Assembly: GCF_004118155.1 (NCBI RefSeq)
Contig: NZ_SAIQ01000001.1
Span: 806,001 to 870,000, forward strand
Direction of reading: 5' to 3'
Source of the DNA: Edaphocola flava
Lineage (GTDB): Bacteria; Bacteroidota; Bacteroidia; Chitinophagales; Chitinophagaceae
Length of the DNA: 64,000 bases
A program made the position numbers and the translations under genes. Under the pieces are notes generated by a model, which made no database searches, was not told where the DNA came from, and was given only the letters and a program-made list of their open reading frames with translations. The first letter of the stretch is position 1, and each line of letters opens with the position of its first letter. Below are positions 1 to 64,000 of the stretch, one piece after another.

Positions 1-1765
1 CCATAGAAGTGTAATCGGAATATCCAAGTGCACCGCTGGCGCAACCAGTACCCAGATTGCTCACATCTATCATAGCACCTGTTGTGGCAAAGCCATCAAT
101 TGTACCACCATAGGTACAACCATAGGTATACGTCGGTGTACAATAACAGTTAATGAAGTTCTTAATCGTAATATGCTTGGCATTGCTGTATACCGGTGTA
201 CCACCGCTACATGATGTTTTCAGACGATAGTAAGCAGCGGTATTGATACCTGCTGTCATCATATAGTATACAGTGTTAGCACCCGTAACATCTGTCCAGC
301 TACCTGCAGCTCCGGTAGGAGATTGTTCCCACTGGTATACCATGCCACTACCATAACTGGTACCGGTTGTATTCAGGGCAAAGGAAATATTAGGACAGAT
401 AGAATCTGGTACACTTGCAGCAATAGTGCCTGGTGTCGGCGGATTGGTACAAGGTGGTAATGCAATAATATTAATGGTATAATCTTCAGCCTCTCCATAA
501 TAAGCAGAAGCACATGGTCCAAAGCTTGTAGAGCCTTCTACACCACGTACACGAATCCTGGTAGGACCGGTAAGCGCAGTCACCGGCGGAATGATCAGGC
601 CATTAAATGAAGAGCCTGCAGGAATGGTATTTGCAGATTCCGAACATAATTCTGTAACCGGATCGAAGATACCGTCATGGTTCCAGTCGGCCCAGATTTT
701 TACACCTGTTTCGTAAGCAGAAATATTTACGGTAAATGTGAATGGTAAAGATTGCACTGCAGAGATGGCCATGGAGGTATAGTCAGAATAACCCGCACCG
801 CCGCTTGCACAACCGGTATTGAGGTTACTGATGTCAACCTGCGCACCGCTGGTAGAAAAGCCATCAATCGTACCGCCATACGTACAACCATAAGAGTAAG
901 TAGGTGTACAGAAGCAGTTCATGAAGTTTTTCTTCAATACTTGTTTTGCATTGGTGTATACTGGTGTACCGCCACTACAAATAACTTTAAGGCGGAAATA
1001 GGTAGTCGCTGAAATACCCGCAGAAAGGGTGTATGTGATATTGGTTGCACCCGTAACATCTGTCCAGCTACCCGCAGCTCCGGTAGGAGACTGCTCCCAC
1101 TGATAGGTCATACCACCACCCAGGCCTGTGCCTGTGCTCGCTAAAGCGAAAGAGACGTTAGGACATATAGAATCCGGAACGCTGGTCGCAACTGTACCTG
1201 CAGTCGGAGGGTTAGTACAAGGTGTAGACGGTGTAACCAGGAGTGTATAGTCTTCTACTTCTCCATAATCCACTGCGTTACAGGCATCAAAAACAGTAGA
1301 GCTGTAAGAACATCTAACACGCATTCTCTTGCTGCCTGCTGTTGCACTGGCCGGAACGGTAAAAGATCCGGTAGCCGTAGCTCCTGAAGAAAGTGTTGTT
1401 GTCGGATCATAAACAATCTCACCCGGATCGGTAAAATCGCCATCTTCATTCCAGTCAACGAAAATTTTATAACCCTCGCTCCAGCCAGGATTATTGACAA
1501 TAGTAAAGTTAACTGTTGCACCTGCCGTAGTGGTGTGGAGCATCGAGGTCTGGTTGCTGATACATGCTGTGGCAACTGAGGATCCTGAGTTCAGATTCGA
1601 AATGTTGGTGACGCCCCCGGTAGTAGAAAAGGATTGGATGTAGTCATCATCACAACCATAGTTGTAAGTGGGGGTACAATAGGTCTGGGCATTGCTTTTG
1701 ACACCCAGTCCGAGCAGCATCATAATGCAGATGATGCCGCGAAGATGAATAAATTTCAGATTCAT
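1..1765 (-). CDS. Secreted GEVED-domain repeat protein, C-terminal part outside window
   Basis: The frame is open from an ATG at 1765 to the window edge (588 codons, no stop), so the gene is partial at its 3' end. Residues 1-24 look like a signal peptide ending in SNAQ. Two complete GEVED-type domains are visible, each with a DWNxDGxF motif and ending in YGEVEDYT or YGEAEDYT; after each comes an Ig-like stretch with the repeated motif YQWEQS. A third unit (CTPTYTYGC) begins at the edge. The protein is a close paralogue of the next gene, sharing nearly the same first 80 mature residues. By analogy with its neighbours it probably ends in a T9SS sorting domain and acts at the cell surface, but that end is not visible. 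Ligand unknown. Confidence 0.85.
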   Translation of the reverse strand, partial: MNLKFIHLRGIICIMMLLGLGVKSNAQTYCTPTYNYGCDDDYIQSFSTTGGVTNISNLNSGSSVATACISNQTSMLHTTTAGATVNFTIVNNPGWSEGYKIFVDWNEDGDFTDPGEIVYDPTTTLSSGATATGSFTVPASATAGSKRMRVRCSYSSTVFDACNAVDYGEVEDYTLLVTPSTPCTNPPTAGTVATSVPDSICPNVSFALASTGTGLGGGMTYQWEQSPTGAAGSWTDVTGATNITYTLSAGISATTYFRLKVICSGGTPVYTNAKQVLKKNFMNCFCTPTYSYGCTYGGTIDGFSTSGAQVDISNLNTGCASGGAGYSDYTSMAISAVQSLPFTFTVNISAYETGVKIWADWNHDGIFDPVTELCSESANTIPAGSSFNGLIIPPVTALTGPTRIRVRGVEGSTSFGPCASAYYGEAEDYTINIIALPPCTNPPTPGTIAASVPDSICPNISFALNTTGTSYGSGMVYQWEQSPTGAAGSWTDVTGANTVYYMMTAGINTAAYYRLKTSCSGGTPVYSNAKHITIKNFINCYCTPTYTYGCTYGGTIDGFATTGAMIDVSNLGTGCASGALGYSDYTSM

Positions 1766-1894
1766 ACTTAAAGGTTTACATGTGGAGAATGCGTGTCGCT
1801 CATGCCCTGTAATGAATTGCAGCTTTATCTTGTTGGTAATAGTAGGTACAACTTATAAAACAACTATTAGCAGAAATGAGAAACAAATGCTAAA

Positions 1895-1914
1895 GTATGA
1901 ATATTTTCACATAC
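1895..1914. promoter_or_regulatory. CRP/FNR-family-like inverted repeat upstream of the first GEVED gene
   Basis: GTATGAATATTTTCACATAC is an imperfect palindrome that contains TATGA-N6-TCACA, one base from the CRP form TGTGA-N6-TCACA. It lies about 130 bp upstream of the start at 1765. A core TGA-N6-TCA alone is expected by chance about 16 times per 64 kb, so this is only a candidate site. No clear TAnnTTTG element was found beside it. Confidence 0.3.
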
Positions 1915-1963
1915 AAGTGTAAAATATGTAAACTTTAATTAAACAATCAATTTCATTATGCAT

Positions 1964-2000
1964 AAAAAAGAGGCATGCAGTAAACTACATGCCTCTTTTA
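1964..2000 (-). terminator. Intrinsic terminator of the 1552-residue GEVED protein gene
   Basis: A perfect 12-bp stem (AAAAGAGGCATG / CATGCCTCTTTT) with an 11-nt loop lies about 25 bp past the stop codon of the minus-strand gene ending at 2025. The A/T tracts on both sides would also allow it to work in the other direction. It separates this gene from the next paralogue downstream. Confidence 0.85.
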
Positions 2001-2024
2001 GGTATTTAAGGATAAGAAAAAGTA

Positions 2025-5000
2025 CTATTTCACTATCTCCAGTTTCCTGGTGGTCATACCTTTATTCGTATTAATACGGATATTGTACACACCAGAAGCC
2101 AGGCGCTGAGGCAGTGTTACTTTATGTTTATTTGTGCTGCCATCAAACGATTTAAGCGTATAGATCTCCTGCCCTAAAACATTGTACATTGTGATCTCTG
2201 TAACTTTTACATTACCGATTGCTTCGATGTACAGGATATTACCATCGTTCGGATTAGGATAGATCTGAACCAGTTTGGCATCTCTATCGATGTCATTGAT
2301 ACCGGTACCACCTACAATCGTTACCATAGTGCTGTCCATAATATCGCCGCAGACGCTGTATGTAGTCAGTCTTACGTTGTAGTTACCACCACCTGTGAAT
2401 ACGTGATTGGTCAGCCCTACAGACGAAGTAGTTGCAGGCACCGTTACCGGAGCCGAACCGTCACCAAAGTTCCAGGTAAAGCTGGTTACATTCTGAGGAT
2501 TCAGTGCAGAGAATTTAAAGCTGCTTGCAGTTAATGGCTGTGTTACAATACCATCCACTATAGGCATATAACCACTAGGGGTGATCGCTACAGTATCAAT
2601 GGTCAGACAGCCCTGGTTGCTGGTTACATAAGCGATGTATGTACCCGGATTAGTGATCGTAATGGTTCTGGTTGTTGCACCGGTATTCCAGTAATAGTTA
2701 CCACCATTCAGACCGCCAGTACCGGCATCCAGTACTTTAGTACCGCCCAGACAAAGGCCTGTTCCGTTTGCACCAAGATCTACAACAGGATTCCATCTCA
2801 TGTTTACATTAATGGTATCTCTGCCCACACAGCCGAATGTATTGGTCACTTTGACATTGTATACGCCAGTTTGTGTTACATCTCTTGTTGCAGTAGTTGC
2901 ACCATTATCCCATAAGTATACTGGCACATTAGGTATCGTACCCGGATTCAAAGTAATCGCAGCACCCTGATCAATACAGGTGTCGATATTTGGTCCCAGG
3001 TTAGGAGCCGGTACCGGATGGATGGTTGCAATAACCATCTGACGTGGAGCCGATTCACAAGGTTTGATACCCAGTATCATATTTGGTCTCTGCGTAATGG
3101 TAGAACCTGTACCCGTATTGCTACATTTTACAGCAGGGGTTACATTATCCTGGTTGTTATAGTGAGTAGATACAAATGTTGTAGTATGATATCTTACGGT
3201 ACTGATCGGATTCGAGCTATTGTTATTGCTCCAGCAGGTCTGTACTACGATGTTAGATACACCATCCCATGTAAACGGAACGTCGAAGTTAAGCGTATTC
3301 AGACCAACAGAGGTTGTCCAGTTCGCAGGGTTTCTCACCTGAGTAGTGGCAATCCATGTAGCTGTGGTCAGTGCAGTAGCATTAGTCTGACCCATGCTTA
3401 CCGCAAAACCGTTATAAGTAGTACCCGCAGTAGAACCCGGAACCACTACATCAAATGCCAGGGAGTTGATTGTAGCACCCATAGTAGCACCTGCAGCCAG
3501 CAATTCAGAAGCTGTAATCAGGAACTGGTGTCTGTATCCGCCCCATACGCCATAGAATGGAGTAACGGCACCTGTACTAACTGTTGTACCATTTCCGATA
3601 GCGACACTGCTTGGTGCAGAACCGCCTACACCACCTACAACCCAGAAGGTATCGGTTTGTGTCAGGAACGGAGTTTGCCATGGAGAGCCGGTACCAATAG
3701 GAGCACCGCCGGCACTGTTTTCATACCATTTTGCAGTACTGTTACCGCCTGTTACGGCTTTCAGGGTAACCTGGCCTGGTCCGCAATTGAAGCTATCTGT
3801 TTTAGAGATCAGCGTCGGGTTAGCAATCACAATCTGTTTCACAGGTTGCTGACAGGTTGTGCTGCTTGCAGAGATAAGGGCACGATAAAATCTGTTTGTC
3901 GTCAGTGTTGGTGTCGTATAGGCCACGCCTGTTGCACCGGTAATATTAGTATATGTCGCACCGCCATTCAGTGACTCCTGCCATTGAATGCTACCGGTGT
4001 AATAATTGGTATTAGGACTCAGTGATAACAGGGATGCACCGCTGGTACAGATCGTATCAGGAGCAGCTGTAATCGTCACATTACCTGGTTGTACCCATAC
4101 TCTAAAGGTATCTGCTCTGGAACAGGTAGTAGATGCTGCTGTGGTATCACCACCGATTGCAAAATAAGTGCGTTGTCCTGCTACTGATGATTTCATGTAT
4201 ACGGTGTTTGCAGAACCTCCGGTGTACGGAATAGTTGCAGCAGCATCGGTATACAAATCTGTAGTCGGATACCAAATGTATGGAGTATACGGGTTTGGTG
4301 TCGGAGGTGTAATAGACAGTGTAGCAATAGTATTGTTACATACTACCGGTGGCGCAGATTTGGTTGCAGCCGGTCCGGCATTTACAGTAGCCACAACTGG
4401 TACACGAGGAGATTCACAACCTACTTTTAATATCCAGTTGTAGAAGTAATAGTAGAATGCAGTTGAAGCACCACCTGTATAAGATGAAGTGATAGAACTG
4501 ATACCGGCTACATTATACGGGAAGGTAAATCCTGTACCGGACTCACGGATCAGTGTAGTCATACCGGTAGCAGCGGTTACTACCAGACGGTAGTTAGTAC
4601 CAGCAGGCACGGTAAAGTTCAATGGTACTGTATTCAAAGCACCTGCAGCACTCACCGTTACATTGGCTGTTGTAGACTGTAAAGTCGTACCAGCTGAGTT
4701 TTTCAGCGCGATGGTAATCGTACCTGTAGTAGATGTGGTACTCATTGGGTATACATCTACACTTTGGATAGTGAATGGAGCTAATGCATTGAACATTAAA
4801 CCTACATCACTGAAGCCAGAGTTACCGCTGGTAGAAGTAGGGGTGATTTTACCTGTAGCATAGTTGGTTGTACCCGAACCTGCCGCAGCGTAGAAAGTTG
4901 TTGTACCGGTAATATATGGTGTATTAAATGGTGTACCCGTTCCGATAGACAGACCACCGGTTGCAGCGGTATACCATAATACCTGGCTTGCAGGGATGGT

Positions 5001-6683
5001 TGGCGTAGCACCGATCTGTACCTGGCCTGGTCCGCAACGTTGTCCGTTTACGGCATTTACCGTTCCCGGATTGGTTACAATCACGGTATCGGTTGATGTA
5101 GTAACTACCGGAGAGCCGTTACATAATACTTGTAAGCGATAATAAGTTGTTGCCGTAACGCCATTTGCAGTAGCACTTGAACTGGTACCTGCAGTACCCA
5201 GATTGGTCCAAGGGGCAAGACCGTTAGGAGAGGTTTGCCATTGGTACGTAATACCTGTTGCTGCAGGCATTAATGAATCTATAGTCAGACTTACATTTCC
5301 GGTTACACATAATGCACTCGGGTTTACAATGGCGTTAACATTGGACGGGAAGGTTACAGTATTACATGCAGGAGGTACGATGATACTGATCGTATAATCC
5401 TCTGTTTCACCCCAGGTCTGGCTGCTACAAGGCGTAAAGGTTGTAGAACCTTCTACGGCTCTTACTCTCAAACGTGTAGGGCCGGTAAGCGCTGTTGCAG
5501 GAGGAGTGATGGTACCAGTGTAAGAGCTACCGGCAGCAATCGTAGCTGCAGAAGCAGCACACAGTTCTGTTGTAGGATCAAAAACACCATCATGGTTCCA
5601 GTCTGCCCAGATTTTTACACCAGAACCGAAAGCAGAGATATCTACTTTAAAGTTGAACGCAAATGTTTGCGCTGCAGTTACCGTAAATGCGGCATAGTTG
5701 GAATAACCCAGGTTACCACTGGCACAACCCGTATTCAGGTTGTTTACATTGGCAATCGCACCGGTAGTGGAGAAGCCGTTGATCGTACCACCATTGGTAC
5801 AACCGGAGGTATATACAGGATTACAGTAACAGTTGATAAAGCTTTTTACAGCAACCAGTTTTTCATTGCTGAATACTGGCGTACCACCGCTACAGATTGA
5901 TTTCAGGCGATAGTAAGTATTCGCAGTAATACCGGCTACGGTGTAGTTCAGCGTAGTACCACCGGTAACATTGGTCCAGGAACCGGCAGCACCGGTAGCG
6001 GATTGTTCCCATTGATAAGTCATACCCGAACCCAGGGATGTACCTGTAGTCGCTAAAGTAAATGCAACGTTAGGACAAATAGAATCCGGAACGCTGGTAG
6101 CTATAGTACCTGGTGTAGCAGGATTGGTACATGGTGCGGAAGGAATTACAGTTAAGGTGTAATCTTCTGTCTCACCGAAACCCTGGCTGCTACAACCGTC
6201 GAATGTGGTGGTATTAAATACACAACGTACCCTCAGGCGTTTATTACCAGGAGTAGTTCCTGCAGGAATCACAAATGATCCTGTTGCTGAAGCTCCGGCT
6301 GCTAGTACAGCAGTGGGGTTATACACGATTTCTCCTGCATCCAGGAAGTCTCCGTCTTCATTCCAGTCTACAAATATTTTGTAGCCTTCTCCCCAACCGG
6401 GGCAGTTCAGAATGGTAAAGTTAACTGTGGTCGTGGCCGTAGCCGTATGCACCAGCGTCGTCTTGTTGCTGAAGCAGGAGGTGGCAGAGGAGGACCCAGA
6501 GTTCAGATTCGAAATGTTGGTTGTACCGCCGGTTGTGGAAAATGACTGTATATAGTCATCTGTGCAACCATTCGTGTATGGAGGTGTACAATACTGGCCG
6601 TAGCCTTTCATTATACCCCCGGTACCCAACACCAGCATTAGCAGCATAAATAGCTGCCTGCCTAAGGTAAATTTCCGTTTCAT
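2025..6683 (-). CDS. Giant secreted GEVED/Ig-like/PKD protein with T9SS type A sorting domain
   Basis: This 1552-residue protein has a signal peptide (about 1-30). GEVED domains lie at about 100-180 and 355-435 (motifs DWNEDGDF and DWNHDGVF, each closing with GETEDYT), separated by Ig-like stretches. In the middle are Ig_7-like units with the signature CGPGQV...WY...TGG. At about 1080-1210 is a module with the motif SELLAAG, also found in the next paralogue. A PKD-like domain (WNFGDGSAPV) lies at about 1395-1465. The last 75 residues form a type A sorting domain (YPNPNDG, GVYNIRI, RKLEIVK), which marks export by the T9SS. The role is probably adhesive or surface-associated; the ligand is unknown. 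It is transcribed alone, between two terminators. Long ORFs on the opposite strand are by-products of the repetitive coding sequence. Confidence 0.93.
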   Translation of the reverse strand: MKRKFTLGRQLFMLLMLVLGTGGIMKGYGQYCTPPYTNGCTDDYIQSFSTTGGTTNISNLNSGSSSATSCFSNKTTLVHTATATTTVNFTILNCPGWGEGYKIFVDWNEDGDFLDAGEIVYNPTAVLAAGASATGSFVIPAGTTPGNKRLRVRCVFNTTTFDGCSSQGFGETEDYTLTVIPSAPCTNPATPGTIATSVPDSICPNVAFTLATTGTSLGSGMTYQWEQSATGAAGSWTNVTGGTTLNYTVAGITANTYYRLKSICSGGTPVFSNEKLVAVKSFINCYCNPVYTSGCTNGGTINGFSTTGAIANVNNLNTGCASGNLGYSNYAAFTVTAAQTFAFNFKVDISAFGSGVKIWADWNHDGVFDPTTELCAASAATIAAGSSYTGTITPPATALTGPTRLRVRAVEGSTTFTPCSSQTWGETEDYTISIIVPPACNTVTFPSNVNAIVNPSALCVTGNVSLTIDSLMPAATGITYQWQTSPNGLAPWTNLGTAGTSSSATANGVTATTYYRLQVLCNGSPVVTTSTDTVIVTNPGTVNAVNGQRCGPGQVQIGATPTIPASQVLWYTAATGGLSIGTGTPFNTPYITGTTTFYAAAGSGTTNYATGKITPTSTSGNSGFSDVGLMFNALAPFTIQSVDVYPMSTTSTTGTITIALKNSAGTTLQSTTANVTVSAAGALNTVPLNFTVPAGTNYRLVVTAATGMTTLIRESGTGFTFPYNVAGISSITSSYTGGASTAFYYYFYNWILKVGCESPRVPVVATVNAGPAATKSAPPVVCNNTIATLSITPPTPNPYTPYIWYPTTDLYTDAAATIPYTGGSANTVYMKSSVAGQRTYFAIGGDTTAASTTCSRADTFRVWVQPGNVTITAAPDTICTSGASLLSLSPNTNYYTGSIQWQESLNGGATYTNITGATGVAYTTPTLTTNRFYRALISASSTTCQQPVKQIVIANPTLISKTDSFNCGPGQVTLKAVTGGNSTAKWYENSAGGAPIGTGSPWQTPFLTQTDTFWVVGGVGGSAPSSVAIGNGTTVSTGAVTPFYGVWGGYRHQFLITASELLAAGATMGATINSLAFDVVVPGSTAGTTYNGFAVSMGQTNATALTTATWIATTQVRNPANWTTSVGLNTLNFDVPFTWDGVSNIVVQTCWSNNNSSNPISTVRYHTTTFVSTHYNNQDNVTPAVKCSNTGTGSTITQRPNMILGIKPCESAPRQMVIATIHPVPAPNLGPNIDTCIDQGAAITLNPGTIPNVPVYLWDNGATTATRDVTQTGVYNVKVTNTFGCVGRDTINVNMRWNPVVDLGANGTGLCLGGTKVLDAGTGGLNGGNYYWNTGATTRTITITNPGTYIAYVTSNQGCLTIDTVAITPSGYMPIVDGIVTQPLTASSFKFSALNPQNVTSFTWNFGDGSAPVTVPATTSSVGLTNHVFTGGGNYNVRLTTYSVCGDIMDSTMVTIVGGTGINDIDRDAKLVQIYPNPNDGNILYIEAIGNVKVTEITMYNVLGQEIYTLKSFDGSTNKHKVTLPQRLASGVYNIRINTNKGMTTRKLEIVK

Positions 6684-6762
6684 ACTTCTAAAATTTATTA
6701 GTTGGCAATAGTGATAAGTGGCTTGAATTAAATATTACAGCAATGGAGACGCCATAAAGAGA

Positions 6763-6779
6763 TCATAATGTGATTATGA
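6763..6779. promoter_or_regulatory. 17-bp inverted repeat, possible operator
   Basis: TCATAATGTGATTATGA has perfect 7-bp arms around a 3-bp centre. It lies 80-96 bp upstream of the start at 6683. The symmetry and position fit an operator for a dimeric regulator. No family can be assigned from the sequence. Confidence 0.35.
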
Positions 6780-6976
6780 CCCAAATACAGCTCTCTCATC
6801 TTTAATTAGACATCTCCCTGTAAATAAAGGTTGGTATATCTTTAAAAATATTCCATATAAAAAATTAAGTATTCTCTTTAAGCAAAAAAGACCTGTAGTA
6901 TTCCTCTATTTCCCCATTTTATGGTGCGTATCTGACCTGGTGCTGATCGTCGCCTGCAGGCAGACAGCCATAAAAA

Positions 6977-7004
6977 AAAGGCCAACCTTACGGCTGGCCT
7001 TTTT
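6977..7004 (-). terminator. Intrinsic terminator of the 1605-residue GEVED protein gene
   Basis: The stem AAGGCCAACC / GGCTGGCCTT (one wobble pair) with a 4-nt loop is flanked by A8 and T8 tracts. It lies about 20 bp past the stop at 7025, so the minus-strand gene upstream is transcribed as a single unit. Confidence 0.85.
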
Positions 7005-7024
7005 TTATATGGAATTGCAACAGA

Positions 7025-10000
7025 TTATTTCGCAATTTCAAGTTTACGTGTTGTCAATCCTTTATCGGTATTGATACGGATGTTGTATATACCGGCAGCC
7101 AGGTGTTGTGGCAGGGTTACTTTATGCTTATTGGTAGTAGATTCAAAAGCATTCACTTTTAATACCTCTTGTCCGATAGCATTATAGATAACCAGTTCTT
7201 TCACTTTAACTGCTCCTACTGCTTCAACATACAGTACATCACCATTATTCGGGTTAGGATAAACCTGTACCAGTTTAGCATCTTTGTCTATATCATTGAC
7301 ACCGGTACCGCCGATAATAGTTACCATAGTACTGTCTGTAATATCACCGCAGACGCTGTATGTTTTCAGTGTCACGTTGTAGTTACCGCCACCAGGGAAT
7401 GTGTGGTTGGTTAAACCTACTGTTGACGTAGAAACAGGCACAGTAACCGGTGCAGATCCGTCACCGAAGTTCCAAACGAAGTTGGCAACATTCTGAGGGT
7501 TCAGTACAGAGAACTTGAAACCGGTTGCAGATAATGGCTGAGTAATGATCGCATCAACTGTTGGCATATAACCGCTTGGTACGATATCTACTGTATCAAT
7601 GGTCAGACAGCCCTGGTTGCTGGTTACATAAGCAATATATGTTCCCGGGTTAGAAATAGTAACCGTTCTGCTGGTTGCACCTGTATTCCAGTAGTAGTTA
7701 CCACCGTTCAGGCCACCTGTACCGGCATCCAGAACTTTTGTACCACCCAGACACAGACCTGTACCATTAGCTGCTAAGTCTACAACAGGATTCCATTTCA
7801 TGTTTACATCAATCGTATCTCTGCCTACGCAACCATATGTGTTGGTTACTTTCACATTGTAGATACCAGTTTGCATCACACCTCTTGTCTGTGTAGTTGC
7901 ACCGTTATCCCATACAAATACTGGGTTATCAGGCAGTGTACCAGGGTTCAGGGTAATTGTGCTGCCCTGATTGATACAGGTATCGATATTCGCACCCAGG
8001 TTCGGAGCTGGTACAGGACGGATATACGCAATTACCATTTGACGTGGTGTTGATTCACAAGGTTTAGTGATCAGGAAGCGCATATTTGGTCTTTGACTCA
8101 GTACAGAACCAGTCGCAGTATAGTTACATGCATCGGCTGGTGTAAAGCTATAAGAAGTATTATAGTGTGTAGCAGCAGATGAAGTCGTATGGTACTTAAC
8201 TGTATTAGACGTGTTAGAAGAGTTATTATTACTCCAACAAGTTTGTACTACCACATTAGATACACCATCCCAAATGAATGGTACGTCAAATGTCAGGGTG
8301 TTATAACCGGTAGTTGTGGTCCAGTTAGCAGGCAGTTTTACATCTGTAACCGGTAACCATGAGCTGGTTACTAAAGTTGTAGCTGTAGTATGACCCATTT
8401 TCACCGCAAATCCGTTATAAGTTGCACCTGAAGTAACAACGTCAAATGCCAGATTCAGAATTTTAGAACCACCTGTTGCACCTGCAGCAGTCATTTCCGC
8501 AGCAGTGATCAGGTATTGATGTCTGTAACCACCACCTATACCGTAGAATGGAGATACCGCACCAGTACTGGTCGTAGTACCTGACCCGATATTCACATTA
8601 GTTGGTGTCATACCACCACCTGCAACTACCCAGAAAGTATCTGTTTGTGTCAGGTATGGCGTCTGCCAAGGAGAACCGGAACCGATTGCAATACCACCAT
8701 TTGCACTTTCGTACCATTTTGGTGTACTGTTACCGGCAGTAGTAGCTTCCAGGGTTACAGAACCCGGTCCGCAATGCATACTGTCTTTTTTAGATACAAA
8801 GCTTGGTGTAGATACTACAATGTATTTGGTTGGTGATGCACATACGCTAGAACCCGCATTTACCATCAGACGATAGTATTTGTTAGCCGTCAGCGATGCA
8901 GTGGTATAGCTTGTACCATTAGCACTGGCTATATTCACATATGTAGCACCATTGTCATTAGACTGTTGCCATTGCAGGCTGTTTGGATAATAGTTATTGG
9001 TAGGTACTACTGTCAGTACAGTTGTACCGCTGTTACAGATCGTATCCGGGAATCCGGTAATCGTTTGGTTACCTGGTTGTACCCATACATTAAAGGTATC
9101 CGCTCTTGAACAGGTAGTAGCCGCTACAGTAGTATCGCCACCGATTGCATAATAAGTGTGCTGACCAGCTACAGAAGATTTCATATAAACTGTATTTGCA
9201 GAACCACCAGTGTATGGAATAGTTGCCGCAGCATCAGTATATAATTCTGTAATTGGATACCATTTGTATGGAGTATAAGGATTCGGAGTCGGAGGGGTCA
9301 TAGATAAAGTCGCAACTGCATTATTACATACAACCGGAGGAGCTGACTTAGTTGCAGCAGGACCAGGGTTGATTGTAGCAGTAACCGGTACACGTGGAGA
9401 TTCACAACCTACCAGCATGTTGAAACGGATATTAGGACGGCTGGTGCTGGTGTAGGTATATGCAGGAGCAGAACATACTACAGCGTTATCACCATAATAA
9501 TATAATGATGAGTTGAAGCTTGTTGTGCTACCCGCTACGGTGTTACCAGATACATATGATGTATTGTTGAAACAGGTTTCAATAATGATGTTAGATGCAC
9601 CATCCCATACAAACGGAGTGCTCAGTGTGTGCACGTTAGTGCTGGAAGCAGTCGGTAAGTATGAAGCATTGGTATATACAGAAGTCATACCAGTCTCCCA
9701 TGCAGCTAAAGCAGTCAGTGTTGTTTGCTTCATTTTGATTTCGAAGTTGGTCAGTGCCAGAGTATTGGCACCAATCACCTGAAATGCTATTGACTGGATA
9801 GTACCAGGACCGAACCCTAAAGCTGTCAGTTCTGATGCACGGATCAGGTACTGATTCTTATTACCATAATAATAGTTATAGTAAGGGTTAGGTATGCTTA
9901 ATGCCGTAGTACCTGTACCCACCCATTGTGAAACCGGGCTGGTACCAGAAGCAGCAGCAGCATAAAAGTTGGTAGTAGCAGGGATGTACGGAGTTACATA

Positions 10001-11842
10001 TGCGGGACCTGTAGCTACTGGTAAACCACCCGTTGCTGCTGTATACCAGTTAATCTGTGTACCTGCGATAGATGGTGTAGCACCCAGAGATACCTGACCA
10101 GGTCCGCAACGCTGACCGTTTGTACCAGTTACAGTACCAGGGTTATTTACAATAACAGTATCTACAGAAGAGGTTACTGCCGGAGAACCGTTACACAGTA
10201 CCTGCATACGATAGTATGTAGTTGCAGTCAGACCAGTAACACTACCACCAGGAGTTGCTGTAGCAGTACCCAGGTTAGTCCATGGACCAGTAGCAGCAGG
10301 TGCACTTTGCCATTGATAAGTGATTCCGCTGGCCTGAGGCATCAGGGAGTCAATAGTCAATACTACATTACCGGTAACACATAATTTACCAGGAGATGCA
10401 TCAGAGTGAACGTTAGTAGGGAAAGTAATTGTGTTACAAGCAGGAGGAGTTACAACATTGATTGTGTAATCTTCTGTCTCACCATAACTGTATGTTGTAC
10501 ATGGATCAAAGTTAGTAGTATTATATACCGTTCTTACACGTAAACGGGTAGGACCAGCCAGTGCCGTTACAGGAGGAGTGATCGTACCGGTAAAGGTACC
10601 GCTGGTTACCATGGTAGCACCAGAGTTTGCACAAATCTCAGAAGTACTGAACACACCATCGTGGTTCCAGTCTGCCCAGATCATAACACCGCAACCATAA
10701 GTCATTAAGCTTACATTAAAGTTGAACGGGAAACCTGCAGCGTTAGAAATCGACATTGCCATGAAGTTACCATAGCTGGCAGGAGAACAACCAGAGTTCA
10801 GGTTGCTTACGTTCACCATAGCACCAGTAGTAGAGAAACTGTTGATCTGACCTAAAGTACAACCATATTGGAAGGTTGGTACACAGAAACAGTTCAGCCA
10901 GCTTTTTACAGCAACCAGCTTAGCAGTAGAGTAAACCGGAGTACCACCGCTACATACTGCTTTCATACGGAAATAAGTATTAGCTGTAATACCTGCAGTC
11001 AGGTAAGAGTTAGGGCTTACCGCGCTGGTCACATTAGACCATGAACCTGCAGCACCAGTAGCGGATTGTTCCCATTGATAAGTCATACCGCTACCGATTG
11101 TAGCACCAGTATCTACCAGGGCAAATCCCACGTTAGGACAAATAGAATCTACAAGAACCGGAGAACCGGCCAGAGGAGGGTTAGTACATGCTGGACCAGT
11201 TACGATATCAAACTGTGCATCCGGTCTGCTTAAAAATGCAGTTGCACCGGCAGTATTCCCAGTTGTCATTGAACAACCTGCAACACCATCAGCATAATAA
11301 CCAAAAGTACGGGTAGTAGTGAATGTAGTACATCTAAAGCCATAGTTTACACTATAGCTGGTATTATCTCTACACACCTCGATCAGGATATTGTCTACTC
11401 CGTTCCAGAAGTATGGGGTCGAAAAGGTATACGTGTTCCATCCTACAACCGGAGTCATAGTGGCAGCAGTATACACATTCGTCATACCAGTTGTCTGTAA
11501 CGCAGTAATCGAAGTGATGGTATTAGATATACCAGCAATCTTGATGTTTACATTCAACGGAGTCGGAGAACCTAATGAAGTAATATTAAAGCCGAGGCTG
11601 TTAATATTACCGGCAGTAGCACCTGCAGCAGTCAGCTCAGATGCAAGATACAGATATTGTATTCTGTTATCATGATAGTAGGTAGAGTACGGCACAACGC
11701 CGGTTGTGCTGTTTGCTGTACCTGTAGTACCTATTGTATAGACAACAGCATGGCTCAAACGCGGCATAAACGCCAGCGGAATAAGCAGTAAAGAGAAAAG
11801 CCAATGTTTTGCTCTCTCAATAAACGTAAAGTTTTGCTTCAT
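7025..11842 (-). CDS. Giant secreted repeat protein with GEVED, SEL-motif, PKD and T9SS sorting domains
   Basis: This 1605-residue paralogue of the gene at 2025-6683 has a signal peptide (about 1-32). In place of the first GEVED domain it has a module with ASELTAAG and FWNGVDNILIE at about 35-215. One GEVED domain follows (DWNHDGVF...YGETEDYT). The SEL module recurs twice more (motifs RASELTALG and TAAEMTAAG), with Ig_7-like units (CGPGQV, WYTAATGG) between. The C-terminus has a PKD-like domain (WNFGDGSAPV) and a type A sorting domain (YPNPNNG, GIYNIRI, RKLEIAK). From about residue 820 on, the protein is nearly identical to its neighbour, yet many synonymous codons differ, which suggests an old duplication under selection. 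Inferred role: cell-surface or released adhesin-like protein. Ligand unknown. Confidence 0.93.
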   Translation of the reverse strand: MKQNFTFIERAKHWLFSLLLIPLAFMPRLSHAVVYTIGTTGTANSTTGVVPYSTYYHDNRIQYLYLASELTAAGATAGNINSLGFNITSLGSPTPLNVNIKIAGISNTITSITALQTTGMTNVYTAATMTPVVGWNTYTFSTPYFWNGVDNILIEVCRDNTSYSVNYGFRCTTFTTTRTFGYYADGVAGCSMTTGNTAGATAFLSRPDAQFDIVTGPACTNPPLAGSPVLVDSICPNVGFALVDTGATIGSGMTYQWEQSATGAAGSWSNVTSAVSPNSYLTAGITANTYFRMKAVCSGGTPVYSTAKLVAVKSWLNCFCVPTFQYGCTLGQINSFSTTGAMVNVSNLNSGCSPASYGNFMAMSISNAAGFPFNFNVSLMTYGCGVMIWADWNHDGVFSTSEICANSGATMVTSGTFTGTITPPVTALAGPTRLRVRTVYNTTNFDPCTTYSYGETEDYTINVVTPPACNTITFPTNVHSDASPGKLCVTGNVVLTIDSLMPQASGITYQWQSAPAATGPWTNLGTATATPGGSVTGLTATTYYRMQVLCNGSPAVTSSVDTVIVNNPGTVTGTNGQRCGPGQVSLGATPSIAGTQINWYTAATGGLPVATGPAYVTPYIPATTNFYAAAASGTSPVSQWVGTGTTALSIPNPYYNYYYGNKNQYLIRASELTALGFGPGTIQSIAFQVIGANTLALTNFEIKMKQTTLTALAAWETGMTSVYTNASYLPTASSTNVHTLSTPFVWDGASNIIIETCFNNTSYVSGNTVAGSTTSFNSSLYYYGDNAVVCSAPAYTYTSTSRPNIRFNMLVGCESPRVPVTATINPGPAATKSAPPVVCNNAVATLSMTPPTPNPYTPYKWYPITELYTDAAATIPYTGGSANTVYMKSSVAGQHTYYAIGGDTTVAATTCSRADTFNVWVQPGNQTITGFPDTICNSGTTVLTVVPTNNYYPNSLQWQQSNDNGATYVNIASANGTSYTTASLTANKYYRLMVNAGSSVCASPTKYIVVSTPSFVSKKDSMHCGPGSVTLEATTAGNSTPKWYESANGGIAIGSGSPWQTPYLTQTDTFWVVAGGGMTPTNVNIGSGTTTSTGAVSPFYGIGGGYRHQYLITAAEMTAAGATGGSKILNLAFDVVTSGATYNGFAVKMGHTTATTLVTSSWLPVTDVKLPANWTTTTGYNTLTFDVPFIWDGVSNVVVQTCWSNNNSSNTSNTVKYHTTSSAATHYNTSYSFTPADACNYTATGSVLSQRPNMRFLITKPCESTPRQMVIAYIRPVPAPNLGANIDTCINQGSTITLNPGTLPDNPVFVWDNGATTQTRGVMQTGIYNVKVTNTYGCVGRDTIDVNMKWNPVVDLAANGTGLCLGGTKVLDAGTGGLNGGNYYWNTGATSRTVTISNPGTYIAYVTSNQGCLTIDTVDIVPSGYMPTVDAIITQPLSATGFKFSVLNPQNVANFVWNFGDGSAPVTVPVSTSTVGLTNHTFPGGGNYNVTLKTYSVCGDITDSTMVTIIGGTGVNDIDKDAKLVQVYPNPNNGDVLYVEAVGAVKVKELVIYNAIGQEVLKVNAFESTTNKHKVTLPQHLAAGIYNIRINTDKGLTTRKLEIAK

Positions 11843-12029
11843 ACTTTAAATTTTAAAAATCCTTATATACTAGTTTGCTTCACGAATATAAAAAAATTAT
11901 TATCAATTTCTTATATTTTAAAAGAAAAAAATTTTATAATTTCTTAACAAATGTATGTATATACAAATACCCTTAACAAGGTAGACAGGCCCCAAAATAA
12001 AAGGGTTGGTTTGCAGGGAAATATTTTTT

Positions 12030-12338
12030 TTAAAGAAGATTATCCAGGGCAGACCGCAGCTCTCCCATGGCATGCATGTCACCGGCAGCACGGGCACGCT
12101 CAATCCCCGCCTCATATATTTCCGCCGCAGCCGACTCCTTACCTGTACGCTCCAGCAGCTTGCCTAAATGATAATAGGTTGCAATGTATTCCGGCCGGGC
12201 TTTTAAGTTATCATTAAAATATTTTTCTGCATCTTCAAGGGCATCATTTTTTACATACTCCAGTGCCAAAGCATGCACGAGAAAAGGATCTTGAGGCGAT
12301 TGGGCTAAAAATTCTTTAAGTCTGGTGATTCTATCCAT
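12030..12338 (-). CDS. Small tetratricopeptide-repeat protein
   Basis: The 102-residue protein consists of about two TPR units (roughly 18-51 and 52-84), with the helix pattern ALALEYVKN...AEKYF and TYYHLGKLLERTG. There is no signal peptide or membrane segment, so it is probably cytoplasmic and mediates protein-protein contacts. Small TPR proteins of this kind are common in Bacteroidota, with no assigned function. It is divergent from the YfhO-type gene, and the two share a 101-bp intergenic region. It is followed by the promoter region of the giant GEVED gene, with no obvious terminator. Confidence 0.8.
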   Translation of the reverse strand: MDRITRLKEFLAQSPQDPFLVHALALEYVKNDALEDAEKYFNDNLKARPEYIATYYHLGKLLERTGKESAAAEIYEAGIERARAAGDMHAMGELRSALDNLL

Positions 12339-12403
12339 ATTACAATGTTCTTTCTTGTTTTCTGATTAAAGATTGAATTAATGCAAAAATTGAATAAACT
12401 TTT

Positions 12404-12411
12404 TATTTTTG
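12404..12411 (+). promoter_or_regulatory. Probable -7 element of the YfhO-type gene
   Basis: TATTTTTG matches the Bacteroidota -7 consensus TAnnTTTG, 28 bp before the start codon at 12440. No TTG at the usual 19-bp spacing was found, so the call rests on the -7 element alone. Confidence 0.4.
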
Positions 12412-12439
12412 TTGCTTATCCAAAATCTTTTTTTATCAC

Positions 12440-14992
12440 ATGCAAAAAACAAACGGAATAAAAAGATTCCTGCCTGATGCTATAGTCATCATTGCATTTC
12501 TGATTATTAGCGCACTATACTGTGCTCCGGCCCTTAAAGGTAACCGCATAGCTCCACATGATACCATCAGCTGGATGTATATGAGTAAAGAAGCCAGAGA
12601 CTATTATGCCGTGAATGGTAAAGGACCGGGCTGGTCTAACTCCATGTTCGGTGGGTCTCCTGCTTCAATGATCTATCAGCCAAGCTCTGCCAACTGGTAC
12701 AATACCATATTTGGAAAAGTACAATTGCAGCCGGACGACGGCAGCCTTAACCCGATTATGCTCTTCTTCTTGGCTATGGTGAGCTTTTTCCTGCTCATGA
12801 AAGCACTGCGACTCAATTCATGGTTGAGCGGAATAGCCTCGGTTGCATTTGCATTCACCTCCTACCACTTCATCATTATTGCGGCAGGGCACGTGACCAA
12901 AATGATAGACCTGTTGCTATTCCCCGGAGTCATTGCAGGTATCATCTATATTTACCGCGGCAGGTATGCCTTAGGTACATTGTTATTCGGTATATTCATG
13001 GCTTTGTTTATTGGTGCCAATCACTTCCAGATTATTTATTACGGCGTTATCGTTTTTGCAGTATTAGGACTGGCATTCCTCTTTATTGCCATTCGCCAAA
13101 AACAGTTAATGTCTTTTGTCAAAGGCTCTTTACTGATCCTGCTGCTGTCAGGGGTATCGCTCCTGCTTAACTATGCCAGCATCATCATCACCTCAGACTA
13201 TAGTAAGTATTCTATCAGGGGTAATGCCAGCGAGTTAACCATCAACAAAAAAGACAACCCCGAAGAGAACAAGAATAAAAGTGGCTTATCCAAAGACTAT
13301 GCCTTCCAGTGGAGCAATGGTATCGGAGAGACATTCTGTATCCTGGTACCGAACCTGTATGGCGGACAGAGTGGTGAAAACATCGGTCCAAATTCCAAAT
13401 TCGGAGAGGCGCTCTCGGAGCTGGGTGTACAAGACTACCAGGTAGAGCAGATGACCTCCAGAGCACCAACCTACTGGGGGCCACAGCCATTCCTTTCCGG
13501 CCCTATCTACTTTGGTGCGATTGTTTGCTTCCTGTTTGTATTGGCATTGTTTGCAATCAAGAGCCCTTTAAAATGGTGGATTACGGCATTATCAGTATTA
13601 TTTATGATGCTGTCATGGGGTAAAAACTTCGAAGCATTTAACTACTTCCTGTTCGACCACCTGCCCTTATACAACAAGTTCAGAACGCCGAGCATGGCAC
13701 TGTCTATCACCGGAATATTATTCCCTTTACTGGGCTTCTGGGGACTGCACGAGTTCATGAGCGATCGCTATACAAAAGAGCAGCGCATAGCCATGCTGAA
13801 AAAAGCACTGTACATTACCGGTGGCTTAACGGTACTGATCCTGCTGTACAGCCAGACGATGATGAGCTTTAAAGGAGACGGTGATGCTGAAATGGCAAAA
13901 TCTTACGGAGAGCATGCCAATAATCTGCTGAAAGCCATCAGAGAAGACCGCCAGTCACTGGCTCTGAAAGACAGCTTCCGCAGCCTGTTATTCATTCTGA
14001 TTGCCGCTGGTGCAATATGGGCATATGCAACCGAGAAATTACAGAAAAATATTGCGGTTGCCTTACTGGGACTGTTCTGTATTATTGACTTATGGGGTGT
14101 AGGACACCGCTATGAGCATGAAGAGACCTATACCGATGCGGCTACCCTGGAACAGAACTATTATACCCCACGCCCGGTAGATGTCGAAATCCTGAAAGAC
14201 AAAGACCCTGACTTCCGTGTGCTGGATCTGTCGATCAATACATTCAATGATGCCAAATCTTCCTATTTCTATAAAACAATAGGCGGGTATCACGCTGCAA
14301 AACTGCAGATTTACCAGGATCTGATCGAAACACAAATCAGCAAATTGAACAGTTCAGTACTGAACATGCTGAATACAAAATACATCATTACACAGGGTCA
14401 GCAACCAGGACAGGAGCGATTAATTCCGAATCCCAATGCACTGGGCAATGCATGGTTTGTATCAGAAATTCACTTTACCAAAACAGCTGATGAGACGATT
14501 CTGAGCATGAATGCCCCAAGTATCCAGGATGCAAAACCGGATAGCCTGAACAGTGGATTCAATGCACTGAAAACGGCCGTAATCCGCGATCAGTACCGTG
14601 CTGCAATAGGAGCCGACAAATACACTAAAGATTCTACTGCACGCATCAAACTGACCAAATATGATCTGCCGGCATTAACCTATGAATCTGTAAATGATCA
14701 TGATGGTTTCGCCGTATTTTCCGAGATCTATTACCCGGAAAACTGGAAAGCATTTGTCGATGGTAAAGAAACGCCGATCTATTGCGTAAACTATGTTTTA
14801 AGAGGTATTAAAGTACCTGCAGGTAAACATGAAATCAAATTTATCTACGAGGATAAAGCGTTTAAGAAAGCAGAAAATATTACCACTATCGGTAGTATTG
14901 TCCTCACTGTAATTATGCTGGCTGCTCTTGTTATGGCATTCATAAAAAGAAATAAGCCTAAAGAGGAAACACCGAACGACGAACTGGTGTAA
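12440..14992 (+). CDS. YfhO-family polytopic membrane protein
   Basis: The 850-residue protein opens with a membrane segment at about 12-30 and then an extracytoplasmic region with DTISWMYMSKEARDYY. Many further hydrophobic helices follow in the first 540 residues. A long soluble part (about 550-810) is followed by a last membrane helix near 815-835 and a charged tail. Length and layout fit the YfhO family (Pfam YfhO), membrane proteins with a GT-C-like core and a presumed role in cell-envelope glycosylation. Substrate not known. It is transcribed alone and ends at a strong terminator shared with the convergent GT39 gene. Confidence 0.85.
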   Translation: MQKTNGIKRFLPDAIVIIAFLIISALYCAPALKGNRIAPHDTISWMYMSKEARDYYAVNGKGPGWSNSMFGGSPASMIYQPSSANWYNTIFGKVQLQPDDGSLNPIMLFFLAMVSFFLLMKALRLNSWLSGIASVAFAFTSYHFIIIAAGHVTKMIDLLLFPGVIAGIIYIYRGRYALGTLLFGIFMALFIGANHFQIIYYGVIVFAVLGLAFLFIAIRQKQLMSFVKGSLLILLLSGVSLLLNYASIIITSDYSKYSIRGNASELTINKKDNPEENKNKSGLSKDYAFQWSNGIGETFCILVPNLYGGQSGENIGPNSKFGEALSELGVQDYQVEQMTSRAPTYWGPQPFLSGPIYFGAIVCFLFVLALFAIKSPLKWWITALSVLFMMLSWGKNFEAFNYFLFDHLPLYNKFRTPSMALSITGILFPLLGFWGLHEFMSDRYTKEQRIAMLKKALYITGGLTVLILLYSQTMMSFKGDGDAEMAKSYGEHANNLLKAIREDRQSLALKDSFRSLLFILIAAGAIWAYATEKLQKNIAVALLGLFCIIDLWGVGHRYEHEETYTDAATLEQNYYTPRPVDVEILKDKDPDFRVLDLSINTFNDAKSSYFYKTIGGYHAAKLQIYQDLIETQISKLNSSVLNMLNTKYIITQGQQPGQERLIPNPNALGNAWFVSEIHFTKTADETILSMNAPSIQDAKPDSLNSGFNALKTAVIRDQYRAAIGADKYTKDSTARIKLTKYDLPALTYESVNDHDGFAVFSEIYYPENWKAFVDGKETPIYCVNYVLRGIKVPAGKHEIKFIYEDKAFKKAENITTIGSIVLTVIMLAALVMAFIKRNKPKEETPNDELV

Positions 14993-15015
14993 ATACAGAC
15001 GTAAATACTTACATT

Positions 15016-15054
15016 AAAAAAAGTGCGGACAGTTAAACTGTCCGCACTTTTTTT
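15016..15054. terminator. Bidirectional terminator between convergent genes
   Basis: A perfect 15-bp stem (AAAAGTGCGGACAGT / ACTGTCCGCACTTTT) with a 3-nt loop has an A tract on one side and a T tract on the other. It lies between the ends of the convergent YfhO-type gene (stop at 14992) and the GT39 gene (stop at 15072), and should serve both. Confidence 0.88.
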
Positions 15055-15071
15055 GCTTACTATGTATAGGT

Positions 15072-16517
15072 TTATTTCTTTATCTGCCATATAACGGCAC
15101 CATGATAATGGAGCAGATGCCTGATCAGGTAAGGATCTGATACCGTAACAACACTATCCCCTACCTGGCTCTGTATATACGCTCCGGCAAGATCCGGCAC
15201 CTCCTGTTTTTTCATGATCAAACCCTTTGCTTTAGCCTGATACAAATAAAATTTCAAAGGTGCATTATAGTGATCATCAAAAACCAATACAGCTCCCTTT
15301 TCATCCTCATCTCCTCTGTTATACTGGCTAATGTGCTGCACGTTGATTTCCGCATGTGCATCATTTCCCGAAAGGGTATCTTTCAACAACACAACATAGG
15401 CCGTCGTAAACAATAATATCAAGAAACCGATCCCCATCCTGCGCTTCAGCTGGCTGATGTTTGCCGCATGGCGCAGGTATTGATATGCGCTCGACAAAGC
15501 ATAAGCCGCTACAATGGCTAAGAAAGGATATACCGGGGCATCATACCAGCCCAGCTTGGTTTTGGCCAGAGAGATCATCAGCAAAAACCCCAGGCCCATT
15601 AAAGCCGTAAACAGGACCAAGCGGCCATGTGCGGTACGGCGTTGCCGATACCCCAGCCACATACCTGCAGGCACAAACAGGAACCAGAAAATAAAGTCTC
15701 TGCCCGTCATCCAGGAAAGGTAGAAAGTCCAGTTCCCGTCGTTGGCTTCTTTTGCTTCCAGAAAACGCCCGCCCAGTTCATTTTCCATCACCGCATGAAG
15801 ATAGCCGGGATTATACCGCTCGCGGATAAAGTAATAAGGTAGCGCTATCAGCAAGAAAAGTACTATTGCGAAATAAGTATTTTTATTGCGGAGAAAAGCC
15901 TGTAATTGCCCGCTCAGCAGGAGATAAAAGACGAGAGCAGGCACAAATAATAATCCGGCAACCCCCTTGGTAAGCACGCCCAAACCGAATGCCACAGCCG
16001 CTATCCAGATCTGGCGGGTAGATTTTGTCTCGGTATACTGCCACAAACTAATTCCTCCTACTGTAGTCCATAAAGTAAGCAGGGCATCGTAATCTCCCGT
16101 ACGCGTTACATGCAGGTCTACATAACCTTTCGTCGTTACCAGTATACCGGCTGTAAGTATTGCCCATACCGGGTTTCCAATGCGTTGTTGTATAAACCGG
16201 AACAAAAAAATCAGTGTCAGCAGGGCGGCCATTGCAGAAGGAAAACGTATAGCCCATTCATTAATGCCCCATAATTTCAGGGAGCATACCTGCAGCCATA
16301 TCATCAATGGCGGTTTGGTATTCCACATATCAGGTTTGCCATCGAAATAGGTAACCCAGGGATTGTGGTTTTCATACATTTCTATGGCATTTACCGCCAG
16401 TCTCGATTCATCCCAGAGCCGGATGGACAAACTACCCAAACCGGCAAATAAGGGAATGCAGGCCAGGATAAACAGGGCAGCATATATAATTCGGTTCTGA
16501 TGGAATTGCTGAGGCAT
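15072..16517 (-). CDS. GT39-family (ArnT/PMT-like) membrane glycosyltransferase
   Basis: The 481-residue protein has about ten hydrophobic helices. After the first helix comes the motif LWDESRLA (W35, D36, E37), the acidic catalytic signature of GT-C enzymes of the PMT/ArnT group. Next come GKPDMWNTKPPL and a helix-rich core, with a soluble periplasmic tail from about 385. Such enzymes move a sugar from a polyprenyl-phosphate donor to a protein or lipid on the outer face of the inner membrane; the acceptor here is unknown. It shares a terminator with the YfhO-type gene. The two are convergent, so they are not an operon. Confidence 0.85.
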   Translation of the reverse strand: MPQQFHQNRIIYAALFILACIPLFAGLGSLSIRLWDESRLAVNAIEMYENHNPWVTYFDGKPDMWNTKPPLMIWLQVCSLKLWGINEWAIRFPSAMAALLTLIFLFRFIQQRIGNPVWAILTAGILVTTKGYVDLHVTRTGDYDALLTLWTTVGGISLWQYTETKSTRQIWIAAVAFGLGVLTKGVAGLLFVPALVFYLLLSGQLQAFLRNKNTYFAIVLFLLIALPYYFIRERYNPGYLHAVMENELGGRFLEAKEANDGNWTFYLSWMTGRDFIFWFLFVPAGMWLGYRQRRTAHGRLVLFTALMGLGFLLMISLAKTKLGWYDAPVYPFLAIVAAYALSSAYQYLRHAANISQLKRRMGIGFLILLFTTAYVVLLKDTLSGNDAHAEINVQHISQYNRGDEDEKGAVLVFDDHYNAPLKFYLYQAKAKGLIMKKQEVPDLAGAYIQSQVGDSVVTVSDPYLIRHLLHYHGAVIWQIKK

Positions 16518-16640
16518 GAGACTATGAAAACATTTTTAGATCTGCTACATAACAGAACGCAATATTACTAATGTCTACGTAAAAATAAGCGGGCAATAAA
16601 AGATCCTGGTAAGATAGCAGATCTTTCAAAAAAGGGCATA

Positions 16641-16671
16641 AAAAAAGTCCAAACAATATGTTTGGACTTTT
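16641..16671 (-). terminator. Terminator following the tRNA-Gly relic
   Basis: The stem AAAAGTCCAAA / TTTGGACTTTT has a 7-nt loop. It lies directly downstream of the truncated tRNA-Gly on the same strand, just as a terminator follows the intact tRNA-Gly at 20541-20573. It may be the old end of the tRNA operon before the islet arrived. Confidence 0.75.
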
Positions 16672-16676
16672 GAAGA

Positions 16677-16718
16677 GAGCAGAAGACGCGATTCGAACGC
16701 GCGACCCCAACCTTGGCA
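16677..16718 (-). repeat. Truncated tRNA-Gly 3' half (42-bp direct repeat, likely attachment-site relic)
   Basis: These 42 bp are identical to 20578-20619, the 3' part of the intact tRNA-Gly(GCC), and to the same part of the copy at 20819-20894. The match starts one base before the anticodon and runs through the T-arm (TTCGAAT loop) and acceptor strand to the discriminator. The 5' half of the tRNA is missing, and the CCA encoded in the intact copies is replaced by TCT. A 3'-tRNA fragment on the same strand as an intact tRNA, downstream of it, is the usual footprint of an integrative element that used the tRNA as attB. Decay of an extra tandem tRNA copy is the alternative. Confidence 0.8.
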
Positions 16719-16892
16719 GAAGAATAGTCCTGCTGCTTTTAACGGCTTACAAAAGGACAATGATGTAGTGTAAGTGGATAGTACGTTGCGACAATATATT
16801 CTCAAAGGAATTACAACACTCAAATTGCAAATAAAATAGTTTGACTCTATAAATTTAAGCTGGATAAATAATTCACAAAACTATTAAATATA

Positions 16893-16924
16893 TTGCCTTT
16901 ATACCAACAATATTTATACATTTG
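16893..16924 (+). promoter_or_regulatory. Possible promoter toward the protease gene
   Basis: TTG at 16893-16895 and TACATTTG at 16917-16924 are 21 bp apart, close to the Bacteroidota TTG-N19-TAnnTTTG form. Use of this promoter would leave a leader of about 330 nt before the start at 17265. Weak support, as AT-rich DNA yields such matches by chance. Confidence 0.3.
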
Positions 16925-17197
16925 CATTTTTTTCAGCAATAAGGTTTTTTAACATTTAAACTTAAACAATTACCGAAAAATATAATATTAATAAGGAACA
17001 ACAATACATTCAAATTTAAAAAAATATGAAAATCACTAACTACAGTTAATATCAAAGTATGACATCCCTAACTATGATTAATAATTTTTATTTGCGCAGA
17101 GTTTCATTTTGAACTGCAAAACAAGTATCCGCTATCTAATTTTAACAAATACTATTATTACCAAGCGTTTTTCAAACACCAATATTTATCACTATAC

Positions 17198-17236
17198 TCA
17201 ACATAGGTAAAAGAACGCCATGCCAAACTATGTTGA
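17198..17236. repeat. Inverted repeat in the leader of the protease gene
   Basis: TCAACATAG (17198-17206) and CTATGTTGA (17228-17236) are perfect 9-bp arms around a 21-bp spacer, ending 28 bp before the start codon. It could form a hairpin in the mRNA leader or bind a dimeric protein. It lacks a T tract, so it is not a typical terminator. Confidence 0.4.
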
Positions 17237-17264
17237 AAAAATTTAATGGTAGGCAAAAGACTTT

Positions 17265-19574
17265 ATGATGAAAAAAATTATTGCACCATTTGCAATTCTG
17301 GTTTCATGTTGCACAGTTACCAACACAAATGCGCAGGATTATCGACCTGCATATTTAACTGTAGAAAATCAATTCATTTCTACAAATTTCGACATTGTCG
17401 ATTTCTCTGGTTGGTTGGAAGCTAAGTATGATAAAGAATTAACGCTTGAAGAGTTTCTTGCCAATAAACAACATTTTGGTCTTGGGGACGAAGATGGCTT
17501 CGTTTTAGTTAGAGAAACCGGAGATAATTATCCATTCATCAAGGAAGAAGATAGAATAACACACTCCCGGTACAACCAAACTCACAATGGTGTAAAAGTA
17601 GAATATGCCGAAATATTTCTGCATCATCAGAATGATAAAATTAAATTCATTAATGGAAAAACAGCAGAAGGGCTCAGCATAAATGTTTCACCATCGTTGA
17701 ATGAGAATGAGGCTTACGACAAAGCAATTGACTACTTAGGTACAGGCAATATTTATAGCTGGCAGGATGCAGAATACGAAATATCACACAAAGAATGGAA
17801 GAATGATACAGATGCGACATCATATCCAAAGGGAGAACTTTTAATAGCAAAATTAAATCTGAATCAGGACTATTCTAACAAAGAGTTCGTATTGGCTTGG
17901 AAGTTCAACATTATCTCTTTGTCACCAGCAATGTCAAAAGCAGTTTATGTTGATGCTCATACAGGAGAAATCATCAAAGATCTTGATTTACAAAGCCATG
18001 GATCAGGAAATCTATCTTACGGTTATGGAAGTAATGTTTATTTAGACACTCGATACAGAGGCGGATTGTACTCGCATTATGTAGCAAGAAGCGACGACGC
18101 AAATGCTCCTAAAATCTGGACAAAAAAACACCACTCTACAGGTGCATTCGGAGGTTATAACTGCACCTGGCCATATAATATAATGGGATGCACCACCAAT
18201 GCCTTCGACCAGGATGATTACTGGGAAGATGAAGTTGTAGCTACCCCTCACTGGTTAGGTACAAAGGCATGGAATTTCTGGAAAGTAAAATTTAATAGAG
18301 AGAGCTATGATAATGCGGGCGCGGAAGTAAGGATACTCAATAATATGCCGCAGAAGCAATCTTCATACGATCCGAACGATGATGTACTCCGTTTTGGACG
18401 CTTAGATGGCGCGAACGGCGGACCCCATCAGGCCACAAGGGATATTTTCGGTCATGAATTTGGCCACGCAGTGATTAGATATACACTTGCTAACGGAAAT
18501 TTCAATGGAGCCAATGAACCCGGAGCATTATGTGAGTCTTTTTCGGATATTTTCGGGTACGAACTGGAACGATATATCAATGGAGGACATCTCAACTGGT
18601 CTCTGGGCGAAGATACACAAATAAGAAGATGGATGAACAATCCTTCTCAATCAGTAGTTTATGGAGCAGCAGAAGGTTGCAGTGATCACAATCAAAGTCA
18701 GCCTGCTTTCTACAAAGGACCAAGATGGTATTTTGGTAGTTGCGACCGAGGTGGTGTGCATATAAACAATGGTGTACAAAACTACTGGTATTACCTACTA
18801 TCTCAAGGTTCCGTCAATGCTCCCGAAGGAACATTTAATAATATTTCTGTAGGTGGAATCGGCTCCGATAAAGCTTTGAATATAACTTTCTACAGCCTCG
18901 ACAACATTTTGTCTTCAAATTCAAATTTTAATGACGCCAAAAATGGTGCCATTTTAGCTGCTGCTATACTTTACGGTAGTTGTAGTAATGAAGTGATACA
19001 AACGACCAATGCCTGGGCTGCAGTAGGTCTGGGAACAGCCAGACTTCCACTCTCAATTTCAGGGCCTAGTTTTATAGGATTTAGTGGAAGCACAGGCCTT
19101 CCAAATTCAGGCTATCCAATTAATTATTATGCTAATGGTGGTAATGCAAGACAGTATGTATGGTCTTATAGCGGGAACTGGTCTTATTCTGTTTTAAGCC
19201 CAGGTTTCCCTTGGGATAATCATTTTAAAATTACTAATTTTAACAACCAATTTGCTACTTCTATACTTAGTGTTAGTGATAGATGCACTACGGTTTCCAG
19301 AACAATCTATTTCCTTAATACAGACCATATTATTGAAATAAATCCCAACCCGGTAATATCAGGTACAGCACAAGTTCGCTTAAAAATGCCGGTTGTTGAC
19401 GACGCTAATCCTGTTATTATAAACATTGTAGACCTGCAGGGAAATTTAAAACTAAACCGAACAGCGACTACCAGTGAATTAACAATTGATCTGAATGCTC
19501 TGCCAAATGGCAATTATGTACTTCATGCCAGTCAAAATGAATTGGCAGGAAGCATTCAGTTTATTAAACAATAA
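17265..19574 (+). CDS. Secreted M4 (thermolysin-like) metalloprotease with T9SS type A sorting domain
   Basis: The 769-residue protein has a signal peptide (about 1-24, ending TNAQ) and then a propeptide with an FTP-like stretch (YNQTHNGVKVEYAEIFLHH). The M4 catalytic domain (about 265-580) has H397-E398-F-G-H401 as the zinc-binding HExxH, E424 in the third-ligand motif (LCESFSD), and GGVHINNGVQN matching the family's transition-state histidine region. The spacing from H401 to E424 is three residues longer than in thermolysin. The last 80 residues carry a sorting domain (NPNPVISG, NGNYVLHA). Expected role: extracellular zinc endopeptidase exported by the T9SS. It lies in the AT-rich tRNA-Gly islet with the small gene downstream. 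The next ATG (17268) would also serve as start. Confidence 0.92.
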   Translation: MMKKIIAPFAILVSCCTVTNTNAQDYRPAYLTVENQFISTNFDIVDFSGWLEAKYDKELTLEEFLANKQHFGLGDEDGFVLVRETGDNYPFIKEEDRITHSRYNQTHNGVKVEYAEIFLHHQNDKIKFINGKTAEGLSINVSPSLNENEAYDKAIDYLGTGNIYSWQDAEYEISHKEWKNDTDATSYPKGELLIAKLNLNQDYSNKEFVLAWKFNIISLSPAMSKAVYVDAHTGEIIKDLDLQSHGSGNLSYGYGSNVYLDTRYRGGLYSHYVARSDDANAPKIWTKKHHSTGAFGGYNCTWPYNIMGCTTNAFDQDDYWEDEVVATPHWLGTKAWNFWKVKFNRESYDNAGAEVRILNNMPQKQSSYDPNDDVLRFGRLDGANGGPHQATRDIFGHEFGHAVIRYTLANGNFNGANEPGALCESFSDIFGYELERYINGGHLNWSLGEDTQIRRWMNNPSQSVVYGAAEGCSDHNQSQPAFYKGPRWYFGSCDRGGVHINNGVQNYWYYLLSQGSVNAPEGTFNNISVGGIGSDKALNITFYSLDNILSSNSNFNDAKNGAILAAAILYGSCSNEVIQTTNAWAAVGLGTARLPLSISGPSFIGFSGSTGLPNSGYPINYYANGGNARQYVWSYSGNWSYSVLSPGFPWDNHFKITNFNNQFATSILSVSDRCTTVSRTIYFLNTDHIIEINPNPVISGTAQVRLKMPVVDDANPVIINIVDLQGNLKLNRTATTSELTIDLNALPNGNYVLHASQNELAGSIQFIKQ

Positions 19575-19582
19575 AATTACCA

Positions 19583-19624
19583 TTCACACGTTGCACTAAG
19601 CATAAGTGATTTGCAGCGTGTGAA
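19583..19624 (+). terminator. Hairpin between the protease gene and the barrel-like gene
   Basis: Arms TTCACACG-T-TGCA and TGCA-G-CGTGTGAA form a long interrupted stem right after the protease stop. The T tract is poor (TATTTAAA), so it may be a weak terminator or attenuator, or serve mRNA stability between the two islet genes. Confidence 0.5.
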
Positions 19625-19641
19625 TATTTAAACCCGATTAA

Positions 19642-20247
19642 ATGAAAACAATATCACTAATAGCTTCATTCATTTTGTATTCTATTTATGCAACAGGACA
19701 ATTAAAACATTCATTCGCATTAGATTACAATATATATGGAAATGTTTTTTCATCGCCACAACAAGGCTTTTTCTCTAAAGAAAATTACAGGTATTTTTGG
19801 CCACAAATAAGTTATACAGTAAAAAAAGGTAAACAAAGCCTAAGTCTATCTGCGTTAATTTATGGAAAGGAATTGTATTATAGAGAATTAAAAGAAGGTG
19901 ATCTATATAGATATGAAAATACTAGCTTTAATGCACTATATGGATATGAAATATGGGAAAAGAAAAACTTTGCCTTCAATCTAAACGCAGGCTTGAATTA
20001 TGGCAAGTATTCGCATAGCAGTGTTGCTTGGATGCCCGATCCATACGAATACATTCTTGATGGAGGAAAAGAATGGGCTCTTGGGCTTGTAATTGGTGCA
20101 AACCCTCGTTTGAAAGTGTGGAATGGCTTTTTTGTAAATGGTAATTTTAGATATACATTGAACCCATTTACTCATTATACCAGACATTCAAATACACTAT
20201 ATATAGGGGTCGGATTGGGTTACGAATTTGGGAAAAGCAGAAATTAG
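19642..20247 (+). CDS. Unknown exported protein, probably a small outer-membrane beta-barrel
   Basis: I do not recognise a family. The 201-residue protein has a signal peptide (about 1-19, ending YATGQ). It then has alternating polar/aromatic strands such as FWPQISYTV, SLSLSALIYG, FNALYGYEIW, FAFNLNAGLNYG and FFVNGNFRYTL, and ends in LYIGVGLGYEFGKSRN. The strand-turn pattern fits an 8-stranded outer-membrane barrel. It lies 67 bp after the M4 protease in the same AT-rich islet, so it may be co-transferred with it. A link in function is not shown. Its start ATG follows the inter-gene hairpin. Confidence 0.65.
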   Translation: MKTISLIASFILYSIYATGQLKHSFALDYNIYGNVFSSPQQGFFSKENYRYFWPQISYTVKKGKQSLSLSALIYGKELYYRELKEGDLYRYENTSFNALYGYEIWEKKNFAFNLNAGLNYGKYSHSSVAWMPDPYEYILDGGKEWALGLVIGANPRLKVWNGFFVNGNFRYTLNPFTHYTRHSNTLYIGVGLGYEFGKSRN

Positions 20248-20460
20248 GAATTATTTACGCCAATTAATAAAAAATCATCTTTGAAAATTACTATTCCGTT
20301 TTATTGTCCTCAATTTTGGCAAAACGTAGCTATTAAATAACAAACTTATACTTGTTTAATAGTTAACTGTACCTCAGAATTTATCAAGAACAATTGATAA
20401 AAATAGTAGTCTAAATAATCATCAGGTAAAGAGTTTGAACTTTTACAGGTTCTCCCTGGC

Positions 20461-20500
20461 AAATGAAATAGGTCATCAACGTTGATGACCTATTTCATTT
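20461..20500. repeat. Perfect 40-bp palindrome
   Basis: The two 20-bp arms are exact reverse complements with no spacer; the centre is CAACGTTG. The flanking bases do not pair, so the palindrome is exactly 40 bp. It lies 213 bp past the stop of the barrel-like gene and 41 bp before the tRNA terminator. It may act as a terminator (the right arm ends in TTTCATTT), but the length and symmetry are unusual. Confidence 0.9.
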
Positions 20501-20540
20501 ATATCAGCCTTTGAAGAAAGTAATATTTGTTCGACACAAT

Positions 20541-20573
20541 AAAAAAACCGTACTCAAATGAGTACGGTTTTTA
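20541..20573 (-). terminator. Terminator of the tRNA operon
   Basis: Perfect 12-bp stem AAAACCGTACTC / GAGTACGGTTTT with a 4-nt loop and A/T tracts, starting 3 bp after the encoded CCA end of the last tRNA-Gly. Confidence 0.9.
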
Positions 20574-20575
20574 CT

Positions 20576-20651
20576 TGGAGCAGAAGACGCGATTCGAACG
20601 CGCGACCCCAACCTTGGCAAGGTTGTGCTCTACCAGCTGAGCTACTTCTGC
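20576..20651 (-). tRNA. tRNA-Gly (GCC), last gene of the operon
   Basis: The 76-nt gene folds as a cloverleaf with acceptor GCAGAAG / CTTCTGC, anticodon stem-loop CAACC-TTGCCAA-GGTTG (anticodon GCC) and T loop TTCGAAT. The 3' CCA is encoded. It is identical to the copy at 20819-20894. Its 3' half is repeated at 16677-16718, which makes it the likely attachment site of the islet. Confidence 0.96.
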
Positions 20652-20686
20652 AGGTTAGGTACGCTTGCGTACCTACTGGTTTTTTG

Positions 20687-20772
20687 TGCCCCGGGCCGGA
20701 CTTGAACCGGCACGGACATTGCTGCCCACAGGATTTTAAGTCCTGCGTGTCTACCAATTTCACCACCAGGGC
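20687..20772 (-). tRNA. tRNA-Leu (TAA)
   Basis: The 86-nt class II tRNA has anticodon stem-loop CAGGA-CTTAAAA-TCCTG (anticodon TAA), a long variable arm and T loop TTCAAGT. Acceptor strands GCCCTGG / CCGGGGC pair with one wobble. CCA is not encoded (the sequence reads CAA after the discriminator), unlike the flanking tRNA-Gly genes. It sits between the two tRNA-Gly copies in one operon. Confidence 0.95.
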
Positions 20773-20818
20773 TTAGGCAAATCATAAAAATGATTGTCTA
20801 AAAATTCCCTAAAGAATT

Positions 20819-20894
20819 TGGAGCAGAAGACGCGATTCGAACGCGCGACCCCAACCTTGGCAAGGTTGTGCTCTACCAGCTGAGCTACTTCTGC
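20819..20894 (-). tRNA. tRNA-Gly (GCC), first gene of the operon
   Basis: Identical over 76 nt to the copy at 20576-20651: acceptor GCAGAAG / CTTCTGC, anticodon GCC, T loop TTCGAAT, encoded CCA. It is the first gene after the promoter at 20941-20970. Confidence 0.96.
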
Positions 20895-20940
20895 ATTGAA
20901 TATTGAAAGAACTTTAGAACTCTTTTCCCGTTTGGGATTG

Positions 20941-20970
20941 CAAAGATAGGATTCTTTTTTAATCGCACAA
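20941..20970 (-). promoter_or_regulatory. Promoter of the tRNA operon
   Basis: On the minus strand TTG (20970-20968) is followed, exactly 19 bp later, by TATCTTTG (20948-20941). This is the full Bacteroidota consensus TTG-N19-TAnnTTTG. The expected transcript start is near 20934, about 40 nt before the first tRNA-Gly. Confidence 0.85.
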
Positions 20971-21019
20971 ATTTTTTTGTCAAAAAATTCAAAAAAATTT
21001 TTCCAATATTCCGTTTATA

Positions 21020-22375
21020 CTAGTATTCAAAGTCTACCCCGGTATAGTTATGCGGAGTGATCGCTTTAAGCTCTTTTTTGATTTCTACTGAAACATCCAG
21101 CCCTTCGATAAACTGGTGCAGCGTTTTCTGTGTTATACCCTCTTGTCCTCTGGTCAGCTCTTTAAGCGCTTCATACGGTTGCGGATATTGTGCTCTTCTC
21201 AGAATGGTCTGAATAGCCTCTGCCACTACAGCCCAGTTATTATCCAGATCTGCACTGATTTTCGCCTCATTCAGCAACAGTTTACCTAAACCTTTTTCAA
21301 TAGATTTTAAGGCAATCAGACCATGCGCCATAGGCACACCAATGTTTCTCAATACCGTAGAATCGGTAAGGTCTCTCTGCAGGCGGCTGATCGGTAATTT
21401 GGCACTCAGGTGCTCATATAAAGCATTGGCTACACCCAGGTTTCCTTCTGCATTTTCAAAATCGATAGGATTTACTTTATGTGGCATGGCAGAAGAACCA
21501 ACTTCTCCTTTCTTTGTCTTTTGCTTAAAGTACTCCATCGATACATATGTCCAGATATCACGACAGAAATCGATCAGGATATTGTCAATACGTTTTAAGG
21601 TATCGAAGTGTGCCGCAAGGTTATCGTAGTGCTCGATCTGAGTCGTAAACTGCATTCTCTGCAGGCCCAGGCGCTCATTTACAAATTCGTTACCGAAAGC
21701 AACCCAGTCATGGCCCGGGAAGGTTACGTGGTGCGCATTGAAGTTACCGGTCGCCCCTCCGAATTTCGCAGCATAAGGAACATATCCGAACAGGTCGATC
21801 TGGTTTTGCAGACGCTCTATAAACACCATAATCTCTTTACCTAATGTTGTCGGAGAAGCAGGCTGACCGTGTGTTTTAGCCAGCATAGAAATATCTTTCC
21901 AGGAGCGGGCCATCGTGCGTATTGTAGACATTACATTCAGCAGGTAAGGCATGTATACTTCCTCTACAGCTTCTTTCCATAAAAGCGGGATAGCTGTATT
22001 GTTTACATCCTGAGAAGTAAGCCCAAAGTGTACCCATTCTGCAACACTTTCTCCGCCCAGCTGATTCAGCCGCTCTTTGATAAAATACTCTACTGCTTTT
22101 ACGTCGTGGTTGGTTACCTTTTCGGTTTCCTTGATCTGCTGTGCATCCTCTTCAGTCATCTCTTCATAGATCGCACGCAACTGAGCTGGCTTTACAGATT
22201 CCGGCATCGTGAAAATGCCTTTATCTGCCAGTAAAATAAAATACTCAATTTCTACCCGTACACGATAACGGATCAGACCGAATTCAGAAAAATATCCGGC
22301 CAGTTCCTGTACTTGTTTATGATAACGACCGTCTACAGGGCTTATGGCGCCTAATGGAGAAAATGATGACTGCAT
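21020..22375 (-). CDS. purB: Adenylosuccinate lyase
   Basis: The 451-residue protein of the fumarase/aspartase fold catalyses two steps of purine synthesis: release of fumarate from SAICAR and from adenylosuccinate. It opens with SPLGAISPVDGRYH, typical of the PurB type found in E. coli and Bacteroidota. The family signature SSAMPHKVNP (flexible catalytic loop) is near residue 290, and KTHGQPASPTTLGKE with its catalytic histidine is near 165-180. Full length. It is transcribed alone, with a TACTTTTG -7 element at 22419-22412. Confidence 0.96.
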   Translation of the reverse strand: MQSSFSPLGAISPVDGRYHKQVQELAGYFSEFGLIRYRVRVEIEYFILLADKGIFTMPESVKPAQLRAIYEEMTEEDAQQIKETEKVTNHDVKAVEYFIKERLNQLGGESVAEWVHFGLTSQDVNNTAIPLLWKEAVEEVYMPYLLNVMSTIRTMARSWKDISMLAKTHGQPASPTTLGKEIMVFIERLQNQIDLFGYVPYAAKFGGATGNFNAHHVTFPGHDWVAFGNEFVNERLGLQRMQFTTQIEHYDNLAAHFDTLKRIDNILIDFCRDIWTYVSMEYFKQKTKKGEVGSSAMPHKVNPIDFENAEGNLGVANALYEHLSAKLPISRLQRDLTDSTVLRNIGVPMAHGLIALKSIEKGLGKLLLNEAKISADLDNNWAVVAEAIQTILRRAQYPQPYEALKELTRGQEGITQKTLHQFIEGLDVSVEIKKELKAITPHNYTGVDFEY

Positions 22376-22411
22376 AATATTGATATGAAATATTTTTTAT
22401 ATAGAACAGCG

Positions 22412-22419
22412 CAAAAGTA
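22412..22419 (-). promoter_or_regulatory. Probable -7 element of purB
   Basis: On the minus strand TACTTTTG fits TAnnTTTG, about 37 bp before the purB start at 22375. No TTG at the usual spacing is present. Confidence 0.45.
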
Positions 22420-22642
22420 CAAACTATTGTTAGAATCATAAAATACTGTAACCAGACCACTTTCGAAATATGCTTGTTACAGCCGGACAATCCATACTTG
22501 TACGGCACCTTACACAAATGGCATTAAAAAATATTTAAGATTCTTTGTAACTTTTTTGCCTTTAATTCGATTAAGTATCATTGACCGCATAAGATTACGA
22601 TGTGGTCCGTTCTGGTATATATCACCCCCTATAGACCCTATC

Positions 22643-25159
22643 ATGATGAAATGTAAAACACTGTTACTGCTTTGCTGCAGCTTACTCTGCTGCCAGGTAA
22701 TATGGGCAGTCACACTTAAAGGAAAAATCACAGACCCTAAAGGCGAGGCTATTCCATTTGCCACCCTGCAGGTCAGCGGAACGAGTAATGGCACTGCCGC
22801 CAATGAAGATGGTTACTATGTGCTGCAGCTGCCCGAAGGCAAAGCCACACTGGTTGTACGCATGATCGGTTATAAGCCGGCCTATAAAACCCTTATGGTA
22901 AGCAATAGTACTGAAACGCTGGACATCGTCCTGGAAGAAGAGTCGAAAGAACTGACAGAGGTTACGGTAAAAGCTAATGCGGAAGATCCTGCATATGCCA
23001 TCATGCGCCAGGTTATTGCACAAAAATCGAAGCACAGTAAGGCGATTAAAACACTGGAGGCAGATGTGTACCTTAAAGGTAAACTCCTGATGCGGGATAT
23101 ACCTAAATCTTTTTTCGGAGTAAAGATAGAAGAGAAGGATGCGGCTGACATGCAAAAGGACCTGATGCTGGACAGTAACAACAGGGGTATCTTATACCTG
23201 TTGGAGCAAATGACGCATTATACCTATAAGGCCCCAAAAAGCACCTACAATGAGGTAAAAGCGATAAAGACCAGCGGAGATCCCAAGGGACTGGGATTTG
23301 CGCAAATGCCGGCTATTGTAAATATTTATGAAAATAATGTAAGCCTGCTCTCCGGCATCGGCAGCCGTGGCTTCATCTCTCCGGCACATAACAATGCATT
23401 TTTCTATTACCGCTTCCGGCTGCTGCAATCCTATATGGACAATGGCCTGATGATTCATAAAATTGCGGTTATACCAAAAAGGGAGTATGAACCTCTGTTC
23501 CGGGGTACGGTTTATGTGGTAGAGGGCGACTGGGTTTTCCAGCAGGTGCAGCTATCGCTGGACAAGCGGGCCCAGATGGAGATGCTGGACACGCTTGTGT
23601 TTGAGCAGCAATACCGCAAAACGGAAGACAGTAAATTATGGGTGATACAGCAGCAGATTATGTACCCGCATATGTCTCTCCTGGGCTTTAAATTCTCCGG
23701 TGATTTTGTGACCAATTACGGCAATATGGTGATCAATAAACCGGTGAATGAAAAATTATTCAGCAGCAAAATAATCAGCACCTACGATCCTGAATCTTTA
23801 TCAAGAGACAGTAGCTATTGGGAGCAGCAAAGGCCCATAAGCCTTAGTACGGAAGAGCAGACCAACTATCATAAAAAAGACAGTGCGGCACAGATAATGC
23901 AGAAAATGCGGGACTCGCTCGGCCCTCCGAGTTCCCGCCGGCTGGACTTCATTTCCTTCTTGACCACCGGTGCGTATATCCGCAAAGGCCATCATGAATT
24001 CGGATTAAGCGGGCTGCTCAATCAAGTAGGATATAATACCGTTGAGGGTTTATACACCGGACTGGAGCCTTACTGGCAATACAATCCGCACAAAGGAGAT
24101 ATGGTAAAACTCATCGCCAACAATCGTTATGGCTGGGCCAATCAGCAATACCAGTATATGTACACCGCACAATATGCGCATGAGGATACTACCCGAACAG
24201 ATAAGGGCTGGAAAGTACAGCTCAGTGGCGGCCGTTATGTATTCCAGATTAACCCGGACAACCCGATCAGTGCACCATGGAATACTTCTGTAAGCCTTTT
24301 TTACGGGGCAAATTATATGAAACTGTACCAGGCAAGCATCGGCAGACTTAACTTTGAAAACCGTTGGGGCAACGGATTATCCTTATCGGCAGATCTGCGT
24401 TACGAGGACAGAAGCCCGATGGAGAACCATACGGATTATACTTTCTATCAAAAAAGAAGAGGCGAATTTACGCCTAACAATCCACCCGAATTGCCCGCAT
24501 TTGAGGCGCATAAAGCGGCCATCGCAACCATCAGCCTGAACTATCAGCCAGGCTGGAAATATATACAATACCCCCAACAAAAAGCAGCTGTAAAAGGCAA
24601 TGCTCCACTGTTCGGCTTATCCTATAGTAAAGGTATAGCAGGTATTATGGGCAGCCGCAGCGATTTTGACCGCTGGACGGTTTCGGTAAAAGATGAATTC
24701 TCTATGAAGTTACTGGGAAATATCCGCTACAATGTACTGGCAGGGGGCTTTCTGAACAAGCGCTATGTAGGCAACCCGGATATGTATCATATTATGGGCA
24801 ACCAGACTATCCTGTCAGGTCAATACCTGAATAGCTTCCAGCTGGCCCCTTATTACCGCTTCAGCAGCATTCCCTCTCTGTATACTGAAATGCATGCAGA
24901 ATGGCATTTCAACGGCTGGCTTACGAACAAAGTGCCCCTGTTTAAACGCCTGAACTGGCATTTGGTTGCTGCCGGTAATCTTATGTACATTAACCAGAAC
25001 CAGTACTACGGCGAATATTCTGTCGGACTGGAAAATATAGGCTTCAAATTTATGAAAGTGCTGAGGGTCGACCTGGTTGCCGGATACGAGCAGGGTAAGG
25101 CACGGCCGAATTATGGTTTACGCCTCGGGTTAAGCGGAATTTTCTCAACCTTGAAATAA
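22643..25159 (+). CDS. DUF5686 outer-membrane protein with carboxypeptidase-like regulatory domain
   Basis: From the ATG at 22643 the protein has 838 residues. An upstream in-frame ATG at 22556 would put 29 charged residues before the signal peptide, so the later start is preferred. The signal peptide (MMKCKTLLLLCC...) is followed by a CarboxypepD-regulatory-like domain (GKITDPKGEAIPFATLQV...NEDGYYVLQL). The remainder fits DUF5686, a large Bacteroidota family with a predicted C-terminal beta-barrel (for example SVSLFYGANYM and NIRYNVLAGGF) and a typical barrel end. It resembles TonB-dependent receptors in layout but has no recognised TonB box. Likely in the outer membrane. Function unknown. 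Its neighbours do not clarify the role. Confidence 0.85.
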   Translation: MMKCKTLLLLCCSLLCCQVIWAVTLKGKITDPKGEAIPFATLQVSGTSNGTAANEDGYYVLQLPEGKATLVVRMIGYKPAYKTLMVSNSTETLDIVLEEESKELTEVTVKANAEDPAYAIMRQVIAQKSKHSKAIKTLEADVYLKGKLLMRDIPKSFFGVKIEEKDAADMQKDLMLDSNNRGILYLLEQMTHYTYKAPKSTYNEVKAIKTSGDPKGLGFAQMPAIVNIYENNVSLLSGIGSRGFISPAHNNAFFYYRFRLLQSYMDNGLMIHKIAVIPKREYEPLFRGTVYVVEGDWVFQQVQLSLDKRAQMEMLDTLVFEQQYRKTEDSKLWVIQQQIMYPHMSLLGFKFSGDFVTNYGNMVINKPVNEKLFSSKIISTYDPESLSRDSSYWEQQRPISLSTEEQTNYHKKDSAAQIMQKMRDSLGPPSSRRLDFISFLTTGAYIRKGHHEFGLSGLLNQVGYNTVEGLYTGLEPYWQYNPHKGDMVKLIANNRYGWANQQYQYMYTAQYAHEDTTRTDKGWKVQLSGGRYVFQINPDNPISAPWNTSVSLFYGANYMKLYQASIGRLNFENRWGNGLSLSADLRYEDRSPMENHTDYTFYQKRRGEFTPNNPPELPAFEAHKAAIATISLNYQPGWKYIQYPQQKAAVKGNAPLFGLSYSKGIAGIMGSRSDFDRWTVSVKDEFSMKLLGNIRYNVLAGGFLNKRYVGNPDMYHIMGNQTILSGQYLNSFQLAPYYRFSSIPSLYTEMHAEWHFNGWLTNKVPLFKRLNWHLVAAGNLMYINQNQYYGEYSVGLENIGFKFMKVLRVDLVAGYEQGKARPNYGLRLGLSGIFSTLK

Positions 25160-25209
25160 TCTGGGAAAAGCTGTATATTACCCCTTTGTAATCACTATTG
25201 CGCACATTT

Positions 25210-25239
25210 TTGAAATGATATTAATTTTTATTAGATTTG
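25210..25239 (+). promoter_or_regulatory. Consensus promoter of the foldase gene
   Basis: TTG (25210-25212), a 19-bp spacer and TAGATTTG (25232-25239) match the full Bacteroidota promoter consensus. The start codon is 36 bp beyond the -7 element. Confidence 0.8.
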
Positions 25240-25275
25240 CGCACTTTCATTTTATTAAAAACATAAAGTAGGAAA

Positions 25276-27426
25276 ATGGCAATAATTCAAAACATCCGTG
25301 ACAAATACGCTAAAATAGCAGGTGGGGTCATCGTTGTGGCCTTAGTAGGCTTTGTTCTTATGGATGCTACCAGTGGCGGTCGCGGCGGAGGGTTATTTGG
25401 GAAATCTACCAAAATAGCGAATGTAAACGGCAGCAAAATCGATTTTAAAGAATATGAATCCCGTATTACGGCATATGAAGATCAGCTGAAACAACAGGGA
25501 CAACCGACTGACGAAAATACCCGTGCACAGGCGAGAGACCAGGTGTTCAACCAAATGGTACTGGAAAAGCTGATGGCTGACATCAATGATAAACTGGGCC
25601 TGACGGTTACAGAATCAGAGATGAAAGAAATGTTCTCCGGCAATAACCTGGACCCTATGGTAATGCAGGCACTGACTGGTGGCCAGCAGGTAGATCCTGC
25701 ACAGGTGGCTGCTCAGGTAATGCAACTGGAGCGCACTAAAGATCCTAAGCAAAAAGCACAATGGGAGCAGTTCAAAGCACAATTGAGAGAGGCTAAAATC
25801 CAGAATAAATTTTCTGCTATGGTAGCCGGTAGCGTGTATACTCCAAAATTCGTACTGGATGACCAGCACGAAGGCAGAGCCAACAACGCGACCATCAGCT
25901 ATGTAAACCTGCCATTCACACTGATCAGTGATGATAAAGTAAAGGTTACTGATGATGATATTAACAAATACATTCAGGCTCATAAAAAACAATTCGAATC
26001 TAAAGAAGAGACTCGTGCTGTGGAATATGTAAGCTTCAACATCCTGCCTTCTAAAGATGATACTGCACGTGTAATGACTTCGATCAATGCACTGCGTGCA
26101 GACTTTGCTGCAGCTACAGATGATGAGGCATTTGTAAAAAGAAATTCTGACAACCCGGTTCCGGTAGCGTACCAGACTAACGAAGCGTTACAAACTTTAC
26201 CTAATGCTGCAGAAATTACTTCAGCTGCTCCGGGTAGCGTTGTAGGCCCGTTCTTTGTGGGTGAAAATGTTACATTGGCTAAAGTGGTTGATCGTGGTAG
26301 CTTCCCTGATTCTGTAAAAGTGCGCCACATCCTGGTGATGACGAAACAAGGTCCTAATGCAATGCGTACTGATGCTCAGGCTCAGGCTCGTATTGACAGT
26401 GTACTGGCTATGGAAAAAGCTGGTGTACCTTTCGATTCACTGGTTGTACGCTTCTCCGATGACTATAATCCTCAGAGGCCTGATGCACAGAAAGGTGAAT
26501 ATGAATTCCCGCTGTCTCAGAAATCAGGTATCAGCAAAGAATTTGGTGACTTCGCATTCAGCAGTGCTGCTGTAGGCGCTACTAAAGTGGTAAAAGTTGA
26601 CAACCAGGGTTATGCCGGTTTCCACTATATCCAGATCCTGAAAAAAGGTAAAGAAATCTCCAGCAGCAAAATTGCGTTTGTTGGTAAGCAATTAAGCGCG
26701 GATAACAATACTTATAATGCGATTTACGCAAAAGCATCTCAGTTTGCTCAGAAGATCACTACTGATCCTAAAGCTTTCGATAAAGAAGCATTGGCTAATG
26801 GGCTGAACAAACAAAATGCTGCTGGTATCAATCAAAACAGCTTTATCATTCCTGGTGTAGGTGCATCTAATGATATGGTAAGATGGGTATATAATGCTAA
26901 GGTTGGTGATGCTTCTCAGATCTTCCCATTAAGCGGCAACCGCCTGGTGGTAGCTAAACTTACGGAGATCAATCCTAAAGGTATCATTAAGCCTACCGGT
27001 GCTACTAAAACAGCCCTGGAAAGCTACCTGAAACAACAGAAGAAAGCTCAGTTACTGATCGATGCCAACAAAGGCAAAGGACTGGATGTAATTGCACAAA
27101 ACAATCAATTACAGGTTGCTACTGCAGATTCAGTAACATTCGTTGCTAACTCTATCCAGGGTATCGGTAACGAACCTAAAGTACAGGGTTATATCTTCAA
27201 TAAAAACTTCAAAGAAAACACTGTTTCTCCTGGTATCGGTGGTCTGAATGGCGTATACTTCGTTCTGGTAAACAAACGTTTTGTAAATGCTGCAATGGGC
27301 CGTGATCTGAAAACAGAGCGTATGATGAACGATATGATGATGAAATCAAATGCAACGCAAATGATTATGCAATCAATCCGTGAGTCTGCTGATGTAAAAG
27401 ACATGAGAAGCAGCCTGTATAACTAG
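25276..27426 (+). CDS. PpiD/SurA-like membrane-anchored peptidyl-prolyl isomerase
   Basis: The 716-residue protein has one N-terminal membrane anchor (about 15-32, GGVIVVALVGFVLM) and then a SurA-N-like chaperone region (VNGSKIDFKEYESRI...). A parvulin domain lies around 340-460, with VRHILVM and the typical DYNPQRPDAQKGEYEF loop. A long C-terminal part with FVGKQL-type segments follows. This matches PpiD-type foldases, which help newly exported proteins to fold in the periplasm. That would suit an organism with many large exported proteins. Own consensus promoter and own terminator, so monocistronic. Confidence 0.92.
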   Translation: MAIIQNIRDKYAKIAGGVIVVALVGFVLMDATSGGRGGGLFGKSTKIANVNGSKIDFKEYESRITAYEDQLKQQGQPTDENTRAQARDQVFNQMVLEKLMADINDKLGLTVTESEMKEMFSGNNLDPMVMQALTGGQQVDPAQVAAQVMQLERTKDPKQKAQWEQFKAQLREAKIQNKFSAMVAGSVYTPKFVLDDQHEGRANNATISYVNLPFTLISDDKVKVTDDDINKYIQAHKKQFESKEETRAVEYVSFNILPSKDDTARVMTSINALRADFAAATDDEAFVKRNSDNPVPVAYQTNEALQTLPNAAEITSAAPGSVVGPFFVGENVTLAKVVDRGSFPDSVKVRHILVMTKQGPNAMRTDAQAQARIDSVLAMEKAGVPFDSLVVRFSDDYNPQRPDAQKGEYEFPLSQKSGISKEFGDFAFSSAAVGATKVVKVDNQGYAGFHYIQILKKGKEISSSKIAFVGKQLSADNNTYNAIYAKASQFAQKITTDPKAFDKEALANGLNKQNAAGINQNSFIIPGVGASNDMVRWVYNAKVGDASQIFPLSGNRLVVAKLTEINPKGIIKPTGATKTALESYLKQQKKAQLLIDANKGKGLDVIAQNNQLQVATADSVTFVANSIQGIGNEPKVQGYIFNKNFKENTVSPGIGGLNGVYFVLVNKRFVNAAMGRDLKTERMMNDMMMKSNATQMIMQSIRESADVKDMRSSLYN

Positions 27427-27445
27427 ACTACTACTTTTCGTATAT

Positions 27446-27479
27446 AAAAAGGGTTATGTATCACTACATAACCCTTTTT
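27446..27479 (+). terminator. Terminator of the foldase gene
   Basis: Perfect 15-bp stem AAAAAGGGTTATGTA / TACATAACCCTTTTT with a 4-nt loop, 20 bp after the stop codon. Confidence 0.9.
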
Positions 27480-27512
27480 CTGTAATATTGCATACCCAAA
27501 ATGTTCTGAGCA

Positions 27513-28625
27513 ATGCCGGCACCCAAACGTCTCGTATTTACTGTAACCAATGACCTGAATTATGACCAGCGCATGATTCGCATCTGCACTACCCTCGCCG
27601 AGGCAGGGTATGATGTTACGCTGGTAGGTCCCTGGCGCAAAAGAGGGCAGCCTTTGATCAAACGGCCATTCCGCCAGACACAGTTACGGGTACTGGCACC
27701 AGCCGGCAAATTATTCTACGGCAGCTACTGGATTGTACTGTTCTTTTACCTGCTGTTCAAAAGAGCAGATGTGATCTGTGCCATAGACCTGGATACTATC
27801 ATGTCCGTACTCTGGGCTTCGAAGATCAAGGGCTGCAAGCGTGTATATGATGCGCATGAGCTATTTACCGAAATGAAAGAGGTGGTTACTAAACCACGTG
27901 AAGCAAAGATCTGGAACTGGATTGCAGATTATGCGGTACCGCAATTTCCGGTTGGCTACACTGTAGGTAATTACTGTGGCCAGTACCTGCTGAAAAGACA
28001 TGGAGTACACTACCCTACTATTACGAATGCAACGGTTTTACGTCCGCTGGAAACCATACCGGACCGGGATAGTAAACCGTTTATACTATATCAGGGTGCG
28101 GTGAATAAAGGGCGCTGTTTCGAACAATTAATACCCGCCATGCAGTGGGTAGATACACCATTGCTCATCTGCGGCAGAGGAAACTTTTTTGAAGAGGCAC
28201 AGCAGCTTGCAAAGGAATATAATGTGAGTGATAAGATCACTTTTAAAGGGTTTGTACCACCGGACGATCTGTACCATATTACCCGTGAGGCTAAGATAGG
28301 CCTTATCTTACTGGATAGCGTGTCACAGAATAATGTGTATTCTTTGGCCAATCGCCTGTTTGATTATATGCATAATGCCGTACCTCAGTTATCGATGGAT
28401 TACCCGGAGTACCGTGCGGTAAATGAACAATATGAAATTGCACTTTTGCTACCCGCAGATCCGAGTCCGGAACTGATTGCAGCAAAAATCAATTACCTGC
28501 TGCACGAAAAGGATTATTACAATAAACTGGTTGCAAACAGTCTCGAAGCCCGTAAGGTGTATAACTGGCAGGAAAATGAAAAAGTCCTGCTGGATATTTA
28601 TAAAAAATTATTAGCCGGCTCATGA
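27513..28625 (+). CDS. Family 4 (GT-B) glycosyltransferase
   Basis: The 370-residue protein has a GT-B layout. The N-terminal Rossmann half begins LVFTVTNDLNYDQRMIRICTTL and contains YDAHELFTEM. The C-terminal half has LYQGAVNKGR and GFVPPDDLYHITREAKIGLILLD, the donor-binding region typical of GT4-type enzymes. Such enzymes use nucleotide-sugar donors and build surface polysaccharide or glycolipid. The actual substrate is not known. It overlaps the next gene by 4 bp (ATGA), so the two are translationally coupled and probably act in one pathway. Confidence 0.88.
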   Translation: MPAPKRLVFTVTNDLNYDQRMIRICTTLAEAGYDVTLVGPWRKRGQPLIKRPFRQTQLRVLAPAGKLFYGSYWIVLFFYLLFKRADVICAIDLDTIMSVLWASKIKGCKRVYDAHELFTEMKEVVTKPREAKIWNWIADYAVPQFPVGYTVGNYCGQYLLKRHGVHYPTITNATVLRPLETIPDRDSKPFILYQGAVNKGRCFEQLIPAMQWVDTPLLICGRGNFFEEAQQLAKEYNVSDKITFKGFVPPDDLYHITREAKIGLILLDSVSQNNVYSLANRLFDYMHNAVPQLSMDYPEYRAVNEQYEIALLLPADPSPELIAAKINYLLHEKDYYNKLVANSLEARKVYNWQENEKVLLDIYKKLLAGS

Positions 28626-29407
28626 GTTTACGTTTCTCTGTAGTCATACCGATGTATAATGCGAGCCGGACGATACTCGCAACAATTACCTCCTGTCTCG
28701 AACAGGAGTACTTGCCGCATGAGATAATTGTTGTTGATGATTGCAGTACGGACAATGGCGTAGCACTGGTACAACAAACATTCGGAGATAAAGTAAGGGT
28801 ATTGCAACAGGCCGCCAATGCTGGCCCTGCTGCGGCCCGTAACAGCGGCTGGGACCATGCCTCCGGCGATTTTATAGCCTTCCTCGACAGCGATGATCAA
28901 TGGCACCGGGAAAAATTGCGTTTATGCCATCAGGTACTGCTGGCACAACCTCAGATCGACCTGCTCTGGCATTATTACCAGACTGCTGATCTGCCCCAAA
29001 CATTCAATAGCGCAACAACACCCGTTAGGACCTCATTTTTGAGCCTTTTGCGCCAAAACCCCATATCTACCAGCTGCGTATTATTCAGGCGAAATACGAG
29101 CCTGAGATTCGATAGCAGGATGCGGTATTGTGAAGATTATGATCTTGCACTGAGATTTACCTATAGTCACCAGACCTGGTTGCTGCCCTTATTCCTAACT
29201 CAGCTCGACAGACCGGTGCTGAGTGAAGGCGGACTGAGTGCCAACCGGAAGCGCATGCGTATGGGTGAAATGCAGGCCTATAGTCATCTGGCCAGGTTAC
29301 ACCCCGCCTTTACCTTGCTGATACCAATTTTATATATCTGGAGTGGGGTCAAGCACCTGCTGGGTGCCCTTTGGCCTTCCAGGAAAATAAAAAAAGCCGC
29401 AGAATAA
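28622..29407 (+). CDS. Family 2 (GT-A) glycosyltransferase
   Basis: The 261-residue protein opens with FSVVIPMYNASRTI, the GT-A start, and has EIIVVDDCSTDNG and the metal-binding DxD region FLDSDDQW near residue 90. A short hydrophobic stretch near 228-245 may associate with the membrane. It is coupled to the GT4 gene by a 4-bp overlap. The last codons (KKAAE) lie inside the terminator stem at 29390-29422, so coding and termination signals overlap. Confidence 0.9.
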   Translation: MSLRFSVVIPMYNASRTILATITSCLEQEYLPHEIIVVDDCSTDNGVALVQQTFGDKVRVLQQAANAGPAAARNSGWDHASGDFIAFLDSDDQWHREKLRLCHQVLLAQPQIDLLWHYYQTADLPQTFNSATTPVRTSFLSLLRQNPISTSCVLFRRNTSLRFDSRMRYCEDYDLALRFTYSHQTWLLPLFLTQLDRPVLSEGGLSANRKRMRMGEMQAYSHLARLHPAFTLLIPILYIWSGVKHLLGALWPSRKIKKAAE

Positions 29408-29422
29408 TTTCTGCGGCTTTTT
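29390..29422. terminator. Bidirectional terminator overlapping the end of the GT2 gene
   Basis: The stem AAAAAGCCGCAGA / TCTGCGGCTTTTT with a 6-nt loop includes the last four codons and stop of the GT2 gene. It lies 17 bp beyond the stop of the convergent cupin gene, so it can serve both. Confidence 0.88.
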
Positions 29423-29438
29423 GTTTACACTGAATATT

Positions 29439-29780
29439 TTATACTCTTTGATAGTCATCATCCAAACGAATGATGTCATCCTCACCAAAATAGGTACCAT
29501 ATTGGATCTCTATTATGGTCAGCGGAGTTTCTTGTTTGTTTTCCAATCTGTGCTTGGCACCTTGCGGTACTCTGAATACTTCACTGGGACCTAAAGTATA
29601 CACTTCACCATCAAGGGTTATGGTTGCCTCACCTTCAATAATAGTCCATATTTCAGAACGATGATGATGATACTGATAGCTTAACCGCCCTTTTGGCTTC
29701 ACTACGATACGCTTTACTTTATGTGTCGGTGCATCTTCCAATACCCAATATTGCCCCCATGGTCTGATATCTGTCTCCAT
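29439..29780 (-). CDS. Cupin protein of the mannose-6-phosphate isomerase type II C-terminal family
   Basis: The 113-residue single cupin begins with RPWGQYWVLED and carries the metal-site motif YQYHHHRSEIW, then IIEGEA, and the second cupin motif PQGAKHRLEN. This is the isolated form of the C-terminal domain of bifunctional mannose-1-phosphate guanylyltransferase/phosphomannose isomerase. By family it would interconvert mannose-6-P and fructose-6-P or bind a related sugar phosphate. It is next to two glycosyltransferases but on the other strand, so a role in nucleotide-sugar supply is only an inference. Confidence 0.85.
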   Translation of the reverse strand: METDIRPWGQYWVLEDAPTHKVKRIVVKPKGRLSYQYHHHRSEIWTIIEGEATITLDGEVYTLGPSEVFRVPQGAKHRLENKQETPLTIIEIQYGTYFGEDDIIRLDDDYQRV

Positions 29781-29866
29781 CTTTTATTGCGTCAAAACTT
29801 TTAAAAAATACGATCTCGAATTATAGAACTGAAAATTCGGGAAAAATATTATAACAAAAAAGTAAA

Positions 29867-30412
29867 TTATGAATAATAAGGCGAAATCATGAGGTAAACC
29901 ACCACACCGGTTACCGATACATAGAACCATAAAGGCCAGGTATACTTTGCTATCTTGCGATGACGGTCAGACTCTCCGGTCAAGCCCCTGTATGCTGTGA
30001 ACAGGATGAACGGCAGGATCACTGCAGCAAGAATAATGTGTGTAATCAGGATGAAATAATATACCAGTTTGATGACTCCGGCACCGCCATATTTAGTATC
30101 TCCAGCCCATAAATGGTGACAGATATAAGATACCAGGAATAGTACCGAAAGAATAATGGCCAGTAACACTACATTTTTATGCAGGTTAATATTCTTTTGT
30201 TTAATCGCAACCAGGGCGATGATCAGGCACAGAGAAACCAGCGAGTTGATGATTGCATTAGCCAGGGCAAACTGGTGCACATCAAAGCTAAACGGGTATG
30301 GAATTTTCAGCACTTTACTGTCGAGTAAAACAACTGCTGCAAAAATGATCACAGAGACCAGGATAATCCAGAAACGAGCCCGGCGGTCATTCTTATTAAT
30401 AATGGCTTGCAT
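29867..30412 (-). CDS. DUF420 membrane protein, last gene of the oxidase set
   Basis: Start chosen at the ATG at 30412 (MQAIINKNDRRARF), 4 bp after the SCO gene; the earlier in-frame ATG at 30472 would overlap SCO by 56 bp. The protein has 181 residues and five predicted membrane segments, with histidines in LVSYICHHLW and LITHIILAAVIL. DUF420 (CtaM-like) proteins occur next to haem-copper oxidase genes and CtaM is needed for oxidase activity in some Firmicutes. Here it ends the run ctaB-cox3-cox3-cox4-SCO-DUF420, so a role in oxidase assembly is likely. Confidence 0.85.
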   Translation of the reverse strand: MQAIINKNDRRARFWIILVSVIIFAAVVLLDSKVLKIPYPFSFDVHQFALANAIINSLVSLCLIIALVAIKQKNINLHKNVVLLAIILSVLFLVSYICHHLWAGDTKYGGAGVIKLVYYFILITHIILAAVILPFILFTAYRGLTGESDRHRKIAKYTWPLWFYVSVTGVVVYLMISPYYS

Positions 30413-30416
30413 AGAA

Positions 30417-31109
30417 CTATTTATTATGATTTTTACGTTTTTCGAGATCCAGTAAGATGACACCATCTGCAACCTTGGTCAGGGCGTGGCCATCCAATCC
30501 ATCATAGTAACCGCGTATATTACGGAAGGTATCGACCAGCACTACCTGCTGAGAGTGGATGAACTCATCCGGAGTTTCCGCATCCAGCTTCAATCCCAGC
30601 TCATTTTTGGCATAGTCAAATATTTCCTGCTGATTGCCGGTCAGGAACCACCAGCGGTCATGCTGCGTTGTAAATCGATTGGCATAGGCTCTCAACGCAG
30701 GCACACTATCATTAGGATCTACAGAGATGCTGATGAACTGAACCAGGTCACGGCTTTTCTTATCAAATGCTTTTACCACTCCCTGGATATTGTGTGTCAT
30801 TGCGGGACATACAGTCGGGCATTTGGAGAAAAAGAAATTGATCACCAGTATCTTTCCCCTCAGATCTTTATTAAGGCTTACCTGCTGGCCTAACTGATTG
30901 GTCAGCTGTATATCTTTCAGGGTATGAAATACAGTATCATACTTCATTTTACCATCTACCAGTTGACTATCTACCTTTTCCGGACGATAGAATTTCGGGA
31001 TATTAAGTGCGCTGCTTACGGATTTGTTATAGTATAGGAAAAAAGAAAGCGGGAGCAAAACTGCCACCGCTATTCCTATTAAAAATCCTTTTGACTTTTT
31101 TGAAGACAT
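30417..31109 (-). CDS. SCO1/SenC-family copper chaperone
   Basis: The 230-residue protein has an N-terminal membrane anchor (about 9-26) and a thioredoxin-like domain outside the membrane. The copper site has C97 and C101 in FFSKCPTVCPAM, and the third ligand is H185 in DEFIHSQQVV. SCO proteins deliver copper to the CuA centre of subunit II. That is notable, as subunit II is not encoded in this window. It is 24 bp after the subunit IV gene in the same operon. Confidence 0.93.
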   Translation of the reverse strand: MSSKKSKGFLIGIAVAVLLPLSFFLYYNKSVSSALNIPKFYRPEKVDSQLVDGKMKYDTVFHTLKDIQLTNQLGQQVSLNKDLRGKILVINFFFSKCPTVCPAMTHNIQGVVKAFDKKSRDLVQFISISVDPNDSVPALRAYANRFTTQHDRWWFLTGNQQEIFDYAKNELGLKLDAETPDEFIHSQQVVLVDTFRNIRGYYDGLDGHALTKVADGVILLDLEKRKNHNK

Positions 31110-31133
31110 TATGGATAAATATGTTTTAAAATA

Positions 31134-31583
31134 TTAATGGCCTCCTACAATAGCTTTAACCGTATGGCCGAAAGTTTCACCAATACCTAAGTGATAAGTA
31201 GAATCTACTAATAACACTACTGCCAGCCACACTACTAAAAGCATCGGGAAGAGCACGAATTTAGCAAATACTTTGGTTTCATCACCTAAGTGCATGAACA
31301 CTTTAACAATGTAGTATGCTTTTAACAGAGTAAAAGCTACGAAGAAAGTAATGATCAGGATATGCGGTACATTAGCATTAGATGTATATAACATCAGACC
31401 TGCAAATACCTCGATAATAGTGATCAGGGTAAGGATACCGGTAACTTTCCAGATTCTCTTAACCTTAGCACGGCTTTCATCAGAGTTGATATCTTCATGA
31501 TGAGCCAGAACACCGGAATATAATTTAGACTGATCTCCTTCATATAAGTGAGTCAGATCGTGAGTATCGTGATGGTGAGACAT
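31134..31583 (-). CDS. Cytochrome c oxidase subunit IV-like membrane protein
   Basis: The 149-residue protein has an N-terminal cytoplasmic part rich in histidine (MSHHHDTHDL) and three membrane helices at about 48-66, 77-96 and 106-126. This matches the caa3/CyoD-type subunit IV, a small helper subunit of haem-copper oxidases. It lies between subunit III and SCO in the operon. Sequence conservation in this family is low, so the call leans partly on context. Confidence 0.85.
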   Translation of the reverse strand: MSHHHDTHDLTHLYEGDQSKLYSGVLAHHEDINSDESRAKVKRIWKVTGILTLITIIEVFAGLMLYTSNANVPHILIITFFVAFTLLKAYYIVKVFMHLGDETKVFAKFVLFPMLLVVWLAVVLLVDSTYHLGIGETFGHTVKAIVGGH

Positions 31584-31639
31584 AATTTATTTGATATTGA
31601 TAATCTGAATAATAATATTTTTTCCTCGCAAGGTATCGG

Positions 31640-32398
31640 TTACAACAGGTAGAAGAAGGTGAATACGAATACCCAAACCAGATCTACAAAGTGCCAGTAA
31701 AGACCTACTTTTTCAACCATTTCATAGTGACCCCTCAGCTCGTAAGTGTTATTTACAACATTCAATAAGATAATGATGTTGATGATTACACCTGATGTTA
31801 CGTGCATACCGTGGAAACCGGTAATGGTAAAGAAGTAGTTATAGAACTCATGTGTTGCGCTCAGGGCTACCTCTGGTGTCTTCTGCAACACATCCGTTAC
31901 ATAAGGTTTATGGGTATTAAAGAGGTGTTCAAAAGAGCTAACAGGTGTTTTAGACAGATCATTGTAAGAATCCCACCATGCACCGCTGTGGTATAAGTGG
32001 GTCCACTCCCAAGCCTGACAAGATAAGAAGATCACACCACCGATAATGGTCCAGAGCATCCATTTGATTACGCCGGCTTTATCATTACAGTGACCGGCAT
32101 GTACAGCAAGTACCATGGTTACAGAAGATACGATCAGCACGAAAGTCATAAAACTTACAAATACCAGTGGAGCATTCCAACCTTCGAAAAATGGTACAGA
32201 ATGGAATACATGGTTTGGATCAGGCCATACTTTGTGCATAAATCTGTTAGAGCCCATTGAGGCTAACAAACCGCTGAAGGTTAAAGCATCTGATAACAGG
32301 AAAAACCACATCATTACTTTACCGTAGCTCAACTTAAACGGCGACTGCCCTCCGCCCCAGATAGAAGGGGATTTAGCATTTGTTGTTGCGTGTGTCAT
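31640..32398 (-). CDS. Cytochrome c oxidase subunit III (copy 2)
   Basis: The 252-residue protein has several membrane helices and subunit III motifs, including FTITGFHGMHVTSGVI and YWHFVDLVWVFVFTFFYLL at the C-terminus. Subunit III supports proton uptake and the stability of subunit I. It follows another subunit III gene in the same direction, with a gap of about 140 bp. Having two adjacent subunit III genes is usual in many Bacteroidota. This copy is longer, with an extra loop around 120-165. Confidence 0.93.
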   Translation of the reverse strand: MTHATTNAKSPSIWGGGQSPFKLSYGKVMMWFFLLSDALTFSGLLASMGSNRFMHKVWPDPNHVFHSVPFFEGWNAPLVFVSFMTFVLIVSSVTMVLAVHAGHCNDKAGVIKWMLWTIIGGVIFLSCQAWEWTHLYHSGAWWDSYNDLSKTPVSSFEHLFNTHKPYVTDVLQKTPEVALSATHEFYNYFFTITGFHGMHVTSGVIINIIILLNVVNNTYELRGHYEMVEKVGLYWHFVDLVWVFVFTFFYLL

Positions 32399-32536
32399 AA
32401 TTTTGTAAAAACAATTTTATTGGTATACTTCTATGCCAAATTACTTTTTAAATTGGGTGCAATTTAGTAATAGAAATTCACTTTTGCTGTATTTTTGTTA
32501 AAATATTTTTTATTATAATTAGTCTCCTACTGCTTT

Positions 32537-33124
32537 CTAGCGATACATCAGCAGGAATACATATAAGTATAACCACAGAATATCGATAAAGTGCCAGTAT
32601 GCACCGAAAATTTCCAGTCCCACCGCATTTTTCTGAGGATTAAAGAAACGATTCTTGATCAGTACAACAATCAGGGCTACTACGCCACCCAGGATGTGCG
32701 CAAGGTGCGCTCCGGCAATAACATAGAAGAATGAGTTGCTCACATTACCGTTGATGCGGATATTATGCGCATACATATCTTTAAATCCAAGGTATTGTAA
32801 TACCATGAAGGTGATACCCAGAGCCAGTGTCAGCAGCATCAGTCCGTTATAGGCACCCCAGTTTTTCTTTTTAAATGATTTCAGGCCCAGGAAGTAGGTA
32901 AGGCTGCTCACCAGGATTACACCGGTTGAAACGGTAAATATCTGCGGCATTTCAAATTGCTCCCACATACCTTGACCACGGCGTACCAGGTAACCGCTGG
33001 TAAAGCCGGCAAACATCAGCATGATACTCCCTAAGGCAAACCACATTGCAAACTTCTGCGGATGCACTTTCCGGGTAGGCGCTGGTAATTGTTCAGTCAT
33101 CATCGGGTCCTTTACTGTTTCCAT
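32537..33124 (-). CDS. Cytochrome c oxidase subunit III (copy 1)
   Basis: The 195-residue protein has five membrane helices. Family motifs include FVIAGAHLAHILGG-like sequence (YVIAGAHLAHILGGVV) and EIFGAYWHFIDILWLYLYVFLL at the end. It begins 25 bp after ctaB ends, in the same operon, and is shorter than the second copy. The two copies share the C-terminal YWHFxDxxW motif but are otherwise clearly diverged. Confidence 0.92.
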   Translation of the reverse strand: METVKDPMMTEQLPAPTRKVHPQKFAMWFALGSIMLMFAGFTSGYLVRRGQGMWEQFEMPQIFTVSTGVILVSSLTYFLGLKSFKKKNWGAYNGLMLLTLALGITFMVLQYLGFKDMYAHNIRINGNVSNSFFYVIAGAHLAHILGGVVALIVVLIKNRFFNPQKNAVGLEIFGAYWHFIDILWLYLYVFLLMYR

Positions 33125-33148
33125 TATTATTTAAATATATTGATTTAA

Positions 33149-34060
33149 TTAGAGTTTGTCATATAAAAATGCCAGCAACACTATCGGGAGGTAAAAGAAT
33201 GAAGTATACATCAATCCTTTAGCGCTGGAATTATCACTTCTGCGGTAGAACATGAAAGAAGCTACAAAATAAGCCAGCCCCAGGGTTACGGCAACATACA
33301 TAGAGAACGTTCCGGTAAGCTTTATAGCATAAGGGATCATGCTGATCGGAATCAGGGTAAGGCTATAGTACATACACTGCAGACCGGTATAGCGGGTCTT
33401 TCCGGCATGGCTCGGCAGCATACGAATGCCTGCGCGCAGGTAGTCATCATACCCCACCCAGGCGATAGCCCAGAAGTGAGGAAACTGCCAGAAGAATTGT
33501 ATCAGGAAGAGTGCCCAGCCGCCTACATTTTCCAGGCCACTGAGCGAGTTGCTGGCCGCAACCCAGCCGATGATCGGCGGTAATGCGCCCGGTATAGCTC
33601 CGATGAACGTTGCGATCGGGTGGATCTTTTTCATCGGGGTATAGGCAAACCCGTAAAGTAATAGGGATAACAGGCCAAGCATGCCTGCGAAAACATTGAA
33701 GAAATAGCAAATGGTGCCCACACCAATTACGCCAAAGATAAACACCAGTACCCATGCCTCAGAGGTCTTCATGCGTCCGTCCGGCAAAGGTCTGTTCTGC
33801 GTACGACGCATGTGCTTGTCGCTCTCCCGCTCCAGGATCTGGTTTACGATATTGGCACTGATCGTAATCAGGCTACCTCCTATGGCGAGCAATAAAGCTG
33901 TTACCCAGGTAAAGTTGCCATGAGGTGCCAATAAATAACCGATTAAACTGGAATATACAACCATAAAGCTCAGATTAGCTTTGGTCAGTTGTATATAATC
34001 CTTCAGTTTAGAGGGTTGCGTCTTATTTTTGTCATCAGTAATTGCCACCGTGGTACTCAA
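33149..34060 (-). CDS. ctaB: Protohaem IX farnesyltransferase
   Basis: The 303-residue UbiA-family enzyme has about nine membrane helices and converts haem B to haem O for haem-copper oxidases. The prenyl-diphosphate-binding motif is N73-QIL-E77-RES-D81, followed by RRTQNRPLPDGRM. The second motif is GYDDYLRAGIRMLP. An N-terminal cytoplasmic stretch of about 25 residues precedes the first helix. It is the first gene of the oxidase run. The TAATTTTG element at 34096-34089 is a likely promoter. Subunits I and II, its usual upstream neighbours, are missing here. Confidence 0.95.
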   Translation of the reverse strand: MSTTVAITDDKNKTQPSKLKDYIQLTKANLSFMVVYSSLIGYLLAPHGNFTWVTALLLAIGGSLITISANIVNQILERESDKHMRRTQNRPLPDGRMKTSEAWVLVFIFGVIGVGTICYFFNVFAGMLGLLSLLLYGFAYTPMKKIHPIATFIGAIPGALPPIIGWVAASNSLSGLENVGGWALFLIQFFWQFPHFWAIAWVGYDDYLRAGIRMLPSHAGKTRYTGLQCMYYSLTLIPISMIPYAIKLTGTFSMYVAVTLGLAYFVASFMFYRRSDNSSAKGLMYTSFFYLPIVLLAFLYDKL

Positions 34061-34088
34061 TTTCTAGAAGTGTTATATGATCAGCTTG

Positions 34089-34096
34089 CAAAATTA
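34089..34096 (-). promoter_or_regulatory. Probable -7 element of the ctaB operon
   Basis: On the minus strand TAATTTTG fits TAnnTTTG, about 29 bp before the ctaB start. It suggests that ctaB and the downstream genes have their own promoter, apart from the IscA gene upstream. Confidence 0.5.
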
Positions 34097-34126
34097 AGGC
34101 TTTCGGGTGGATAAAAATTTAATTTT

Positions 34127-34453
34127 TTAGACAGAAAAACTGTCGCCACAGGCACAGGTACGGCTGGCATTAGGGTTGATAAAGTGGAATCCTTTACCAT
34201 CTAACCCGTCGGAATAATCCAGGGTGGTATCGCATAAATACAGGAAACTCTTGATATCTGTTACCAGGGTAATGCCTTTATCTACAAATACCTGATCTCC
34301 GGATTGTGATTGATTATCAAAATCCAGCTTATAAGAAAGGCCCGAACAGCCACCACCTACAACACTAACGCGCACAAAAAAATTCTCACCCAGGCTTTCA
34401 TCCTGTTGAATCTGTAATACACGTGCAACGGCTTTATCAGAAATATATATCAT
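34127..34453 (-). CDS. A-type iron-sulfur carrier (IscA/SufA/ErpA family)
   Basis: The 108-residue protein has the three conserved cysteines of the family: C36 in VVGGGCSGLSY, and C100 and C102 in the C-terminal CACGDSF. These bind iron or an Fe-S cluster for transfer to target proteins. The gene begins 4 bp after the cysteine desulfurase stop and is surely in the same operon, giving a sulfur-donor/carrier pair. No scaffold gene (IscU/SufU) is adjacent. Confidence 0.93.
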   Translation of the reverse strand: MIYISDKAVARVLQIQQDESLGENFFVRVSVVGGGCSGLSYKLDFDNQSQSGDQVFVDKGITLVTDIKSFLYLCDTTLDYSDGLDGKGFHFINPNASRTCACGDSFSV

Positions 34454-34457
34454 GTTA

Positions 34458-35597
34458 TTATTTTTTCAGTTCATTTACTGCCGCTTTAATTTTCTCTACT
34501 GCGAAGCGGACTTCTTCCACAGTATTATATCTTCCAAAGCTCAGGCGTACTGAACCCTCTATCACCGTTTGAGGCAGGTTCATCGCTGTAAGCACATGAG
34601 AAGCCTTTTGTTGTGCCGAGGTACAGGCCGACCCTACTGAAAAGGCAATGTCATTGTTTAACTTGCTCACCAGCCGCTCTGCTTTTATCCCTTCAAATGC
34701 AATATTCAGCACATTCGGCAATCGCTGCACCGGGTCTCCGTTCAACACGGCCCCTTCAATTTCCAGCAACGCCTCCTCAGCTTCATTTCTAAGCGCATGT
34801 ACTGCACTCATCCACTCTTCCATATGCAGACGGCACTGCTCTGCAGCCTTTCCCAGGCCCACAATAGCCGGCACGTTTAAAGTGCCGCTGCGCATTCCGT
34901 TCTGGTGCCCTCCTCCATCGATCTGTGCAACCAGCTGGACCCTTGGTGATCTGCGCCGGGTGTACAGGATACCCACTCCTTTAGGACCATAAAATTTATG
35001 CGCGCTTAGCGCTAAAAGATCTATACCATCGTCCTGCACATTAACGGGTACCTTTCCCACAGCCTGTGTAGCATCACAGAAAAAGAACACTTTGTGTGCT
35101 TTCGCAATGGCACCAATCTCTTTTACCGGATGTATAACGCCGGTTTCATTATTGGCATACATCAGGGCAATCAGGATCGTGTCCGGAGTAATAGCCGCTG
35201 TAAGTTCCTCCAGGCTTATTCTTCCGGCTTCGTCCGGATTAAGATATGTAATCCTTGCTCCCTGGCTTTCCAGGTGTGCGCAGGTATCTAATACTGCCTT
35301 ATGCTCTGTACTGCAGGTGATGATGTGATTACCAAATCCTTTCATCACCTCAAATACGCCCTTCAGAGCCAGGTTACAGCTTTCTGTTGCTCCGGAAGTA
35401 AATACAATAGATTGGTCTTCTGCATGTATTAATTCCGCCACCTGCCTCTTTGCTATCTCAACCGCTTCATCAGCCTGCCAGCCTTTAGCATGCGTCCTGC
35501 TTGCTGCATTCCCAAATTTTTCTGAGAAATAAGGCAGCATCGCCTGCACCACTTCTTCCGAACAGGGAGTTGTTGCGTTATAATCGAGATATACCAA
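34458..35597 (-). CDS. Cysteine desulfurase (NifS/IscS type)
   Basis: The 379-residue PLP enzyme takes sulfur from cysteine for Fe-S clusters and tRNA thiolation. Visible features are the start YLDYNATTP, the base-stacking histidine H99 in STEHKAVL, the Schiff-base lysine K201 in LSAHKFYGPKG and the active cysteine C325 in SVGSACTSA. Length and motifs fit group I (IscS/NifS) rather than SufS. It is followed at once by the IscA-like gene. Its start shares a 116-bp region with the divergent mce gene, where a TACTTTTG -7 element is seen. Confidence 0.94.
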   Translation of the reverse strand: MVYLDYNATTPCSEEVVQAMLPYFSEKFGNAASRTHAKGWQADEAVEIAKRQVAELIHAEDQSIVFTSGATESCNLALKGVFEVMKGFGNHIITCSTEHKAVLDTCAHLESQGARITYLNPDEAGRISLEELTAAITPDTILIALMYANNETGVIHPVKEIGAIAKAHKVFFFCDATQAVGKVPVNVQDDGIDLLALSAHKFYGPKGVGILYTRRRSPRVQLVAQIDGGGHQNGMRSGTLNVPAIVGLGKAAEQCRLHMEEWMSAVHALRNEAEEALLEIEGAVLNGDPVQRLPNVLNIAFEGIKAERLVSKLNNDIAFSVGSACTSAQQKASHVLTAMNLPQTVIEGSVRLSFGRYNTVEEVRFAVEKIKAAVNELKK

Positions 35598-35625
35598 AGC
35601 CGATCAGGGTTGAGAAAATTAAATA

Positions 35626-35633
35626 CAAAAGTA
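35626..35633 (-). promoter_or_regulatory. Probable -7 element of the desulfurase gene
   Basis: On the minus strand TACTTTTG fits TAnnTTTG, 28 bp before the start at 35597. It lies 12 bp from the opposing TAGTTTTG element of mce. Confidence 0.5.
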
Positions 35634-35645
35634 CGGGCTTTAACT

Positions 35646-35653
35646 TAGTTTTG
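35646..35653 (+). promoter_or_regulatory. Probable -7 element of mce
   Basis: TAGTTTTG fits TAnnTTTG, 60 bp before the start at 35714. It faces away from the desulfurase -7 element 12 bp upstream, so the upstream parts of the two promoters cross. Confidence 0.45.
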
Positions 35654-35713
35654 TAGCCTCAAGTATATCATCATTTTTGATTCCTTGATTTGCAATATTT
35701 ATAATTTTATTTT

Positions 35714-36118
35714 ATGTTTAAAAATGTAGAACATATCGGCATCGCTGTCAAAGACCTGAATGCCTCCATTTCCCTCTTCGAGCAGTTACTGAATGACAAA
35801 AGTTATAAGACAGAAGCTGTTGAAAGTGAAAACGTAAGTACCGCTTTTTTCCAGACCGGTGAAACTAAAATTGAGCTGGTTGCCTCATCCAGCCCGGATG
35901 GCACCATTGCGAAGTATATTGAGAAGAAAGGGGAAGGTATTCACCACATTGCTTTCGAGGTTGAAAACATCGAAAGTGAGATGGCCAGATTGAAAGAATC
36001 AGGCTTTGTTTTACTCAATGAACAACCTAAAAAAGGCGCAGATAACAAGCTAGTATGCTTTTTACACCCAAAAAGTACAAATAGTGTACTGATCGAATTA
36101 TGTCAAGAAATTAGATAA
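35714..36118 (+). CDS. mce: Methylmalonyl-CoA epimerase
   Basis: The 134-residue glyoxalase-fold protein begins FKNVEHIGIAVKDL (metal ligand H7). Further family motifs are GEGIHHIAFEVENI and the end VLIELCQE, which supplies the last metal-binding glutamate. It interconverts (R)- and (S)-methylmalonyl-CoA, linking propionate/odd-chain and branched amino-acid metabolism to succinyl-CoA. The mutase genes are not in this window. It is divergent from the desulfurase gene. Confidence 0.93.
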   Translation: MFKNVEHIGIAVKDLNASISLFEQLLNDKSYKTEAVESENVSTAFFQTGETKIELVASSSPDGTIAKYIEKKGEGIHHIAFEVENIESEMARLKESGFVLLNEQPKKGADNKLVCFLHPKSTNSVLIELCQEIR

Positions 36119-36198
36119 CAATCTATTCTACAAATAAATACACATATCACCTTTTCTCATTAACAATCGCGTAAGACATAGCTATACATATATTTCAG

Positions 36199-36206
36199 TA
36201 ATTTTG
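36199..36206 (+). promoter_or_regulatory. Probable -7 element of the HU gene
   Basis: TAATTTTG fits TAnnTTTG, 91 bp before the start at 36298. Just downstream, in the presumed leader, are the direct repeats GGCGTATA (36209 and 36237) and the inverted repeat CCACTA/TAGTGG. Confidence 0.5.
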
Positions 36207-36297
36207 TTGGCGTATACCACTATTCGTACAGTAGTGGGCGTATAAGTATTATGTGTAACGTCATTTTTCATCTCTTTAACAATTGTACTACTGACCT

Positions 36298-36612
36298 ATG
36301 AGAAAAGCAGACATGGTAGCAAGGATTGCTGACAAAACTGGCATTCCGAAAGTTGACGTACTCGTAACCTTAGAAACATTTTTCAAAGAAGTTAAGAACT
36401 CTCTTACCGACGGCGAAGCAGTGTTTATAAGAGGATTCGGGAGTTTTATCGTCAAAAAAAGAGCGGCAAAAATCGGCCGCAACATTAAGAAAAACGTAGC
36501 AGTTGAGATTCCGGAGCACCTCATTCCGGCATTCAAACCTGCTAAGGAATTTGCACAATCCATCAAGGATTATGGCAAATCAACCACTTCCGATGACGGA
36601 AGTGACGATTAA
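36298..36612 (+). CDS. HU/IHF-family DNA-binding protein
   Basis: The 104-residue protein begins with the usual start MRKADMVARIADKTG. The beta-arm region has IRGFGSFIVKKRAAKIGRN, the DNA-bending part of the family, and KPAKEF closes the core. About 10 acidic/polar residues follow (TTSDDGSDD). As a dimer it bends DNA and compacts the nucleoid. It is transcribed from its own promoter and ends at a clear terminator before recA. Confidence 0.93.
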   Translation: MRKADMVARIADKTGIPKVDVLVTLETFFKEVKNSLTDGEAVFIRGFGSFIVKKRAAKIGRNIKKNVAVEIPEHLIPAFKPAKEFAQSIKDYGKSTTSDDGSDD

Positions 36613-36654
36613 ACCCTATAGAAAAAGAGCAAGAAGAGTCTTACTGAAATAAAT

Positions 36655-36695
36655 CATAATGTCGCCTTGGTTACACGGGCGACATTATGTTTTTT
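36655..36695 (+). terminator. Terminator of the HU gene
   Basis: Perfect 12-bp stem CATAATGTCGCC / GGCGACATTATG with an 11-nt loop, followed by T6. It lies about 43 bp after the stop and insulates recA. Confidence 0.88.
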
Positions 36696-36746
36696 GCAAA
36701 TATGAAATTGTGCACAACTTTTCATAGAATTTTTTTTATGTAAATG

Positions 36747-36754
36747 TATCTTTG
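36747..36754 (+). promoter_or_regulatory. Probable -7 element of recA
   Basis: TATCTTTG fits TAnnTTTG, 19 bp before the recA start at 36773, which gives a very short leader. No LexA-type operator could be recognised here. Confidence 0.5.
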
Positions 36755-36772
36755 TTTTAAAAAATAAATAAT

Positions 36773-37762
36773 ATGTCAGAGGAAAAACTGAAAGCGCTCA
36801 AAATGACGCTGGATAAGATTGATAAGGACTTTGGTAAGGGTTCTGTGATGAAGCTGGGTGAGAAGAATCAGTCAGAGATGGAAGTTATTTCTACGGGTTC
36901 TCTCGGACTGGATATTGCATTAGGAGTAGGCGGTCTGCCTAAAGGAAGAATTATAGAAATATACGGACCGGAATCTTCTGGTAAAACAACCATAGCTATA
37001 CATACTGTTGCCGAAGCACAGAAAGCAGGCGGTATCTGCGCTATTATAGATGCAGAGCATGCTTTTGATGCTGCTTACGCCCGTAAACTCGGCGTGAATG
37101 TGGATGAGTTACTGATTTCTCAACCTGACTATGGTGAGCAGGCCCTGGAGATTGCAGAGCGCCTGATCTTATCCGGAGCACTGGATGTAGTTGTAATTGA
37201 CTCTGTTGCAGCCCTGGTACCGAAAGGTGAGCTGGAAGGCGAAATGGGTGAAAGCAAAATGGGATTGCAGGCTCGTCTGATGAGCCAGGCCATGCGTAAG
37301 CTGACTGCCGCTATTTCCCGTACTAACTGTACCTGTATTTTCATCAATCAGTTGCGTGAAAAAATCGGTGTAATGTTCGGTAACCCCGAAACTACAACCG
37401 GTGGTAATGCCCTTAAATTCTACGCATCTGTACGTCTTGACATCCGCAGATCTACTGCAATTAAAGATGGCGATGTAGTGTTGGGTAACCGTGCTAAGGT
37501 TAAAGTTGTTAAAAACAAAGTTGCACCTCCATTCCGCGTAGCAGAATTCGACATTATGTATGGTGAGGGTATCAGCAAAATCGGAGAACTGATTGATCTT
37601 GGTGTTGAACTGGCTATCCTGACCAAAAGTGGTTCATGGTTCAGCTATGGCGATAACAAAATAGGCCAGGGTCGTGATGCAGTGAAAAACTTCCTGCAGG
37701 ACAATCCTGAATTTGCCGCAGAGATTGAAGCAAAGATAAGAGAGCAGCTGAAAACAGCTTAA
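36773..37762 (+). CDS. recA: Recombinase A
   Basis: The 329-residue protein is the strand-exchange ATPase of homologous recombination. The Walker A motif GPESSGKTT lies at 65-73, the Walker B region at about 140 ([10 protein letters not shown]), and the recA signature [14 protein letters not shown] near 220. The C-terminal acidic tail is short compared with E. coli RecA, as in most Bacteroidota. It is monocistronic with its own promoter and terminator. Confidence 0.98.
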
Positions 37763-37774
37763 TTCTGACCAATA

Positions 37775-37820
37775 AAACAAAAAGGGTACGCCAATATACA
37801 ATGGCGTACCCTTTTTGTTT
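37775..37820 (+). terminator. Terminator of recA
   Basis: Stem AAACAAAAAGGGTACGCCA / TGGCGTACCCTTTTTGTTT with a short AT-rich loop, 13 bp after the recA stop. Very stable, with a T5 tract. Confidence 0.9.
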
Positions 37821-37846
37821 AAATACAGCACTCAAACAGCTTTAAA

Positions 37847-37886
37847 AACAAAGAGCGCAATCATTATCTGGTTGCGCTCTTTGTAA
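37847..37886 (-). terminator. Terminator of the gldKLMN operon
   Basis: Stem ACAAAGAGCGCAA / TTGCGCTCTTTGT with an 11-nt loop, about 18 bp past the gldN stop on the minus strand. Confidence 0.85.
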
Positions 37887-37901
37887 TATGCTATAGAAGG
37901 A

Positions 37902-38804
37902 TTATAATTCCCACATATCCATTTCTTTTTCGATGATTGCATTCATCTCATCTTGTCCTTTAATCAGACCATCAAATCCACCTTTGTAGTTCTCATTGGT
38001 AGGATTGTTATGACTAGTTTTAATAACATATGAAGAGAAGAAGCCACGATCCAGGAAATCGGTCCATGACATACGACGTACATCATTTTCAGGATTATAT
38101 ACTTCATACTGTGCCAGTATATCTCTGGCTTCAGGATAGTAAACTGTGAATAATCTTCTAAACCCTCTAGGTACGCCGTCCTCTGTGTAAGTAATCATTA
38201 ATGGTGAAATTGCGCGGATACGGGAGATCATACGGCCTGCATTGCGGTCGAAGATCCAATCTTCCTGAATTTCATATTTATCAACACTAGAAGGATCAAA
38301 GCTACCATCGGTGGTTACTTGTTTTTCCTCTCCTGTTACAGGATCTACAACGGTAGTAGTTCTAGACTCACCCATTATATTCTTATCTAAATCTTCAGTC
38401 GACAATACTCTCGTAAATTTATCATCAGCAAATGCTCTAATTTTACCTTTACGGGCTGCGTCAACTAAAATCTCGATGAAAGCTCCACCACCAGTATATT
38501 CATCACCCTCGTACAGGAATGAAACATTCTGCTTTTCTTTTACATCGATACGCTTCCATACACGACGTTTGAAGGCTACATCAATTTCACGGATATTGTG
38601 CCATTGTAAAGCTTTGTTGTCGTGATTTACACGATCAATCATTCCATCCGGAACTAATGAAGGCTGCCACTCTTGGGTTACATATTCCTTAGGACGAGCT
38701 TCACTGTTCGCTCTGTCAGCGTTTAAGGATCCTTGAGCCATAACAGCAGGGCCAACCATAACCAGGTTACCAAGGATTAATGAATATCTTAAAAGGGCTT
38801 TCAT
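37902..38804 (-). CDS. gldN: Gliding motility/T9SS protein GldN
   Basis: The 300-residue periplasmic protein has a signal peptide (about 1-23, ending VMAQ). It is recognised as GldN by the region WHNIREIDVAFKRRVWKRIDVKEKQN and by RRMSWTDFLDRGFFSSYV. GldN (PorN) forms, with the lipoprotein GldK, the ring-shaped periplasmic part of the T9SS below the outer membrane. It is last in gldK-gldL-gldM-gldN and is followed by a terminator. No gldO paralogue follows. Confidence 0.95.
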   Translation of the reverse strand: MKALLRYSLILGNLVMVGPAVMAQGSLNADRANSEARPKEYVTQEWQPSLVPDGMIDRVNHDNKALQWHNIREIDVAFKRRVWKRIDVKEKQNVSFLYEGDEYTGGGAFIEILVDAARKGKIRAFADDKFTRVLSTEDLDKNIMGESRTTTVVDPVTGEEKQVTTDGSFDPSSVDKYEIQEDWIFDRNAGRMISRIRAISPLMITYTEDGVPRGFRRLFTVYYPEARDILAQYEVYNPENDVRRMSWTDFLDRGFFSSYVIKTSHNNPTNENYKGGFDGLIKGQDEMNAIIEKEMDMWEL

Positions 38805-38835
38805 ATCTAAATTTTCTTAATTATATTAATAAATA

Positions 38836-40413
38836 TTATCTCAGCTTTACAATAATTGCACCATCAACGCTTCTTGGCGGTACACCAGGACCAACAACTT
38901 TGATATTCTCAAAATACCAAGTGTCACCAGGCTTAGAGCTGTTTATGAGTGCTTTAGAAGCTGCATTAAATGTAGGACCAGCTACTTCAACTCCTTGCTC
39001 TTCACCATCTGAACCTTTACCAATACGCACCATTCTGAAAGAGGATACTGTAAATCGATAATCATAAATAAAGTTCTCTAAGTCAGCAACCAGACCCAGC
39101 TGTGCTTTCGCCTGATTAGCAGGTATTGTAATTGAACCTGTTTTGCCAGCAAATTTTATTACAGGGTTAGGTACCGTTCTGATCCGCATTGTACCACCAC
39201 CAACTTTTACAATCTGGCCCGACTTATTACGCGCAGATATAGTATAATCTACACCTTTATTATTAGGAGTTGTCACCTTTACAGTAAATTTGCCAGAGCC
39301 TACTTTGGTAATTGTTGCACCAGGCATATCCCATGACACATCTTCAATGTTATAACCAGAAGCAGACAGGGTAACCGGGTTATCCAGACCGATATACATC
39401 ACGTTCATCTTATCTAACTGTAAAGAAGCACCTGCAGTACCTACGGTATAGTTGAATGACCAAGGTTGTGTTTCAGTTTTACCTTTTACAGTCAGAGAGA
39501 TAGTACCACGTACTGTTTGTACACCTGTACCATTTGCCTTGAACTTGATCACACCAACGCCGTCTTTTACCGTTGCACCACCTACGTTAGAAGTAACAAC
39601 CGGATTAGCAGACTTACTGTAAGAAGCTAATGCAATGTTTGCAGTAATTTCATCACCTGCCAGTGCGTAGTTTGTACTTGGTACAGCTACCGCCATCAGA
39701 CCGTCAATCTTATAAATAGTAGAGTCAAATACTTCATCCCCTACCTGAGCCATCAAATGCTCAATCATTACGCTCTCTGAATTCTTCACATCACTCTGCC
39801 ATTTAGAGAACAGGGTTACTGCTGCAATAACAGGAATGTTATGGAAGGTACCAAAAGACCAGTCACCACCAGGGTTCAGATCACTTTTATCAATTGAATT
39901 GATTTTTAAAGGTATACTTTTTCGTAGATCAGCTTGCTGATCCTGTGGAACTTTTGCAACCAAAGAGTTTATATAATCTTCCAGTTGCTTTTTAACCACA
40001 TCACCTTTTTTCTCTTCTACGAACATTCTTGTAGCGATATCAATATCATCCATGAATTTGATGCGCTTAACACCAGATTCCGTAACCCAGCCACCTGCTG
40101 TAGTAACAATCTGATCTTTCCATTTGGAAAGTTTATCATCCATACTCTGTGTTTCAGTACGGATCAACTCTGCAATTTTATACAAAGAGTCTGCTTTAGG
40201 TTTTAACTCAGGTCTCTTATCTGCAATATGCTCAAATGCAGTGTACATTCTCTTATTCTTATCTGCTATACCCTCATTCGAAGTCTCGATACTGGTATTG
40301 ATCGTGCTAAATGCATCCAACACCTCCTTAGTGATATTCAGAGCTAACATCGCTGTTAACACCAAATACATAAGGTTGATCATCAACTGCCGGGGCTCCT
40401 TAGGTATTGACAT
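38836..40413 (-). CDS. gldM: Gliding motility/T9SS motor protein GldM
   Basis: The 525-residue protein begins SIPKEPRQLMINLMYLVLTAMLALNI, the single membrane helix typical of GldM. A long periplasmic part follows, with helical (about 35-220) and beta-rich domains (to the end). GldM (PorM) forms with GldL the rotary motor that uses the proton-motive force to drive secretion and gliding. It is 52 bp after gldL and 31 bp before gldN. Confidence 0.95.
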   Translation of the reverse strand: MSIPKEPRQLMINLMYLVLTAMLALNITKEVLDAFSTINTSIETSNEGIADKNKRMYTAFEHIADKRPELKPKADSLYKIAELIRTETQSMDDKLSKWKDQIVTTAGGWVTESGVKRIKFMDDIDIATRMFVEEKKGDVVKKQLEDYINSLVAKVPQDQQADLRKSIPLKINSIDKSDLNPGGDWSFGTFHNIPVIAAVTLFSKWQSDVKNSESVMIEHLMAQVGDEVFDSTIYKIDGLMAVAVPSTNYALAGDEITANIALASYSKSANPVVTSNVGGATVKDGVGVIKFKANGTGVQTVRGTISLTVKGKTETQPWSFNYTVGTAGASLQLDKMNVMYIGLDNPVTLSASGYNIEDVSWDMPGATITKVGSGKFTVKVTTPNNKGVDYTISARNKSGQIVKVGGGTMRIRTVPNPVIKFAGKTGSITIPANQAKAQLGLVADLENFIYDYRFTVSSFRMVRIGKGSDGEEQGVEVAGPTFNAASKALINSSKPGDTWYFENIKVVGPGVPPRSVDGAIIVKLR

Positions 40414-40465
40414 CCTTTATACTTTTGTTATATAGTGAATTAATGAAGTTGAAACAATCTCAGGA

Positions 40466-41311
40466 TTAACGTCCCTGCATAGCAGATAACATGTTACCGT
40501 AAATGTTGTTCAATGAAGTTAAGTTTCTGTTCAGGGAAGCAATTTGTGTTTTTACTGCTTCGGCATCCTGAGCGGTAGAAGACATTGCTTCTGAAGCGCT
40601 TGCCAATGTACCGTAGAACTTGTTCATTGCTTTCAGGTGATTGTTTGCATCTTGCAATTCTACTTCGTAAATCTGGTTCAGGGAACCTAAGTTTTTAGAC
40701 AATGTCTGTACTTGTGAGTGGAATTTCTGAGTATCTTCTGCAGCATTGTTGAAAGACTGCATTGTACCTACTGCTCCAGCGAAAGTATCTTTCATCTGAC
40801 CTAATGAAGTTGCCGCTTCACGAGCACTTTGAGTGAACTCGCCTGTTGCTGCAGTTACATCAGTGATATCTTTCATTTGACTAACGGTAGTACCGAATTT
40901 GTCAAAGTTTGATTTCAGGCTCTTGAAGTAATCTGCTTTCAGATCTGCTTCGTCCAGCATTTTATCCAGTGCTGCACCAGCTCCTGTTGCACCGCTTCCG
41001 CTACCAGCACCTAATGGTTGTGTAGGAGGAACGAATTTAATACCTTTTTTATAACCTTCAACTACAGGGTTTTCATCCAGGTTAGGATAGTAACGCTCCC
41101 AGTAGTAATCTTTGTGAGGAGGTAAGATACCTAACAGTAAGAATAGAAACGCTTCAGTTAACAGACCAATAGTCAACATGGTACCAGCTCCCGGTAAGTG
41201 CTCCAGTTTAAACAGGGCTCCCACCAATACTACAGCCGCACCCACACCAATGATCAGGTTTTTGATATATTTACCTTTCTTCGTTTCAAAAAATAAGACT
41301 ATTGAATTCAT
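40466..41311 (-). CDS. gldL: Gliding motility/T9SS motor protein GldL
   Basis: The 281-residue protein has two membrane helices at about 17-35 and 44-62. The charged residue typical of GldL lies within the second helix region (MLTIGLLTEAFLFLLLG). A long cytoplasmic part with coiled-coil character (about 130-281) follows. GldL (PorL) is the inner-membrane stator-like half of the GldLM motor. It lies between gldK and gldM in the standard order. Confidence 0.95.
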   Translation of the reverse strand: MNSIVLFFETKKGKYIKNLIIGVGAAVVLVGALFKLEHLPGAGTMLTIGLLTEAFLFLLLGILPPHKDYYWERYYPNLDENPVVEGYKKGIKFVPPTQPLGAGSGSGATGAGAALDKMLDEADLKADYFKSLKSNFDKFGTTVSQMKDITDVTAATGEFTQSAREAATSLGQMKDTFAGAVGTMQSFNNAAEDTQKFHSQVQTLSKNLGSLNQIYEVELQDANNHLKAMNKFYGTLASASEAMSSTAQDAEAVKTQIASLNRNLTSLNNIYGNMLSAMQGR

Positions 41312-41348
41312 TATTTTGAGTTGTTTAATTATTGTTATTAATGATTAA

Positions 41349-42629
41349 TTATTTTCTGGTACCAGGTGCAGGTTCAGCGATACCGATTGCCTCAGCAGTA
41401 CGGATATAAACGTTTCTGAAACCAATGTATGCCTTAGCGGTATCAGCAAATTCATAGTCACGATTTTGGATTTGTAAGAACGGAGCAGGGTCTCTCCAGC
41501 TACCACCTTTAACTACTTTTCTGCGCATCCATGCTGGGTCAGAATCTTTAATTTTAATATTGATATCCGGGTTCATGTCAGAAAGGAAGTTGCGGTCATA
41601 AGCACTTACAGTATACGTTGTGCTTGTCCACTCTGCAACGTTTCCGGACATGTTGAACAGACCGTAGTCGTTCGCCCAGTAAGCATCAGCTCTTGTGGTA
41701 TAAAGACCACCGTCTGCTGCGTAGTCACCGCGGCCAGGTTTGAAGTTAGCCAGGTAACATCCTTTTTGGTTGGCCACATATGGTCCGCCCCAAGGATATG
41801 GAGACAGTTGACGACCACCTCTTGCTGCCCACTCCCATTGCGTTTCGCTAGGCAGTGCGAAGTAACCTTCGAAGTACAGTTTACGGCCTTCTCTGTCTGT
41901 TCTCCACAATTGTGTTCTCCAGTGAGCGAAAGCGTTAGCCTGGAACCAGGTAACACCTACAACAGGATACTCATTAAATGTAGGAGACCAGTTGTATTGT
42001 AAAGCGATCGGCTCATTGTTAGAGTAGTTAAACTGTCTTACCCAAACAGCTGTATCCGGGTAGGAAGAAATGCTCTTTTTCACAACGAAATCCGTTCTTG
42101 GTTTTCCCGGATTTTTAGTCGCTTCTTCGTAATCGAAGTAAGAGAAGTTATATACCAGTTTGGAATTATCAAACTCTTTTTTACCCCAACCCGATTGCTC
42201 TGCAGGGATGTATAAGTTCATCAGCTGATCTTGAACATCAGCATCTTTCCAGTTGATTTTTTGCTTCCAGTCAATACGTTGGGAGCCATCTTCGTTATCT
42301 ACAAAATGCTGTAATTGCGTATGTGCGATTGAATCTCTTACCCAGTTCGTAAATTGACGATACTCTGCATTAGTGATTTCGGTAGCATCCATATAGAACC
42401 CTTGCACCTGAACGTTGCGCACTTCAGCATCTAATGCATTCTGAACATCCTGATCGCTGTAGCCAGTTCTTAGATAGCCCGCCGGAACCCAAACCATACC
42501 TACTGGTGTAGGAGGTCTGTAGCCGGGATTTGTGTTGTAATCACCCACAACCTGACCTTGCGAACCAGGTTTTCCGCAACTGGCGAACAACATAGCGACA
42601 ACGGCAATACTCAAGGATTGTTTTCTCAT
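41349..42629 (-). CDS. gldK: Gliding motility/T9SS lipoprotein GldK
   Basis: The 426-residue lipoprotein has a lipobox ending in C18 (MLFASC) and a formylglycine-generating-enzyme-type (FGE-sulfatase) domain with motifs WVPAGYLRTG, ITNAEYRQF, SETQWEWAARGG and MSGNVAEWTS. GldK (PorK) forms the periplasmic ring with GldN under the outer membrane. It is first in the operon. A possible -7 element TAAATTTG is at 42809-42802. Confidence 0.95.
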   Translation of the reverse strand: MRKQSLSIAVVAMLFASCGKPGSQGQVVGDYNTNPGYRPPTPVGMVWVPAGYLRTGYSDQDVQNALDAEVRNVQVQGFYMDATEITNAEYRQFTNWVRDSIAHTQLQHFVDNEDGSQRIDWKQKINWKDADVQDQLMNLYIPAEQSGWGKKEFDNSKLVYNFSYFDYEEATKNPGKPRTDFVVKKSISSYPDTAVWVRQFNYSNNEPIALQYNWSPTFNEYPVVGVTWFQANAFAHWRTQLWRTDREGRKLYFEGYFALPSETQWEWAARGGRQLSPYPWGGPYVANQKGCYLANFKPGRGDYAADGGLYTTRADAYWANDYGLFNMSGNVAEWTSTTYTVSAYDRNFLSDMNPDINIKIKDSDPAWMRRKVVKGGSWRDPAPFLQIQNRDYEFADTAKAYIGFRNVYIRTAEAIGIAEPAPGTRK

Positions 42630-42982
42630 CTGTTTGTAATTTTCTTTGTTATTGCTTCTTGATTTTTAAGTTTTCTGCCCAACAAAAGTTTTAGCAAAAT
42701 ATTAAAATAATGATATCTAACCTTTCAGGGCCTGAACTCGTCTAAATTCATAAAACACTTAAAGATAAAGCACTTTAACGATTTTTTACAAGTTTTTTAA
42801 CCAAATTTAATTTCCAAATATCTAAAAAAAACTTCAGAAATCAAATATTTTCTAAAAAATCACAGCACAATATTTAAAAAGTTTTTTAAATAAACAAGTG
42901 TCTTGCTCTTTTTTTAATAAAAAACAGAGTGGGTACCCTTATTTAACAGTTAACAATTGGCTAAATAAAGATATTTTGTAAA
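42630..42982. other. AT-rich intergenic region before gldK
   Basis: These 353 bp contain no gene. On the minus strand TAAATTTG (42809-42802) fits a -7 element for the gldKLMN operon, which would give a leader of about 170 nt. No terminator for the thioredoxin-domain gene ending at 42983 is visible. Confidence 0.55.
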
Positions 42983-45025
42983 TTATTCCAACATTTCCTT
43001 CACTTTTATTTTAGATAAAATATTTCTCAGCCCTGTCTCGGGTGGTAAACAGGCAAAGTGATCACAGAGATAGAGTTGTTGCTCGCCCGAAAGGTTCTTC
43101 CCGACACACACAGGTAATTGATTACCAGGCTGAACGGGCATAAGCAGAACATGCGGGACAAAGGTCCTGTGTAGGGTAGACAGGCTCTCTTCAATATTAT
43201 TTCCGGCGATAAGGAGGGTGTTCAAATTATTATAACGTTGCAATGTTGTAGCCCAGTATGCAAAAGAGGTAGGATATCTGATAACCTTTGCCTGCATACT
43301 CAATAACATGCGCTTCCCCCGGCTTTCGGTCTCCTGATCTTCGTACCATCTCGCCAGGCGAATGCTGTTTTCTGCCATCATTGCATTCACAGAAGGCATG
43401 GCTCCGTCATAGGTTTCAATCTTGCGCACAATAATGTCTTTCTGAGCCTCATCGCTAAAATAAAAGAACATTTGCTGCGGGTCGCTGAAATGCGCTACGG
43501 TGTACTGGTAAAGGCTTTGAGCAACATCCAGGTACCTGCCGTCTGCCAGTGTACTGCTGTAATCCAGCAGCGCCTTGATCAGGTAAGCATAATCTTCCAG
43601 GCTGGCATTAAATTTCACCTGCTTGCCGTCATAACTACGATATAAAACGTCTTCTTTCAAGAAGGTCTGTAATAACCAGTCCAGTAGTGTTGAAGCGGTA
43701 TCACTGTATTTTTTTTCACCCAGTGCTGCAGCAGCTTTCAGCAAGGCAGAAGCCATCAGTGCATTCCAGGAGAGGAGAATTTTATGGTCCAGTAATGGCC
43801 GGTTACGCTGTGCTCTCCGGCCGAATAATTGTTGCTTCGCAGTACGCAGTAGTTCGTCCAGATTTTCGGAGGTTAAGCTGTATTTTTCCAGTATATAATG
43901 CAACGGTTTATCATTATGCAGAATAGTGGCCCCTTCCCAGTTCCCTTCCGGAGTGATATCCCAGTACTCCAGTAATGCCGGATGAATATCCGGGATGAGT
44001 TCCAGAACTTCTTCATAAGTCCAGGTGTAAAATTTACCTTCCTCGCCATCAGAGTCCGCATCCAGCGCTGCAAAGAAGCCTTTTCCGCTTTGCACAGGAG
44101 ATAATTCGCGCAGGCAGAAAGCAATTGTTTCTTCTATCACCCGGCGGTATCTTGCGGCCCCGGTAATCTTATACGCATCTGATAAAACCTGAATAAAAAG
44201 TGCGTTGTCATACAGCATCTTTTCAAAATGCGGAATCAACCAGTCATTATCGGTAGCGTAACGTGCCAGTCCGCCGCCAACCTGATCATATATACCACCG
44301 TTCAGCAGGGCATCGAGGCTAAGCAGGGCCTGGTCCAGCGCAGTTTTATTATCTGTAAAAAAGTAATAGTCCAGCAGAAACTGGATCGTCATGGTCTGCG
44401 GAAATTTAGGTGCGGCACCAAAGCCTCCGCTCTCCATATCTGCCTGCCCCATTATGTTTCGAAACACCGTTTCAAAATGCTGCTGCGGGTTTTCGGTTTC
44501 TATATCAACCGCAGTTTCCGTAAGACTCAATTGCTGCAAATGGGCCACGAGCTGTTCGGACTGATGGTGAATATCTTCAGGTTTCTTTAACCAGGTCATG
44601 TGTATCGCTTCCAGCACCTCCATCCAGGAGGCTCTTTGGTATACCCTTTTCGGAGGAAAATAGGTACCGCCATAAAATGGCTTACGCTCCGGTGTCACAA
44701 ACATGTTCAGCGGCCAGCCTCCCTGCCCGTTCAGCACCTGTAGGGCATCCATGTACAAATGGTCTACATCAGGGCGCTCTTCACGGTCTACTTTTATATT
44801 GATAAAATGCTCGTTCATGTATGCCGCAATAGCCTCATCTTCGAAACTCTCTCTCTCCATAACATGACACCAGTGGCAGGCCGCATATCCAATACTGACC
44901 AGGACAGGTTTCTGCTCGCGGCGCGCGCGCTCAAAAGCTTCTTCTCCCCAGGGATACCATTCAACGGGGTTATGAGCATGCTGCAAAAGATAAGGACTTG
45001 ATTCGTGTATGAGACGGTTAGCCAT
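42983..45025 (-). CDS. YyaL-type thioredoxin-domain protein (DUF255)
   Basis: The 680-residue protein begins [21 protein letters not shown], the signature of the YyaL/SPATA20 family. The thioredoxin-like domain (about 1-165) carries C50-H-W-C53 in [16 protein letters not shown] and the motif GGWPLNMF. The rest is an (alpha/alpha)6 barrel-like region as in glycoside hydrolases and epimerases ([28 protein letters not shown] in shortened form). No signal peptide, so cytoplasmic. Biological role unknown in bacteria. Monocistronic, 140 bp from the divergent sensor kinase. Confidence 0.9.
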
Positions 45026-45123
45026 AATTGTGTTTGATCTGTTTTTAACCGGTGAAATCCAGTTAGATATAGTTAAATGAAATATAAAGGGATGAAATTA
45101 GTCATTTTTGCCATTTGGAAGAT

Positions 45124-45131
45124 TAACTTTG
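45124..45131 (+). promoter_or_regulatory. Probable -7 element of the sensor kinase gene
   Basis: TAACTTTG fits TAnnTTTG, 37 bp before the start at 45169. No TTG at exact spacing was found. Confidence 0.45.
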
Positions 45132-45168
45132 CGCAATATGCAGCAAAGGCTGCCCGGATGAATCTGAT

Positions 45169-46446
45169 ATGAAAAAAGTATTTCCTGTTATTATTGTCCT
45201 CATATGTCTCTCCCTCTTCGGGCTGATGTTTATTCAGCTCAACTGGGTAAAAACGACAATGGAGGTGCAGAAGATTAAGTATAGCTTTGAGATTGAGAAT
45301 GTTATAAACAAAACCCGTTCTGACCTGCGTAGCCGTTTGGCCATGGTCAGGGGACTTAACCCTAATTTTATCCGTATTACAGATCTGAATTCAGATAACT
45401 TTCTGTGGTCGGGTGTGAGTACCTTGCCTGAGGCGGACATCCGTAATATTATTCAGACGCACCTTAATGAGGAAAAGATAAAACTGCCCTTTGAATACTG
45501 CATTACCCTAAGGGGAATGGTAGAGAATAATTCCCGTAATTTCAGAAGAGAAATGTTTGAAAGTGCTTACCAGGCACCACTTACGCTGGATGGCAGTTAT
45601 GGATTGATCCTGTATATCGAAGAGCCTAAAAATTATATTTCTCAGCGCACGGCATGGATGTTTGGCGCCGCAGCTTTATTTACAATCATCATTATTGCGG
45701 CTTTTGCACTGACCATCCGAACCATGTTTAACCAGAAAAAGATCGCAGAAATCAAGTCGGACTTTATCAACAACATGACGCATGAGTTCAAAACGCCGCT
45801 GGCTACAATTTCCCTGGCATCAGATGCCCTCTCAATGGAGAAAGTACGCAAAAATCCCGATATGCTGGACTACTATTCCGGCATCATTAAATCGGAAAAT
45901 AAGCGGATGAACAAGCAGGTTGAAAAAATTCTGCAGGCAGCGCAGATCGACAAAGATGATCTTAAGCTGAAATTGCAACCGATTAATGTTCATGATGTTA
46001 TCGAGAAAATGACGGAAAGTTTCTCCCTGCAGATTGAGCAGCAAAACGGCACACTGGACTCTAACCTGCTGGCCAAAAAATCGATGATCATGGCAGATGA
46101 AGTGCACTTCTCCAACATCATATATAACCTTATGGATAATGCCGTTAAATACTCCGGCGATCATGTTAAACTAGAGATCTCTACGGCTAACAGCAAAGGT
46201 AATGTGGTGATCAAAATAAAGGATAGCGGCATTGGGATGAACAAAGAGACGCAAATGCATATTTTTGAAAAGTTCTATCGCGCCCATACCGGCAATCTGC
46301 ACAATATCAAAGGGTTTGGCCTGGGGCTGAGCTATGTGAAAGCGATTGTAGAATCACATAAAGGAAAAATAAAGGTGGACAGTGCATTGGGCAAGGGAAG
46401 TACCTTTACTATTGAACTGCCTTTATCTTCAGAAGAAATAGCATAA
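45169..46446 (+). CDS. Orphan sensor histidine kinase
   Basis: The 425-residue protein has membrane helices at about 5-24 and 160-182, enclosing a periplasmic sensor part of about 135 residues with no recognised domain. There is no clear HAMP domain. The HisKA box NNMTHEFKTPL has the phosphorylated H205. The ATP-binding domain shows the N box (IIYNLMDNAVKY), G1 (IKDSGIGM), the F box and G2 (GFGLGLSYV). It lacks an adjacent response regulator: the next gene is asd. The signal sensed is unknown. Confidence 0.92.
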   Translation: MKKVFPVIIVLICLSLFGLMFIQLNWVKTTMEVQKIKYSFEIENVINKTRSDLRSRLAMVRGLNPNFIRITDLNSDNFLWSGVSTLPEADIRNIIQTHLNEEKIKLPFEYCITLRGMVENNSRNFRREMFESAYQAPLTLDGSYGLILYIEEPKNYISQRTAWMFGAAALFTIIIIAAFALTIRTMFNQKKIAEIKSDFINNMTHEFKTPLATISLASDALSMEKVRKNPDMLDYYSGIIKSENKRMNKQVEKILQAAQIDKDDLKLKLQPINVHDVIEKMTESFSLQIEQQNGTLDSNLLAKKSMIMADEVHFSNIIYNLMDNAVKYSGDHVKLEISTANSKGNVVIKIKDSGIGMNKETQMHIFEKFYRAHTGNLHNIKGFGLGLSYVKAIVESHKGKIKVDSALGKGSTFTIELPLSSEEIA

Positions 46447-46503
46447 ACTCAATTCTTTTTATACTCATTTATTAACCAAAAAATCAAAACAGAAAACAAT
46501 TTT

Positions 46504-47493
46504 ATGAAAGTAGCTGTTGTCGGCGCCACAGGACTTGTTGGCAGTACAATGCTCCAGATCTTATCAGAGCGCAATTTTCCAGTAACTCAACTGATCCCTA
46601 TCGCATCCGCAAAGTCTAAGGGTAAACAGATAAAGTTTAAGGGAAATGAATACCCGGTTGTAACGCTTGAAGAAGGACTGGAAATGAAGCCAGACATTGC
46701 ACTATTTTCCGCAGGGGGCAGCACTTCCCTGGAATGGGCTGAGCGCTTTGCTGATGCTGGATGTTTTGTCATTGACAATTCATCTGCATGGCGTATGGAT
46801 CCTACCAAGAAACTGGTAGTACCTGAAGTAAACGGTGATACGCTTACCAAAGCTGATAAGATCATCGCTAACCCTAACTGCAGCACCATACAAATGGTGG
46901 TAGTATTACAACCTTTACATAAACTGTATCATATCAAACGTGTAGTAGTGAGCACTTACCAGTCTGTAACCGGAAGCGGTCAGAAAGGTGTAGATCACTT
47001 GCTGGCAGAGCGTTCCGGGGCAAATGACAAACAATTCTATCCGCATGCGATTGATATGAATGTTATCCCGCATATTGATGTATTTACCGAAAACGGTTAT
47101 ACCAAGGAAGAGATCAAAATGATTAAAGAGACCTGTAAAATTATGGGTGATGACAATATCAAGGTTACCGCAACTACAGTGCGTGTACCGGTAATGGGTG
47201 GCCATAGTGAAAGTGTCAATATTGAATTTGAAAACGACTTCGATCTGAATACGGTAAAAGATACCCTGGCTAATGCAGATGGTATAAAACTGGTAGACGA
47301 TGTACAGCAGAATCAATATCCGATGCCGCTGGATGCATTCGGTAAAGACGAGGTATTTGTAGGCCGTGTGCGCAGAGATGAATCCCAGGCCAATACCCTT
47401 AATTGCTGGATCGTGGCAGACAACCTGAGAAAAGGAGCTGCTACAAATGCAGTTCAAATTGCAGAACATCTGGTAAAACACAGCCTAGTATAA
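46504..47493 (+). CDS. asd: Aspartate-semialdehyde dehydrogenase
   Basis: The 329-residue enzyme reduces aspartyl-4-phosphate to aspartate semialdehyde, the shared step to lysine/diaminopimelate, threonine and methionine. The N-terminal NADP fold has VAVVGATGLVGSTML. The active cysteine is C126 in ANPNCSTIQ, and the catalytic histidine H234 lies in VMGGHSESVNIEF. It follows the sensor kinase by 57 bp, with no terminator visible between, so the two may be co-transcribed. A terminator follows. Confidence 0.96.
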   Translation: MKVAVVGATGLVGSTMLQILSERNFPVTQLIPIASAKSKGKQIKFKGNEYPVVTLEEGLEMKPDIALFSAGGSTSLEWAERFADAGCFVIDNSSAWRMDPTKKLVVPEVNGDTLTKADKIIANPNCSTIQMVVVLQPLHKLYHIKRVVVSTYQSVTGSGQKGVDHLLAERSGANDKQFYPHAIDMNVIPHIDVFTENGYTKEEIKMIKETCKIMGDDNIKVTATTVRVPVMGGHSESVNIEFENDFDLNTVKDTLANADGIKLVDDVQQNQYPMPLDAFGKDEVFVGRVRRDESQANTLNCWIVADNLRKGAATNAVQIAEHLVKHSLV

Positions 47494-47538
47494 AAATAAA
47501 AACATTATATTAGATAATTATATTATACATATTTACCT

Positions 47539-47576
47539 AAAAAGCTATAGTACAGATTGTACTGTAGCTTTTTTTT
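47539..47576 (+). terminator. Terminator of asd
   Basis: Stem AAAAAGCTATAGTACA / TGTACTGTAGCTTTTT (one wobble pair) with a 3-nt loop and a T8 tract, about 45 bp past the asd stop. Confidence 0.88.
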
Positions 47577-47723
47577 CATTTAAATACAGTGTTTATAACT
47601 TGCTCAAACTCAAAATGGAGCGTTTTCTGTATTTTTTTTATATTTTTACCAACCAGTAATAAAGCCTTGGCTGTCTTTATATTATAATGCGATAAAATAA
47701 GTTTTTTTACTCCAATAAACTGT

Positions 47724-49640
47724 ATGACGATGAAAAAGTATACCATATTGCTCTTGCTTGCAATATTCTCAGGCTTCCTTTCCAGGGCGCAAATCGGGTT
47801 AACGTTTGATGACACACTCATTTGTAGGGGAACCACTATAACTATGGGTGCCACATTTACCGGTCAGGTGAATGGCCTGAATACGGATGACTACTTTACC
47901 GATGAAGTAATTGATATCGGTTTCCCATTTGTATTTTACGGACAGACATATAATAAATGTGTGATCTCCGGTAATAATTTTATCTCTTTTGACACCACAC
48001 TGGCTACAGCGTATAGTTCTTACCAGTACACTACGGCCTTAAACTCTACCAACGGCCAGCTGAACAAAGTGGCTATGCTTGGTTTTCAGGATCTGGATTT
48101 GAGTCAAGGTGGTACACTTAAGTACCAGACCTTCGGTACTCCCGGTTCCAGAAGATTTATCGTAGAGTATTGCCAGGTACCGAAATATGGTTTTTCCTGT
48201 AACCAATACAAGGTAACTAACCAGATCATCCTGTATGAAGGTTCCAATATCATTGAGTTCCATACAGCTGATATGCCTGGTACACCAACTTGTCCGAGCA
48301 CAAACAGTGCTGCTAACGGCGGTAACTCTATCCAGGGCCTTCGTGATGTAACAGGTACAACTACTAATCAGATTTTTACACCAAACAGAGCTCCAGCAGA
48401 TCTGTGGGGAACTATCGGTAGCACCAACTCTTCAAGAAGATATACGCCAATCGCGACTGCTCCGTTTTATGTAATTGACAGCATTCCGTTCAATCCATGG
48501 CAGATCATCGAAAATGCGAATAGTGCATTACTGAAATGGTATGATGCAAACGGTACATTCTTAGGTCAGGGACCAACAATGACAGTTACACCAGTTAACC
48601 CTCCATCTCCTGCAACCGGAACTTTCTATGTGGTAGAATATGTAGGACAGGCTGGTTGTGATCAGACTCAGACCTATACATTCCTTGATACAATCCATGT
48701 CCGCTATGATGATAAGAAAGCGTATGTTTCCCAGGCTATCTGTGCGGGCGAAACCTACAATTTCTACGGACAAGTACTGTACAAATCAGGCGTATATGAC
48801 ACAACTTTCAGCACTACAGGCTTAAGCTGTGACAGTACTATTATCCTGACACTTACTGTAAATCCTCGTCCTAATGTGACCCTGAATGAAAATAGCAGCG
48901 TTAAAATCTGTCAGGGAGATACATACATCTTCAGAGCGGTGAAACAAACCGGTGCTACTTATCAATGGATAAAAGACGGTGGTGCCATACCAGGTGCAAC
49001 AAGAGATACATTGCCAGCCACTACACCGGGTAACTATCGTGTACGTATCACGACCAATAAAGGTTGCGTGGACACATCGAAATCTGTAGAGCTGAAGGTT
49101 AAACCAAACCCTACAGTGAAGATATCTTATGTGAGCAGAAACGATTTCTGTGCTGAGGATACGGTAACCCTGAAAGCTACTGCTACGGGTGATAACCTGG
49201 AATATGTATGGACTCCGGATGAGTACGTGAGAAGAACCTCATTGGGTATATACAGCATTGCAGAGGCAGCGGTACCGCAAACCGGTTATGTGAAAGTAAC
49301 GGTATACAACGGCGATATCTGTTCGGCTTCTGACTCTGTGCTGATCAAAGTACATCCTTGTTGTGAAATCGGTATGCCTTCTGCATTCACACCGAATGGT
49401 GATGGTAAAAATGATTACTTCAACCCGATCCTTCAGGTAGGTCAGAAAGTGGTAACCTTACAGGTATATCACCGCAATGGTCAGCTGATTTATGACAACG
49501 AAAACCCGACCAAAGGATGGGATGGTAAAGATAAAAACGGTAACTATTATACCAGTGATGTCTTCATGTATATCCTGAAATACAACTGTTCGGATAATAA
49601 AATTTATGAGAAAAAAGGTGACATTACTATCGTAAGATAA
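47724..49640 (+). CDS. Secreted protein with T9SS type B (CHU_C) sorting domain
   Basis: The 638-residue protein has a signal peptide (about 1-22, ending SRAQ). The N-terminal part resembles lectin-like/beta domains with DIGFPFVFYGQTYN. Two Ig/PKD-like repeats follow (about 330-540; VTLNENSSVKICQGDTYIF, KDGGAIPGATRDTL). The last 85 residues form the gliding-motility-associated C-terminal domain (MPSAFTPNGDGKNDYF...YHRNGQLIYD...GWDGKD), a type B T9SS signal. Such proteins are exported and often remain at the surface. The ATG at 47730 could also be the start. It ends at a strong terminator. Confidence 0.92.
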   Translation: MTMKKYTILLLLAIFSGFLSRAQIGLTFDDTLICRGTTITMGATFTGQVNGLNTDDYFTDEVIDIGFPFVFYGQTYNKCVISGNNFISFDTTLATAYSSYQYTTALNSTNGQLNKVAMLGFQDLDLSQGGTLKYQTFGTPGSRRFIVEYCQVPKYGFSCNQYKVTNQIILYEGSNIIEFHTADMPGTPTCPSTNSAANGGNSIQGLRDVTGTTTNQIFTPNRAPADLWGTIGSTNSSRRYTPIATAPFYVIDSIPFNPWQIIENANSALLKWYDANGTFLGQGPTMTVTPVNPPSPATGTFYVVEYVGQAGCDQTQTYTFLDTIHVRYDDKKAYVSQAICAGETYNFYGQVLYKSGVYDTTFSTTGLSCDSTIILTLTVNPRPNVTLNENSSVKICQGDTYIFRAVKQTGATYQWIKDGGAIPGATRDTLPATTPGNYRVRITTNKGCVDTSKSVELKVKPNPTVKISYVSRNDFCAEDTVTLKATATGDNLEYVWTPDEYVRRTSLGIYSIAEAAVPQTGYVKVTVYNGDICSASDSVLIKVHPCCEIGMPSAFTPNGDGKNDYFNPILQVGQKVVTLQVYHRNGQLIYDNENPTKGWDGKDKNGNYYTSDVFMYILKYNCSDNKIYEKKGDITIVR

Positions 49641-49658
49641 CATCCATCCACATCATAT

Positions 49659-49697
49659 AAAAAGAGCGGCACGCAATTATTGCGTGCCGCTCTTTTA
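49659..49697 (+). terminator. Terminator of the type B cargo gene
   Basis: Perfect stem AAAAGAGCGGCACGCAA / TTGCGTGCCGCTCTTTT with a 4-nt loop, starting 19 bp after the stop. A second hairpin (49733-49762) follows and overlaps an FNR-like site. Confidence 0.9.
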
Positions 49698-49719
49698 TGA
49701 TTCAGCTATTTCAAAAAGC

Positions 49720-49784
49720 TGACAAAAATCATAAAAGGGGCTGACATTCATCAGCCCCTTTTGCATTTGTGCCGGCTAATTTTG
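49720..49784 (+). promoter_or_regulatory. Promoter with two FNR/CRP-family sites for the hemerythrin-like gene and ccoI
   Basis: Two TGA-N6-TCA motifs lie at 49720-49731 and 49742-49753, centres 22 bp apart (two helical turns). A TAATTTTG -7 element lies at 49777-49784, its first base 29.5 bp from the second centre. If transcription starts near 49791, the second site is centred near -43, close to the class II activator position. The same layout recurs at 52776-52840. The second motif sits in a perfect hairpin (49733-49762), which could also act as a terminator for the upstream gene. Confidence 0.75.
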
Positions 49785-49804
49785 TATTCAAACGAAGCCG
49801 GTAT

Positions 49805-50299
49805 ATGAGCATTTCTTTTATCAACTTCAATTCTTTTTCCAAAAAAGAATTGTGCCAGTTTATCGTGCGGAGATGCTATGAGAATATGCGTAAAGCTATC
49901 CGGCGGATGGAGGCACATTATGTGCATGAGGACTTTGATACGGACCGCAATGATGACCTGGAGACCGCACTTCCCTTTATATTTCTACAGTTCAAGGAAT
50001 CCTGCGAACAGTTGATGCTATGGGAAGAGAAGCTTATACTTCCGTACTTCCAGGATCAGGATCATACACAGTCCAGATACCGGGCCAATACGATCCTGAA
50101 CCCTCATCTGCTCACCGTCAAACATGAAAAGCTGAAACAATTATATGATAAGATAAAGTTTCATAGTGTGCATGATGTACATCACCAGAATGAAACACTG
50201 TACCAGATAATGAGGTACGACCTGTTGCAAACCAATATACAACTGCTGGACTGGGAGTATCTGATACAGATACTCCTCTACAGCAAGCCAGTCCCTTAA
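49805..50299 (+). CDS. Putative hemerythrin-like helical protein, first gene of the cbb3 locus
   Basis: Start chosen at ATG 49805, which lies 20 bp past the -7 element; an upstream GTG at 49769 lies before the promoter and cannot be used. The 164-residue protein is all-helical and rich in His, Glu and Trp. Motifs W73-EEKLILPYF, VKHEKLKQLYDKI and LDWEYLIQILLY recall the H/E-xx-LFP and EHE patterns of hemerythrin-like RIC (YtfE) proteins, but several metal ligands are replaced, so binding is uncertain. Position before ccoI under an FNR-like promoter suggests a role in oxygen- or nitric-oxide-linked respiration. This is an inference. Confidence 0.5.
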   Translation: MSISFINFNSFSKKELCQFIVRRCYENMRKAIRRMEAHYVHEDFDTDRNDDLETALPFIFLQFKESCEQLMLWEEKLILPYFQDQDHTQSRYRANTILNPHLLTVKHEKLKQLYDKIKFHSVHDVHHQNETLYQIMRYDLLQTNIQLLDWEYLIQILLYSKPVP

Positions 50300-50336
50300 G
50301 ATCTCACCTGTCCTACTTCAACTCAAACAAAACAAC

Positions 50337-52760
50337 ATGGTGAACGAAACTGTATTGCAGACGGCTACGGCTACTGTTTGCTATCACTGCGGAGAAGATT
50401 GTCCCAACAACAGCATGCGGTATGATGATAAAGTATTTTGCTGCAGCGGTTGCCAGACCGTATACACCCTATTGCAGGAGAATGGCCTCTGCAATTATTA
50501 CAACCTGAACGAACATGCAGGTATTAACCGGAGAGAAGTCATCCGGAAAGATAAATTTGCGTTCCTGGAAGATCAGTCTATCCGGCAGGCGCTCATCCGG
50601 TTCAAAAACGAGGTCGAGACCCACGTAACGTTTTACATTCCCTACATACACTGCAGCAGCTGTATGTATCTCCTGGAGCAGCTATACCGGATTCATCCTG
50701 GTGTAATCCGTACCGATATCAACTTCCTTAAAAAAGAAGCAAGTATTATTTTCAATGAAAAGCAACTACCCCTGCGGGCTTTGGTAGAGCTGCTTACAGA
50801 ACTGGGGTATGAACCTCATCTCAGCCTGCAGCAAATGAAGCAGGAAAAGCCGAAAGTTAATCGCAGACTGGTTTACCGCCTGGGCGTTGCCGGATTTTGT
50901 TTCGGCAATATTATGCTGATGAGTTTCCCCGAATACTTCTCTGAAGATGTACAGCAGGAGGCTTACCTGGGCAGCATTTTCCGCTATCTTAATCTCGTGC
51001 TGGCACTACCTGTATTTTTCTATTGTTCTTCCATATTCCTGCTATCTGCCTGGAAAGGTTTAAAACATAAGCACATCAATATCGACTTCCCCGTTGCCAT
51101 AGCCATTGTAGCCACCTTCGGACGCAGTGTAGCCGATGTCCTTTTTCAACAGGGAGCCGGCTATTTCGATTCCCTTTCCGGCATCGTTTTCTTCATGCTC
51201 ATCGGTCGTGTGGTACAGGACAAGACATACGGCGCACTAAGCTTTGAGCGTGATTATACAGATTACTTTCCTATAGCTGCAACAGTAGTAAAAGACGGAC
51301 AGACAATTGCTCGTCCACTACCGGATATAAAGGCCGGTGATACGCTGAAAATACATAACAATGAACTGGTACCTGCCGATGGCATCCTGGTCAGGGGAAA
51401 GGCCCAGATAGATTATAGTTTCGTGACCGGGGAATCCGTTCCAGTACTGCCAGAAACGGGAGAGATCATCTATGCAGGAGGTAAACAGCTGGGTGCTGAT
51501 ATAGAACTGCTCACGGTCAAAGAAGTGGCCCAGAGCTACCTTACCGGTTTATGGAACAAAGAACACCAACAGGATGATGCCGCGATAAAAGCACATGAAA
51601 CGCAGTCTTTCGTACATAAACTTGCCACAAATTTTACCTGGATCGTACTGGCGATTGCATTCATTACCGGCCTATACTGGTGGGCTCATGATCCTGCCAA
51701 AATATGGCCTTCTGTCACTGCCATACTCATCATCGCCTGTCCCTGTGCACTGCTGCTGACCTCTACCTTTACAAGAGGCTATATCCTGCGCATATTGGGC
51801 CGAAACGGATTGTACCTGCGCAATGCACATGTAATCGAACCGCTGGGAAAATTAAACCACCTGGTGTTTGATAAAACCGGTACCCTGACTGCAGCAGAGC
51901 AGATTTCGGCTGCACACTACGGGCCCGAACTTACAATTGAAGAACAGCAGCTCATTGCCTCGCTCACCCACCCCACAACACATGCCATGAGCCGTCCGGT
52001 AAGGGCTATTCTTAACCACGATCACTTATACGAAGTCTTCGGCTTTCATGAATATCCCGGACTAGGCGTAAGTGGTACGGTTAATGGAAAAGAAGTCCGC
52101 ATCGGTACTGCCGGATTTATGCAAAGGAATGCGGAACACATTGCACAAAAGGGCACCATACTACTGATCACTATTGATGAAGAAGATAAAGGATATTTTG
52201 TCTTGACACAGGGCTTAAGAAAAGGAATAGAAGGCCTGCTGCACCGCTTACAAAAGTTGCTGCGTATCTCTATGCTTTCCGGCGATATGCCGCACCAGGC
52301 CAAACTGCTGCAACAGGTAGCCGGCCCGGATGTAAATCTGCGCTTCCAGCAGCAACCGCATGATAAGCTGGCTTATGTGCAGCAACTGCAACAGCAGGGC
52401 AAAACGGTGGGCATGATCGGGGACGGATTGAATGATGCCGGTGCCCTCAGGCAAAGTAATGTGGGCATTTGTATTGCAGAAGATACCAACTCCTTTACTC
52501 CGGCAGGAGATGCTATTCTGAAAGGCGCGCAGTTGCATATGCTGGACAAACTGATCCTGATGAGCAAGAGCAGCAGGCTGATCATTATCCTGTGTTTCAG
52601 TTTCTCGTTCCTCTACAATACCATCGGTTTAATCCTGGCGGTACAGGCCAGACTATCTCCTATTGCAGCCGCTATATTAATGCCCTGCAGTACCCTCAGT
52701 ATCATCTTACTGACCTATATCGTCAGTAAAATCCGCAGTAAAAAGCTGGGCCTGAAATAG
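50337..52760 (+). CDS. ccoI: Copper-transporting P1B-type ATPase CcoI/FixI
   Basis: The 807-residue protein has an N-terminal Cys-rich region (C15, C18, C22, C35, C36, C39) of the FixI type. An HMA-like metal-binding site follows (C106-S-S-C109). The ion-path motif C468-P-C470, the phosphorylation motif D512-KTGTLT, an HP-type motif (LTHPTTHAMS) and GDGLNDA with D696 are all present. It exports copper across the inner membrane for assembly of the cbb3 oxidase CuB centre. It starts 37 bp after the hemerythrin-like gene, so it belongs to the first FNR-like transcription unit. Confidence 0.95.
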   Translation: MVNETVLQTATATVCYHCGEDCPNNSMRYDDKVFCCSGCQTVYTLLQENGLCNYYNLNEHAGINRREVIRKDKFAFLEDQSIRQALIRFKNEVETHVTFYIPYIHCSSCMYLLEQLYRIHPGVIRTDINFLKKEASIIFNEKQLPLRALVELLTELGYEPHLSLQQMKQEKPKVNRRLVYRLGVAGFCFGNIMLMSFPEYFSEDVQQEAYLGSIFRYLNLVLALPVFFYCSSIFLLSAWKGLKHKHINIDFPVAIAIVATFGRSVADVLFQQGAGYFDSLSGIVFFMLIGRVVQDKTYGALSFERDYTDYFPIAATVVKDGQTIARPLPDIKAGDTLKIHNNELVPADGILVRGKAQIDYSFVTGESVPVLPETGEIIYAGGKQLGADIELLTVKEVAQSYLTGLWNKEHQQDDAAIKAHETQSFVHKLATNFTWIVLAIAFITGLYWWAHDPAKIWPSVTAILIIACPCALLLTSTFTRGYILRILGRNGLYLRNAHVIEPLGKLNHLVFDKTGTLTAAEQISAAHYGPELTIEEQQLIASLTHPTTHAMSRPVRAILNHDHLYEVFGFHEYPGLGVSGTVNGKEVRIGTAGFMQRNAEHIAQKGTILLITIDEEDKGYFVLTQGLRKGIEGLLHRLQKLLRISMLSGDMPHQAKLLQQVAGPDVNLRFQQQPHDKLAYVQQLQQQGKTVGMIGDGLNDAGALRQSNVGICIAEDTNSFTPAGDAILKGAQLHMLDKLILMSKSSRLIIILCFSFSFLYNTIGLILAVQARLSPIAAAILMPCSTLSIILLTYIVSKIRSKKLGLK

Positions 52761-52775
52761 GCACTAATCAAAGTA

Positions 52776-52840
52776 TGATAAAAGTCATATTCCGCTATGA
52801 GTATTGTCATAGAATAGTCGGGTAGCCGGGAATAATTTTG
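52776..52840 (+). promoter_or_regulatory. Promoter with two FNR/CRP-family sites for ccoS-ccoNO
   Basis: ATGATAAAAGTCAT and ATGAGTATTGTCAT are two TGA-N6-TCA pairs with centres at 52781.5 and 52803.5, exactly 22 bp apart. TAATTTTG at 52833-52840 starts 29.5 bp from the second centre. Spacings are identical to those at 49720-49784. Both sites here have extended symmetry (TATGA/TCATA). The ccoS start follows 16 bp after the -7 element. Inferred control: activation at low oxygen by an FNR-family regulator. No such regulator is encoded in the window. Confidence 0.82.
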
Positions 52841-52856
52841 TATAAATTTTAAGACA

Positions 52857-53015
52857 ATGAGCGTAATCATCATTTTACTGGGATTGAGCTTATGCGTGAG
52901 CATCGGCTTTCTCATTGCATTTATCTGGTCTGTAAAATCAGGTCAGCTGGAAGATGACTACTCTCCCGCACATAAAATATTCTTCGACGATAACCAGCCC
53001 GGAAACGTCCAATAA
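52857..53015 (+). CDS. ccoS: cbb3 oxidase maturation protein CcoS
   Basis: The 52-residue protein begins MSVIIILLGLSLCVSIGFLI, a single membrane helix, then WSVKSGQLEDDYSPAHKIFFD. The motif GQLEDDYSPAxKIFFDD is the hallmark of CcoS, needed to insert cofactors into cbb3 oxidase. It lies between the promoter at 52776-52840 and ccoNO, which starts 34 bp later, so it is the first gene of the second transcription unit. Confidence 0.95.
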   Translation: MSVIIILLGLSLCVSIGFLIAFIWSVKSGQLEDDYSPAHKIFFDDNQPGNVQ

Positions 53016-53049
53016 GCATTCTTACAAATCGTCTATACAATTAACCAAT

Positions 53050-55227
53050 ATGAATAACGAAGCTATAGTACAAAACACTTCCGGCATGCAGGTAGAGAAA
53101 TTCTACTACGACAACAAGACGGTGAAAATGTTTGGTGTTGCAGCCATTTTCTGGGGCGTGATCGGTATGCTCGCAGGGGTTTACATTGCATTTGAACTGG
53201 CCTTCCCATCCTGGAATCTGGGTTGGGCCCCGATTACCTTTGGGCGCATGCGCCCTGTGCATACCAATGCAGTCATCTTTGCCTTCGTCGGCAACATTAT
53301 ATACATGGGTGTTTACTACTCCCTGCAACGCCTGCTGAAAGCGCGTATGTTCAGCGACAAACTCAGCAAGATCCACTTCTGGGGCTGGCAACTGATTATT
53401 CTTTTCGGCGCATTAAGCCTCTGGATGGGTTTTACACAAGGTAAAGAATACGCCGAACTGGAATGGCCGCTGGATATTGCCATCACACTCATCTGGGTAG
53501 TCTTCGGTATCAATATGTTTGGTACAATTCTGAAAAGAAGAGAGCGCCATCTGTATGTGGCTATCTGGTTCTATATCGGCACCTGGGTAGCTGTGGCTAT
53601 GCTGCATATTGTCAACTCATTTGCACTGCCCTACTCCGGTATGCATAGCTATAGCTGGTATGCTGGTGTACAGGACGGCCTGGTACAATGGTGGTACGGA
53701 CACAATGCGGTAGCTTTCTTCCTGACTACTCCATTCCTGGGTTTGATGTATTACTTCGTGCCTAAAGCGGCCGGCAGACCTGTTTATTCTTACCGCTGGT
53801 CTATTATCCACTTCTGGTCACTTATCTTCATTTATATCTGGGCCGGGCCACACCATCTGCTCAATACCGCATTACCCGGCTGGGCACAGTCTTTAGGTAC
53901 CGTCTTTTCCATCATGCTTATTGCACCCTCATGGGGTGGTATGCTCAATGGCTTACTGACGCTGAGAGGAGCATGGGATAAGGTAAGAGACGAACCTATT
54001 CTGAAGTTCTTTGTGGTAGCACTTACCTGCTACGGTATGGCTACATTTGAAGGTCCGATGCTGTCTCTGAAAAGTGTTAATGCCATCAGCCACTATACAG
54101 ACTGGACCATTGCACACGTACACGTTGGTGCGCTGGGCTGGAACGGATTCCTTGCCTTCGGCGCCATTTACTGGCTGTTCCCGAGATTGTACCGCACAGA
54201 ATTATTTTCCAAAAAACTGGCCAATACGCACTTCCTTATCGGCACCCTCGGCATCATCCTGTATGTAGTACCTATGTACTGGGCTGCACTGACACAATAC
54301 ATGATGTGGAAGCAGTTTACACCGGAAGGAACACTGAAATATCAGTTCATCGAAACAGTAACCAAAATTGTACCAATGTATGCCTTAAGGGGATTCGGTG
54401 GCCTGCTCTATGTTTCCGGAATATTCCTGCTGATATACAACATTGTCAAAACAGCTAAGAAAGGAAACTTCCTGGCTGAAGAAGAAGCCTTTGCCGCACC
54501 ATTACCAAAAGTAATGCCTAAGGTGGCCAAAGAGCACTGGCACAACTGGATCGAGCGCCGCCCTGTGCAAATGCTGGTATTGGCCCTGATCGCAGTCGCT
54601 ATCGGTGGTATTGTAGAGATGGTACCAACATTCCTGGTCAAATCAAATATTCCATCAATCACTTCTGTGAAACCCTATACCCCACTTGAGTTACACGGCC
54701 GTAACATTTATATCCGCGAAGGCTGTTATACCTGTCACTCCCAGATGATACGCCCATTCCGTCATGAAGTAGCCCGTTACGGAGATTATTCTAAAGCAGG
54801 TGAATTTGTGTATGATCATCCGTATCAATGGGGTTCTAAACGCACCGGACCGGATCTGGCCCGTATCGGCGGTAAATACCCGGACAGCTGGCATTACAAT
54901 CATATGCTGGAACCGGAAATGATGACCGCAGGCTCTATCATGCCGGCTTACCCATGGTTGTTCACCGATCGCATCGACAAAACCAAAACACCGGATATCA
55001 TCAATGCGATGACCAGACTGGGTGTGCCTTATCCTAAAGGATATGATGCTATCGCAAATGACGATCTGGAAAAGCAGGCCATGCAGATCAAAGAAAGCCT
55101 GGCGAAAGATAAAATAAACGTAAAAACAACTGATGAGATCGTAGCCCTGATCGCTTATCTGCAACGCATGGGTACAGACATCAAAAAAGATAACAGGGAT
55201 AGCCTGAATATGGCCGTACCGAATTAA
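53050..55227 (+). CDS. ccoN: cbb3-type cytochrome c oxidase, fused subunits I and II (CcoN-CcoO)
   Basis: Start at ATG 53050 (MNNEAIVQ); the ATG at 52954 lies inside ccoS. In the 725-residue protein, residues 1 to about 470 form subunit I with some 12 helices and the metal-site motifs GHNAVAFF, AGPHHLLN and WTIAHVHVGALGW (haem b and b3 ligands). A linker with one more helix (about 500-520) leads to CcoO, with the haem c motif C559-YTC562-H563 and the region RTGPDLARIGGKYPD. The fusion of CcoN and CcoO is typical of Bacteroidota. It reduces oxygen with high affinity at the inner membrane. Confidence 0.97.
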   Translation: MNNEAIVQNTSGMQVEKFYYDNKTVKMFGVAAIFWGVIGMLAGVYIAFELAFPSWNLGWAPITFGRMRPVHTNAVIFAFVGNIIYMGVYYSLQRLLKARMFSDKLSKIHFWGWQLIILFGALSLWMGFTQGKEYAELEWPLDIAITLIWVVFGINMFGTILKRRERHLYVAIWFYIGTWVAVAMLHIVNSFALPYSGMHSYSWYAGVQDGLVQWWYGHNAVAFFLTTPFLGLMYYFVPKAAGRPVYSYRWSIIHFWSLIFIYIWAGPHHLLNTALPGWAQSLGTVFSIMLIAPSWGGMLNGLLTLRGAWDKVRDEPILKFFVVALTCYGMATFEGPMLSLKSVNAISHYTDWTIAHVHVGALGWNGFLAFGAIYWLFPRLYRTELFSKKLANTHFLIGTLGIILYVVPMYWAALTQYMMWKQFTPEGTLKYQFIETVTKIVPMYALRGFGGLLYVSGIFLLIYNIVKTAKKGNFLAEEEAFAAPLPKVMPKVAKEHWHNWIERRPVQMLVLALIAVAIGGIVEMVPTFLVKSNIPSITSVKPYTPLELHGRNIYIREGCYTCHSQMIRPFRHEVARYGDYSKAGEFVYDHPYQWGSKRTGPDLARIGGKYPDSWHYNHMLEPEMMTAGSIMPAYPWLFTDRIDKTKTPDIINAMTRLGVPYPKGYDAIANDDLEKQAMQIKESLAKDKINVKTTDEIVALIAYLQRMGTDIKKDNRDSLNMAVPN

Positions 55228-55247
55228 TCATACACAAACTAAGGTTT

Positions 55248-55418
55248 ATGAAATTCAGAAATTATCTGACCTCAATCGAAGGTATCAGTGCGTATCCATT
55301 GTTTACACTGATCTTGTTCATGCTCATTTTCGTGCTCGCATCGATCCTGATTTTCAGCAAGAGTAAAAAAACAATCGATCACATCAAGAATATTCCCCTG
55401 GAAGACGGACAGGAATAA
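55248..55418 (+). CDS. ccoQ: Small cbb3 oxidase membrane subunit CcoQ
   Basis: The 56-residue protein has one membrane helix (about 17-37, LFTLILFMLIFVLASILIF) and a short charged tail. Size, topology and position between ccoNO and ccoP fit CcoQ, which stabilises the complex. Sequence conservation in this family is weak, so the call leans on context. It is 20 bp after ccoNO and 23 bp before ccoP. Confidence 0.85.
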   Translation: MKFRNYLTSIEGISAYPLFTLILFMLIFVLASILIFSKSKKTIDHIKNIPLEDGQE

Positions 55419-55441
55419 AACACCATTAATCCACATAGCTG

Positions 55442-56623
55442 ATGAGAAAAATATTATCACTAATCGCCCTTACAGCCCCTAATATATTGTGGGCCGCAGA
55501 CCCAGCCCCAGTCGCAGCAAGTGCAGGTCCGGAAAGTCCATGGGCAGCCCTGGCCAATCCTGTAGCCATCATCATGGTCACTATACTGATCGTACTGCTC
55601 TTCGTTATTATTTTCCTGAGCCGTATTGTACTGAACTCCCTGGAGTTTTACAAGGCTAAACGGCAGGCCGAAAAAAGCAAAAGCAATAGTAGTGCACTGA
55701 CGGCAATATTAATCCCACTACTCCTGTTCTCCGGCCTGAATGCCTTTGCACAGACAGCCGATGAGGCTGCCGAAGCCGCGCCCAAAGCTGTGGAGCTGAT
55801 CGGAGGCATGAACCCTACATTGTTCTATACGCTTTTTGGTGTGTTTATCCTGGAAGTGGTGGTCATTATTGTCCTGCTTTCTGTAACCCGCTTCCTGGTT
55901 GGCCTGGAGCGCAAGAAAGAGCATAAGAAAGAAAAAGGGATCAGCTGGTGGGAAAAAATGAATGCCACCAAATCACTGGATGCCGCCTCAGAAGCAGAGG
56001 CCAACTGGGGGCATAGTTATGATGGCATTGAGGAGCTGGACAATCCTACACCACCCTGGTGGGTAGCAGGCTTTGCCCTCTCTGTCATTGTAGGGGTCAT
56101 ATACTTCTACCGCTATGATATTGCTAAAACGGCTCCGAACCAATTGGAAGAATATGCGATTGAGGTACAGAAAGGAGAAGCTGCCAAGCTGGCCTACCTT
56201 GCTTCTGCTGCCAATAATGTAGATGAGAATACCGTAACGGCATTGACTGAAGCAACAGATATTGAAGCCGGAAAAGCAGTATTTGTACAGGTATGTGCAG
56301 CCTGCCACGGAGCAGATGGCGGTGGTAGTGTAGGACCAAACCTCACAGATGACTACTGGCTGCATGGCGGTGGTATCAAAGACATCTTCCGCACCATTAC
56401 AGTCGGCGTTCAGGATAAGGGAATGAAATCCTGGAAAGATGATTACTCACCAAGACAGATTCAGCAAATTGCCAGCTATATTAAAACACTGCATGGCACC
56501 AAACCCGCGACACCAAAAGCTTCGCAAGGAGAGTTGTATATAGAGGAAAGCAAAGAAAACGGTGCACAAGCCACAGCAGCTCATGGGACAGCTGCTGCAG
56601 CGGACAGTACATCAGTACAGTAA
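55442..56623 (+). CDS. ccoP: cbb3 oxidase subunit III CcoP (mono-haem)
   Basis: The 393-residue protein has hydrophobic N-terminal stretches at about 5-17, 35-57, 90-103 and 125-145, then the CcoP N-domain region PPWWVAGFALSVIVGVIYFYRYD and one cytochrome c domain. The only haem c motif is C285-AAC288-H289 (VCAACHGADGGG), with a likely Met ligand in KGMKSW. Proteobacterial CcoP has two haem domains, so this is the short, single-haem form seen in Bacteroidota. It passes electrons from cytochrome c to CcoO. Confidence 0.95.
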   Translation: MRKILSLIALTAPNILWAADPAPVAASAGPESPWAALANPVAIIMVTILIVLLFVIIFLSRIVLNSLEFYKAKRQAEKSKSNSSALTAILIPLLLFSGLNAFAQTADEAAEAAPKAVELIGGMNPTLFYTLFGVFILEVVVIIVLLSVTRFLVGLERKKEHKKEKGISWWEKMNATKSLDAASEAEANWGHSYDGIEELDNPTPPWWVAGFALSVIVGVIYFYRYDIAKTAPNQLEEYAIEVQKGEAAKLAYLASAANNVDENTVTALTEATDIEAGKAVFVQVCAACHGADGGGSVGPNLTDDYWLHGGGIKDIFRTITVGVQDKGMKSWKDDYSPRQIQQIASYIKTLHGTKPATPKASQGELYIEESKENGAQATAAHGTAAAADSTSVQ

Positions 56624-56645
56624 GTTTTTTTGTTTTGAGTTGAAA

Positions 56646-56686
56646 AAAAGGCTGTCCTGATTCTTCAAGACGGCCTCTATTTTTTC
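56646..56686 (+). terminator. Terminator between ccoP and ccoG
   Basis: Stem AGGCTGTC / GACGGCCT (one wobble pair) with a 12-nt loop and a T6 tract. It would separate structural from accessory genes, or act as a partial terminator that lowers ccoG expression. Confidence 0.7.
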
Positions 56687-56734
56687 AGAAAGTCCTGCAA
56701 ATCCTTCATCCATGTTTCCTTAAAATTTTACAAC

Positions 56735-58132
56735 ATGGCATTTATTAAAGAGAGTGAACACTCTTTCAGAGACGAGTTATCAACCATAGATGAAAAAGGC
56801 AAACGTAAGTGGATCTATCCTTCAAAACCAAAAGGAAAATTCACCACTGCACGCTATTACCTGAGTTACCTGTATTATGCACTGTTCTTCGGTCTTCCGC
56901 TAATACATATTCATGGACATCCGCTATTGCAATTCAATATTCCGGAAGGTAAGTTCATTATTTTCGGCACCATATTCTGGCCCCAGGATTTTTTCATTTT
57001 CGGGCTCATCATGGTTGCGGCCATCCTTTCGATTGCCCTGTTTACCATGGCATATGGCCGTATTTTCTGCGGATGGATCTGTCCGCAAACTATATTCATG
57101 GAAACTCTTTTTCGCCGTATCGAATATGCAATTGACGGCGACGCCGCGCAGCAGCGTATCCTGAAAAAACAAACCTGGACCACTACAAAAATTATTAAAA
57201 GAGTCCTTAAACAAAGTCTCTTCATTGCACTATCCTTCCTGATCGCAAATACTTTTCTGGCCTACATCATCGGCACAAAATCATTGCTTAAAATCATGAG
57301 CGAACCGGTAATGCAGCATGTCGGCGGCTTCATGGCCATACTGTTATTTACGGGGGTATTCTACGGAGTATTTGCCTACATGCGCGAACTGATATGTACG
57401 AACATCTGTCCCTACGGAAGGCTGCAAAGTGTACTGCTCGATAAGGATTCTATAGTAGTGGCCTATGATTATAAAAGAGGCGAGCCCCGTGCCAAATTCC
57501 GTAAAGAACAGGGAGATGCCGGTGATTGTATTGACTGTCTGCAATGTGTGCGGGTATGCCCTACCGGTATTGACATCCGGAATGGTACACAACTGGAGTG
57601 TATTAATTGCACTGCTTGTATTGATGCCTGTGATGCTATGATGGTAAACATAAAACGCGATACCGGCCTGATCCGGTATGCATCTGAAAGCAATATTGCA
57701 GAAGGCAAAAAAAGTGTTTTCACGTTAAAGCTAAAAGTATATACCAGTATCCTGGCCATTATTATGATCGGCATTACAGTGCTGCTTGTAAAGAGTAAAA
57801 ACGTAGATGGAAATATCATCCGTTCCGCGGGCATGCTATTTCAGGAACGCGGTACAGACAGCATTTCAAACCTGTACAATGCCAAATTTATCAACAAAAC
57901 ATTTGACCGTTTCGACCTTAGTCTGAAGCTGGAAGACCGGAAAGGGTATATACAGATGGTAGGTAAGGAACAGATCGGCATGCGCCCGGAAAGCCAGGGC
58001 AGTACTAATTTCTTCATCGTACTACCTCGTACAGAAATCCGCAACCGGAAGGAGAAACTAAAAATCGGTGTATACGAAAACGGGAAACTGGTCATGTACC
58101 TGCATACTACTTTCCTCGGACCAATGTCCTGA
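56735..58132 (+). CDS. ccoG: cbb3 oxidase accessory ferredoxin CcoG
   Basis: The 465-residue protein of the FixG/RdxA family has about five membrane helices and a di-cluster 4Fe-4S domain with C265-xx-C268-xx-C271-xxx-C275-P and a second set CINCTACIDAC. CcoG reduces Cu(II) to Cu(I) for assembly of the cbb3 oxidase. The C-terminal part (about 345-465) is an Ig-like FixG domain. It follows ccoP by 111 bp and precedes ccoH by 34 bp. Confidence 0.96.
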   Translation: MAFIKESEHSFRDELSTIDEKGKRKWIYPSKPKGKFTTARYYLSYLYYALFFGLPLIHIHGHPLLQFNIPEGKFIIFGTIFWPQDFFIFGLIMVAAILSIALFTMAYGRIFCGWICPQTIFMETLFRRIEYAIDGDAAQQRILKKQTWTTTKIIKRVLKQSLFIALSFLIANTFLAYIIGTKSLLKIMSEPVMQHVGGFMAILLFTGVFYGVFAYMRELICTNICPYGRLQSVLLDKDSIVVAYDYKRGEPRAKFRKEQGDAGDCIDCLQCVRVCPTGIDIRNGTQLECINCTACIDACDAMMVNIKRDTGLIRYASESNIAEGKKSVFTLKLKVYTSILAIIMIGITVLLVKSKNVDGNIIRSAGMLFQERGTDSISNLYNAKFINKTFDRFDLSLKLEDRKGYIQMVGKEQIGMRPESQGSTNFFIVLPRTEIRNRKEKLKIGVYENGKLVMYLHTTFLGPMS

Positions 58133-58166
58133 ACAATTTATTCAACCAAATCAAAAAAATAAAATC

Positions 58167-58649
58167 ATGGAATACCAAGTCAAAACAAAAAAGCCATACG
58201 GCTTCTGGAATTGGGGTACTATACTCACCTTTGTTTTTATCCTCGGGGCTTCAGGCATCATCTTCATGGTGTACCGCTCACAGCAAATGTCTGCAGAGCT
58301 GGTTACAGACAATTATTATGCAGAGGAATTGCAATTTCAAAAAAAGATAGACGCACGTACCGCAGCCAATACCCTATCCCGCAAAGTGGCTATTGAATAT
58401 ATCAATGCACAGCATGCAATCGTGGTATCCTTCCCGCAGGAGTGCCTGAAAGAACATATAAAAGGCCATATCTATTTCTACAATCCTGCCAGTGGCAAAC
58501 AGGATCGCATTATTCCCATCGCTATGGATGCACAAGGCTTGCAGGTGATCGCCGCAGACAAGATCGACAAAGGCACCTATTCTGTGCAGGTGGAGTGGAG
58601 CATGAATGACAAGGCTTTCAGTACGGATGTTCCGTTTACCAAACTATAG
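58167..58649 (+). CDS. ccoH: cbb3 oxidase assembly protein CcoH/FixH
   Basis: Start at ATG 58167 (MEYQVKTKKPYGFWNWG); an earlier ATG at 58068 lies inside ccoG. The 160-residue protein has one membrane helix (about 15-35, TILTFVFILGASGIIFMVY) and a periplasmic beta domain. FixH is needed for stable cbb3 assembly. The motif YAEELQFQKKIDA is typical of the family. It lies between ccoG and the TauE-like gene, as in other Bacteroidota. Confidence 0.92.
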   Translation: MEYQVKTKKPYGFWNWGTILTFVFILGASGIIFMVYRSQQMSAELVTDNYYAEELQFQKKIDARTAANTLSRKVAIEYINAQHAIVVSFPQECLKEHIKGHIYFYNPASGKQDRIIPIAMDAQGLQVIAADKIDKGTYSVQVEWSMNDKAFSTDVPFTKL

Positions 58650-58653
58650 CGAT

Positions 58654-59364
58654 ATGTACACCGCAATTATTTTTTCCGCATTGGCAATGGGTTTCCTGGG
58701 TAGTTTTCACTGTATCGGTATGTGTGGCCCACTGGCCTTATCGCTTCCGGTACAGCACCTCAGCGGATGGAGGCGATGGATGGGTATACTCCTTTACAAT
58801 CTCGGACGCATCAGTACCTATGCTATACTGGGTTTACTACTGGGCCTGATCAGCACACAATTTTCATTCTTCGGCTGGCAGCAAAAAATATCGGTAATAC
58901 TGGGTTCTGCGATGATCGGCTACCTGCTCTACAGCTTGTTGGCAGGAAGAAAAACCGGCAGAAAAGCCATACAACTCCCCTGGCAGAAAAATGTGCTGCA
59001 AGCCCTGGGCCGATTATATGCTCATAAAAAAAGCTACACCCTTTTCTTAATTGGGCTGCTCAATGGTTTATTACCCTGCGGCATGGTCTATATGGCCCTT
59101 ACCGCAGCCTTTGCACTGGGCAGCCATCAGCAGGCAGCTGCGTTTATGGCGGCCTTCGGTGCCGGTACATTACCGGCCATGGCAGGTATCGGTTACCTGG
59201 GTAGTATGATCAGTCTTAATTTACGCAACAAGATCCGTCGTGCAGGACCTTATCTGGCAGGCTTTATGGGGCTACTGCTCGTCCTTCGTGGTCTGAATCT
59301 GGGCATTCCCTACCTGAGTCCGGAAATCAGGGAGCAAAAGGTGAGTTGCTGCAGCCCGAAATAA
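58654..59364 (+). CDS. SafE/TauE-like (urease accessory UreH-type) membrane protein
   Basis: Start at ATG 58654, 4 bp after ccoH. The 236-residue protein has six predicted membrane helices and begins with GFLGSFHCIGMCGPLALSLP, whose Cys and Met residues mark the sulfite exporter TauE/SafE family (UreH-like). The second repeat has LLPCGMVYMAL. In cbb3 loci, homologues of this type are linked to copper or haem handling for the oxidase. The end has CC in KVSCCSPK. It is the last gene of the cbb3 run. Confidence 0.9.
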   Translation: MYTAIIFSALAMGFLGSFHCIGMCGPLALSLPVQHLSGWRRWMGILLYNLGRISTYAILGLLLGLISTQFSFFGWQQKISVILGSAMIGYLLYSLLAGRKTGRKAIQLPWQKNVLQALGRLYAHKKSYTLFLIGLLNGLLPCGMVYMALTAAFALGSHQQAAAFMAAFGAGTLPAMAGIGYLGSMISLNLRNKIRRAGPYLAGFMGLLLVLRGLNLGIPYLSPEIREQKVSCCSPK

Positions 59365-59433
59365 AGGGCAGGAAAAGCAAAAAATCAAAATCCTTATCCT
59401 TAAATAGTTTATTTTCGTCACATATTTTTCGGT

Positions 59434-60684
59434 ATGGTATTAAATTATGTCTGGATAGGTTTTTTCCTCATCGGTTTTATCGTTGCATTATATAAGGTGG
59501 CATTTCTGGGCCAGATGGATATTTTTTCCACCATGGTCACCAACTTATTTGACAGTGCCAAGACCGGCTTTGAAATATCTATCGGTCTTACCGGTATGAT
59601 GGCCCTCTGGCTGGGTGTTATGAAGATCGGTGAGCATGCGGGTGTGGTAAATTTTTTTGCCCGTGGCGTACAGCCGTTTTTCAAAACCCTCTTCCGCGGT
59701 GTACCTAAAGGACATCCGGCCTATGGCAACATCGCCATGAACTTCTCGGCCAATATGCTGGGACTGGACAATGCCGCGACTCCGCTCGGGTTAAAAGCCA
59801 TGAATGATTTGCAGGAGCTGAACCCGCAGAAGGAAAAAGCGAGCGATGCCCAGATCATGTTCCTGGTGCTGAATACCGCAGGCATTACCCTTATCCCCTC
59901 ATCGGTCATTGCCATTCGCCAGTCTATGGCAATAGAACAGCATATAGCCAACTTTAATGCTGCTGACATTTTCTTACCTATTCTTATTTCCACATTTGTC
60001 GCCTTTACAGCGGGCATACTGATCACGTCTGCATTTCAGCGCATCAATATCTTTAAATGGCCGGTGATTATTTTTATCCTGGGCTTTGGTGGTGCTATAT
60101 TCGGGCTGGCCGCATGGTTGCGCCAGTTTCCTGCTGAGACCATGAGCAAATATGTGGGCCTTATTGGTAGTGGGGTGATCCTTACGATCATTATGCTGTT
60201 CCTGATAGCTGGTCTGCGCAAAAAACTCAACGTATACGATCTGTTTATCGAGGGGGCCAAAGAAGGCTTTACTACGGCCATTAAAATCATCCCTTACCTG
60301 GTGGCCATGCTGGCGGCAATCAGCGTTTTCCGCAGCTCCGGCTGTATGGATTATCTGGTTGGGGGCATTGCTTTTGTAGTAGCTGCAATGGGATTAAATA
60401 CAGATTTTGTACCGGCACTTCCGGTGGCTTTCATGAAGCCATTAAGTGGTGGCGGCGCCCGTGGTTTGATGGTTGATGTACTTAAGGAGCATGGTGTAAA
60501 CTCTTTCCCCGGAAAGATTGCCTCTATTATCCAAGGCTCTACAGAGACCACATTTTATGTACTCGCCGTATACTTCGGCAGTATCAATGTTAAAGATACC
60601 CGCTATGCTTTGCTATGCGGTTTACTGGCCGATGGAATCGGCTTAATTACAGCTATTCTAGTAGGCTATCTTTTCTTTCATTAA
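59434..60684 (+). CDS. Nucleoside-recognition (Gate) domain protein, SpmA-SpmB fusion
   Basis: The 416-residue polytopic protein has an SpmA-like first half (GFEISIGLTGMMALWLGVMKIGE, then NMLGLDNAATPLG) and an SpmB-like second half from about 210 (EGAKEGFTTAIKIIPYLVAML...STETTFYVLAVYFG). In Bacillus the two are separate spore-maturation proteins; in Bacteroidota they are fused and the function is unknown. Gate-domain membrane proteins are thought to move small molecules. It is followed closely by nadE (23 bp), so the two may be co-transcribed. Confidence 0.9.
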   Translation: MVLNYVWIGFFLIGFIVALYKVAFLGQMDIFSTMVTNLFDSAKTGFEISIGLTGMMALWLGVMKIGEHAGVVNFFARGVQPFFKTLFRGVPKGHPAYGNIAMNFSANMLGLDNAATPLGLKAMNDLQELNPQKEKASDAQIMFLVLNTAGITLIPSSVIAIRQSMAIEQHIANFNAADIFLPILISTFVAFTAGILITSAFQRINIFKWPVIIFILGFGGAIFGLAAWLRQFPAETMSKYVGLIGSGVILTIIMLFLIAGLRKKLNVYDLFIEGAKEGFTTAIKIIPYLVAMLAAISVFRSSGCMDYLVGGIAFVVAAMGLNTDFVPALPVAFMKPLSGGGARGLMVDVLKEHGVNSFPGKIASIIQGSTETTFYVLAVYFGSINVKDTRYALLCGLLADGIGLITAILVGYLFFH

Positions 60685-60707
60685 TTTTATAGCTGATTTT
60701 TTATCTG

Positions 60708-62393
60708 ATGAAGATATTTCTGGCCCAACAAAACTATATTATCGGTGACTTTGAACACAACACTTCCAGGATACTGCAAGCCATAGAACAGGCTGCAGCT
60801 GCAGGTGGTGAGCTTATCGTCTTCCCCGAACTGGCTATCTGTGGCTACCCTCCGCGCGACTTCCTGGAGTTCGAAGATTTTATCGACGCCTGCAAAAATA
60901 GTATTGACCGTATCTGCGCCGCAGCGCAGGATATTGCAGTACTGGTAGGTGCGCCCAGCCGCAATCCGGTACCACAAGGCAAAGACCTGTTCAATAGTGC
61001 ATACTTTATTTACGAAGGCAAGGTGCAGCAGGTGATCAACAAAACCTTGCTGCCCAATTATGATATTTTTGATGAATACCGCTACTTCGAACCATCCTTT
61101 GACTGGAATATAGTTTCGTTCAAAGGCAAGCGTCTGGCAGTAACTATTTGTGAAGATATATGGGATATGGAAGCTGATCAGATGTATCGCTTCTCTCCTA
61201 TGGACAAGCTGATCGAGCAGCAACCAGATATCATGATCAACCTCAGTGCTTCTCCATTTGATTATACGCACGCAGAAGACAGGCTTTGGGTGGTTAAGGA
61301 GAACTGTAAAAAGTACCAGCTGCCGATGCTCTATTGCAATACGGTCGGCTCTCAAACCGAGATCGTCTTTGACGGTGGATCGATCATTGCGGATGCCTCC
61401 GGCAACATCCTCAAAACATTACCCTATTTCGAAGAGGCTTTAGATTTTGTAATCTGGAATGAAGAAGACAACAGCCTGGAGCTGCCGGTGCAGCACAGTG
61501 CGGAAACACTGCCATCTGCTCCATTGAACCCGGTTACCTATGAAAGTGAACTGAATATCGATCGCATTCATAGTGCACTGGTTATGGGCATACGTCAGTA
61601 TTTTGAAAAGATGGGCTTTAGCCAGGCTGTTGTAGCCAGCTCTGGTGGTATTGATAGTGCAGTAACACTGGCACTGGCCTGTGAGGCACTGGGACCAGAT
61701 AAGGTACATGCGCTGCTGATGCCTTCACAATTTTCTACGGGCCATTCAGTAGATGATGCGGTACAGCTGTCTGAAAATCTGAACAACCGTTATGACATCA
61801 TCCCGATCAAGCCGGTATTTGACACCTTTGAAGCTGCGCTGAAACCCGTTTTTGGTGACAGGCCATTTGACGTAGCGGAGGAGAATATACAGGCCCGTAC
61901 CCGTGGCACGATGGTGATGGCACTGGCCAATAAATTTAATTACATATTACTCAACACTTCCAACAAAAGCGAACTGGCTACCGGTTACGGCACCTTATAT
62001 GGTGACATGGCCGGTGGGCTTGCCGTGCTGGGAGATGTATACAAAATGCAGGTGTACGCCCTGGCGCGATACATCAATCGCGACAGAGAGATCATACCGG
62101 AACATATCATTACCAAAGCCCCTTCTGCAGAGCTGCGCCCGGGACAAAAGGACAGCGACAGCCTGCCGGACTACCAGGTACTCGACAGCATTATATACCA
62201 GTATGTAGAACGCCGTCAGAGCCCGCAGAACATTACCGGTCAGGGTTATGATCCTGCATTGGTTAAAAGGGTTATTACCATGATCAACCGGAATGAATAT
62301 AAGCGCAATCAATTTTGCCCTATCATCAGGGTATCATCCAAATCCTTTGGCATCGGTCGCAGAATACCGATCGTAGGAAAATATTTAGGTTAA
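60708..62393 (+). CDS. nadE: Glutamine-dependent NAD+ synthetase
   Basis: The 561-residue protein has an N-terminal nitrilase-type glutaminase domain with the E41-K112-C148 triad (FPELAICGY, NKTLLPNY, TICEDIWD), and a C-terminal synthetase with the ATP loop S312-GGIDS317. The motifs TSNKSELATGYGT and KAPSAELRPGQ follow. It makes NAD+ from deamido-NAD+ using ammonia from glutamine. The next gene, tryptophan 2,3-dioxygenase, begins 47 bp later; that enzyme starts the kynurenine route toward quinolinate and NAD, so the pairing makes biochemical sense. Confidence 0.96.
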   Translation: MKIFLAQQNYIIGDFEHNTSRILQAIEQAAAAGGELIVFPELAICGYPPRDFLEFEDFIDACKNSIDRICAAAQDIAVLVGAPSRNPVPQGKDLFNSAYFIYEGKVQQVINKTLLPNYDIFDEYRYFEPSFDWNIVSFKGKRLAVTICEDIWDMEADQMYRFSPMDKLIEQQPDIMINLSASPFDYTHAEDRLWVVKENCKKYQLPMLYCNTVGSQTEIVFDGGSIIADASGNILKTLPYFEEALDFVIWNEEDNSLELPVQHSAETLPSAPLNPVTYESELNIDRIHSALVMGIRQYFEKMGFSQAVVASSGGIDSAVTLALACEALGPDKVHALLMPSQFSTGHSVDDAVQLSENLNNRYDIIPIKPVFDTFEAALKPVFGDRPFDVAEENIQARTRGTMVMALANKFNYILLNTSNKSELATGYGTLYGDMAGGLAVLGDVYKMQVYALARYINRDREIIPEHIITKAPSAELRPGQKDSDSLPDYQVLDSIIYQYVERRQSPQNITGQGYDPALVKRVITMINRNEYKRNQFCPIIRVSSKSFGIGRRIPIVGKYLG

Positions 62394-62440
62394 AAACATA
62401 AACGACAAACCGTAAAAAACGAAGTACAACAATAAAGAAA

Positions 62441-63469
62441 ATGGATACAAAACAGAGACCACCGGTATATTACAGCGAATATCTGCAACTGGATAAAATC
62501 CTGAATGCACAGTTTCCGGAAAGTGCAAAAGAAGGCATAAAGGCAGATGATGAAATGCTGTTTATTATCATTCACCAGGCATATGAACTCTGGTTCAAGC
62601 AAATCCTGCACGAGGTCAATATTGTAAGAGAGATCTTCAAACAACCGAACGTACCGGACAACTCTTCCGATATTTTCAATGCTGTATCCCGCCTCAAAAG
62701 GGTGATCAAAATAATGGAGATTCTCGTGGCGCAGATCTCTGTACTGGAGACCATGACTCCACTGGACTTCCTGGATTTCAGAGACCTGCTGCGTCCTGCA
62801 TCGGGCTTCCAGAGCATACAATTTAAAATTATTGAAGCCCTGCTGGGGCTGGAATATGCAAACCGTTTCGGTCATGAATATTACCTGTCTCAACTGAACG
62901 AGGGTGATATTAAAAGAGTAAAAGATGCAGAGCATGAAGTGTCTCTGATTGTATTGCTGAATGGCTGGCTGGAGCGCATGCCTTTTGCCAACCAGGATAA
63001 GTACTGGTCTGAGCATACATTCTGGGATATTTACCGTGCGCAATATGCATCGGGACTATCTCCTAATGAGCAAGCTAACCTGGAAGTATTTGATCAGCTG
63101 TTCATCCAGCCAGAGCGTTATCCGGAAGGTCGCCGCCTGAGTCAGCTGGCTATGAAAAATGCATTGTTCATTATGCTGTACAGGGATTATCCTATGCTGC
63201 ACCTGCCTTTTGAACTGCTGGATCGTTTACTGGAAATAGATGAGCAATTATCGATGTGGCGTTACCGCCATATTCATATGGTACAACGTGCAATCGGTAA
63301 ACGTGTGGGTACAGGAGGCAGCTCTGGTGCCGCTTACCTGAAATCTGCTGCGGAGAGTCATATTATCTTCAAAGAGATTGCAGAGATCAGCTCCTTCCTG
63401 ATGCCTAGAAATGCGTTACCGCAATTACCGGATGTACTGGTTAAGGATCTGAGTTACAATAAAGACTAA
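62441..63469 (+). CDS. kynA: Tryptophan 2,3-dioxygenase
   Basis: The 342-residue haem enzyme opens L-tryptophan to N-formylkynurenine. The N-terminal motifs YSEYLQLDKILNAQ and IIHQAYELWFKQILHE build the active site. The haem iron ligand is H277 in WRYRHIHMVQRAIG, and GTGGSSGAAYL is the substrate loop. It follows nadE in the same direction. The other kynurenine genes are not in this window. Confidence 0.96.
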   Translation: MDTKQRPPVYYSEYLQLDKILNAQFPESAKEGIKADDEMLFIIIHQAYELWFKQILHEVNIVREIFKQPNVPDNSSDIFNAVSRLKRVIKIMEILVAQISVLETMTPLDFLDFRDLLRPASGFQSIQFKIIEALLGLEYANRFGHEYYLSQLNEGDIKRVKDAEHEVSLIVLLNGWLERMPFANQDKYWSEHTFWDIYRAQYASGLSPNEQANLEVFDQLFIQPERYPEGRRLSQLAMKNALFIMLYRDYPMLHLPFELLDRLLEIDEQLSMWRYRHIHMVQRAIGKRVGTGGSSGAAYLKSAAESHIIFKEIAEISSFLMPRNALPQLPDVLVKDLSYNKD

Positions 63470-63560
63470 GCTTAGTTAATTAATTGTAATTAATGCTTCC
63501 GTATCTGTTTGGATGATATAAATGCAGTACATTAGTACACACATAAAAAAACAGTACATT

Positions 63561-64000
63561 ATGAATATCTCTGAATTATTAAACAGTGCTACCGGCCAAC
63601 AAATCGTATCTCAGGTTTCTGAACGATTTGGTCTGGATCAGCAACAGGCAGGCGCTGCAGTGCAGTCCGCCATTCCTATGATCCTGGGTGGTCTGGGTCG
63701 CAACTCACAAACCCCGGAAGGTGCTGCTGCACTGAGCCAGGCATTGGACAACAAACATGATGGTAGTATACTGGATAATATCCAGGGATTTTTTGGAAAC
63801 AGCGATGCCGCTGAACAGGACGGCAATGGTATCCTGGGACATATCTTTGGCAACCAGGTTTCTGAAGTGAATAATGGTGTGGCACAGTCTTCCGGCATCA
63901 GCCTGGCTAAGATAGGACCGATTGTAGCTATGCTCGCACCTATTGTAATGGGTTATCTGAGTAAACAGAAACAACAGAATAATGTATCAAACTCCGGCGG
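63561..64000 (+). CDS. DUF937-family protein, cut by the window end
   Basis: The frame is open from ATG 63561 to the edge (146 codons). It begins MNISELLNSATGQQIVSQVS and has GAAVQSAIPMILGGLGRN, typical of DUF937 proteins (some called YidB-like). A repeated helix-turn pattern and a small hydrophobic stretch (PIVAMLAPIVMGYL) are visible. Function unknown. The C-terminus lies outside the window. Confidence 0.85.
   Translation, partial: MNISELLNSATGQQIVSQVSERFGLDQQQAGAAVQSAIPMILGGLGRNSQTPEGAAALSQALDNKHDGSILDNIQGFFGNSDAAEQDGNGILGHIFGNQVSEVNNGVAQSSGISLAKIGPIVAMLAPIVMGYLSKQKQQNNVSNSG

What the first reader, a model, noticed from the sequence alone, without database searches (positions are those of the whole stretch)
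49720..52840. Two cbb3 promoters with the same double FNR-like architecture
At 49720-49784 and at 52776-52840 I see two TGA-N6-TCA pairs with centres exactly 22 bp apart, then TAATTTTG starting 29.5 bp from the second centre. TGA-N6-TCA alone is expected about 16 times in 64 kb, but two pairs with the same three spacings at both cbb3 transcription units is not a chance pattern I would expect. The second pair would sit near -43, close to the class II activator position. Two sites in phase, two turns apart, suggest cooperative binding of an FNR/CRP-family dimer. One caution: the second site at 49742 also lies in a hairpin whose symmetry could create the motif.
Basis: partly seen in the sequence, partly recalled or inferred. 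Interest (0 to 1): 0.75.

Follow-up and report, generated by a model that had tools for sequence, protein, structure and literature searches.

The report
Tandem FNR-type switch for cbb3 oxidase
Both promoters of this bacterium's low-oxygen respiratory enzyme carry the same rigid pair of regulator-binding sites, a layout found in many related bacteria, which probably lets a familiar kind of oxygen-response activator work in an unusual double arrangement.

Summary
Both cbb3 promoters carry TGA-N6-TCA, N10, TGA-N6-TCA, N23, TAATTTTG. Of 79 family genomes, 51 have the element (reversed control 0 of 79); 95 of 114 copies have exactly 23 nt before the -7 element. It stands at ccoS in 52 of 54 assessable family genomes: 30 strict, 22 with one to three letters off. 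TAnnTTTG lies at -12 to -5 in a mapped flavobacterium, so the sites centre at -41.5 (class II position) and -63.5. The likely reader is a cysteine-bearing FNR-like protein encoded about 145 kb away. In relatives boxes often lie beside genes for such proteins or for receiver-CRP fusions. Flavobacteriales mostly have only the proximal site (18 of 21); Chitinophagaceae (8 of 11), Sphingobacteriia (10 of 17) and Cytophagia (6 of 8) have the pair. In pairs the distal site is intact and the proximal often decayed, hinting that the distal dimer helps. Activation, oxygen response, regulator identity and cooperativity are inferred. New variant of a known kind.

The parts
49720..49731 (+). distal FNR/CRP-type site TGACAAAAATCA, promoter 1 (inferred centre -63.5)
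   Evidence: same place in G001 and G003
49742..49753 (+). proximal site TGACATTCATCA, promoter 1 (inferred centre -41.5)
49735..49760 (+). G+C-rich hairpin over the proximal site; only a shorter, weaker stem in G003
49777..49784 (+). -7 element TAATTTTG, promoter 1
49805..50299 (+). first gene of unit 1, 164 aa, no Pfam match; ATG 20 nt after the -7 element
50337..52760 (+). ccoI, copper P-type ATPase of cbb3 assembly
52776..52787 (+). distal site TGATAAAAGTCA, promoter 2
52798..52809 (+). proximal site TGAGTATTGTCA, promoter 2
52833..52840 (+). -7 element TAATTTTG, promoter 2
52857..53015 (+). ccoS; ATG 16 nt after the -7 element
53050..55227 (+). fused ccoN-ccoO
55442..56623 (+). ccoP
56735..58132 (+). 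ccoG
58167..58649 (+). ccoH (FixH)
58606..59364 (+). DsbD_2-type membrane protein after ccoH
49660..49696 (+). intrinsic-terminator-like hairpin downstream of the preceding gene

Best explanation
Each of the two cco transcription units (ORF-ccoI; ccoS-ccoNO-ccoP-ccoG-ccoH) starts at a promoter with a Bacteroidota -7 element and, where a -33 element would lie, a binding site for a CRP/FNR-family dimer centred at -41.5 (class II activation), plus a second dimer site two helical turns upstream at -63.5. Low oxygen would make it bind both sites and recruit RNA polymerase; the distal dimer probably stabilises the proximal one. Shown: the sequence, its spacing, its conservation, its linkage to regulator genes in relatives. 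Inferred: that it activates, that oxygen is the signal, that this protein binds, that binding is cooperative, and that each unit is one transcript.
For: Spacing: 95 of 114 boxes have gap 23, 12 have 24, 5 have 22, 1 each 25 and 26 (20-26 allowed). Single-site scan of 9 genomes: of the 150 rows listed out of 204 matches (reversed control 66), 68 are at gap 23, 19 at 22, 15 at 24, 2-11 at each other gap; strict pairs included. Reversed control 0 of 79 and 0 of 395. ccoS promoter: 52 of 54. For 99 of 114 boxes with a gene start within 170 nt, the ATG is a median 23 nt after the -7 element. Downstream genes include cco, hemN, ferrochelatase, cytochrome c proteins, Rrf2, Usp. Genomes with a regulator match have boxes in 50 of 69, those without in 1 of 10, Fisher p 2.5e-4. 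Out of family, the box lies within 2 kb of a gene matching the FNR-like query at 1e-20 in 17 of 21 genomes. TAnnTTTG at -12 to -5 (PMC9723704, passages).
Against: The own FNR-like gene is about 145 kb from cco and its promoter has no box. It scores 101.6 bits, below NCBIfam's Fnr cut-off of 228. Other CRP-like proteins of the genome also have Glu and Arg in the recognition helix and are not excluded by the helix alone. Of 39 gap-23 sites outside strict pairs only 6 have 5 of 6 distal letters, so the pair is not required everywhere. Regulator matches occur in 19 genomes without a strict box. Two of five congeners lack the strict element.
Confidence: 0.8

Rival explanations
1. The sites are read by another CRP/FNR-type protein of the genome (one of the small Bacteroidota CRP-like proteins L033-L037, L040, or L032), not by the cysteine-bearing one.
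For: Several carry ESLSR or ETLSR in the recognition helix (by eye); the FNR-like gene is not near cco here.
Against: In relatives boxes and cco often sit beside genes of the FNR-like class or the receiver-CRP class; within the family the read examples of both classes share G[TI]ATE[ST]xIR or close variants. L032 has GTARVVVSR, without the Glu. Co-occurrence of boxes with the small CRP-like proteins was not tested.
Confidence: 0.15
2. Only the proximal site works (plain class II promoter); the distal site is a leftover or serves another purpose.
For: Flavobacteriales cco promoters mostly have only the proximal site (18 of 21: 17 at 23 nt, one at 24); single-site gap-23 promoters occur in the family too.
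Against: In the 36 tandem cco promoters the distal site is 6 of 6 in all while the proximal is below 6 in 22; the reverse pattern appears once (L381). In the 22 non-strict family promoters the distal is perfect in all and the proximal below 6 in 14. A dead site would not be the better kept one.
Confidence: 0.12
3. The pairs repress rather than activate.
For: There are no expression data here.
Against: The fixed 29.5 bp from centre to -7 element is the class II activator distance (recalled); a repressor needs no such fixed distance. cbb3 oxidase rises at low oxygen in F. psychrophilum (PMC9723704, passages).
Confidence: 0.05
4. The second site of promoter 1 is only the stem of a terminator hairpin.
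For: Hairpin at 49735-49760, -17.2 kcal/mol, z -4.6; a weaker stem is left in G003. By eye, the proximal site of promoter 2 also extends to CTATGA...TCATAG.
Against: Site and spacings are kept in G003 although the G+C arms are gone; the box recurs at the same spacing in many genomes with unrelated letters around it.
Confidence: 0.03

Closest known systems
Class II CRP/FNR-dependent promoters (E. coli; geometry recalled, not from a call)
   Same: activator dimer centred at -41.5, 29.5 bp from the first T of the -10/-7 element, no separate -35 element needed
   Different: sigma factor element TAnnTTTG; a second dimer site exactly 22 bp upstream, closer than the E. coli tandem sites that I recall
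FNR, oxygen sensor (PDB chains named FNR type regulator, e.g. 9qlt, 5cvr)
   Same: cNMP-binding and Crp HTH domains, N-terminal Cys cluster and central Cys, Glu and Arg in the recognition helix
   Different: C-x2-C-x8-C instead of C-x2-C-x5-C and Ile for Ser in the recognition helix (alignment); below the curated Fnr cut-off
HcpR/HcpR2 regulators, with members in Bacteroides and Porphyromonas (PMC1274295)
   Same: CRP/FNR family; the closest PDB chain is 2gau, a Crp/Fnr regulator that I recall as the P. gingivalis protein
   Different: HcpR proteins lack the FNR Cys motif, and the common HcpR2 site is GTAACnnnnGTTAC, P. gingivalis differing (passages of PMC1274295)
Receiver-CRP/FNR fusions of Bacteroidota (class B here)
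   Same: similar recognition helix (e.g. GTATESTIRTLSDL in the family, GMATETVSRTLSDF outside) and the same boxes nearby in relatives
   Different: no match in the window's own genome, where the only match at 1e-10 is the FNR-like protein itself

Membership tests
Class II CRP/FNR promoter | dimer site centred at -41.5 | tested here: met
   29.5 bp from centre to TAnnTTTG, which lies at -12 to -5 in F. psychrophilum; own start sites not mapped
Class II CRP/FNR promoter | fixed distance to the -7 element across targets | tested here: met
   95 of 114 at 23 nt
Class II CRP/FNR promoter | activation by contact with RNA polymerase | not testable with these tools
   needs transcription assays
FNR | cNMP-binding plus Crp-type HTH domains | tested here: met
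FNR | N-terminal Cys cluster and central Cys as cluster ligands | tested here: met
   own protein has the residues; of 33 class A candidates given to, 26 were printed before it stopped with an error: CxxC in 25, a third Cys in 16, central Cys in 26. That they bind a cluster is not shown
FNR | curated NCBIfam Fnr score | tested here: not met
   101.6 bits against cut-off 228; so FNR-like, not filed as Fnr
FNR | TTGAT-N4-ATCAA consensus (recalled) | tested here: not met
   95 boxes: T before the first TGA in 20% only; TGA and TCA themselves were fixed by the search pattern
FNR | oxygen-labile [4Fe-4S] cluster | not testable with these tools
   needs purified protein
HcpR/HcpR2 | no FNR Cys motif; HcpR2 sites GTAACnnnnGTTAC | tested here: not met
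   Cys present, sites differ; definition from passages of PMC1274295

The most novel reading that the evidence does not exclude
One promoter code for low-oxygen respiration across much of the phylum: a proximal CRP/FNR site at exactly -41.5, to which Chitinophagaceae, Sphingobacteriia and Cytophagia add a second dimer two turns upstream as a cooperative switch, letting the proximal half-site decay (often TGA to TAA). The same code is read by two interchangeable sensor types with similar recognition helices, a cysteine-bearing FNR-like protein and a phospho-receiver fused to a CRP/FNR domain, so the input signal was swapped while the DNA code stayed.
Probability: 0.5. Interest if true: 0.68.

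Novelty: new variant of a known kind. Interest (0 to 1): 0.57.

Why it matters
I saw no paper that describes how Bacteroidota switch on cbb3 oxidase or other low-oxygen genes through such sites. This rests on the listings of ten searches of open-licence papers, several cut to the first 10-15 titles, and on passages of two papers. A rule this strict lets low-oxygen regulons be read from genomes, and it offers a natural case in which two sensor types may share one DNA code.

Tried and rejected
Chance: rejected; with the looser pattern (spacer 0-30, gap 18-28) the reversed control has 4 hits. Terminator hairpin as the source of the motif: unlikely, since G003 keeps the site without the G+C arms, though a weaker stem remains. 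The third pair at 20464-20497: not a member, a perfect palindrome without a -7 element. A 24-nt gap in my first genome pattern gave nothing in 5 genomes; this was my counting error, corrected. Alignment of the 164-aa ORF with nine proteins at the same place in relatives gave 9-49% identity to it, and Pfam gave no match above cut-off.

Dropped or unassessed rows: one row (G050), cut in the listing, was left out. L044 was mis-framed and read rightly. In one search, 7 of 43 loci gave no ccoS frame (G005, G012, G017, G019, G026, G056, G067); six were done without shuffles, and G019 has the strict box. The first G056 stretch lay on the wrong side of ccoO; the right one was fetched. G062 could not be assessed (contig end). 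Listings were cut by the tool. The 20 downstream proteins under 100 aa, 17 of them CcoS-like by eye, were not scanned, and longer ones were cut at 320 aa. Named loci were grouped by record title. Genomes are related, so counts are not independent events.
Full report
What is there. The window holds a cbb3 oxidase cluster: a 164-aa ORF and ccoI, then ccoS, fused ccoNO, ccoP, ccoG, ccoH and a DsbD_2 protein. In front of each of the two units stands TGA-N6-TCA, 10 nt, TGA-N6-TCA, 23 nt, TAATTTTG. The ATG follows 20 and 16 nt later. A third pair at 20464-20497 is a palindrome without a -7 element.

Is it more than chance. In 79 family genomes 51 have the pair with TAnnTTTG 20-26 nt downstream; the reversed control pattern has none. 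Among the 114 distinct boxes in the loci held (not every row was fetched), the gap is 23 in 95, 24 in 12, 22 in 5, 25 in 1 and 26 in 1. When the spacer between the two sites was left free from 0 to 30, 57 of 79 genomes had a match and the control 4 hits; the listed rows with another spacer that could be parsed number 25, eight of them at 11 (listing cut by the tool). Apart from the letters fixed by the pattern, mainly positions next to them deviate from background. Across 395 genomes of the phylum 30 have the strict element, control 0.

At the cco genes. ccoO was found in 60 of 79 genomes, with E below 1e-85 in 55; one of these (G062) is cut by a contig end. Of the 54 others, 30 have the strict box about 1.7 kb upstream of ccoO, that is at ccoS. 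Of the remaining 24, 22 have the same box with one to three of 18 letters off and gap 23. The two without are G035, which has no match to the regulator at 1e-10, and G068, whose nearest box found is about 5 kb upstream in front of hemN. One search used a weight matrix trained on 73 boxes from other loci: of 43 loci given, 36 had a readable ccoS, 34 of these with 0 of 200 shuffles reaching the score; the other two are G035 (40 of 200) and G068 (158 of 200). Congeners: G001 is identical at both promoters, G003 has both boxes, G002 has no match and G004 only an unrelated one at up to 2 mismatches. G002 and G004 have CcoN 75% identical and keep at both promoters a perfect distal site, a degenerate proximal site and GA for TA in the -7 element, at the same spacings.

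Named loci. In 79 of 80 named cco loci long enough to test: Flavobacteriales 18 of 21 with one perfect site at the proximal position (17 at 23 nt, one at 24), 2 tandem, 1 unclear; Chitinophagaceae 8 of 11 tandem, 3 unclear; Sphingobacteriia 10 of 17 tandem (4 with weak proximal), 1 single, 6 unclear; Cytophagia 6 of 8 tandem, 1 single, 1 unclear; unassigned MAGs 10 of 13 tandem; Bacteroidales 0 of 3; other phyla and Ignavibacteria 0 of 6. The single-site calls rest on position as well as score, since for some of them shuffles reach the same total (up to 16 of 40, L413). As a group they are clear: over all 80 loci, 32 perfect sites lie at gap 23 from a -7 element with at least 5 of 6 letters, against at most 2 at any other gap from 10 to 35; the reversed control gives 24 spread hits, one at 23.

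Position. In F. psychrophilum TAnnTTTG occupies -12 to -5 (PMC9723704, passages read). The proximal site is then centred at -41.5 and the distal at -63.5. This is the class II distance known from E. coli (recalled).

Who reads it. The own genome has 10 matches to the Crp-type HTH family at E 0.01, two above the cut-off. With the FNR-like protein as query, only itself matches at 1e-10. It has CPDDNCNNC...C and a Cys in the stretch that aligns with VCEIP of FNR chains (C122 in E. coli numbering, recalled). Its closest solved relative is 2gau (E 8e-41); other CRP/FNR chains, FNR among them, follow from about 7e-21. In relatives two classes appear: the cysteine-bearing class A and receiver-CRP fusions, class B. 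Within the family the read examples of both mostly have G[TI]ATE[ST]xIR; outside it class B varies, for instance GMATETVSR. Either is often near cco or a box; in G024 a box lies 43 nt upstream of the ATG of a class A gene that itself lacks CxxC. Out of the family, 17 of 21 genomes with a box have it within 2 kb of a gene matching the query at 1e-20; G112, G231, G139 and G130 do not. In G346 and G379 the gene within 2 kb is a second, 231-aa relative; their class A gene is about 2.3 kb away. Family genomes with a regulator match have boxes in 50 of 69, those without in 1 of 10; the match counts any close CRP/FNR protein.

What it controls. 99 of 114 boxes have a gene start within 170 nt; the median distance from -7 element to ATG is 23 nt. 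Of the 79 such proteins of 100 aa or more, 11 match cytochrome c, 4 Rrf2, 4 pyridoxamine-oxidase-like, 4 YceI, 3 Usp, 3 the CcoI metal-binding domain, 2 hemN, 1 ferrochelatase. By eye, not by model, several are followed by NosZ-like proteins. No background set was scanned, so enrichment is not claimed. In six genomes (G016, G023, G025, G139, G379, G452) one 34-bp pair serves two divergent promoters with -7 elements 23-24 nt away on both sides.

How it most likely works. The proximal dimer makes a class II contact and the distal dimer, on the same face two turns away, holds it in place. The best hint is asymmetry: among tandem cco promoters the distal site is perfect in 36 of 36 and the proximal below 6 letters in 22, with one reverse case, L381. 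My tandem class admits a weak proximal more readily than a weak distal site, so the reverse case was counted apart. Single-site promoters at gap 23 also exist in the family: of 39 examined, 6 have 5 of 6 distal letters at the 10-nt spacer against at most 1 at any other spacer from 0 to 36. Activation, oxygen as the signal, and cooperativity remain to be shown.

Known or new. Class II activation by FNR/CRP proteins is known, as is FNR-type control of cbb3 oxidase in proteobacteria (recalled). I saw no account of this element in Bacteroidota in the searches listed under why it matters. I rate it a new variant of a known kind.

Noticed in passing
20464-20497: Perfect palindrome TGAAATAGGTCATCAACGTTGATGACCTATTTCA near three tRNA genes; folds at -24.5 kcal/mol, z -8.1; happens to match the double-site pattern.
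   Followed up: partly
49805-50299: 164-aa ORF at the head of the ccoI unit, without Pfam match; nine relatives have an ORF of similar size at the same place with 9-49% identity to it.
   Followed up: partly
G016:C308, G023:C106, G025:C1:1378362, G139:C11, G379:C23, G452:C16: One 34-bp pair shared by two divergent promoters, each with its own -7 element 23-24 nt away.
   Followed up: partly
L311 (G000:C1:1003000-1009000): The own FNR-like gene follows a 614-aa frame that looks like cytochrome oxidase subunit I (recognised by eye, no family search), not cco as in many relatives.
   Followed up: no
L309, L310 (G002, G004): Both cco promoters of these congeners have GA instead of TA at the start of the -7 element.
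   Followed up: no
L316-L320 (G346, G379): A genus outside the window's class has 6 and 9 boxes with the same geometry, one in front of a CcoI-like gene (recognised by eye).
   Followed up: partly
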